A stretch of 29,616 bases of DNA from a virus. The DNA lies in the IMG/VR virus record IMGVR_UViG_3300024496_000085, positions 1-29,616 of that record; one strand, given 5' to 3'. Shown in pieces: positions 1 through 29,616 of this stretch (positions are counted from its first letter, which is position 1; every line of letters starts with the position of its first letter). Under the pieces are notes generated by a model. That model did not search any database and was not told where the DNA came from. It worked only from the letters and a program-made list of their open reading frames with translations. The position numbers and the translations under genes are program-made.

Positions 1-1333
1 ACGAGCCAGCATTTGTATTGGCTGGTATGCTATAGCTTGTGTTGACCGTTTGTCCATTCTGGAAGAACACACTGTCAGTTCCACCACCAGTTGCACCACC
101 GCCGATAGAGCCCCAAGCCGTGCCATTATAGCCTTCGAATTGGCTTAAGGTCGTATTAAAGCGAAAGTAACCAGTAGCAGGGCTAGGCCGCTGTGCTGTC
201 GTTCCTGTCGGGATATAGGCCGATCCAGTAGCACTGTCTTGAGCCACAAACCCTGTGCCACTGACGTATGCCGCTACCCATGCCGAGCCAGTGTAAACTT
301 TCATAATTCCAGAGACGGAATTGAAGTATAAGGCTCCGGCAACCAAGGCATTACCGTCATTGTCGAGCGTCGGATCAGATGTTTTTGTTCCGAGGTAACG
401 GTCGTCAAAATTGTCAAAAGCCGTCAGCGTCTGGTCTCTAGCCGCCTCTGCCGCAGTCTGGGCATTGCTGGCATTGGTAGCCGCTGTAGAGGCTGTAGAA
501 GCTGAAGAAGCCGCAGCCGTCGCATGATACTTAGCCGAGTATTCACCACCAGCGACAGGGCCGGAAGTCTTTGTCGCCCAATCATTAGCAAGTGCCGCAG
601 AAGCCGCTGCCGCCGCCTCAGACGCTGCCGCCGCTGCCGCCGAAGCTCCAGCCGCAGCCGCATCAACCACCAAGTCCCACTTGGCCGAATCAGCATTACT
701 AGAGATCGGGGTCGTGCCAGTTGAGGTATGAGCCGTGTTAGCCCGGTAGACGTTTGAGTTCGATCCGTCCTTAACCAAGTCACGGACTGTATAGGCTGTG
801 CCAGCCGCCCAATTACCGCGCCAGTTGCCGATGTCTTCACCGACGACAGGGTTACCGGATGAGTCAAAAGCCAGTGTCTTGCCAGCGCGGGAAGCCGCCA
901 CCGGAAGAACCATGTTAACCGTGCCGCCGTCTTCGACAGCCGCCGGGTCATATTGAGGAGCCTTCAGAGTGCGCTTGTTTTCCTCGGCAAGCTGCTGGAT
1001 CATAATGATCTGGCTATCCAGTTGCTCATTTAGTGAGGATGCCTTCAGGTCGCCAGCGGTCACGAAGTCGGTCGTGCGCTCAATTGTCCGAGCGCCGATG
1101 ATCGTGATGCGGTCGGAACTAGTGGCTGCGCTGACAAGGGTAATTGAGCCAGTGCCGTTTACTGCGCTGATTGTTACGGTGTAATCGGTCGTGAGCGTCA
1201 GTTTGGTGGCGTTCTTATAGACGGCCAAATCCGACTGCGTCAGAACGGGAAAGCTAAAGGAATATGGTCCGGTTCCCGCTGACCCGGTGTAAACTACACG
1301 CCTCGTTACTGCGGTAATATTATAGTCAGCCAT
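1..1333 (-). CDS. Tail fibre protein, T7 gp17-type N-terminus (partial, 3' end outside window)
   Basis: The frame is open from the ATG at 1333 to the left edge (444 codons) with no stop, so the C-terminal part lies outside the window. The first ~115 residues resemble the T7 gp17 virion-anchoring domain: a YTGSAGTGPYSFSFPVL start, a TDYTV strand, then ITIIGARTIERTTDF and a helix with LNEQLDSQIIMIQQLAEE. A very Ala/Ser-rich, probably coiled-coil shaft follows at about residues 225-310, and then beta-rich repeats containing VYTGSAWVAA and GYNGTAWGS. The start is supported by AGGGG seven bases upstream. It is the last visible gene of the virion operon, behind the internal proteins. The anchoring role is inferred from the family. 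The receptor-binding end is not visible, so host range cannot be judged. Confidence 0.88.
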   Translation of the reverse strand, partial: MADYNITAVTRRVVYTGSAGTGPYSFSFPVLTQSDLAVYKNATKLTLTTDYTVTISAVNGTGSITLVSAATSSDRITIIGARTIERTTDFVTAGDLKASSLNEQLDSQIIMIQQLAEENKRTLKAPQYDPAAVEDGGTVNMVLPVAASRAGKTLAFDSSGNPVVGEDIGNWRGNWAAGTAYTVRDLVKDGSNSNVYRANTAHTSTGTTPISSNADSAKWDLVVDAAAAGASAAAAAASEAAAAASAALANDWATKTSGPVAGGEYSAKYHATAAASSASTASTAATNASNAQTAAEAARDQTLTAFDNFDDRYLGTKTSDPTLDNDGNALVAGALYFNSVSGIMKVYTGSAWVAAYVSGTGFVAQDSATGSAYIPTGTTAQRPSPATGYFRFNTTLSQFEGYNGTAWGSIGGGATGGGTDSVFFQNGQTVNTSYSIPANTNAGS

Positions 1334-1375
1334 AGCAAATCCCCTGATTTAGACCTTTATACTGTCAACACACGT

Positions 1376-4300
1376 TTATTTCAATCCGGCCTCTTTTGCC
1401 GCTTTATCCAATTCCTTCAATATGTCATTCCCGCGCTTGGCCATCGTGATGCGCTGAGAATAGAGCATATCAATAAACTGGCGCTTTTCTTCCGGCTTCA
1501 TGCTCTTGTCGGCCACAATCATCGAAATAATACGGGAGTTCTGGGTTAAAGCGTTTTGGATCGCCTGCGGCTTCATCATCTCAAAACTATTGTTTAAGAG
1601 GAACGATGAGGCAGCCTCGTCACCCTGCTTGGCAAGAGACTTAAACGTATTAAATGTAATTTCACGTTCGCGGAACGCTTTATAAAACGTCTCCGTTGAG
1701 TCAGTCATAGCTTGCGGGTAACGAATCAAAAATGCCTTAACAAAAGGCAAAGATTCGATTGGCTTTTCTGGAAGATTTTTATCAGCAATTATGCCAGCTT
1801 GGGCCAAACTATTTTCCATTACTGAGATAATTTGAGGCCCGAGAGACCCGGTCCATTGCCGGATGTAATTATCTACAACCATAGGTGATTGGATGCTAAG
1901 CCCTTGTGGAGCGCGGTCCATCCAAGGAAGCGTTCTGATACCCTTAGCAAGCAATTTGGCCGTTTCGGTTGTGTATTCATTATATTGAAATTCTGGCAAG
2001 ATTTTCTCATCTGATGCCGAAACAATGGGCCGACCAGTAAAGAATGAGCGATTAGCAAATTGCTCGATTTGAGGGACAGCTATTGTAGGAACAACGTCAA
2101 TCAGTAGACTTTCGGCTAATGTTTTACCAAAGTCCTTTAACGCCTTCGGGTCTTTTTCTACCCAGCTCTCCATGATTCTTTCTGGCAATGAGCCAAAAAC
2201 AAGGCCGTATTCAAATGGTTTTGGTATTCTGAAGATCGTTAAATCCTCATCCGTTCCGGTCATAATGATCCAGAACACGTTTTTCTGCCAAGCTGGGAGG
2301 TCGCGATAGATTGCGCCGCGTGTGGTTATTGTCCCATCTGGGAGTCTTGTCGGGGTTTCATCCGAGTATGCATCCCACCACAAATACATTGAAGGGACCG
2401 TGACAGAGATTATACCCTTTGCCGCCGTTTCAAATGGCTTCGTCTTAACCTGACGGATCAGACGATCCATGCCCTGAACACGCGCATTAAGGAACGCGGT
2501 GATCATTGACAAACTCTTTAATTTTGACCCTTCGCGAGCAAAGTCTACTGTAACCTCTCTGGAGGAAAGCCCTCTTTGAAAGACTTCAGAAGGGGTATCG
2601 CCGGGTTTTGCCAATGCCTTAAATTGCCCCAAGCGTGTAGCGTTTTCGATTACTTCGCTTGTAACGCGTAAAAGCTCAATCGGGCTTTTCATCACGTTAA
2701 ACGCAGCATCTATAAATTTTGTTTCTTCATTCAATTTTAAGATGTTCTTCTTAATATAATCACGGTCCATTGCGACCATTGCCGCATTAGCGCCGCCAGA
2801 TTTTAACCAATCTTGGTATGCTGCGTCCTTTTTAAGGAGTGAGCCAACTCCAGACATTGCATGATATATTGGCAAATACCCATTGCCCTGTATAAAGGCT
2901 ACCATTTGGTCTCTTATAGCGTTACGTGCCATAAAATCGGGAGAAAGCGTTACACCAGCTCGAAGGAATCTTGCCGGAGCGCCAATAATTTTAGTAAACA
3001 GGCTTGCTGTTGATGCGTCCATTTGTCGAATAGAGTCAATTAACTCTGGGTCAGCCTTGTAGACTTCACGCTTGCCATCCCTAAAAACGGCAAATTCATC
3101 TGCCGCAAGGGTCTGCCACCCGCGCCTAAATACAGACATCGTTTCTTCTGGCATATTGTCGATAGAAATACCGTGATCAGCTAAAAACTTTTTAATCTCT
3201 CCAGTATCAACATTAGTTACTTTTGCTTTTGCAGAGACCTTTTCTATCAAATCGGATCGCGCCGATGATTCAGCAAGGTTTACAAGAGATGACAGAACTC
3301 TGTTCTTTTCTGCAATGTCTATATAAAGATAAGTATTTTTTACGATTGATTCGATTGGGTCAACAATTTTAAGCTCAGAGCCTTTAATCTTCTTAATCGG
3401 GTTTCTTACATTAAGGCCACGAACGCTTTGCGGCTTGCCTTTCTCATCAAAGAACCGATACATCGGCAAATATGATTGGTTGACTTCCAGCATTTGCTGG
3501 TATGTCTTTTCATCAATAACACCAGAGTCCTTCATATATTTTGAAATGTTATTCTGATATTGAACGAGATCATCAAATGCTTGTTTGAATTTAGCATTAT
3601 CAGAAAACTGCTTTAATACTTTAGACGTATCTTCTGGTTTAAAGCCAGTTTCAATACCACGGGTAGAAAGCTCTTCAGCACGACGAGCAATAGCGTATGC
3701 TTTAAAATCATCAAATTCAGCCTTAATTGGCTTAATCAAATCAAGTAGAGACTTACCGTTTGTTTGCAATGTATTGAAATCATAGGTGCCGTATTTGAGA
3801 AATTGGTCAGCGCGGCCAAAGTTCCCAGCCGTGAGCCGAGCCAGCTCATACGGGTTATCTAGCGTAGCAAGTTTTTCGCCTTCAAGAAGTTTTGTTATCT
3901 TTAATATTGGATGGTATTTATCTACAACAGACGTAATAAAGCTATCCTTCATTGCGTCATAATTGAACGTGTTACGCTCAGGTTCTCCAATCCTATCAAG
4001 AATATTTTTAGTAGCATCAGACGATGGCTTAGGCTCTTCTATTTTAAGCGGCTCAATATTTTCTGGGCGTAAAACTTCTACTTTAGCTACAGTTTGATTC
4101 CCGCCAAAATCTTTTGGTGCCGAGGTTGATTGAAGATCGGCTATTACTTTTTTATTTTTCCTCATTATTTCTGGAAGCATTGATTCATTGATCATGCTTT
4201 CAAATGTTGATGGTATATCGTTAGACTTTGAAACAATCTCAGCTTTTAATATTGGGTTGTCAGATGTAAGTTGAACAACCTGATCCGGTTTTACGCCTGT

Positions 4301-5074
4301 GCGAGAATAAATATTCATCAATTTTGACGCTGTAAATTGTGCGCCTTTCACCCCGCCAACCACAATAGCCGCATCGGTGAAGTCTTGCATAGTAGGCATT
4401 TCGCCTTCAATGGTTCGACCAAGAACAGCCATTGCTGCGATTTCTGCCGATGTTCCGGCAAGGTCTGAAATAACTGGCCCAGCGGCTTGCGTTGCCATTT
4501 TAGTCGTTGCGCCAGCACCAACTGATCCAGCACCTACTACGAATGCTTTGCTTCCCGCGATTGCCGTTGCCGAAAAACGACCCCAGTAATCGTCCCAATT
4601 CTTAATGTTACCCTTTTGCAGATTCTGAATATATGCGTTCCTAATGATTTCTGGAACGGCAAAAGCACCGCCACCAGCACCGAGCATTTGTCCGGTTGGC
4701 CCAGCGACTTCAGCGCCTAATTCAGAACCATACCAAGCACCAGCAACCATCGCTGGGAAATCACCAACGGCTTGACCGAGGGAGAAAGCAATACGGCTTG
4801 CTGCCGGGTCATCTGGAGAAACTTGTCTGTCTGGCAATGCGTTTCTGGTCATAAGTCCAGTAACAGACATACCAAATCCAGCATCAAGCGCATCAAGGAT
4901 TGTCAGTGGCTTTTTGCCAGAGTTTTCAATCGTCTTTTTAAGCTGCTCTGTAAACTGATCAAGTTGCGGAACTGGCGCTGCTATACCCTCTGTAGGGGCA
5001 TAGTTTTCATACCACGGCTTCTCAGCTTCTACGGCTTCATTTGCAGGAGCATATTGATCATACCACTCAGCCAT
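1376..5074 (-). CDS. Large internal virion / polyvalent protein with LPD38-like region
   Basis: A 1232-aa protein at the position where T7-like phages encode the large ejected internal protein (gp16-like). The N-terminus carries a short repeat (WYDQYAPANEA, WYENYAPTEG). A Gly/Ala-rich stretch, possibly membrane-active, spans about residues 85-220. The C-terminal half has SPDFMARNAIRDQMVAF and later IFRIPKPFEYGLVFGSLPER, which I recognise as the large polyvalent protein-associated domain LPD38. Polyvalent proteins are thought to enter the host with the DNA. No lytic transglycosylase or peptidase motif was seen. The ATG shares one base with the stop of the upstream gene (TAATG), implying translational coupling. 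Virion location is inferred from position and family. Confidence 0.8.
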   Translation of the reverse strand: MAEWYDQYAPANEAVEAEKPWYENYAPTEGIAAPVPQLDQFTEQLKKTIENSGKKPLTILDALDAGFGMSVTGLMTRNALPDRQVSPDDPAASRIAFSLGQAVGDFPAMVAGAWYGSELGAEVAGPTGQMLGAGGGAFAVPEIIRNAYIQNLQKGNIKNWDDYWGRFSATAIAGSKAFVVGAGSVGAGATTKMATQAAGPVISDLAGTSAEIAAMAVLGRTIEGEMPTMQDFTDAAIVVGGVKGAQFTASKLMNIYSRTGVKPDQVVQLTSDNPILKAEIVSKSNDIPSTFESMINESMLPEIMRKNKKVIADLQSTSAPKDFGGNQTVAKVEVLRPENIEPLKIEEPKPSSDATKNILDRIGEPERNTFNYDAMKDSFITSVVDKYHPILKITKLLEGEKLATLDNPYELARLTAGNFGRADQFLKYGTYDFNTLQTNGKSLLDLIKPIKAEFDDFKAYAIARRAEELSTRGIETGFKPEDTSKVLKQFSDNAKFKQAFDDLVQYQNNISKYMKDSGVIDEKTYQQMLEVNQSYLPMYRFFDEKGKPQSVRGLNVRNPIKKIKGSELKIVDPIESIVKNTYLYIDIAEKNRVLSSLVNLAESSARSDLIEKVSAKAKVTNVDTGEIKKFLADHGISIDNMPEETMSVFRRGWQTLAADEFAVFRDGKREVYKADPELIDSIRQMDASTASLFTKIIGAPARFLRAGVTLSPDFMARNAIRDQMVAFIQGNGYLPIYHAMSGVGSLLKKDAAYQDWLKSGGANAAMVAMDRDYIKKNILKLNEETKFIDAAFNVMKSPIELLRVTSEVIENATRLGQFKALAKPGDTPSEVFQRGLSSREVTVDFAREGSKLKSLSMITAFLNARVQGMDRLIRQVKTKPFETAAKGIISVTVPSMYLWWDAYSDETPTRLPDGTITTRGAIYRDLPAWQKNVFWIIMTGTDEDLTIFRIPKPFEYGLVFGSLPERIMESWVEKDPKALKDFGKTLAESLLIDVVPTIAVPQIEQFANRSFFTGRPIVSASDEKILPEFQYNEYTTETAKLLAKGIRTLPWMDRAPQGLSIQSPMVVDNYIRQWTGSLGPQIISVMENSLAQAGIIADKNLPEKPIESLPFVKAFLIRYPQAMTDSTETFYKAFREREITFNTFKSLAKQGDEAASSFLLNNSFEMMKPQAIQNALTQNSRIISMIVADKSMKPEEKRQFIDMLYSQRITMAKRGNDILKELDKAAKEAGLK

Positions 5075-6807
5075 TATGGTTTAGTCCTTACAATCTTCTT
5101 CGGATCGTCTTTAGCAATAAACTTAATTCCCTGCCCAGACGGTAGCTTTGCAATTTCGTCTTGCGTAAGGCTTGGTATTTCGGCAGCCTTTCCAGATTCA
5201 CGCATCATCTCTGCTGCCTGACTTTTAATAATTTCAGACAATGAACGCTTGTAAGTGCTTACCATCGGCCACAAAGAAGTATTCTGAGTCGGGTCAAGGA
5301 GTTGATTGGGCGTCAAGCCCTTTGCAATCCCTTCTTTATATTTTCTGTCAAATTGATATGTAAATGCAAGAAATTGATCTTGAGCTAACGGGTCTTCAAC
5401 GCCAAACTCATTCTTCCCAATAATCACATTCTTTGCGCTATTGATAAATTGAGTAATCTGCTTTGTTTCAAGTTTATCTGGGTTATCAATGAGTGTTCTT
5501 AATGTATTGATTTCCGATATACCAATCTTGCCAGAACGAACGTATGGCTCAAGCTGATCAGTTGACACAATTTCACCAGACTGAATCTTGGTGGTTATTT
5601 CTAAATATGAAGCTGCGTCTGGTTTCGTATCTTTCTTATTGATATTGTTTAACAAAATACGAAATGTCTCTTTGCTTCCTTCGCCAAATGTAGGAAGATT
5701 TGCGGCTTGAATATCGGCAATAGTTACAATACTCGAAGTGTCTCCGGCTTCCATATTTGTAAGCCTAGTAAACAGATCATTTCGTGTTACATTATATGCA
5801 GCCTTTTTCTTTGCCTCTTCAGCTTCAACAATGCGCTTATTGTCTGCTTCAGCAAAAGTATTTAACTCTCTAACTGTCTTAACCGCAGCAATAAATTGAT
5901 CTGGTTGCATGGCCCCTAAAACAGAATCAAGCGTCTTATTCCCAGTTGATTTACCAGTTTTATAATCATTAAGAGTTTTGAGATACGTTTCCCTATCTTC
6001 ATCAGTAGCAAAAGATAAAGCAATGTTTGTCACGTAGTCTTTACGAGCATCTACCAGAACTTTTTGAAAGTTTTGCAATGCTTGTTCTCTAATAGGCCTA
6101 GATATTTTAGAGCCAAGTTGATCTACCTTTTGATACTCTAATGCAATTAACTCATTAACAGATGTTATCTTGCCAGATGTAGGATCATATCTATCACCAG
6201 CGGCAAGAATTGAAGCTATTGATTGTGTTCTTGCATCAATTTCTTTTGCAGTCGCAACTTGCGCCTCTTTAATAGAATTTGCAGCAAGTCTTTTTGTAGC
6301 AGATAGATATTGCGTATTAGCCTTATATGCTAGTTCTGCTTTAATCTTTTGCGATTCAACTGGGTCAATCTGTTGCACAGCGCCAGAAAAGCCATCAATC
6401 ATGGCATTCATGCTTTTTAACCCAGCATCAGGTGAAAGCTGGCCAGTTTCAATTTGATTGGCAATCTTTGTCAGCTCTGTATGACTTGCGTAATACATAT
6501 TTGTGCGAACAACTTCTTGCTGCGCTTTCATCGCCGCGCGGCCAAATACTGTCGTTGCATCCGTTGTCGTTTCTAATGGAGTGCCAGACTTATACGCTTC
6601 AACTAATTGTTCAGCCGATGGAGCAGTTTCAGCACCGTATTTTTGACCTTCTATTACTGCTTGTTGTTCTGCTTCTTGTAAATAAAAAGAAGTCATACGG
6701 TTCATTTGAGCAGACAACTGATCGAATGGCGCAGACACATCACGGAACTGGCCCTGCGGTGTAGCTACCGCAATGTCGCTAGATGTATATCGTGGCATAA
6801 TGGCCAT
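5074..6807 (-). CDS. Putative internal virion protein (gp15-like position)
   Basis: A 577-aa, mostly helical, Gln/Ala/Lys-rich protein without signal peptide or clear membrane segment. It is predicted to form long helices (for example around QEAEQQAVIEGQKYG and KRIVEAEEAKKKAAYN). By order it corresponds to the second internal core/ejection protein of T7-like phages: it follows the gp14-like gene and precedes the very large polyvalent protein. I see no enzymatic motif. The start at 6807 is supported by AGGGG eight bases upstream. Its stop overlaps the next start by one base. The function is positional inference; sequence similarity to T7 gp15 is not evident by eye. Confidence 0.7.
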   Translation of the reverse strand: MAIMPRYTSSDIAVATPQGQFRDVSAPFDQLSAQMNRMTSFYLQEAEQQAVIEGQKYGAETAPSAEQLVEAYKSGTPLETTTDATTVFGRAAMKAQQEVVRTNMYYASHTELTKIANQIETGQLSPDAGLKSMNAMIDGFSGAVQQIDPVESQKIKAELAYKANTQYLSATKRLAANSIKEAQVATAKEIDARTQSIASILAAGDRYDPTSGKITSVNELIALEYQKVDQLGSKISRPIREQALQNFQKVLVDARKDYVTNIALSFATDEDRETYLKTLNDYKTGKSTGNKTLDSVLGAMQPDQFIAAVKTVRELNTFAEADNKRIVEAEEAKKKAAYNVTRNDLFTRLTNMEAGDTSSIVTIADIQAANLPTFGEGSKETFRILLNNINKKDTKPDAASYLEITTKIQSGEIVSTDQLEPYVRSGKIGISEINTLRTLIDNPDKLETKQITQFINSAKNVIIGKNEFGVEDPLAQDQFLAFTYQFDRKYKEGIAKGLTPNQLLDPTQNTSLWPMVSTYKRSLSEIIKSQAAEMMRESGKAAEIPSLTQDEIAKLPSGQGIKFIAKDDPKKIVRTKP

Positions 6808-6818
6808 TATCTAACCCC

Positions 6819-7358
6819 TTAGTCGCCGTAATAAACGCCGCGCTTTAGAACATTAGCGCCAGTTGAATTGAGATTTAGTGAAGATGATCCAAGACCTGTA
6901 GGCTGCCAACCAATGCCTTGAATCTGAGCGCCAGTCGATAGCAATGTGCCAAACGCCTTGATGTATCCGGCTTGAGCGGCAGCATCACCCTGACGGCGCA
7001 TTTCAGACGCATTGATCTGACCCCCGAGCAACGCGATCTGTGCGTTGTCTTCGGTCATGATCTTTTCTTCTACGCCCTTACCGAACGCATATTGAGTTAA
7101 TGCAAGAGCCGAACCGCCAAACGGATCAACGCTACCAGCGGCAGCACGGGCGCGGATTGTAGCAGCGGTAGCTAATGTCTTCTCAAGAACGGCAATGCCT
7201 TGCTGCTTATATTTCAACGCATCTGACTTGGCCTGTAACTCTGCTTGTCGAGCCTGTGCATAGGCAGTCTGTCTTTGCGACTCACCAGCGGCAATCGCTC
7301 CTACAGCACTAACGGCTGAAGATGCAGCGGCCATAAGGATTGGAACACTAAACCCCAT
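6819..7358 (-). CDS. Internal virion protein, T7 gp14-like
   Basis: A 179-aa protein with a hydrophobic Ala-rich N-terminus (ILMAAASSAVSAVGAIAAG), then a Gln/Ala-rich helix (RQTAYAQARQAELQAKSDA), an AAAGSVDPFGGSALAL turn and another amphipathic helix. This is the typical pattern of the small ejection protein (gp14 family) of T7-like podoviruses, which inserts into the outer membrane during DNA delivery. Length and position between the tail nozzle and the larger internal proteins fit. Start is ATG with a GGGG-containing leader. The order of residues fits the family well, but the assignment rests on pattern and context. Confidence 0.75.
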   Translation of the reverse strand: MGFSVPILMAAASSAVSAVGAIAAGESQRQTAYAQARQAELQAKSDALKYKQQGIAVLEKTLATAATIRARAAAGSVDPFGGSALALTQYAFGKGVEEKIMTEDNAQIALLGGQINASEMRRQGDAAAQAGYIKAFGTLLSTGAQIQGIGWQPTGLGSSSLNLNSTGANVLKRGVYYGD

Positions 7359-7362
7359 TGTT

Positions 7363-9339
7363 TTACCCCGTTGGAACGCTTACGCGATAATCTAGGAACA
7401 GCAATGTCATCTTGAGTGGCGCAGTCTGGGTTACAGTTACCGAGCCTTCGTAATCGTATCCGAGCAACGGACCAACACGCTTCAGACCTGTAAACTCAGC
7501 TACCGGAGCATCAAGGACATTGGTATCAAATGTTCTAAATGGAATTTCGACTCCACCGATTGAAGCGTTTTGCGTCTGATAGAACTCTGCCTCAACTTCG
7601 ATGATGCGCTTTTTATAGCCACGAAGGTTGCCAGTTTGTATCCGTGGCTCAATCGGCATTGTTGCAATCGTTACCGTATAATCAGTCCCGACGACAAAAG
7701 ACGTTGCAGACGCACGGTCGAATGTAATTAGGCCACCGCTGCTTGCCGTTTCGTCTGACAGCATAACACCGTCAGCGATGACCTTGACCGTCTTCGCAGC
7801 CAGATTGGTAGCCGTGACGTTTGCAGCCGCACCACCAGTGACGGCATTATCTAATGTGAGATCACGATCAAATTGCTCTACATGGTATTTAGTCGTGCCG
7901 TTAATTGTGCGTTGCACAACGACATAGATCGTATCGACATCGACTGCGACAGCCTTAAATAGACCGTCCGTTGTAAACTTGCTCGGTGCAATGATGTCCT
8001 GAGACCGAAGAACCGAGTATGCCGTGAATGACCCGTCGCTGTTTACGAGCATGAGCAAATCGGCTTCGTCAGTATCCGTAGCTCTGCGTAGCGCAAGATC
8101 AACTGGTGTATTGATCAGATGACCGGACAGAACCGAGATATTGTTCGAGATATAGGTCGCCTGAGCATCCGTATAAATGAACTCTTTTACGGTCTTACCG
8201 CCACGCTGGACGTATAGTGTTCCGGCTTCCAGACCGACAGGAGACACACCAGCAAGCATACCGTTACGAGTTGCGACACGAACGACGAACTGCGTCGGCG
8301 TTAATGGATCACCAAGCCCCTGCGGGACATAGAATTCTGCGCCAGTGGTAAAGATTTGTAGATCGCGGCCAGAGTAAATATCTACGATAGCATTGAACTG
8401 ATCGACATCGAGTGTGGCTTCCAAGCCATCGTCATCATTGCTTGCTTGTTTATCAAAGTTGAAGACATCACCGACACGGCTACCCCAGAGAGTTGATGGT
8501 CTGGTTTTTGATCCACCAAAGAATAGGCGACCTTCGTGGAATGTCACACTACGCGGCCAACCACGGGTTGCTGACCAGCTATGCTCATAACCACGCTCGA
8601 TCTCCCATTCACCGGAAGCATACGCCGATGTCTGGCTAAACGGGATTTCTACCTGAGCTTTAACTTTTGTCGTGCTGACATAGGTAACAATACGAGCGCG
8701 GCCATAACCGTAACCATCCTTGACGTTGATATATTGCTCAACATCTGTCGAAACGAATGTGCCGCCAGCGCAAGTTAATTCGATGAACCCTGTCGATGCA
8801 GACGGAGTCAAAGTTGTCGATGGGCTACTTGTCGTTATTGTGAAAGCATAATGCGGGATATAGTTGAATGAGATTGTGCTGAGTGTCCAAGAGGCATCGG
8901 TAGCCCCACGGACCAGCTTCAATGGGGCTAAGTCCTCATGCACAAAGATCATTGTGTCTGCCGACTGAGCATATTTCAGGTTTGGCAGAATGGCTGATGT
9001 CAGTGTCGATGCGGCCAGATATGGATTGCCAGAACCGTTGATGTTCGTAACCAGCACACCGTTCTTGAAGATGTAGATGCGCTGATCGACGACTGCGAAC
9101 ATATAAGAGTCAGCAACCGAGAACTCGAACGGGATAAGCGAGACACCATTCGCGGCACTGGCCGGAAGATCATAGATGAACTTCAAACCCGGACGACGGC
9201 GCACACCACCCTGCGGGATGACGACTACGTTTTGAGCGGTCTTTAATGCTGAGAAATATTGATTAAGGTCGATACGACCACGCAATAGCGGGTCAACCTC
9301 TCCAACCGTGAAGTTCGTTTGGATATTGACAATCTTCAT
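7363..9339 (-). CDS. Tail tubular protein B (nozzle, T7 gp12-like)
   Basis: A 658-aa beta-rich protein opening with KIVNIQTNFTVGEVDPLLRGRIDL and then QNVVVIPQGGVRRRPGLKFI. This is the characteristic start of the T7 gp12 nozzle family (fixed position of G-E-x-P/D and the QGG-x-x-RRPG loop). The product forms the distal tail tube and closes the channel. The start was placed at the ATG at 9339, which shares one base with the stop of the upstream gene (TGATG) and has GAGG seven bases upstream; an in-frame TTG one codon earlier is less likely. Directly preceded by tail tubular A, as in T7. Confidence 0.9.
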   Translation of the reverse strand: MKIVNIQTNFTVGEVDPLLRGRIDLNQYFSALKTAQNVVVIPQGGVRRRPGLKFIYDLPASAANGVSLIPFEFSVADSYMFAVVDQRIYIFKNGVLVTNINGSGNPYLAASTLTSAILPNLKYAQSADTMIFVHEDLAPLKLVRGATDASWTLSTISFNYIPHYAFTITTSSPSTTLTPSASTGFIELTCAGGTFVSTDVEQYINVKDGYGYGRARIVTYVSTTKVKAQVEIPFSQTSAYASGEWEIERGYEHSWSATRGWPRSVTFHEGRLFFGGSKTRPSTLWGSRVGDVFNFDKQASNDDDGLEATLDVDQFNAIVDIYSGRDLQIFTTGAEFYVPQGLGDPLTPTQFVVRVATRNGMLAGVSPVGLEAGTLYVQRGGKTVKEFIYTDAQATYISNNISVLSGHLINTPVDLALRRATDTDEADLLMLVNSDGSFTAYSVLRSQDIIAPSKFTTDGLFKAVAVDVDTIYVVVQRTINGTTKYHVEQFDRDLTLDNAVTGGAAANVTATNLAAKTVKVIADGVMLSDETASSGGLITFDRASATSFVVGTDYTVTIATMPIEPRIQTGNLRGYKKRIIEVEAEFYQTQNASIGGVEIPFRTFDTNVLDAPVAEFTGLKRVGPLLGYDYEGSVTVTQTAPLKMTLLFLDYRVSVPTG

Positions 9340-9953
9340 CAATACCTCACATGAACAAGAGAGTAGTCCTCAATATATTGGTTTGGCTGGTTCTGAGCAT
9401 CAATCATTGTAGCCTGACGGAAAAAGCCGCCACGACCATTGTCGATTGGACCACCGACAGCCATGCCCATCCAATACTGTGATTTGCTGATCTGATCTGT
9501 CACTGGCTCGGCAAAATGCCAGCACAGGAAATATTTAAGAAGCTGAACAAAATACTGCGGCAGCGCATCCTCAGACACATCATACTGGTAATCTATCCAG
9601 ATAGATGAGTAGTTGGTCTGAATCTTTGAGCCAATCTTTTCCCACTCGGTGACAGGACGGCCACCGGAAGATGTCGTGATGAACAGCGCCCTAGCACCAG
9701 CAATCAGGTCGCCGGGAAGCGCAAACTCATATTTCCACTCTGTGACCGGAGTGGTTTCGAGCTTGGCAAGTTGTTGCTTCTTCATAGAGAATGACCACGG
9801 ATACATGGTCAGCAACATAACCTTCACATCGTCATAGAGCCGATCTGTGATCTGAGCTGCCGATGAACCATCCGAGAAAGATGTAATAATGTTCGTGCCG
9901 AGCATAATCAGGGCATCGTTACAAATTTTCAGTTTGGTATCGCCTGTAGCCAT
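9339..9953 (-). CDS. Tail tubular protein A (adaptor, T7 gp11-like)
   Basis: A 204-aa protein beginning with KLKICNDALIMLGTNIITSF, followed by YDDVKVMLLTMYPWSFSMKKQQL and YEFALPGDLI. These are hallmarks of the gp11 adaptor family that docks under the portal and connects it to the nozzle. The WSF-x-x-K-x-Q-L and ALP-x-DL segments are the most recognisable parts. Start ATG at 9953 has GGAG about eight bases upstream. It is the first gene after an intrinsic terminator, so it must be expressed by read-through or by an unidentified promoter in 9954-9995. Confidence 0.9.
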   Translation of the reverse strand: MATGDTKLKICNDALIMLGTNIITSFSDGSSAAQITDRLYDDVKVMLLTMYPWSFSMKKQQLAKLETTPVTEWKYEFALPGDLIAGARALFITTSSGGRPVTEWEKIGSKIQTNYSSIWIDYQYDVSEDALPQYFVQLLKYFLCWHFAEPVTDQISKSQYWMGMAVGGPIDNGRGGFFRQATMIDAQNQPNQYIEDYSLVHVRY

Positions 9954-9995
9954 TTCAGGACTCCATTACGAAAATATATATATTCCAAATGACTT

Positions 9996-10032
9996 AAAGA
10001 AGAAAGCCCCGGCCCATTTCTAGGTCGAGGCT
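9996..10032 (-). terminator. Intrinsic terminator between capsid and tail genes
   Basis: On the minus strand AGCCTCGACC (10032-10023) pairs with GGCCGGGGCT (10014-10005), one G-T wobble and one mismatch, around an 8-base loop. It is followed by a T-rich run TTTCTTCTT (10004-9996). It lies directly after the small capsid-associated gene and before tail tubular A. It would reduce transcription of tail genes relative to capsid genes. Confidence 0.7.
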
Positions 10033-10058
10033 CTCAATTTCGTCAGTTACCGGGCCGA

Positions 10059-10331
10059 TTAGTCGGTGTCGGTAGCTGAAATGGTCGTGCCGTCAGCGAT
10101 GTCAACGGTCGTGCCATTGTTTGAGTTCACATACGAGATCACAAGCGACGGGGTCGTTGTGTCGTAGAGGAACAGAACGTCACCGACCTTCACGATGGAC
10201 GCGACTGCGTTGAAGTATGCAGCCGTGTTCATTGTTGCCTGAGTGTCGGCAGACTTATAGCTATACAAAGAGGGAGCATTTCCCGCCTTGTTAGCCGCGA
10301 TGGTGTTCCAGCCAGCAGAATCAAAAGCCAT
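10059..10331 (-). CDS. Small capsid-associated protein (possible decoration or head fibre protein)
   Basis: A 90-aa protein (MAFDSAGWNTIAANKAGNAP...) with a predicted beta-rich fold in the second half (VGDVLFLYDTTTPSLVISYV, then TVDIADGTTISATDTD). Proteins of this size and pattern commonly follow the major capsid gene in podoviruses and are often annotated as head decoration, head fibre or hypothetical. The Shine-Dalgarno AAGGAG is well placed. It ends just before an intrinsic terminator, so it is co-transcribed at full level with the capsid gene, as expected for a high-copy head component. No specific fold could be recognised with certainty. Confidence 0.75.
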   Translation of the reverse strand: MAFDSAGWNTIAANKAGNAPSLYSYKSADTQATMNTAAYFNAVASIVKVGDVLFLYDTTTPSLVISYVNSNNGTTVDIADGTTISATDTD

Positions 10332-10346
10332 AGTTCAGTCTCCTTC

Positions 10347-11189
10347 TCACGATTCGCGGCAGGTGATCTTGACGATGCCTTCGTCGTCAATGGCGACTGC
10401 ACCAGCAGAGAACATGCTGTTCACAAGGAACGATGTCTTTTCAGGGACATAGTTGATCTCTGTGCGCTGGTTCATGCCGATGCCCATGCCGACTGCGTCA
10501 CGGTGGAACGCATAGCATGTGCGGTCAAGTGAGCCATCAATCGGGAGGCCGCCTTCTGAGCGGTCACCGATGGTGACGAACTTGAAGCCGAGGAAGGTGT
10601 CGATGTCGCCAGAAACGAGCGCACGGACTGAGTTGAAATCAGCCGAGGTCGTCTGGGTTTCACCGAGCAAACCTTCGAGGCCCGAAGCCGAGATGACCAT
10701 GCAACGGCCTTCCATTGGGACGTTGTTCTGATCAAGCAACTTCTTGGCGCGGCGGAGTTTTGCCACATTGAGGTTGGTGGTTGCGCCACCGACGCTGTTT
10801 GCAACTGTCAGCGAGGTGCTGGAAGCTGCGAGAGCATCGAGGAGGATCTGGTCCATACGGCGGCCAATCGCGCTCGACACGACCGAAACGAGTTCGCGGC
10901 GTTCGTCGAAGTTGACCTTTGCCTGATGGAAGATGTCGCTGTATTCGGCAGCATTCCAATCGGCCATCGTTGCCGTGACCTGTGAATAGCTGACGTTAAG
11001 CGGCGAAACATCGGTCTGAGGAACGCGGATCGTAGCCGAGCCCTTGCCGATTTTCGGGAACTTTACTGTAGAACCTTCGACACCGTTGCGCTCACGGACG
11101 AGGCCAGCCAAAGCGCGTGACGCTTGATAGGCTTGCTTTACTTCCGCGTCGAACAGCGTGACAAAGGCATTGGAGATAAGCTGTGCCAT
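10347..11189 (-). CDS. Major capsid protein
   Basis: A 280-aa protein (MAQLISNAFVTLFDAEVKQAYQ...) with the layout of short HK97-fold podovirus capsid proteins. The N-terminal helix is followed by GSTVKFPKIGKGSATIR, a long spine-like helix (FDERRELVSVVSSAIGRRMDQILLDAL), a Gly-rich A-domain core (NNVPMEGRCMVISASGLEGLL) and a C-terminal strand ending KTSFLVNSMFSAGAVAIDDEGIVKI. It sits directly behind the scaffold gene, as is usual. The start has GGAG eight bases upstream. A structured 152-base leader precedes it. No protease gene is apparent, so maturation cleavage is not indicated. Confidence 0.92.
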   Translation of the reverse strand: MAQLISNAFVTLFDAEVKQAYQASRALAGLVRERNGVEGSTVKFPKIGKGSATIRVPQTDVSPLNVSYSQVTATMADWNAAEYSDIFHQAKVNFDERRELVSVVSSAIGRRMDQILLDALAASSTSLTVANSVGGATTNLNVAKLRRAKKLLDQNNVPMEGRCMVISASGLEGLLGETQTTSADFNSVRALVSGDIDTFLGFKFVTIGDRSEGGLPIDGSLDRTCYAFHRDAVGMGIGMNQRTEINYVPEKTSFLVNSMFSAGAVAIDDEGIVKITCRES

Positions 11190-11341
11190 TGTATTGCTCC
11201 GTTCGAGGTTAAGGTTTACTCACGCAACGGTTATCCTGTCGGGCCGTTCACTTGGGATTTTATGGTTCCCCAACCAGAAATATCCGGCCTTACGGTTATC
11301 GGACGGGTGAATAAATAAATCACCCGCCCAATTCTGTCAAA
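11190..11341 (-). promoter_or_regulatory. Structured leader and possible promoter of the capsid gene
   Basis: A 152-base gap, large for this operon. On the minus strand TTGACA (11340-11335), 17 bases, then TATTTA (11317-11312) resembles a sigma-70 promoter. The same stretch holds a 10-bp hairpin, GGGCGGGTGA with TCACCCGTCC around a 9-base loop, without a T-run. Downstream are TGGTT-GGGG-AACCA and a 9-base direct repeat GATAACCGT near 11300 and 11230. A dedicated promoter or leader structure for capsid expression is an inference. Confidence 0.45.
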
Positions 11342-12148
11342 TTAACCCGGAATTGCCTGAGCAAACATCTTCTCAACCTTGCGGGTGAAAGCCATGTCTT
11401 TTCCGTAACGCGGGTCGCCGACCATTGCGTATAAGTCATCTTTAGATACGCCTTGCTCTTCGATCATACCGCTAGTTGGGATAGCCATTTCGCCAGAGGC
11501 TTGACGAATCTTGTTCAAAGCCGACACAAAAGCGGCGCTTGTAGACGCTTGGGCTACGGCATTGAGTTCTGCTTCGTTCAGGATCGACCGACCCAACTTA
11601 CCAAGCCACTGGTTATTGGCCTTGATGATCTCGTCTGCACGGTTGCCGAGCTTCTTGAGTTCAGCCTCGCGGCTTACTTTCATCTGCTCCATAGCACCGG
11701 AGACGTTATCAAGGTAGGACTTGGCGATCTTCTCGAAAGCATCCTGAGACAGACCGAGTTCCTTAGCCGTAGCCAGATAATTGACCAAAACAGGGTCATC
11801 ATCCGGCACATTGGCAGCCTTGAACGCTTCAAGATTGTATTTACCGTCCTTCGGAGCCTTGTGTTGACCCTGAGAGAACTTGGTTCTTAACTCATTGTAG
11901 GACTTGGCAAGCGCCTCAACGTCTGGACCGTCAGCATCTGACCAGAAATTCTCCGGCCAAAAGTCTGGGCGTTCCAGTTTTTCGTCTTCTTCTGGTGCTT
12001 GAGCCGCTTTTTCCTCTTCGGTGAGTTCCCGATGTTGGATTTCGACTTCAGTTTTTGTTTCAGTTACCGTTGCTTCAGGAGCTAACAGGCTCTGGTTGTC
12101 GGTTTGGGCAGAGCCCTCTCCGGCCTGAGTTGTCTGTTCTTCTGTCAT
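11342..12148 (-). CDS. Capsid assembly scaffolding protein
   Basis: A 268-aa acidic, helical protein located immediately upstream of the capsid gene. The first ~60 residues are Glu/Gln/Thr-rich and disordered-looking (TEVEIQHRELTEEEKAAQAPEED). Then comes RPDFWPENFW and a helical core (LAKSYNELRTKFSQGQHKAPKDGKYNL), followed by KELGLSQDAFEKIAKSYLDN; this order is common in podovirus scaffolds. The C-terminus (RYGKDMAFTRKVEKMF) is a typical capsid-binding tail. Start ATG shares a base with the upstream stop (TAATG) with GAGG nearby. Internal chaperone for procapsid assembly is the family role. Confidence 0.85.
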   Translation of the reverse strand: MTEEQTTQAGEGSAQTDNQSLLAPEATVTETKTEVEIQHRELTEEEKAAQAPEEDEKLERPDFWPENFWSDADGPDVEALAKSYNELRTKFSQGQHKAPKDGKYNLEAFKAANVPDDDPVLVNYLATAKELGLSQDAFEKIAKSYLDNVSGAMEQMKVSREAELKKLGNRADEIIKANNQWLGKLGRSILNEAELNAVAQASTSAAFVSALNKIRQASGEMAIPTSGMIEEQGVSKDDLYAMVGDPRYGKDMAFTRKVEKMFAQAIPG

Positions 12149-12363
12149 TAAGTCCTCGCACGTTTGATCCGCTCTTTGATAAGCCGAACGACGCTATTTT
12201 GGCCTTCTCTATGGAAGCCATGAGACGCTTCGTCTCCCGGGAACCAAGTCGGTTGTTCGAGAAACCGATTTTCTAATTCAGCCAATACTTTAGCGCCAGC
12301 TTCGGAAGTGAACACCAGAGCGTAAAGGGTGTCCAAATCCTTCTGTTTATTTGGTTCTGTCAC
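12148..12363 (-). CDS. Small Bbp19-like phage protein
   Basis: A 71-aa protein with LYALVFTSEAGAKVLAELENRFLEQPTWFPGD and a C-terminal FHREGQNSVVRLIKERI. This pattern is recognisable from the Bbp19 family named after Bordetella phage BPP-1. The family lies near portal and scaffold genes and has no established function. Translation begins at a GTG (12361-12363); GGAG lies seven bases upstream, inside the last codons of the preceding gene. Its stop overlaps the scaffold start. A head-assembly role is likely from position only. Confidence 0.78.
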   Translation of the reverse strand: MTEPNKQKDLDTLYALVFTSEAGAKVLAELENRFLEQPTWFPGDEASHGFHREGQNSVVRLIKERIKRART

Positions 12364-12366
12364 AGA

Positions 12367-12693
12367 TTACTCCCCTAATGGGTAGCGTTCATCTTCGGAG
12401 GCAAACGGAGATTTGTTTTGACTTATCCGATAGTTAGCAAAATCAACCGCTTTTTTAATAATGCTTTCAGGTATCTTTTGAAAAAATGTCTTATCTTTAG
12501 GGTCCAATGCTAAGAGCAGGTTGACTTCCTTTTTTGTAAGCGTTGGAACAAGCAACGGCACTTCTGTCTCTTTATTATCAATCATTATACCCATCGACAG
12601 TTCTGTAGAAATGCCGCCGTCTGGACGCTTTAATTCGCCAAAGTAACCACTGCCTTTTTCCGTATTGTCAGCACGTTTTCCATAATTAGGCAT
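12367..12693 (-). CDS. Conserved phage protein downstream of portal (108 aa)
   Basis: The sequence has a recognisable block: RPDGGISTELSMGIMIDNKETEVPLLVPTLT, then IPESIIKKAVDFANYRISQNKSPFA. Similar blocks occur as small stand-alone proteins and as segments of polyvalent proteins in podoviruses of Proteobacteria. I do not know its biochemical role. Its ATG shares one base with the portal stop (TAATG), so it is translationally coupled to the portal gene. The neighbourhood suggests a minor head or ejected protein. No catalytic motif or membrane segment was seen. Confidence 0.72.
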   Translation of the reverse strand: MPNYGKRADNTEKGSGYFGELKRPDGGISTELSMGIMIDNKETEVPLLVPTLTKKEVNLLLALDPKDKTFFQKIPESIIKKAVDFANYRISQNKSPFASEDERYPLGE

Positions 12694-14276
12694 TACTGAA
12701 GACTCCTCATCAATGCTTCTTGGTTGCCAGCGCCCTGTGGTGCTGCGGCCTGAGCCTGTTGCTGTTGGGCCATTGCCTGCATCTGTCCATATTGTTGGGC
12801 AATCTGTTCACGCTCTTCCGGCGTAGTAAGGAGTTTACCCGGAACACCGAGACGTTCAGCCACGAAGTCGATGATCTCATCCTTCTTGATGGTCATCATG
12901 GCCTCTGGACCCATGCCAGCGACGATCTGAACGAACTGCATAACATCGTTCAGTTCTTCCATATTCTGCGCTTGAGCCAGCGGGGAGATCGGGACGATCT
13001 TAACTTCCTCGCCATTGATCTTCAGCGGCAAGTCGATGTCACCGTTCTGGTCCATAATGAACAGAATACGGCTGACAATCGGAACCATTGCCTCGGTAAT
13101 CAAGCGGCCAAAGGCAGCACCGAGGTTTTGGGCCAATTCATTACGACGCTGGACCACTTCAGTTGCTGATCTGGCTGACATATTGTCAGGTGGCAACGTA
13201 TCATCAAGCAGCATCTTCTTGATATTCATACGCATATCGTTGATTACGAGTTGCGCGACGTTGAAATCAGCCGACTTAGGCAAAGGTGTCAGGCTTGGGC
13301 CCTGCGGTCCACCGTTACGGGCTACCGGAATGATCGCACCGGGTTGGATTTTGACGTTCTGAGGGTTGATTACCCCGTCATCTGCCGCTGTATAAACACC
13401 CGAAACGGCCAAAGAAGCGTTCTTCAGGACCAGTTCTAGCGTCTTATTCAGGGTTTTTACGTCCGGCATAGCCGTGATCAACGGGCCACGACCGTAAACT
13501 TCCCCTGCAACCTTCATGTAACGGGTTACGATCCACGGAGAAACCTTCATCTCGCGGTAAACGAGCATGATCTTCAGCTTCTCATGGATCACGTAATAGC
13601 AGTAGCTACCCGTATCCTTGTTGAATACGGTTGCTTCTAGCAACTCGACATCATCAGTTGGCTTCCGGTCGATTTGTTGCTGCAATATTGGAGAGATGTT
13701 GGCATCCGGCCATTGCAATGAGATGGCATCGCCCTTCATCTTCATCTTGCGATAGACGTTATCGACCGTGCCGTGCGGCCCTTCTTCCAGTGATACGAGA
13801 TATTGCGGAACCGCCGTAAAGCGAATCGGAGCCTTCTCGTCACCCGGCTGGATGAGCATGATCGCTGTGCCAACGGCCAGATCAAGCAAGAACTCTGACA
13901 TCGACAAGTCAAAGTTCGTTTGACGCAGGATGTTGAACATCCGCTCATTGTAGAAATCCAGAACAGTCTGGACCTCTGCGCGGCGTTGCATCGGGATTCC
14001 GTTACCAGCCTGAAGACGACACCAAGCGCGGTAGGGAGGGAACAGGCTTGATTGGATACGATTGGCAAACCGTTGAGTCGAATGGATGGCAGTCGAGTCA
14101 TAGACCTTCTGCATCTTCTTCTGACCCGGAACGCCGCCTTCGTAGTTTCCGTCATAGAGATTGCGCTGTGGAAGTGCGTATTCGTAGCACTCCTGATAGA
14201 TTGTGCGCCACTCGTCCTTCTTGGATGCGGCCAGACTAGCGCGTTTGATTACGTTTTCAACACTCATCTTGGCCAT
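12693..14276 (-). CDS. Portal protein (head-to-tail connector)
   Basis: About 527 aa, beginning MAKMSVENVIKRASLAASKKDEW. It matches the podovirus head-to-tail connecting family: YALPQRNLYDG, then VYDSTAIHSTQRFANRIQSSLFPP, the strongly conserved core region near VSPWIVTRYMKVAGEVYGRGP, and a Gln/Ala-rich C-terminal tail (MAQQQQAQAAAPQGAG). The dodecameric ring forms the DNA channel and the terminase docking site. I chose the ATG at 14276, with GAGGG six bases upstream; an upstream extension in frame to 14321 lacks this signal and would overlap the previous gene. Confidence 0.93.
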   Translation of the reverse strand: MAKMSVENVIKRASLAASKKDEWRTIYQECYEYALPQRNLYDGNYEGGVPGQKKMQKVYDSTAIHSTQRFANRIQSSLFPPYRAWCRLQAGNGIPMQRRAEVQTVLDFYNERMFNILRQTNFDLSMSEFLLDLAVGTAIMLIQPGDEKAPIRFTAVPQYLVSLEEGPHGTVDNVYRKMKMKGDAISLQWPDANISPILQQQIDRKPTDDVELLEATVFNKDTGSYCYYVIHEKLKIMLVYREMKVSPWIVTRYMKVAGEVYGRGPLITAMPDVKTLNKTLELVLKNASLAVSGVYTAADDGVINPQNVKIQPGAIIPVARNGGPQGPSLTPLPKSADFNVAQLVINDMRMNIKKMLLDDTLPPDNMSARSATEVVQRRNELAQNLGAAFGRLITEAMVPIVSRILFIMDQNGDIDLPLKINGEEVKIVPISPLAQAQNMEELNDVMQFVQIVAGMGPEAMMTIKKDEIIDFVAERLGVPGKLLTTPEEREQIAQQYGQMQAMAQQQQAQAAAPQGAGNQEALMRSLQ

Positions 14277-14283
14277 AGCACCC

Positions 14284-14415
14284 TCACTTCTTCTTTGATT
14301 TGCCAGCTTTTGACAAAGCAATAGCGACAGCCTGCTTCATTGGCTTGCCGTGCTTCATTTCGAGCTTGATATTTTGCGAGATCACCTTCTGTGACGAACC
14401 AGCTTTAAGTGGCAT
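14284..14415 (-). CDS. Small basic phage protein (43 aa)
   Basis: Reads [20 protein letters not shown], then [23 protein letters not shown]. This short Lys-rich pattern with [11 protein letters not shown] is very common next to phage head genes (resembles DUF6496-type proteins). AAGGAG lies eight bases upstream of the ATG. It overlaps the preceding gene by 11 bases and ends eight bases before the portal start. Function is unknown; nucleic-acid binding is possible from its charge. Confidence 0.75.
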
Positions 14416-14881
14416 CTTCAGACTCCTTTTCTTCCATTGCCTCTACTTTTGCATATTTCTCATCGGTAATAGGGCCACCAACGAGCCAAGCATCACAAGT
14501 GCGTTGAGCCGCACACTTGAACGCAAACAATTCGCAGAACCCTAGATCGGCAGTCGCTACGACAATGTCGTCATATCCGCCTTCGTCTTCAGGCGCTTTC
14601 TCAAGACCCTTCTCGATGCAATCCATCATCTGAGATGTCTGGATGAACGCTGCACAATTCCCGCAGCGCATGGTCATCGCTTCAGGAACAGTCACGTTAT
14701 ACATCGCTGCCTTCTTCAGCCAGAAAGCCGCATTAGGTTCGTTCGGGTTTGGCGGCCCATAGCCATACATGATGAACGCATGGTTACGGTTCTTCAGGTT
14801 ATGGGAGATGTCTTGCGTAGCAAGTGGGCAGGCATATTCGCCCGGCTCCTCAGTCTCCATCTCTGCTTTAAGAAGTGCCAT
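14405..14881 (-). CDS. Cysteine-rich protein, putative metal or Fe-S binding
   Basis: A 158-aa protein with cysteines at 18, 73, 76, 88, 116, 123 and 129. The C-terminal set forms MRCGNCAAF ... MDCIEKG ... [20 protein letters not shown], which looks like a metal-binding or iron-sulfur site. Similar Cys-rich proteins occur upstream of portal genes in other phages and are annotated as hypothetical. No enzyme family could be assigned. The start ATG at 14881 has AAGGGC upstream. It overlaps the small basic gene by 11 bases. Confidence 0.72.
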
Positions 14882-14883
14882 GA

Positions 14884-15048
14884 TCAGCCCTTTTTCTTCA
14901 TCATGGAAACACGCATATTGTCGATCAGATTAGGATAGGGACGGCCAGCAGCAGCCGCCATCTTCTTGGCCTTTGCTTTTTGCTCAGGAGTGAGCTTCTT
15001 GCTCTTGCCGAGAGACTTCGGACGCTCCTTGTCCCAGACTTCCTTCAT
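14884..15048 (-). CDS. Small basic phage protein (54 aa)
   Basis: Starts MKEVWDKERPKSLGKSKKL and continues TPEQKAKAKKMAAAAGRPYP, then NLIDNMRVSMMKKKG. The G-R-P-Y-P-N-L-x-D-N block is a recurring feature of small proteins in phage head-gene clusters. AAGGACTGATC precedes the ATG. Two bases separate its stop from the next start, and two bases separate it from the gene before, so it is clearly part of the coupled operon. Function unknown. Confidence 0.72.
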   Translation of the reverse strand: MKEVWDKERPKSLGKSKKLTPEQKAKAKKMAAAAGRPYPNLIDNMRVSMMKKKG

Positions 15049-15050
15049 GA

Positions 15051-15356
15051 TCAGTCCTTCATGTTCTTGATACGCGCACTCAAAGCAGCGGCTTTCTTCT
15101 TCGCATCAGCGGTTGAGGTGGCTCCCCAAGCCCTTAATGCAAGAAGTTTCCGAGTTGGGCGACCTTTCTCATCACGATCTGGGCCTTTGACACCAGCCAT
15201 TCTAGCCAAGAAACTAGCTTTGCGGCCAAGAGCTTCGCGTGATTTAGGAGCGCCTTTGACAGGAGCCTTGAGATTAGACCCTTCAGTGCGCTTAAAGAAA
15301 GCTCGACCAGCGGCATTGAGTCCACCTTTCGGGTTCTGATACTTCTTAGCGACCAT
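15051..15356 (-). CDS. DUF6321-like phage protein
   Basis: A 101-aa basic protein. The block NPKGGLNAAGRAFFKRTEGSNLKAPVKG, then RKASFLARMAGVKGP, DEKGRPTRKLLALRAWGATS is the pattern I associate with DUF6321, a family found in phage head-gene neighbourhoods. Role unknown; the conserved Gly/Arg/Lys blocks suggest nucleic-acid contact. The ATG shares a base with the upstream stop (TAATGG), so expression depends on translational coupling. Confidence 0.75.
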   Translation of the reverse strand: MVAKKYQNPKGGLNAAGRAFFKRTEGSNLKAPVKGAPKSREALGRKASFLARMAGVKGPDRDEKGRPTRKLLALRAWGATSTADAKKKAAALSARIKNMKD

Positions 15357-15598
15357 TAGAGACCACTGAGTTTTGTCGGGAGACCAGTTTCAGGAGCAAT
15401 ACGCTCTGGCGAAAGCAACTGACGATAGCCGCCACGGGTTCGAGCGCGGATAGATGCAGCAAGCGCACGACCCTGCTCGGCTTCCTGAGCGGTCAAACGC
15501 TCTTCTTGCTTTTGCTGAATATCCATCTGACGTTGCTGGGCAGCCGAAGCGCCATCATCGCGTCTGTCTAGTCCGAGAGCTTGTGCTATGAATCCCAT
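15356..15598 (-). CDS. Small hypothetical virion-operon protein (80 aa)
   Basis: An 80-aa Gln/Arg-rich protein (MGFIAQALGLDRRDDGASAAQQ...) with a helical middle (KQEERLTAQEAEQGRALAAS) and a C-terminal RQLLSPERIAPETGLPTKLSGL. The start is supported by GAGG seven bases before the ATG. It overlaps the end of the upstream gp13-like gene by 44 bases. Small proteins of this shape often sit between the gp13-like gene and portal in related phages. I cannot assign a function. Confidence 0.65.
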   Translation of the reverse strand: MGFIAQALGLDRRDDGASAAQQRQMDIQQKQEERLTAQEAEQGRALAASIRARTRGGYRQLLSPERIAPETGLPTKLSGL

Positions 15599-16088
15599 GA
15601 TTCAACCTCTTAAAAATATGAGCATCACACCCGTCTGGGGCATAGGCTTCTAGGAACGCCTCATGGCTGAATCCTATCAGTTCTGCCCATCGCAGGGCAT
15701 AAGGATTATCATTTCTGACGGTTATCTGCAAACGACGCACATTACCAAGCCTAGATATGTGTTCGATCATCCGGCGGCTGCATCTGGTAAAGGTAACGAT
15801 ATTCTCGTTGGCAAAGTTCTTGTCCTTAAAGACCGTCACTTCCCAATTACCCGGCCAGAGATTGTATAGCAGATAGGCCGCTACTGGTTTTCCGTCTATT
15901 AGGACAGAAAAGGCATAAAAATTGTTAGCATACGCGACAACTATGTCATCGAAATTGTCATAAGCCGCGACCGTTCTTTGGTCTAAATCAGACAATTCCA
16001 TGTCATGAATGTGTTTCACATGGAACTCTGTCGGTATCCATGTCATTGGGAACTGTGCTGATCCGATAATCTTCTGATCCGGCATCAT
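15555..16088 (-). CDS. GNAT-fold protein, T7 gp13-like internal virion/assembly protein
   Basis: A 177-aa protein with a GNAT-like order: strand pair FSVLIDGKPVAAYLLYNLWPGNWEVTVF, then a helix, the VRRLQITVRNDNPYALRWAELIGFSHEAFL motif typical of the fold end, and YAPDGCDAHIFKR. It resembles the gp13/DUF2833 group of T7-like phages, which is needed for assembly of the internal core and is not known to be an active acetyltransferase. The ATG at 16088 overlaps the terL stop by four bases (ATGA); a second ATG lies at 16085. Confidence 0.72.
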   Translation of the reverse strand: MMPDQKIIGSAQFPMTWIPTEFHVKHIHDMELSDLDQRTVAAYDNFDDIVVAYANNFYAFSVLIDGKPVAAYLLYNLWPGNWEVTVFKDKNFANENIVTFTRCSRRMIEHISRLGNVRRLQITVRNDNPYALRWAELIGFSHEAFLEAYAPDGCDAHIFKRLNHGIHSTSSRTRQTR

Positions 16089-17632
16089 GCGAATACGTCG
16101 AAGTCCGTGTTTGCGGTTGTGGTTGCGAAGGGTTTACCGCCGATATGGTGGCCACGGGTCAGTGTCCTAAACTCACCGCCGCCAAGCATAAGATACCCAA
16201 AAGCGTCCCCGATATGAGAATGTTCATTCTTGTTTGGCGCGTCACGGAATCTATCTGTGCCTCCACCGACTCCAATTCTTTTAAAATGATACCCCCCTGC
16301 AAGGCTTTTTCTAAGCCTTTGGCATCCTGAGTCGAGGATAAGTCCGGGTTTTCCATCTATGAGCCTCTGCATTGGCAATGCCCCAGCTTCACGGCGAACC
16401 ATAAAGTCGTTTGACGCAGTTGGCTGGGCATTTAGACCGAGGGTTTTCAGATAATCAAAGGCTGTTACTTCGAAAATACCATCACGCGCCACACCAGCCG
16501 GGTCGCCCCAGATAAAGATTTGGGCTTTCGGGAAGTGCGTCATGACATCGTGCATCAGGATTTGCCCGAATCTTTCGAGGCCCATCGAGAACGAGACGAT
16601 TTCGTGAAGGATATGCCAGCGGCCATTACGCATTTTCTGGCCGAAGACAGCTGCGGGAGTCAGTCCAAAGTCTAATCCAATTTGTAGCGGGACTGCTGGA
16701 TCATAATCGAGCTTATCAACGACCATAAGGGAGTCTGTGTATTCAGGCCAGACGGCCTTTCCTTCTTGGACATAGACATATTGGCCACCGACATAGCATT
16801 TGATCCAATCGAGGTTTTTGCCACCGAGTTGTTGCTCGTAATAGCCGGGGGGAAGGTTATTCAGGTTCTCGGCTGTATCATTTATGGTCCAGTGCTTCCC
16901 AGCGGCGGGGATCGCACCGGGATGATCGGCTGGCACTTCCACCATTCCGGGGGGTTGCTTGAAGAATTTCCACTCGTATTTGCCGCGAATTGGCTCTTTT
17001 TCGGACAATCTATACCACCAATGGTCGGTATCCATCGGGTTCGTATCGGCCCAGATACCACGCCAAGTCGGTCCACCGTGAAGTTTAGTCGGGAAACGAC
17101 CGACGCGGTGTGTTAGGCCCTGAATAACAGCTAGTGGCAGTTCTCTGGCCTCATTCACCCAAGCACCAGTGAGTTCGAGAGACAGTAGTTTACGGACATC
17201 TTTTGGCTGATCAAGGGCCAAAAATATAACTTCGCAGTCCACTCCGGGTATTCCATCCCGACCCGGCAGTTTCAGATGGTGTGTAATCGGAGGGGACCAG
17301 CGCATTGGCCCCCAAACATCCTCTGGAAACAGGTTTTGCCAAGTCTTGATCGTAGTGGTTCGCAACTCAGGATACGAGTTACGGACGATGACGAAGCGCG
17401 TATAGCGCGTATTATCGACCGGAGACGGTCTTTGCTGGACGGCTTTCAGGAATATCTCGGCAGCACAGGCATAGGATTTCCCACTACCGACAGGGCCGAG
17501 GAGCCCACGGAAGAAGGCATCGTTATTGAGGAACTTCCAAGTGGTCGGGGCTTGCGAGAAGTCGAGGTCTAGGCCAGCGGCGGCGAAAGACTCTGCGGCT
17601 TCATTCCGGGACTTCTTCTTCGGCGCTTTCAT
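16085..17632 (-). CDS. terL: Terminase large subunit
   Basis: About 515 aa counted from the ATG at 17632. ATPase: Walker A GPVGSGKS at about residues 46-53 and Walker B/catalytic Glu in LTGAWVNEARE at about 155-164. RNase H-fold nuclease: Asp in GLDFG (~321), Asp in IWGDP (~377) and Asp in HIGDAFGY (~476). This is the packaging motor and headful or cos nuclease. The open frame extends upstream to a GTG at 17668 and an ATG at 17644; the ATG at 17632 gives a basic MKAPKKKSRNE start and has a weak GAG, so the start is uncertain. It overlaps the terS end, which is typical coupling. Confidence 0.95.
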   Translation of the reverse strand: MKAPKKKSRNEAAESFAAAGLDLDFSQAPTTWKFLNNDAFFRGLLGPVGSGKSYACAAEIFLKAVQQRPSPVDNTRYTRFVIVRNSYPELRTTTIKTWQNLFPEDVWGPMRWSPPITHHLKLPGRDGIPGVDCEVIFLALDQPKDVRKLLSLELTGAWVNEARELPLAVIQGLTHRVGRFPTKLHGGPTWRGIWADTNPMDTDHWWYRLSEKEPIRGKYEWKFFKQPPGMVEVPADHPGAIPAAGKHWTINDTAENLNNLPPGYYEQQLGGKNLDWIKCYVGGQYVYVQEGKAVWPEYTDSLMVVDKLDYDPAVPLQIGLDFGLTPAAVFGQKMRNGRWHILHEIVSFSMGLERFGQILMHDVMTHFPKAQIFIWGDPAGVARDGIFEVTAFDYLKTLGLNAQPTASNDFMVRREAGALPMQRLIDGKPGLILDSGCQRLRKSLAGGYHFKRIGVGGGTDRFRDAPNKNEHSHIGDAFGYLMLGGGEFRTLTRGHHIGGKPFATTTANTDFDVFA

Positions 17633-18008
17633 GCTTGATCTCATAGGTTGTTGTGGCTTGCGGTCCACGGATATTGATACCGAGGATAGACGGTCGTTGC
17701 TCGTCCGACCCGATTTCTAGTAGGCCGTGATGTTTACTGAGAAGGCGGAGAGCAGACAATTTGTCGTGCATTTCGACTTCGATAGCGTTCCCGTCCTTGG
17801 TCGGCGTGACTTTGACCTTCTTGATCGACTTCTGAACGTGCAAAGGCAAGTCGTAGGAGTTCTTTACCATCACATTACCAGTGGAGTCCCATGAGAGGAC
17901 ATCGGTAATGGCTGCCGAACCTATGGCCTCAATCTCATTCAGGACAGCTTCCCGCTTGTCTTCCGAACCAGAAGCGACAGACCGCCTCATAACTCTAACT
18001 CTACCCAT
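17601..18008 (-). CDS. terS: Terminase small subunit-like protein without N-terminal HTH
   Basis: A 135-aa protein. The segment NEIEAIGSAAITDVLSWDSTGNVMVKNSYDL, later VEMHDKLSALRLLSKHHGLL, matches the middle and C-terminal oligomerisation part of Terminase_2-type small subunits. The usual N-terminal helix-turn-helix of about 60 residues is absent. Only about 20 basic residues (MGRVRVMRRSVASGSEDKRE) precede the family block. The start is well supported by GGAG six bases upstream, and a TGA lies five codons upstream in frame, so the domain was not merely missed. First gene of the virion operon. Confidence 0.8.
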   Translation of the reverse strand: MGRVRVMRRSVASGSEDKREAVLNEIEAIGSAAITDVLSWDSTGNVMVKNSYDLPLHVQKSIKKVKVTPTKDGNAIEVEMHDKLSALRLLSKHHGLLEIGSDEQRPSILGINIRGPQATTTYEIKHESAEEEVPE

Positions 18009-18149
18009 GCAATCTCCATATCAAATGTTAAATTTACTTGGGGAATGACCCTTAAACTACCTTGACAGATATTGACTTAGACACCGCGAACCCCCTTAGT
18101 TATCCCCGTGAGGGGATACATCGTAACTTAGCTTAAACACGTTCTCCGA
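18009..18149. promoter_or_regulatory. Gene-free leader upstream of the virion operon
   Basis: No gene in this stretch. It must hold the promoter of the minus-strand virion operon, but I could not find a convincing sigma-70 pair on that strand. It contains a perfect 7-bp hairpin TATCCCC-GTGA-GGGGATA (18101-18118). On the plus strand TTGACA at 18062-18067 has no good -10 box. An activator-dependent late promoter, or a packaging site near terS, are possible explanations. Confidence 0.4.
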
Positions 18150-18154
18150 AAATT

Positions 18155-18192
18155 GAAAAAAAATTGAGCGGCCTACCCCGCAGTAGAGGCCG
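18155..18192 (-). terminator. Intrinsic terminator after the winged-helix gene
   Basis: On the minus strand CGGCCT (18192-18187) pairs perfectly with AGGCCG (18174-18169), followed after five bases by eight T residues (18163-18156). It lies 26 bases after the stop of the gene ending at 18218. It separates that gene from the virion operon, which therefore needs its own promoter. Confidence 0.72.
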
Positions 18193-18217
18193 ACCCCGGG
18201 GGGAGGGATAGTGCCTC

Positions 18218-18946
18218 TCACACAAAGCACCCCCGTTGTATGAGCACCGCAAGAGACGGTGGTAGCGATCCATAGCGGTTGAGGTGAAGCCGAAACGCTT
18301 GAGCAATAGCCGATTGATTGACACCTTGATTGGCTAGCGTTGTGAGCGATCGAGGATCGGTTGAGATATCGTAACCATATGTTCGACTCATTGACTGTAT
18401 CTCCCTTTTAATCCCTATCGTGTTATCATTAACCGTCTCTATGACTTCATTAGTCTTTTTAATAGGTTGAATATCTTCTGTGCTATCCGTTGCGTATGGA
18501 ATAGAAGCCTTCAATTCCTCGTCTGTTGGTATTGGATCGTTTGAGGAAAAGAGCACCTGATATCTGCTCGTCATCCATTTAGAGGATTGTTGCGGAAACC
18601 ATTTAGGTTGTAACTTCCTAATCATTCCGGCGTTGATTAACCGCTTGAGGCTAGCCGATACTTGTGTTGCGCCTAAGCCGGAACAATTCCTGATTGTCTC
18701 ATAGGTCGGATAAGAGACGCCTTGCCTGCTAACGAATAAACCTAACGTGCATAGCAAGAGCAAATCATTAGGGCTTAAATCAGGACTATAAACCGCCCTT
18801 GAAGGAATGATTGAATATCTTCTGCCGCTCGGATCACCACGGTGATTGACGCCTTCACGCGCCTTCGGGACCGTTCTCAATCCCCTAGCCGTCACCTTGC
18901 GCCGGATGCGCTCTCTTTTCTTTTCCTGATTATCCTGCAAATTCAA
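18218..18946 (-). CDS. Winged-helix replication-initiator-like protein
   Basis: About 242 aa. A basic N-terminus (KKRERIRRKVTARGLR) is followed by a winged helix-turn-helix at about residues 45-120: IPSRAVYSPDLSPNDLLLLCTLGLF, VSYPTYETIRNCSGLGATQVSASLKRLINAGMI, and SRYQVLFS as the wing. This layout is seen in plasmid and phage replication initiators and in some repressors. The C-terminal part (TDPRSLTTLANQGVNQSAIAQAFRLHL) looks helical. Start is uncertain: only TTG codons are available at 18946 and 18940, and AAGG is better spaced for the latter. It is transcribed divergently from the ArdC operon, with its own terminator. Confidence 0.65.
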   Translation of the reverse strand: MNLQDNQEKKRERIRRKVTARGLRTVPKAREGVNHRGDPSGRRYSIIPSRAVYSPDLSPNDLLLLCTLGLFVSRQGVSYPTYETIRNCSGLGATQVSASLKRLINAGMIRKLQPKWFPQQSSKWMTSRYQVLFSSNDPIPTDEELKASIPYATDSTEDIQPIKKTNEVIETVNDNTIGIKREIQSMSRTYGYDISTDPRSLTTLANQGVNQSAIAQAFRLHLNRYGSLPPSLAVLIQRGCFV

Positions 18947-18984
18947 CGCCTTATATTATTCTAATCTTTTTCTTAATAAACCGC

Positions 18985-19013
18985 TTGACTAAATCATTCA
19001 ATGTTGACATATT
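18985..19013 (+). promoter_or_regulatory. Possible sigma-70 promoter of the ArdC operon
   Basis: TTGACT (18985-18990), a 17-base spacer, then CATATT (19008-19013), in the AT-rich gap between the divergent winged-helix gene and the first gene of the plus-strand operon. A second TTGACA follows at 19004-19009. Two copies of TGCACAA lie just downstream (19028-19034 and 19041-19047). Predicted by eye only. Confidence 0.45.
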
Positions 19014-19047
19014 GTGATCGTTACCAATGCACAAAAGGATTGCACAA

Positions 19048-19272
19048 ATGACCATTCCAACAACGATCTTCTCAAAGACAATCGTTAACGCATACGGGAA
19101 CAAAACCCTAGTTTCTTTAGTCCATCGTCCGGCTGGCTTTGACGGTCTTTCAGAAAAGAAAGAGGCTTGGATTGTTCGTCGTCAACAACCTAGCAACCCA
19201 TGTTTTTTTGGTGAGACCTATAAGACCAAAGACGAAGCCCTCAACGCATACAATGAGTGGGTGTCGTCATGA
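19048..19272 (+). CDS. Hypothetical protein (74 aa), first gene of ArdC operon
   Basis: Begins MTIPTTIFSKTIVNAYGNKT and includes EKKEAWIVRRQQPSNPCFFGETYKTKDEALNAYNEW. The pattern of a short strand pair and a helix is compact and soluble. An in-frame ATG exists at 19027, but AAGGA is placed eight to nine bases before the ATG at 19048, so I prefer that start. The stop overlaps the start of the next microprotein (ATGA). I do not recognise the family. Its position suggests a small anti-defence or accessory protein expressed with the ArdC-like protein. Confidence 0.65.
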   Translation: MTIPTTIFSKTIVNAYGNKTLVSLVHRPAGFDGLSEKKEAWIVRRQQPSNPCFFGETYKTKDEALNAYNEWVSS

Positions 19273-19361
19273 ATGATCTCTTAATCATTCTTGAAGCCTA
19301 TCAGGTCTTCATCATTCCGGCCGTCATCGGCCTTATCCTTTCCGCAATCATCGAAGCCTAA
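19269..19361 (+). CDS. Predicted membrane microprotein (30 aa)
   Basis: ATG at 19269 overlaps the TGA of the gene before by four bases (ATGA). The product is MNDLLIILEAYQVF, then IIPAVIGLILSAIIEA, almost entirely hydrophobic with acidic residues at both ends, so a single transmembrane helix is likely. It ends 24 bases before the ArdC-like start. Too short for a family assignment; tight coupling is the main evidence that it is real. Confidence 0.5.
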   Translation: MNDLLIILEAYQVFIIPAVIGLILSAIIEA

Positions 19362-19385
19362 TCTTTCACAATAGGAAATGCACAA

Positions 19386-20285
19386 ATGTCTAACATTCAG
19401 GAAACAATCACCAACAAGATCGTGGCCGCCATCGAAGCCGGAGCAGGGGAATTTCAAATGCCTTGGCATCGTTCCGGTGTATGCTCGGCCTTGCCTCACA
19501 ACCCCATCTCAAAGAATACCTATTCCGGCGCAAACGTCATTTCCCTATGGATTGAGCAGAAAGAGCGGTCCTATTCCTCAAATCAATGGGCGACATACAA
19601 GCATTGGCAGTCTGTCGGTGCTACGGTTCGCAAGGGTGAAAAGGCCGTGCATTGTGCCTATTTCTCACAAGGTCTTAAGACGAAACAGAACGAGCAAGGC
19701 GAAGACGAAACGCGCTCTTTCATGTTTGCCAAGCCTTTCTACCTTTTCAACGCTGACCAAGTTGAAGGATATTCTGCCAACGGAACGCCGGACACCTTAC
19801 CGGAAAACCTAGTTCAACGCATCGAAAACGCTGACCAAGCAATTAAAGCAACAGGTGCGGAGATCATCGAAGGTGGCCAACGTGCATTTTATCGTCCCTC
19901 AACCGATGCCATATATATGCCGGATCAATGGCGCTTCAAACAGACACCGGACCATGATCCAACACAAGCCTATTACTCAACTTTGCTTCACGAATTGACG
20001 CATTGGTCAGGGGCTGAGAAGCGTTTGAACCGGACCAAAGGCAAGCGTTTCGGTGACGATGCATATGCCTTTGAAGAGTTAGTAGCGGAACTTGGCGCGG
20101 CATTTCTTTGCGCCTCACTTGGCATCGAAAACGAGCCACGAATTGACCATGCACAATATATCGACGGTTGGCTACGGGTTCTCAATAGCAACAAGAACGC
20201 AATCTTTAGTGCGGCCTCACTTGCTACCAAGGCGATGCAATTTATTCTCAAGGCAGAAGCGCAACCAGAAACAATCGCGGCTTAA
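19386..20285 (+). CDS. ArdC-like anti-restriction protein (ssDNA-binding N-domain plus zincin)
   Basis: A 299-aa protein with the ArdC order. The N-terminal ssDNA-binding domain covers about residues 1-125 (MPWHRSG, NPISKNTYSGANVISLW, WATYKHWQSVGATVRKGEKA, KPFYLFNADQVEGY). A metallopeptidase-like domain follows with zinc motif HELTH at 202-206 and the downstream Glu in FEELVAELGAAFL (230-241). ArdC of conjugative plasmids binds ssDNA and protects incoming DNA from restriction; polyvalent phage homologues are known. The start ATG at 19386 has GGAAA upstream and a TGCACAA directly before it. An anti-restriction role is inferred from the family. Confidence 0.9.
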   Translation: MSNIQETITNKIVAAIEAGAGEFQMPWHRSGVCSALPHNPISKNTYSGANVISLWIEQKERSYSSNQWATYKHWQSVGATVRKGEKAVHCAYFSQGLKTKQNEQGEDETRSFMFAKPFYLFNADQVEGYSANGTPDTLPENLVQRIENADQAIKATGAEIIEGGQRAFYRPSTDAIYMPDQWRFKQTPDHDPTQAYYSTLLHELTHWSGAEKRLNRTKGKRFGDDAYAFEELVAELGAAFLCASLGIENEPRIDHAQYIDGWLRVLNSNKNAIFSAASLATKAMQFILKAEAQPETIAA

Positions 20286-20302
20286 CAGGAAAGGGTAAGA
20301 CA

Positions 20303-20617
20303 ATGAGCAATGATATTCATATTCACTATGTAACGGCTTGCGAATATCACCGGAACGGAATTGGCGGAGTCGGTTTTCATATTGTTGACTTTGTATGGTC
20401 ATACAAAGACTTCCCCGCTACCAAGGCCCGCGCAATAGTCTTCGACAATGGGGATGAATACCCTACACACTATGCAATCACGACAGAAGACCCTGAGCAA
20501 AAATGGCGAGGCGATGCTTTTATTGATTATCTATGGCCACTAATTCAAGAACTAGTCGAAGAAAAATGGCAAGCTACTCTTGCGCGACTTAAAATTGAAG
20601 AAAGAATAGGACAATGA
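20303..20617 (+). CDS. Hypothetical protein (104 aa)
   Basis: Begins MSNDIHIHYVTACEYHRNGI with FHIVDFVWSYKDFPATKARAIVFD and a helical C-terminus (DYLWPLIQELVEEKWQATLARLKIEERIG). Alternating strands at the start and a long amphipathic helix at the end suggest a small folded protein. AAAGGG lies about nine bases before the ATG. It is co-transcribed with the ArdC-like gene and its stop overlaps the next start by four bases. I do not recognise the family. Confidence 0.65.
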   Translation: MSNDIHIHYVTACEYHRNGIGGVGFHIVDFVWSYKDFPATKARAIVFDNGDEYPTHYAITTEDPEQKWRGDAFIDYLWPLIQELVEEKWQATLARLKIEERIGQ

Positions 20618-20817
20618 CTGAATTAAAAAGATGGTATATCACAATCAATGGTAAGATTTATCGTAAAGGATTAAATCCGCATTTTAATGCGACATTCGAT
20701 GATGCTATTATAATTGCAAGAGATTGCGCTACCGGATACTTCGGCAAAGGAACATTCCCTAACAGTGTCAGGATATGGTCAGAGGATAGAACGTCTTACC
20801 AAGTCAGCCGTCAATAG
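20614..20817 (+). CDS. Hypothetical protein (67 aa), last gene of ArdC operon
   Basis: A 67-aa product starting MTELKRWYITINGKIYRKGL, then FNATFDDAIIIARDCATGYFG and a basic SVRIWSEDRTSYQVSRQ. The ATG overlaps the upstream TGA (ATGA). A strong terminator follows 11 bases after its stop, marking it as the operon end. No family recognised. Confidence 0.6.
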   Translation: MTELKRWYITINGKIYRKGLNPHFNATFDDAIIIARDCATGYFGKGTFPNSVRIWSEDRTSYQVSRQ

Positions 20818-20827
20818 AAACGAATTA

Positions 20828-20854
20828 GGGGGCCGATAAAGCCCCCTTTTTCTT
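20828..20854 (+). terminator. Intrinsic terminator of the ArdC operon
   Basis: GGGGGC (20828-20833) pairs perfectly with GCCCCC (20841-20846) around a 7-base loop and is followed by TTTTTCTT. A classical plus-strand rho-independent terminator, placed between converging operons. Confidence 0.88.
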
Positions 20855-20924
20855 GACCATATAAAACCACCGGAAAGATTAGGCTTGCCAATGGCGGCCA
20901 GTTTCTGTTGATCCTAGGACTAAA

Positions 20925-21209
20925 CTAAAACGGAATGGAGTCGTTTAGATCGTGAGCGGAACCATAGCCATCAGCTTGAACCCTTGGAGAGCCCCCTCTT
21001 GCGACGGTCTTTGCTATTCCTTGATTATCGGGGTTTTCATATTGACGGGCCGATAGGCTATAGAATGTCCGGCCATCTTCATCACGTTGCCACCCACCAA
21101 TGTCAAACTTCACCCCATCAATCCAAATATAACCCTTCAAATCGGGGTGTTTATCTTCTTTCTTGGTGGGGTTTTTCCAAATCTTGCCCATGTTTTTTTG
21201 TGTCGTCAT
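20925..21209 (-). CDS. Putative ssDNA-binding-type protein with SSB-like C-terminal tip
   Basis: 94 aa from the ATG at 21209, chosen because AAAGGA lies upstream and because it overlaps the TGA of a 46-aa gene (ATGA). The core KHPDLKGYIWIDGVKFDIGG, then GRTFYSLSARQYE is short, Gly-rich and strand-forming. The C-terminus is flexible (ARGGSPRVQADGYGS) and ends AHDLNDSIPF. That end closely resembles the acidic-hydrophobic tip of bacterial SSB (DDDIPF), which recruits recombination and replication proteins. I infer an SSB-like or SSB-mimic role. The core is shorter than a normal OB fold, so it could instead be a decoy of the tip. Confidence 0.65.
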   Translation of the reverse strand: MTTQKNMGKIWKNPTKKEDKHPDLKGYIWIDGVKFDIGGWQRDEDGRTFYSLSARQYENPDNQGIAKTVARGGSPRVQADGYGSAHDLNDSIPF

Positions 21210-21346
21210 TGCAAATTTTCCTTTCGAATTGTGCAATCCTTGAACAATATCTTCATGGCGTTTAGATCACAATCGGACGGGCCAATTTCCCCGTGGGCAA
21301 ATCTCAGGGCGGCCCAGAATAAATTTGGTTTCCATAGTATCCCCAT
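21206..21346 (-). CDS. Small hypothetical protein (46 aa)
   Basis: ATG at 21346 lies 10 bases after the initiator stop; the frame is open for 46 codons and its TGA overlaps the next start (ATGA at 21209). Product begins MGILWKPNLFWAALRFAHGE and ends NAMKILFKDCTIRKENLQ. The pattern is helical and Trp-rich at the N-terminus. It fills the only gap between the initiator and the SSB-like gene, which supports it being coding. Function unknown. Confidence 0.55.
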   Translation of the reverse strand: MGILWKPNLFWAALRFAHGEIGPSDCDLNAMKILFKDCTIRKENLQ

Positions 21347-21356
21347 GGCGTGCTGC

Positions 21357-22214
21357 CTAAACTCTCTTTTGGGCGCGAGTAAACCCGTCCAATGCCTTGA
21401 TTATATGTGGCGAGTTGAAAGCTATGTTTTTCGAGCGGCAGAAGTCCCGAAACCTGTTAGCAATCCAATCAGGATCGTGGCCTGTATTGTGCGCTCGGAT
21501 GCGGGATGCCCATGGCGTATATTCAACCGAGCCATCACTAGGAAAGTTGGCTTCCGGTGTGGGTATTGCCATGGCGTTCTGACTCGGCGCGGCGGGGGCA
21601 ACTTCCACGGGGGCCACATCCTCCCACCTCCTTTGGTTCAACCATGTGGCTGGGTGCGGGATGTAGTTAATATCCTCTGAGAACTTATGGCTGCCGAGGG
21701 AAGCGATGATTACGCTGGCTTCCGTGCTCTGCACCGCTTTGACCCACGCTTTCTCTGCGGCTCCTTTGCCAACCTTCCTCGGATAGCCAAGCCAAAACTT
21801 ATTAAAATCTTCAGACTGAGACGCTCGAACTTGTTTCGAGCAAGATATAGGTTTTTCTTTACTGGTTATTATTACAGGTTTGGGTGGCATGGTGCTACCC
21901 TCGGGGGTGGCATGGTGCGATCCTAGGGGTGGCAAGGTGCTATCCCCCATATGCAAGCCGTATGAATACCCCAATGTTCGCCCATGTTCGTCCAAGACCA
22001 GACGGCGAGAAAGCAAACCTTTTTGCTCTAAAGATTGGGTAGCCCTTCGAACTGTGTCGCGGCTCAAACTTGTATCATCTGCAATCTTATCAAGGCTCGG
22101 AAAGCACTGACCTGTATCAGCATTATGCCGATCAGCAAGCGCCAGTAGTGTGAGCTTCTCTGCGGATGATATATCTCGGACGGTCCACGCCCAATGTGTT
22201 GCCTTGTGGGACAT
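21357..22214 (-). CDS. Lambda O-like replication initiator (winged helix plus replisome-organiser C-domain)
   Basis: A 285-aa protein. The N-terminal winged HTH (about 1-88) has SAEKLTLLALADRHN, CFPSLDKIADDTSLSRDTVRRATQSLEQKGLLSRR and a wing at LGYSYGLHM. The linker at 90-111 is encoded by three DNA iterons. The C-domain begins near 136 with FNKFWLGYPRKVGKGAAEKAW, then IPHPATWLNQRRWED, a pattern common in phage replisome organisers. It binds the origin and recruits host helicase loading, by analogy with lambda O. Start ATG with GAGG eight bases upstream. No helicase loader such as lambda P is seen downstream. Confidence 0.82.
   Translation of the reverse strand: MSHKATHWAWTVRDISSAEKLTLLALADRHNADTGQCFPSLDKIADDTSLSRDTVRRATQSLEQKGLLSRRLVLDEHGRTLGYSYGLHMGDSTLPPLGSHHATPEGSTMPPKPVIITSKEKPISCSKQVRASQSEDFNKFWLGYPRKVGKGAAEKAWVKAVQSTEASVIIASLGSHKFSEDINYIPHPATWLNQRRWEDVAPVEVAPAAPSQNAMAIPTPEANFPSDGSVEYTPWASRIRAHNTGHDPDWIANRFRDFCRSKNIAFNSPHIIKALDGFTRAQKRV
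21823..21945. other. Candidate phage replication origin inside the initiator gene
   Basis: Order along the DNA: a perfect hairpin GCTCGAA-CTTGT-TTCGAGC (21823-21841), an AT-rich tract (21842-21880), then three 19-bp iterons (21882-21945). Lambda ori lies inside gene O with the same parts: 19-bp dyad-symmetric iterons in the O linker and an AT-rich unwinding region on the C-terminal side. Here the AT-rich tract is likewise on the C-terminal coding side. Inference from layout. Confidence 0.65.
21882..21945. repeat. Three 19-bp tandem iterons with dyad symmetry
   Basis: Copies at 21882-21900, 21905-21923 and 21927-21945. Consensus GGGTGGCAwGGTGCkAyCC, where copy 1 is nearly self-complementary (GGGTgGCA-tgg-TGCtACCC). 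Starts are spaced 23 and 22 bp. Only three to four positions vary between copies, which is more constraint than the encoded Gly/Pro/Ser-rich linker would need. Confidence 0.8.
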
Positions 22215-22226
22215 TGCCTTCGCCTC

Positions 22227-22255
22227 TTGAAAAGGTAGGCATGATCGTCCATAAG
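22227..22255 (+). promoter_or_regulatory. Possible promoter of an antisense RNA
   Basis: TTGAAA (22227-22232), 17-base spacer, CATAAG (22250-22255), on the plus strand just upstream of the minus-strand initiator start. Five of six and four of six matches to sigma-70 boxes. Would start transcription near 22262, directed away from the initiator gene. Confidence 0.45.
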
Positions 22256-22261
22256 GTTAGA

Positions 22262-22342
22262 CAACACGCCTACGGCTGCACAACGTAGGTTTAGAGGCGG
22301 CTACTGTTTTGCGTTTTCCAGTAGTCGCCTCATCTTTTTTTT
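22262..22342 (+). ncRNA. Candidate OOP-like small RNA
   Basis: Predicted ~80-nt transcript between a sigma-70-like promoter and a strong terminator, opposite in strand to both flanking genes and to the initiator leader. It contains a first hairpin CCTACG-(9-base loop)-CGTAGG at 22269-22289 and ends in the terminator hairpin. No ORF of note. Lambda OOP RNA is also ~77 nt, starts upstream of gene O, runs away from O and ends at the 3' end of the neighbouring gene. Here the T-run overlaps the stop of the DnaA-like gene. Confidence 0.5.
22294..22342 (+). terminator. Strong plus-strand intrinsic terminator in a minus-strand operon
   Basis: GAGGCGGCTACTG (22294-22306) pairs over 13 bp (one G-T wobble) with CAGTAGTCGCCTC (22319-22331), 12-base loop, then ATC and eight T residues (22335-22342). 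The T-run is only on the plus strand, although both neighbouring genes are on the minus strand. Confidence 0.8.
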
Positions 22343-22865
22343 AATCTAGTTTGAACCCGTTAGCAATCTTCTCTTCCATCTTACGGTAGCCATGAAGCAC
22401 CGAAGTGTGGTCCTTGTTGAGCATCCGGCCTACTTGCATCAGGCTCAGGCCCAGTTCCCGTCTTAGCCGATAGTAAATCTCAAACCTACAATCGACGAAC
22501 TTTTGACTCTTGGCTTGGCCAGCCACGTCTATGAATGTCATGCCATGCTTTACGAGAACCTTAGCGATCACATACCGAGCCGACTGCCGACCGGAAAAGC
22601 CCTTCATCAAGAACGCTGTCTTCCGAAGGAACTCATTCTCGCCATAGATTTGAGTCCAGACCTGATCCAGCATGGCGCGGAGAGCAATCTCTTCTTCCGG
22701 CTCTTGTGGCGCTAGATTGATGACGTCTCTGACTACTGGCTTCGGTGGCTCTATTGGCTCAGGCAGCTTCTCTTGTGGCTTTACTGGCACGATTGGCCGA
22801 GAGGGATAGAACTTCTCCCGTAGGGCTTTGTGCTTCTCGTATGAATATGCGTATGCCGTTTCCAT
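22341..22865 (-). CDS. Stand-alone DnaA domain IV-like DNA-binding protein
   Basis: A 174-aa protein. A Pro-rich linker spans about residues 20-55 (PVKPQEKLPEPIEPPKPVV). A small helical region follows, and the C-terminus matches DnaA domain IV: FEIYYRLRRELGLSLMQVGRMLNKDHTSVLHGYRKMEE, with the signature KDHTSV at 151-156. The AAA+ ATPase of DnaA is missing. Similar short proteins occur in phages of alphaproteobacteria. It may bind DnaA-box-like sites and regulate replication or transcription. Start ATG at 22865 has GGGTGA upstream. It overlaps the RusA gene by 107 bases, long for this operon. Confidence 0.8.
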   Translation of the reverse strand: METAYAYSYEKHKALREKFYPSRPIVPVKPQEKLPEPIEPPKPVVRDVINLAPQEPEEEIALRAMLDQVWTQIYGENEFLRKTAFLMKGFSGRQSARYVIAKVLVKHGMTFIDVAGQAKSQKFVDCRFEIYYRLRRELGLSLMQVGRMLNKDHTSVLHGYRKMEEKIANGFKLD

Positions 22866-23169
22866 TGTTCACCCATTTTGCTGTTAATTCTGCACATAGG
22901 CTGTCGTCCTCGACGGCTCCAGCCTGAACGATTAAATCCATTAGTGGTTTGATTAAATTGTCGATGTCCCTCTTTCTTTTATCTGGTCTTGCTGCCTCGA
23001 ATACGACTACATACTGACCATTGATTTTGTTGTTAAGTTGTCCACGAATTATCCCCAGATTTATTTCTAACCAATCACGATATATCTTGGACTTAATCAC
23101 GCCTCTGCCCGGAACTGCCCGGAACAGACGGTTCGCAGACGGTGGATATTCGCAAGTTAATTCGATCAA
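22759..23169 (-). CDS. rusA: RusA-family Holliday junction resolvase
   Basis: A 136-aa protein with the RusA pattern: YPPSANRLFRAVPGRG at the start, VVVFEAARPDKRKRDIDNLIKPLMDLIVQAGAVEDDSL in the middle. Asp68 and Asp70 in RDIDN, and Asp88/89 in VEDDS, correspond to the three metal-binding Asp of E. coli RusA (70, 72, 91). It resolves branched DNA for packaging or recombination. The start is a TTG whose TTGA overlaps the stop of the previous gene by four bases, implying coupling. The last ~20 residues go beyond the usual family length and overlap the DnaA-like gene. Confidence 0.9.
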   Translation of the reverse strand: MIELTCEYPPSANRLFRAVPGRGVIKSKIYRDWLEINLGIIRGQLNNKINGQYVVVFEAARPDKRKRDIDNLIKPLMDLIVQAGAVEDDSLCAELTAKWVNNGNGIRIFIREAQSPTGEVLSLSANRASKATREAA

Positions 23170-23414
23170 GACTTAGTTAATTCCCATCCACGCCCAGCGT
23201 TGACGATACAAGCGGAGCCGTCAGGCTGGATGAACACAAGCGTCCAAGACTGAGGGCCACGATAGAACTGGATCGCCAGCTTGTCGTCGATCCTAATCGG
23301 CTCTTGCGGCTCCTCGCGATACTCAGACCGTAAGCTATTGTCTATGATCGAACGATCCAAACAGAAGTGCGGTCCAAGTATAATCATTGAAGAGGCAAGA
23401 ATTATTGGTTCCAT
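23166..23414 (-). CDS. Hypothetical protein (82 aa) with hydrophobic N-terminus
   Basis: From the ATG at 23414: MEPIILASSMIILGPHFCLD, then a conserved-looking C-terminal half KLAIQFYRGPQSWTLVFIQPDGSACIVNAGRGWEL. The first 15 residues are hydrophobic and could be a membrane anchor or signal. The C-terminal PDG-x-ACI-x-x-AG-x-GW pattern is also seen in small secreted proteins of Rhizobiales, from memory. GAGG lies six bases before the ATG; a longer in-frame reading to 23480 would run through a terminator hairpin and was rejected. Confidence 0.6.
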   Translation of the reverse strand: MEPIILASSMIILGPHFCLDRSIIDNSLRSEYREEPQEPIRIDDKLAIQFYRGPQSWTLVFIQPDGSACIVNAGRGWELTKS

Positions 23415-23424
23415 AGCAGCCTCG

Positions 23425-23455
23425 AAAAAGGTGCCGGAGTTTTTTAGGCTCCGGC
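23425..23455 (-). terminator. Intrinsic terminator or attenuator before the 82-aa gene
   Basis: On the minus strand GCCGGAG (23455-23449) pairs perfectly with CTCCGGC (23439-23433), 9-base loop, followed by AC-C and five T residues (23429-23425). It lies between the Cro-like gene and the next start, only about ten bases before that ATG, so it could limit transcription of the replication genes downstream. Confidence 0.62.
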
Positions 23456-23507
23456 TAGTCTGGGAGGAACGCTTCAACAAGAGGCGCAGGATTAGGCTAC
23501 CACCAAT

Positions 23508-23714
23508 CTACCTTTCGTCAATACACATTTGATAGATTGTCTGAAGAAAAACTTTCAGCTTCTTCTCATCAGCCATCTTGAGTAGCCCCTGCCAGTGCTT
23601 CACAGGAATGTTGCCGCGCCTGATCCATTGAGCCGGAAGAGACGGTGCGACTTGTAGGCGACGAGCGATCTCACGCTGGCCACCGAGTGCTTGGAAAAAC
23701 TCAGCCATGTTCAT
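23508..23714 (-). CDS. Small Cro/YdaS-like HTH regulator
   Basis: A 68-aa protein: FFQALGGQREIARRLQVAPSLPAQWIRRGNIPVKHWQGLLKMADE is a helix-turn-helix of the Cro/YdaS type (G-G-Q-x-x-I-A-x-x-L then W-x-x-x-G-x-I-P). Such proteins bind as dimers to operators. ATG at 23714 overlaps the upstream TGA (TGATG) and has AAGGAG eight bases upstream; a GTG one codon before is less likely. It may repress the divergent control region at 24252-24337. That target is inferred from distance only. Confidence 0.75.
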   Translation of the reverse strand: MNMAEFFQALGGQREIARRLQVAPSLPAQWIRRGNIPVKHWQGLLKMADEKKLKVFLQTIYQMCIDER

Positions 23715-23911
23715 CACTCTTTCTCCTTCAGTGCGTCGTCGACAAACACTTGAATTACTCCGTAGGCCGCTTCGCTGTTTGGGACTTTCTTGATGCTCTG
23801 CAACGCTTCCCGCAACCGTGCATTTTCTTTCTGCATTTTAATTAACTGATCCTTTAATTCTTCACCGCGCTTCCAAAGCCTTTCGATCTCGGTCCTTAGT
23901 TGCTTAGTCAT
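23714..23911 (-). CDS. Small coiled-coil protein (65 aa)
   Basis: TEIERLWKRGEELKDQLIKMQKENARLREALQSI is a heptad-rich coiled coil, followed by NSEAAYGVIQVFVDDALKEKE. The ATG overlaps the preceding stop in an ATGACTAA arrangement (eight bases). Proteins of this shape are frequent in phage early operons. Probably a dimerising partner of a neighbour; function unknown. Confidence 0.65.
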   Translation of the reverse strand: MTKQLRTEIERLWKRGEELKDQLIKMQKENARLREALQSIKKVPNSEAAYGVIQVFVDDALKEKE

Positions 23912-24251
23912 TGATGAAGTCCTTATGCTTCCAGACGATGTGGTCCCTATTATTACCGCGCTCTGGATGGCGGCGACGAACCTCTGTAGCTACAATATAA
24001 CCAGCTTCAGTAAGCTGGGCTCTCCGGCTCCGGTAATGGCTGGTGAGGCAATCGAAATGATTAGCCATCTCGACATCGGTGAACCCTGCATACCCACAAT
24101 CAAACGCATAGCTAAGGATAGCCTCATGCGTTTCTGACATATGTGGCATTACTGATCTTGCCGCCTCAATAGAAGTATCACGGCTCTTTTCCCGATACAG
24201 ATACCGCTCTTGGATAGCCATCACATTATTCAAAGCGTCCATAAAACTCAT
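23904..24251 (-). CDS. Winged-helix protein, first gene of the leftward early operon
   Basis: A 115-aa protein with HEAILSYAFDCGYAGFTDVEMANHFDCLTSHYRSRRAQLTEAGYIVATEVRRRHPERGN. This is a winged helix with the recognition helix around SHYRSRRAQL, of the MarR-like or phage HTH type that reads gene ends (ending NNRDHIVWKHKDF). The ATG at 24251 lies at the border of the divergent control region, so it is the first gene transcribed leftward. Either DNA-binding regulator or replication accessory factor. Confidence 0.68.
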   Translation of the reverse strand: MSFMDALNNVMAIQERYLYREKSRDTSIEAARSVMPHMSETHEAILSYAFDCGYAGFTDVEMANHFDCLTSHYRSRRAQLTEAGYIVATEVRRRHPERGNNRDHIVWKHKDFIND

Positions 24252-24337
24252 TTGACAATCTCCATTTGTGCATGTAGCGTTCGGCTACATCGTGATTCGT
24301 AGCGGTGTATGCACAATCTGTCAATAGGGAATAACCC
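24252..24337. promoter_or_regulatory. Divergent control region with nested inverted repeats
   Basis: The 86-bp gap between oppositely transcribed operons is an imperfect inverted repeat. Left arm: TTGACA (24252-24257) and TTGTGCA (24266-24272). Right arm, opposite strand: TTGACA (24324-24319) and TTGTGCA (24316-24310). In the middle TGTAGC-GTTCG-GCTACA forms a hairpin. The two TTGACA elements face each other, and no strong -10 box is seen. Likely promoter and operator region. Confidence 0.6.
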
Positions 24338-24562
24338 ATGACCTTAAATGAACTGGCCCACCTATCGAATGAACTACTGGCCGAGCTTGATACGTTCTTC
24401 GTAATGCTATCAGCCGAAGAGCCGCCTACAGATGAAGACTTGCGGGTAGCTATCGAAGATTTAATCCTTGCTGCCGAAGACGTTCAAGTCGCCATCGACG
24501 AAGTATTCAGCGACGAACTTGATGAAGATGAACAAGATGAAGAAGAGGATGAACTACAATGA
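24338..24562 (+). CDS. Highly acidic small protein (74 aa)
   Basis: About 27 of 74 residues are Asp or Glu, with only one Arg and one His, and the C-terminus is an acidic run (SDELDEDEQDEEEDELQ). The middle is helical (LRVAIEDLILAAEDVQVAIDEVF). First gene of the rightward early operon; its stop overlaps the ERF start (ATGA). A DNA-mimic anti-defence protein, or a charge partner for the annealing protein, are possible. I recognise no family. Confidence 0.75.
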   Translation: MTLNELAHLSNELLAELDTFFVMLSAEEPPTDEDLRVAIEDLILAAEDVQVAIDEVFSDELDEDEQDEEEDELQ

Positions 24563-25167
24563 ATATCCACCAAAGATTAGCCAAAGCTATGGAAGCCGTA
24601 ACTTATATCCAGAAAGAGAAGAAGGCTGGTATGCGCTATAGCATCGTCAGCCATGATGCTGTGACTGCCAAGGTGCGGCCAGCATTGCTTGAGGCTGGCA
24701 TCGTTTACTATCCGGTTCATACGTCTGCTTCCCAAACCGGGAACAGAACTGAAGCCCACATGACAATCAGGTTCGTGAATATTGACGAGCCAAATGACTA
24801 TATTGATGTGCAGACATTCGGCTATGGCATCGACGATCAGGATAAAGGCCCGGGCAAGTCGATGTCTTATGCGGTAAAGTATGCTCTGCTTAAGACACTC
24901 GGCCTTGAGACTGGAGACGATCCTGATCTGGATCAATCAGTTGAGTTCAAAGGCGGTGATGAAAAGCCGAAGTCGTCTTATGCTCTAAAGAAAGAGAACC
25001 CGAACCGCTGGTCCGAGATTGAGAACATGATCCGTAATGCTAAAAGTCGTAAGGAAATGCTTGAGATGAAGTCTAACCTACGCGAAGAAGCAAAGGCTTG
25101 GCCACAGGCTTGGAAGGATGCTTTCAACGATATGTGGGCTAAGGAATGGGACGAGATGAATGACTAA
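24559..25167 (+). CDS. erf: ERF-family single-strand annealing recombinase
   Basis: A 202-aa protein with the ERF core: IHQRLAKAMEAVTYIQKEKKAGMRYSIVSHDAVTAKVRPALLEAGIVYYP, RTEAHMTIRFVNIDEPNDYIDVQTFGYGIDDQDKGPGKSMSYAVKYALLKTLGLETGDDPD. The G-x-x-D-x-x-D-K-x-x-x-K-A-x-x-Y-A-x-K-Y-x-L-x-x-x-F/L pattern is diagnostic. The C-terminal helical tail (RNAKSRKEMLEMKSNLREEAKAWPQAWKDAF) often binds partners. It anneals ssDNA during recombination and genome repair. No phage exonuclease is adjacent, so it may use host nucleases. Confidence 0.93.
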   Translation: MNIHQRLAKAMEAVTYIQKEKKAGMRYSIVSHDAVTAKVRPALLEAGIVYYPVHTSASQTGNRTEAHMTIRFVNIDEPNDYIDVQTFGYGIDDQDKGPGKSMSYAVKYALLKTLGLETGDDPDLDQSVEFKGGDEKPKSSYALKKENPNRWSEIENMIRNAKSRKEMLEMKSNLREEAKAWPQAWKDAFNDMWAKEWDEMND

Positions 25168-25471
25168 TCTGTCCGAGGAATACAGGCTGGCGGCGAAGGA
25201 GTGGGTTAATCAAGACTCCATTGCTTCGCTGCTAGAGGAAACAAAGTCTCACTGGTTTGCTCAACGTGTTCTCAAACTAGGTGCTGACAGGCCAGTGAAC
25301 CAGAGAGAGATGGAAGTTAAGGCTCATCCAGAGTGGCATGAATATATCGAGACGATGGTCATGGCGCGAAAGGAAGCTAATCTCTTGAAGGTGAAGATGG
25401 AATGGATACGGATGAGGTTCGCAGAAAGACAGTCATCAGAGGCGACGACGAGAGCCGAGATGCGCCTGTAA
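25160..25471 (+). CDS. Conserved phage protein next to ERF (103 aa)
   Basis: A helical, charged protein: EEYRLAAKEWVNQDSIASLLEETKSHWFAQRVLKL, then VNQREMEVKAHPEWHEYIETMVMARKEANLLKVKMEWIRMRFAERQSSEATTRAEMRL. The last half is conserved-looking and coiled-coil forming; small proteins with this ending lie next to annealing proteins in other phages. Function unknown. The ATG overlaps the ERF stop by eight bases (ATGACTAA), and its own end overlaps the HNH gene by 70 bases. Confidence 0.75.
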   Translation: MTNLSEEYRLAAKEWVNQDSIASLLEETKSHWFAQRVLKLGADRPVNQREMEVKAHPEWHEYIETMVMARKEANLLKVKMEWIRMRFAERQSSEATTRAEMRL

Positions 25472-25830
25472 GAAAAACAAAGTCGAGGAAGTTACGTGCA
25501 GAATTATTCCAACAACACAACGGCATCTGTCATATTTGCCAAGGTAAAATCTTGGGCCACGAACAGTGGGAAATCGAACACATCATACCGATCTCGCTCG
25601 GCGGAGAAGACCAAGGTAGTAACCTCGCTCCGGCTCACAAGTCCTGTCATAGCGGGAAAACAAAAGAGGATATTAGGCGGCTTTCTAAAGCCAAAAGACA
25701 ACGCGCTTTTCACTTGGGTAATCGAGTCTCCAGAACTCCGCTCCCATTCGGAAAGCAAAGCAAACTAAAGAGAAAATTAGATGGCACAATTATTCAGCGT
25801 GAACCAAGGAAGAACACCGATGCACCATAG
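25402..25830 (+). CDS. HNH endonuclease
   Basis: A 142-aa protein with zinc-binding CHIC at 43-46, then WEIEHIIPISLGGEDQGSNLAPAHKSCHSGKT: catalytic His60 (EH), Asn74 (SNL), and AHKSC(H) at 79-83. This is a classic HNH/McrA-type beta-beta-alpha metal finger. The basic C-terminus (KRQRAFHLGNRVSRTPLPFGKQSKLKRKL) would bind DNA. In this place, within the recombination operon, it may nick DNA for replication or recombination rather than act as a homing nuclease. Start within the upstream gene is uncertain; a later start is possible. Confidence 0.88.
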   Translation: MDTDEVRRKTVIRGDDESRDAPVRKTKSRKLRAELFQQHNGICHICQGKILGHEQWEIEHIIPISLGGEDQGSNLAPAHKSCHSGKTKEDIRRLSKAKRQRAFHLGNRVSRTPLPFGKQSKLKRKLDGTIIQREPRKNTDAP

Positions 25831-26158
25831 CGATGTATTAAAATCAGCACAGTCGATTGTTAACCAGCGTGGCAATGAGTATGGCGACCTAAGTTCGTCA
25901 TTCGTCAGAGCCTCAACGATTGCATCGGCGATCTCTGGTAAACCAATCAGTTCTTACGACATCGCTATCGTCATGATGGCGGTAAAAATGTCTAGGATCG
26001 GACACAATAAATCTAAGCCGGATAGCTGGGTCGATCTGGTTAACTACACAACATTCGCTGCTCAGTTCGCAGATGAGGAGCCGGATAATGTAAGGAAGTT
26101 GAACCTTGCTGAGACCAAGCAGAACATAGCTGACGCGGTGAAGGCAGATGCCAGTTGA
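25820..26158 (+). CDS. DUF6378-like protein
   Basis: 112 aa from the ATG at 25820, with AGGA about ten bases upstream; a longer reading to 25781 would overlap the HNH gene more. Contains the pattern VLKSAQSIVNQRGNEYGDLSSSF, then YDIAIVMMAVKMSRIGHNKSKPDSWVDLVNYTTFAAQF. This R-G-x-x-Y-G ... K-x-x-R ... D-S-W-x-D-x-x-x-Y block is that of DUF6378, common in phages. The fold is thought to be all-alpha, similar to nucleotide pyrophosphohydrolases (MazG-like); the catalytic role is not shown. Confidence 0.82.
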   Translation: MHHSDVLKSAQSIVNQRGNEYGDLSSSFVRASTIASAISGKPISSYDIAIVMMAVKMSRIGHNKSKPDSWVDLVNYTTFAAQFADEEPDNVRKLNLAETKQNIADAVKADAS

Positions 26159-26249
26159 CGATCACACCACTGGAGTTGTCTTCGCAATCTATATGTTCAC
26201 AGGATTTTTAGCCTTCGTAATATGGATGTGGCAAAATGGTAGGCTTTGA
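26148..26249 (+). CDS. Predicted membrane microprotein (33 aa)
   Basis: ATG at 26148 overlaps the end of the DUF6378-like gene, and the stop overlaps the next start region. The product MPVDDHTTGVVFAIYM continues FTGFLAFVIWMWQNGRL: one hydrophobic helix of about 18 residues, acidic before and basic after it. Predicted single-pass membrane protein, probably N-out or C-in. Evidence is placement in a coupled operon and the clean TM pattern; family unknown. Confidence 0.5.
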   Translation: MPVDDHTTGVVFAIYMFTGFLAFVIWMWQNGRL

Positions 26250-26490
26250 GACAAAACGAGACATGGCGATGGCTAGATATGCTGACATGGAAACGATTGA
26301 TCACATCATCGAACTGCGTAAAGAATTAACACAGGTCAAGAAAGAACGTGACAATGTGTTGGCTCATGCAGTTGAGATGGCTGTCATCCGTGCCGAGAAT
26401 GATTGGTTGAAAGACAAGATCATTAAACTGAACGGTGTGATTACCAAGCTGTCTAATGAATTAAAGATTATGCGAGACAATGAAGAGTAG
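26236..26490 (+). CDS. Coiled-coil protein (84 aa)
   Basis: MVGFETKRDMAMARYADME, then HIIELRKELTQVKKERDNVLAHAVEMAVIRAENDWLKDKIIKLNGVITKLSNELKIMRDNEE: continuous heptad pattern over about residues 20-82. Likely a parallel dimer. Start overlaps the microprotein by 14 bases, and the end overlaps the next gene by 11 bases. No specific function; phages often carry such Lys/Glu-rich helical proteins among early genes. Confidence 0.68.
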   Translation: MVGFETKRDMAMARYADMETIDHIIELRKELTQVKKERDNVLAHAVEMAVIRAENDWLKDKIIKLNGVITKLSNELKIMRDNEE

Positions 26491-27121
26491 GATCGCAATC
26501 TTCAGACATGATCCAGAGGCAAGCCAAGACTGTGTCGATGGCATGGTCGAGGCTTTGTCTGGCGAGTTCTCTATAGTTACATTCGATGAGAAAGAATATG
26601 CACAAGCAATTACAGACGCAGACATCGTGGCATTTCCCGGTGGAATCGGGGATGCGGCAAGATATTACGATTTTTTTAGACGTAGGGACGGAAACGAAAT
26701 TGAAGATTTCATCTCGCGTGGGGGGAAATATCTCGGAATCTGTATGGGCGCTTACTGGGCTGGACCAGATTACTTTGACTTGCTCAACGGCCTTAGTCCC
26801 GTTCAATACATCAAGCGTGAAGGAGCAGACGTAAAGAGATCATTCAGCACGATTGCCGATGTCGAATGGCTCGGCAAGAAGACTAAGATGTTCTTCTATG
26901 ATGGATGCACATTCACCGGAGAAGGACGATGCCAGATCATTGCTAGGTATTCTAACGGTGATCCGATGGCAATCATACAAGGAAGGGTTGGGCTGATCGG
27001 TTGTCATCCAGAGGCTCAACAAAAGTGGTTCAATAAAAAGTATATGCAGAAACACTGGCATGGCGGCGCTCATCATGAGTTGTTGCTATCGTTTACTAAA
27101 AGATTGATGAGGCAGAAATGA
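26480..27121 (+). CDS. Class I glutamine-amidotransferase-like (BPL_N-type) enzyme
   Basis: A 213-aa protein. The N-terminal Rossmann-like start IAIFRHDPEASQDCVDGMV is followed by ADIVAFPGGIGDAARYYDF, nucleophile elbow GICMGAYWAG with Cys88, and GLIGCHPEAQ with His176 and Glu178, giving the Cys-His-Glu triad of GATase1 folds. The family match is to the biotin-protein-ligase N-terminal domain type (BPL_N), an unusual gene for a phage. The substrate is unknown: deamination or amide transfer from glutamine, perhaps for DNA or protein modification. No synthetase partner is seen next to it. Confidence 0.82.
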   Translation: MKSRIAIFRHDPEASQDCVDGMVEALSGEFSIVTFDEKEYAQAITDADIVAFPGGIGDAARYYDFFRRRDGNEIEDFISRGGKYLGICMGAYWAGPDYFDLLNGLSPVQYIKREGADVKRSFSTIADVEWLGKKTKMFFYDGCTFTGEGRCQIIARYSNGDPMAIIQGRVGLIGCHPEAQQKWFNKKYMQKHWHGGAHHELLLSFTKRLMRQK

Positions 27122-27237
27122 AATATTACATCTTCTTGTTGTCGATTAAGCTGGCTAAGTGGTCATGCAGTCATGGCTTCGTGTTTGATCACTTGGATGC
27201 GGCAGAAGACCTAGAGGTATGGCATCGTCATGGCTGA
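27118..27237 (+). CDS. Small hypothetical protein (39 aa)
   Basis: ATG at 27118 overlaps the TGA of the GATase-like gene by four bases (ATGA), and its end overlaps the start of the HTH gene by eight bases. Product MKYYIFLLSIKLAKWSC, then SHGFVFDHLDAAEDLEVWHRHG; hydrophobic start, His-rich end. Length and coupling suggest a real gene. No family recognised. Confidence 0.5.
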   Translation: MKYYIFLLSIKLAKWSCSHGFVFDHLDAAEDLEVWHRHG

Positions 27238-27406
27238 ACCTTGGACACAAAAAAGAATTGACACGGTGTTACGTCTTGTCAATACTAAGGGACTGTCACT
27301 GACAGCCGCAGCGCATGAGTTAGGGATCACACGCAAAGCGCTGACAGATGCAGTCATAAGACACGGATATAAGATAGTCTTCATGACAACAATCACAAAG
27401 GCATGA
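27230..27406 (+). CDS. Small HTH protein, GcrA-like N-terminus (58 aa)
   Basis: MAEPWTQKRIDTVLRLVN is followed by a clear helix-turn-helix: KGLSLTAAAHELGITRKALTDAVIRHG. The order W-T-x-x-R ... G-x-S-x-x-x-A-A-x-x-L-x-x-T-R ... resembles the N-terminal DNA-binding part of GcrA, the alphaproteobacterial cell-cycle regulator, but is shorter. General phage HTH proteins look similar, so GcrA kinship is tentative. It overlaps the gene before and is followed three bases later by the next start. Confidence 0.65.
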   Translation: MAEPWTQKRIDTVLRLVNTKGLSLTAAAHELGITRKALTDAVIRHGYKIVFMTTITKA

Positions 27407-27409
27407 ACA

Positions 27410-27727
27410 ATGTATAACCTTGAGAAACAAGCATCCGGTTCAATTACATACGACTTCGACATCGAGTTCACACATGGCACCGAGTTCTACTTCGGTGAAG
27501 GCAGCGTCGAGGTAGAGTATAAAGCCGAGACCCAAGACGGTTTCTGGCAAGTCGATGATAGTAAAATATCTACGATCTATAAGGTCGTGCTTTACAATAC
27601 AGACGGCAATGAGGTGGCCCCGTATCCGGCGCTTATTGATGCCATGATCCAGACGCTAGAAGAGAAACAGTTAGAGCGCATAGACCAAGCGATCTATGAT
27701 GAGATTGAGTCGTCAGAGTATTATTAA
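27410..27727 (+). CDS. Hypothetical protein (105 aa), last gene of rightward early operon
   Basis: MYNLEKQASGSITYDFDIEF with GSVEVEYKAETQDGFWQVDDSKISTIYKVVLYNTDG is beta-rich; the C-terminal third is helical and acidic (ALIDAMIQTLEEKQLERIDQAIYDEIESSEYY). Compact folded protein, acidic overall. The stop overlaps the stop of the convergent metallophosphoesterase gene, and no terminator lies between them. No family recognised. Confidence 0.68.
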   Translation: MYNLEKQASGSITYDFDIEFTHGTEFYFGEGSVEVEYKAETQDGFWQVDDSKISTIYKVVLYNTDGNEVAPYPALIDAMIQTLEEKQLERIDQAIYDEIESSEYY

Positions 27728-28656
27728 ATTAGATAGTCGCCACGGAATACCGGACGGCCATCGACCAACTCACAGAGTTCTGGTGGCATCATTATACCAT
27801 CCCGGAATGTGATGAGGACAAAGCCCGGTTGCGCTCTGCTTGCTGTGCCTTCGGCATACTCAAACGCCTTGTGCATTGGGTCTCCGAGCATCCCGCACTC
27901 GACACCCCAATGAGAACCATTGCGGTTTCTGACTGCCGTGATTTGAAGCTGGTGAGTATGGCCAGTGACTACCGAAATCCCAGAGTGAAGAGCACTGTTC
28001 CAGCCAGCATGAATACCGCTTCTAAAGCGATGGCGTATTTCCACTTTGTTGATGTGAGTCGCCCAGCAGAAAGTCCAATCGCTAAACCGATCAGAAAGCC
28101 GCCCAGCGTAATCATCAAGTTCTGGGGCATTGTTGGCCAGATAATTATCCACACGTTGATCATGGTTTCCCATCGTCCAGATGCGATGCTTGGCTCTGTA
28201 TAAGGTATTGATCCAAGCCTGTGCTGCTTCGATTTCTTTGGTCAGCTTAGGAGCGTTCTGTCCGAGCAGGCTACCGTGTCGGCTGACTCTTGCACCATCT
28301 AGGATGTCCCCGTTGAGGACGATGATCTGTGGTTTGAATTGTTTACTCGCTATGGCGAACGCCTTCATCATGATCGTTTCATTATGAGGCCAGATATGGG
28401 CATCCGATCCGATCAGTATCTGGCAGTTATCTAGTTCGATCTCATGGCACTGAGGATAGGTCCAGCTTTGCGCTGGCGCGTTGTTCGCCTCAATGAATAG
28501 TTCTGGGTAGTAGGACTTGGCTAATTCAATTCTGGCTTGGAAGGTGGAGCGTGGGATTTTCATTTCCCGTGCTCCGGCAGCATGATTGTGGTTCAGTTTA
28601 AAGAAGACCTTGACGGTCTCTGCCGCTACTTCCTTGGATAACTTAGGGGGAGACAT
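27724..28656 (-). CDS. Metallophosphoesterase with N-terminal HTH
   Basis: A 310-aa protein. An N-terminal HTH-like region (SKEVAAETVKVFFKLNHNHAAGAREMKIPRSTFQARI, residues 7-43) is followed by all calcineurin-type motifs: SDAH at 84-87 (Asp85, His87), NGDILDG (116-121), GNHD (163-166), His216 in HAGW and GHTH (232-235). Such phosphoesterases occur in phage genomes and may act on DNA or nucleotides; no specific substrate is shown. Its start overlaps the endolysin stop by 14 bases. The N-terminal DNA-binding-like fusion is uncommon and suggests DNA as partner. Confidence 0.87.
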   Translation of the reverse strand: MSPPKLSKEVAAETVKVFFKLNHNHAAGAREMKIPRSTFQARIELAKSYYPELFIEANNAPAQSWTYPQCHEIELDNCQILIGSDAHIWPHNETIMMKAFAIASKQFKPQIIVLNGDILDGARVSRHGSLLGQNAPKLTKEIEAAQAWINTLYRAKHRIWTMGNHDQRVDNYLANNAPELDDYAGRLSDRFSDWTFCWATHINKVEIRHRFRSGIHAGWNSALHSGISVVTGHTHQLQITAVRNRNGSHWGVECGMLGDPMHKAFEYAEGTASRAQPGFVLITFRDGIMMPPELCELVDGRPVFRGDYLI

Positions 28657-29164
28657 CTGCCATTTCCAATGCTACGCGCTCTACATCTGAGACTCGACGC
28701 ATCCAGCCTGTGCCGAATGTGTCAAATGTTGCTAGACGATGCAGGAACTCACGACGCTCCTGACAAATCTTCTGGATCAATTCTTTAGGATCAACCTTGG
28801 CAATCGCGTTCATTGTGCCGGGTCCGATCAGACCATCAGCCACAACACCGGATGCAAGTTGCAAGAAGCGCACGGCTCGACCAACACCAGAGTTTACCGA
28901 CACATCGAAGGCGCAGTAATCCACCCCTGCGGGTAACTCATCCCCTCGGACAAGATTCCAGTATCGGGTCTTATAGAATGGCGTGACCATCTCTTGCGTC
29001 AGGCTCCGCATTTCCTGTTCATCGACAGGATTACCTTTATACTCTTCCCATGCCCGTTGTGTGACACCGAGATTGGTGCGACCGCCCGGGTCTCGCGGAT
29101 GATTTACGTAACCGCCCTCATGCTTCAGGAGATGCTTAAGAGCCAAGTCAAAGTTCGATTTCAT
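28643..29164 (-). CDS. Endolysin, glycoside hydrolase 108 family
   Basis: A 173-aa protein: FDLALKHLLKHEGGYVNHPRDPGGRTNLGVTQRAWEEY carries the GH108 catalytic Glu16 in HEGGYVN. The core with RYWNLVRGDELPAGVDYCAFDVSVNSG and a C-terminal peptidoglycan-binding part (VADGLIGPGTMNAI) follow. No signal peptide, so it needs a holin. The start shares one base with the holin stop (TAATG). Cleaves the peptidoglycan glycan chain at lysis. N-acetylmuramidase activity is from the family. Confidence 0.93.
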   Translation of the reverse strand: MKSNFDLALKHLLKHEGGYVNHPRDPGGRTNLGVTQRAWEEYKGNPVDEQEMRSLTQEMVTPFYKTRYWNLVRGDELPAGVDYCAFDVSVNSGVGRAVRFLQLASGVVADGLIGPGTMNAIAKVDPKELIQKICQERREFLHRLATFDTFGTGWMRRVSDVERVALEMADVSP

Positions 29165-29616
29165 TACTTGCCATCCGTATGACGGTGAGCGGAGCCGAAA
29201 TAGTATGAAAGAACCAACATCAAAGCGCCATCAAGTGTGCCGAGAACACGGGCAATCAATTCACGCATGGATGATTCGATGACATTATGCAACATGAACC
29301 ATTGCACACATCCCCAAGCCACGACAACGATAACTGCCAAGACACGCGGTGTAAGATCGTGGGTCATAATGGCATAGTTTCTGGCGCTGTCACGATCAGA
29401 AGCAGCAATTCTTTCCAGATCAATATCCAGAGACTTCATCTGAACCTTGAAGTCAGCGTCGATCTTTTTAAGAGCAGCTAGTTGGTCAGCAGTTGGATTG
29501 GCGAGAGCGGCATTGATCTCGTCTTCTGTGCCGTCAGCGTGGCCTAGCAAGGCATTAGACAGGGCTTTAACAGCCATACCAGCGACAGGCCCACCGAGAG
29601 CCGTAGCAATCGTAGG
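29164..29616 (-). CDS. Holin of the three-TM GTA type (partial, 5' end outside window)
   Basis: In frame from the right edge, the protein reads PTIATALGGPVAG before the first Met at 29577, so the true start lies outside. The segment ATALGGPVAGMAVKALSNALLG is the typical N-terminal block of the three-TM holins of gene transfer agents. Two hydrophobic helices follow: VLAVIVVVAWGCVQWFML and ALMLVLSYYFGSA, with a charged cytoplasmic stretch between the N-terminus and the first of them. It is coupled to the GH108 endolysin, forming a lysis cassette. Confidence 0.85.
   Translation of the reverse strand, partial: PTIATALGGPVAGMAVKALSNALLGHADGTEDEINAALANPTADQLAALKKIDADFKVQMKSLDIDLERIAASDRDSARNYAIMTHDLTPRVLAVIVVVAWGCVQWFMLHNVIESSMRELIARVLGTLDGALMLVLSYYFGSAHRHTDGK

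Follow-up and report, generated by a model that had tools for sequence, protein, structure and literature searches.

What is the role of a small RNA predicted directly upstream of a phage replication initiator, on the strand opposite to the initiator gene? The question is raised by a viral record of IMG/VR (IMGVR_UViG_3300024496_000085), of which the whole stretch of 29,616 nucleotides was analysed and is called the window here. The first-pass annotation had proposed that a candidate OOP-like RNA, encoded between the initiator gene and a DnaA-like gene, could regulate either the initiator leader or the mRNA of the DnaA-like gene. Plasmids limit their copy number by antisense RNA acting on the initiator leader, while an apparently lytic phage is not expected to need such a limit. 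Based on the structures modelled below, it is probable that a cis-encoded antisense RNA limits the translation of this phage initiator.

The antisense element and its neighbourhood

The antisense element on the + strand at 22227-22342 is confirmed as real at the level of sequence. The promoter pair TTGAAA-17-CATAAG, the 13-bp terminator stem and the T8 run were found where the first-pass annotation had placed them (Table 1). The hairpin between promoter and terminator is present but is 7 bp, not 6 bp, long if the closing G.U pair is counted. The predicted 80-nt RNA (22262-22341) folds with -33.2 kcal/mol (z = -6.3; 0/200 dinucleotide shuffles equally stable). The sequence thus supports a small antisense RNA which has its own promoter and terminator and is opposite to both flanking genes, which are encoded on the - strand. 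Its OOP-like placement was also borne out: the element lies upstream of an O-like initiator and would be transcribed away from it.

The -10 box of the window is weak, matching 4 of 6 consensus positions. With a descriptor combining promoter, hairpin and terminator, about 0.4 sites were found per 1.66 Mb of Markov-1 sequence, and 400 shuffles of the window gave 2 matches. The element was not listed by a promoter and terminator scan of the window; in our reading, this is because the loop limit of the scanner (8) is smaller than the loop of 12, and because its -10 rule needs a final T. The Rfam search, with gathering and permissive thresholds, showed no family matching the window element. A DNA search of phage records gave no match.

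Table 1. Features of the antisense element, the initiator leader and the flanking genes, in window coordinates.
Feature	Position	Strand	Remark
-35 box TTGAAA	22227-22232	+	17-bp spacer to the -10 box
-10 box CATAAG	22250-22255	+	antisense promoter 22227..22255
predicted ~80-nt antisense RNA	22262..22342	+	putative 5' end
P1 hairpin	22268-22290	+	CCTACG/CGTAGG and closing G.U, 7 bp
terminator stem-loop T	22294-22331	+	13 bp including one G.U, 12-nt loop
T8 run	22335-22342	+	after the terminator stem; intrinsic terminator overall 22294..22342
initiator mRNA leader, proposed target	22215..22341	-	gap from the stop of the DnaA-like gene to the initiator ATG
P2 pre-emptor stem	22235..22273	-	5' arm mostly antisense-covered; 3' arm overlaps the 5' arm of P3
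P3 hairpin	22215..22241	-	Shine-Dalgarno AGAGG in the 3' arm
initiator gene	21357..22214	-	HTH_36; phrog_270 replication initiation protein
upstream gene, DnaA domain IV-like	22341..22865	-	Pfam Bac_DnaA_C, 33.8 bits
three 22-23-bp iterons	21882..21949	.	inside the initiator gene; candidate origin

Besides HTH_36, only weak matches to GntR and DnaD_N were seen for the window initiator in Pfam, and these matches do not assign it to the RepA_N type. The stop codon of the DnaA-like gene (22343-22341) lies within the antisense T-run. The product of this gene is a short phage protein whose sole recognizable part is the DnaA domain IV-like C-terminus, and no PHROG family matches it. The iterons are ~300 bp away from the antisense element.

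The 29.6-kb record, possibly a fragment, was searched for a tyrosine integrase, a serine recombinase and a ParA-type ATPase, and none was found. Its portal protein shares 63.5% identity with the one of Methylophilales phage MEP301, which hints, as a weak inference, at a methylotroph host. MEP301, the closest annotated phage by portal protein, has no descriptor match. Other observations in the window are a second HTH_36 protein beside the packaging genes (18218-18946, -), a protein with a biotin-protein-ligase N-terminal (glutamine-amidotransferase-like) domain, unusual for a phage (26480-27121, +), and a terminator-like hairpin readable from both strands where the + and - gene blocks converge (20827-20847).

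Conservation of the element in related phages

Relatives were collected by searches with the initiator and DnaA-like proteins in viral contigs and by DNA patterns. The same layout was observed in 14 further distinct phage loci, leading to 15 members including the window. Type A includes the window, L001, L003, L006, L008, L014, and L091; type B includes L009, L010, L011, L012, L200, L202, and L206. L143 is more diverged and stands outside both types. A near-identical contig (L004/L007/L094/L203) was left out of the count. The members are related, so the counts below are not independent events.

In all 15 members the element is antisense to the initiator gene and directly upstream of its start. 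The promoter pattern TTGNNN-17-[T/C]ANNNN is likewise present in 15/15, with a spacer of exactly 17 bp throughout; the relatives have TATAAA, TATAAG, TATGAT or TATAAC as the -10 box at this spacing. Loss of the stem or the T-run in relatives, which had been named as a refutation, was looked for; the stems, the T-run and the promoter are all conserved. The compensatory changes that had been suggested as a check were found in both P1 and T. In P1, 98.1% of cells are paired over the 15 members. Its covariation score is 0.242 versus 0.081 for shuffled alignments (0/500 shuffles as high), and every slid register leaves at most 50% of cells paired. In the terminator stem, compared in 12 members, there is no A.C mismatch, and more than one pair type is seen at 10 of 13 positions. 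These pairs were counted on a hand alignment, as MAFFT misaligned the terminator arms of type B.

The predicted RNAs of all 15 members fold into two stem-loops with a short spacer, ~80 nt in total. The segment of P1 and T folds better on the antisense (+) strand than on its complement in 15/15 members. Summed over the members, there are 46 G.U pairs on the antisense strand versus 6 on the complement.

The gene upstream of the element differs between members. It is DnaA-like in the window, L001, L003, L006, L008, and L143, a C5-methyltransferase gene in L014 and L091, and RusA-like in type B; in the relatives, these genes were assigned by inspection of their sequences and not by a family search. 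The DnaA-like protein of L143 is a different protein of the same kind at the equivalent place. The upstream stop codon is within ~5 nt of the T-run in all members except L012, where the gap is 139 nt. The RNA is kept while the upstream gene is swapped, which points to the initiator leader, and not the neighbour, as the putative target. Of the two targets that had been offered, the leader is thus the better one, and the DnaA-like mRNA is unsupported.

The initiators also vary. By their N-terminal domains they fall into five groups: the window with L009-L012; L001; L003/L006; L008/L014/L091; and L200-L206. The initiators of the window, L001, L003, L008, and L200 share the C-terminal region and differ in the N-terminal domains, while the antisense module is kept. 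These sequences suggest modular exchange at the start of the initiator gene behind a kept antisense module. An iteron array of 23 bp, similar to that of the window, is present in L009.

Among 82 distinct regions upstream of related initiators, an antisense terminator was observed in 12 and a sense terminator in 3, with ~1.6 expected from background. In most annotated phages with a related initiator, the genes overlap and leave no gap of this kind, which indicates that the element is not general to this initiator family. Four of the 10 matches to the 17-mer CGTAGGTTTAGAGGCGG (L089, L090, L095, and L097) have a different, mutually similar sequence without the element, and were dropped; they are probably coding matches. 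L135 was likewise dropped.

A predicted switch in the initiator leader

On the other strand, the initiator mRNA leader can form two structures, P2 and P3 (Table 1). Every leader examined has the Shine-Dalgarno sequence within P3, whose own sequence differs between types. In type A, P2 uses the P1-forming region, and the pairs P1/P2 and P2/P3 are mutually exclusive. In type B and L143, a further hairpin lies between the 5' arm of P3 and its upstream pairing partner. No U-run was seen after P3 in the leaders examined, and the expected effect is therefore on translation and not on transcription termination.

In 13/13 leaders tested, the mRNA strand gives a more stable P2 and a more stable P3 than the complement does, with sense z-scores of -2.4 to -5.4 for P2 and -1.8 to -7.3 for P3; P2 of the window has -4.6 on the sense versus -0.9 on the antisense strand. 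This disfavours DNA operators overlapping the promoter as the source of the P2 and P3 palindromes. Because P1 and T fold better on the + strand and P2 and P3 on the mRNA strand, two interlocked sets of structures appear to have been selected on opposite strands.

Partition functions show that the probability of P3 in the window rises from 0.01 in the free leader to 0.89 when the antisense region is occupied. Similar changes are seen in L003 (0.09 to 0.92), L006 (0.18 to 0.92), and L009 (0.37 to 0.97). In L001, L008, L014, L091, L010, L011, L012, L143, and the Pontimonas phage phiPsal1 described below, P3 dominates at equilibrium even without antisense, so the ON state in those members would need nascent, kinetic folding. 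While the leader is nascent, the probability that the 5' arm of P3 is paired with the antisense-covered region is 0.66-1.00. When the covered region was shuffled, the observed value was reached in 0-7 of 100 shuffles for type A and L009, and in 10/100 for L012, 30/100 for L010, 40/100 for L011, and 60/100 for L143. The nascent P2 pairing is thus unusual in type A and L009, marginal in L012, and not unusual in L010, L011, and L143. As a model, the switch is well supported in type A, including the window, and less so in the other members.

Computation gives the promoter, the two hairpins of the RNA and those of the leader, which exclude each other, and the opposite strand preference of the two sets; for transcription, binding and the regulatory outcome we infer the following course. 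Each phage genome would make the two-hairpin RNA of ~80 nt from its own sigma70-type promoter, and the antisense level would follow gene dosage. Judging by the gene layout, the initiator would be part of a leftward polycistronic message. While the leader is still being made, P2 would form first, by pairing of the 5' arm of P3 with the P1-forming region upstream, and the ribosome site would stay open. If the antisense RNA occupies that region, P2 would be blocked, P3 would close over the Shine-Dalgarno sequence, and translation would stop. As phage copies build up, replication initiation would be expected to come under negative feedback. If this is true, gene dosage would meter initiation in these phages early in the infection, and there would be a mechanistic context for lambda OOP, an RNA encoded near the origin whose part in replication has been a matter of long debate. 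One puzzle stands against the model: a phage in which no lysogeny gene was found would be limiting its own replication.

Other explanations give a different weight to the same features. It is possible, but unlikely, that the promoter matters and not the RNA; the initiator operon would then be transcribed less across the origin because of convergent transcription from the antisense promoter, a mechanism proposed for lambda pO versus pR. The position and spacing of the promoter are the same as in the sequence before lambda OOP (TTGAGT-17-CATAAT), and in lambda the loss of pO raises transcription from pR while the oop RNA itself seems of little importance for replication (PMC3985674). Convergent transcription, however, leaves the covariation of P1 and T, the opposite polarity of the hairpins and the overlap of P2 and P3 unexplained. 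A terminator that only blocks stray rightward transcription, with a functionless small RNA, would fit the strong terminator and the weak -10 box of the window, but not the conservation of the promoter at fixed spacing or the covarying P1 outside the terminator; we consider this very improbable.

We give equally little credence to a true OOP counterpart, which would act, for example via RNase III, on the mRNA of the upstream gene at its 3' end. The position and direction match OOP, and the T-run extends to the stop of the DnaA-like gene. The first-pass annotation had offered this gene as a possible target in the way that OOP targets cII, which is not supported: in the members examined, the RNA stops at or just past the stop codon, and the gene is swapped in relatives. 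The overlap with the upstream gene is at most ~5 nt versus 52 in lambda (PMC5869508), the upstream gene in relatives is a methyltransferase or RusA gene, and L012 has its 139-nt gap. A role for the RNA at the nearby origin, as a primer or in transcriptional activation, is hardly to be expected. The iterons are close by, inside the initiator gene, and a primer role was once proposed for OOP; the RNA would nevertheless be transcribed away from them and end at a strong terminator, and the primer role in lambda was abandoned (PMC3985674). Antisense control of initiator translation is the reading compared below with known systems.

Comparison with known antisense systems

In the literature searched, which included few subscription papers, no antisense RNA on a phage initiator leader was found. 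A similar arrangement is present in the Pontimonas phage phiPsal1 (MG835450), called clearly lytic by its authors (PMC6106888). Upstream of its repO (L252:411-550), a 7-bp P1, a 13-bp terminator, P2 and a P3 holding the Shine-Dalgarno sequence are observed, and their sequence is unrelated to the window; the -35/-10 pair is less clear, with a 15-bp spacer. Strong promoter-hairpin-terminator arrangements, antisense upstream of phage-type initiators, were also seen in Clostridia loci (L115:3873-3982, L122:4473-4575, and L131:4257-4364 (- strand)), and these too are unrelated in sequence to the window element. L086:3307-3412 in a viral contig is a descriptor match, antisense upstream of an initiator. 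It and the region upstream of 3001 in L216/L217 show antisense terminators with possible promoters before initiators in viral contigs.

By analogy, the plasmid copy-control antisense RNAs (RNAI of pSK41, RNAI of pT181, and the ctRNA of repABC) appear mechanistically closer than OOP acting on cII. RNAI of pSK41, from staphylococcal RepA_N plasmids, contains two stem-loops and a short spacer within ~83 nt, and is counter-transcribed to the initiator leader ~100 nt before the start (PMC5703833). Its binding is proposed to induce a hairpin that sequesters the RBS, without transcription attenuation, and the origin is central within rep (PMC5703833). The predicted phage RNA resembles it in its length of ~80 nt, its two stem-loops and its complementarity to the initiator leader, and the leader can form a ribosome-site hairpin that is favoured by occupancy in the window, several members being P3-dominant in both states. 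Unlike the pSK41 system, the predicted one belongs to a phage with an HTH_36 initiator.

RNAI of pT181 is ~87 nt, and in its target a pre-emptor pairs with the 5' arm of a hairpin just before the start codon (PMC5703833). The predicted action of P2 on P3 resembles this pre-emptor, but the pT181 hairpin is a transcription terminator, whereas phage P3 lacks a U-run. The repABC ctRNA is antisense between the upstream gene and the initiator RepC, and induces an intrinsic terminator in the leader (PMC3155836). The phage element shares this kind of gap and the initiator leader as putative target. It differs in that no terminator follows P3, and neither a RepC domain (Pfam) nor a ParA-type ATPase is found in the record, partition genes being a feature of repABC.

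Lambda (L138) has the promoter TTGAGT-17-CATAAT, a 6-bp hairpin before the OOP terminator, and iterons inside the O gene. The window element is thus like OOP in position, direction, size, the TTG-17-CATAA promoter, the order of hairpin and terminator, and the iterons within the initiator gene. OOP overlaps cII by 52 nt and targets its mRNA (PMC5869508), and in lambda the promoter rather than the oop RNA is held to matter for replication (PMC3985674). In contrast, the upstream gene of the phages studied here is variable and overlapped by at most ~5 nt, and the leader carries the predicted switch. A wider reading, which we put forward tentatively and as the less probable outcome, is that dosage-sensing antisense control of the initiator, known from plasmids, is recurrent and partly convergent in phages, including those without signs of lysogeny, and that lambda OOP is a derived case whose target moved to the neighbouring gene.
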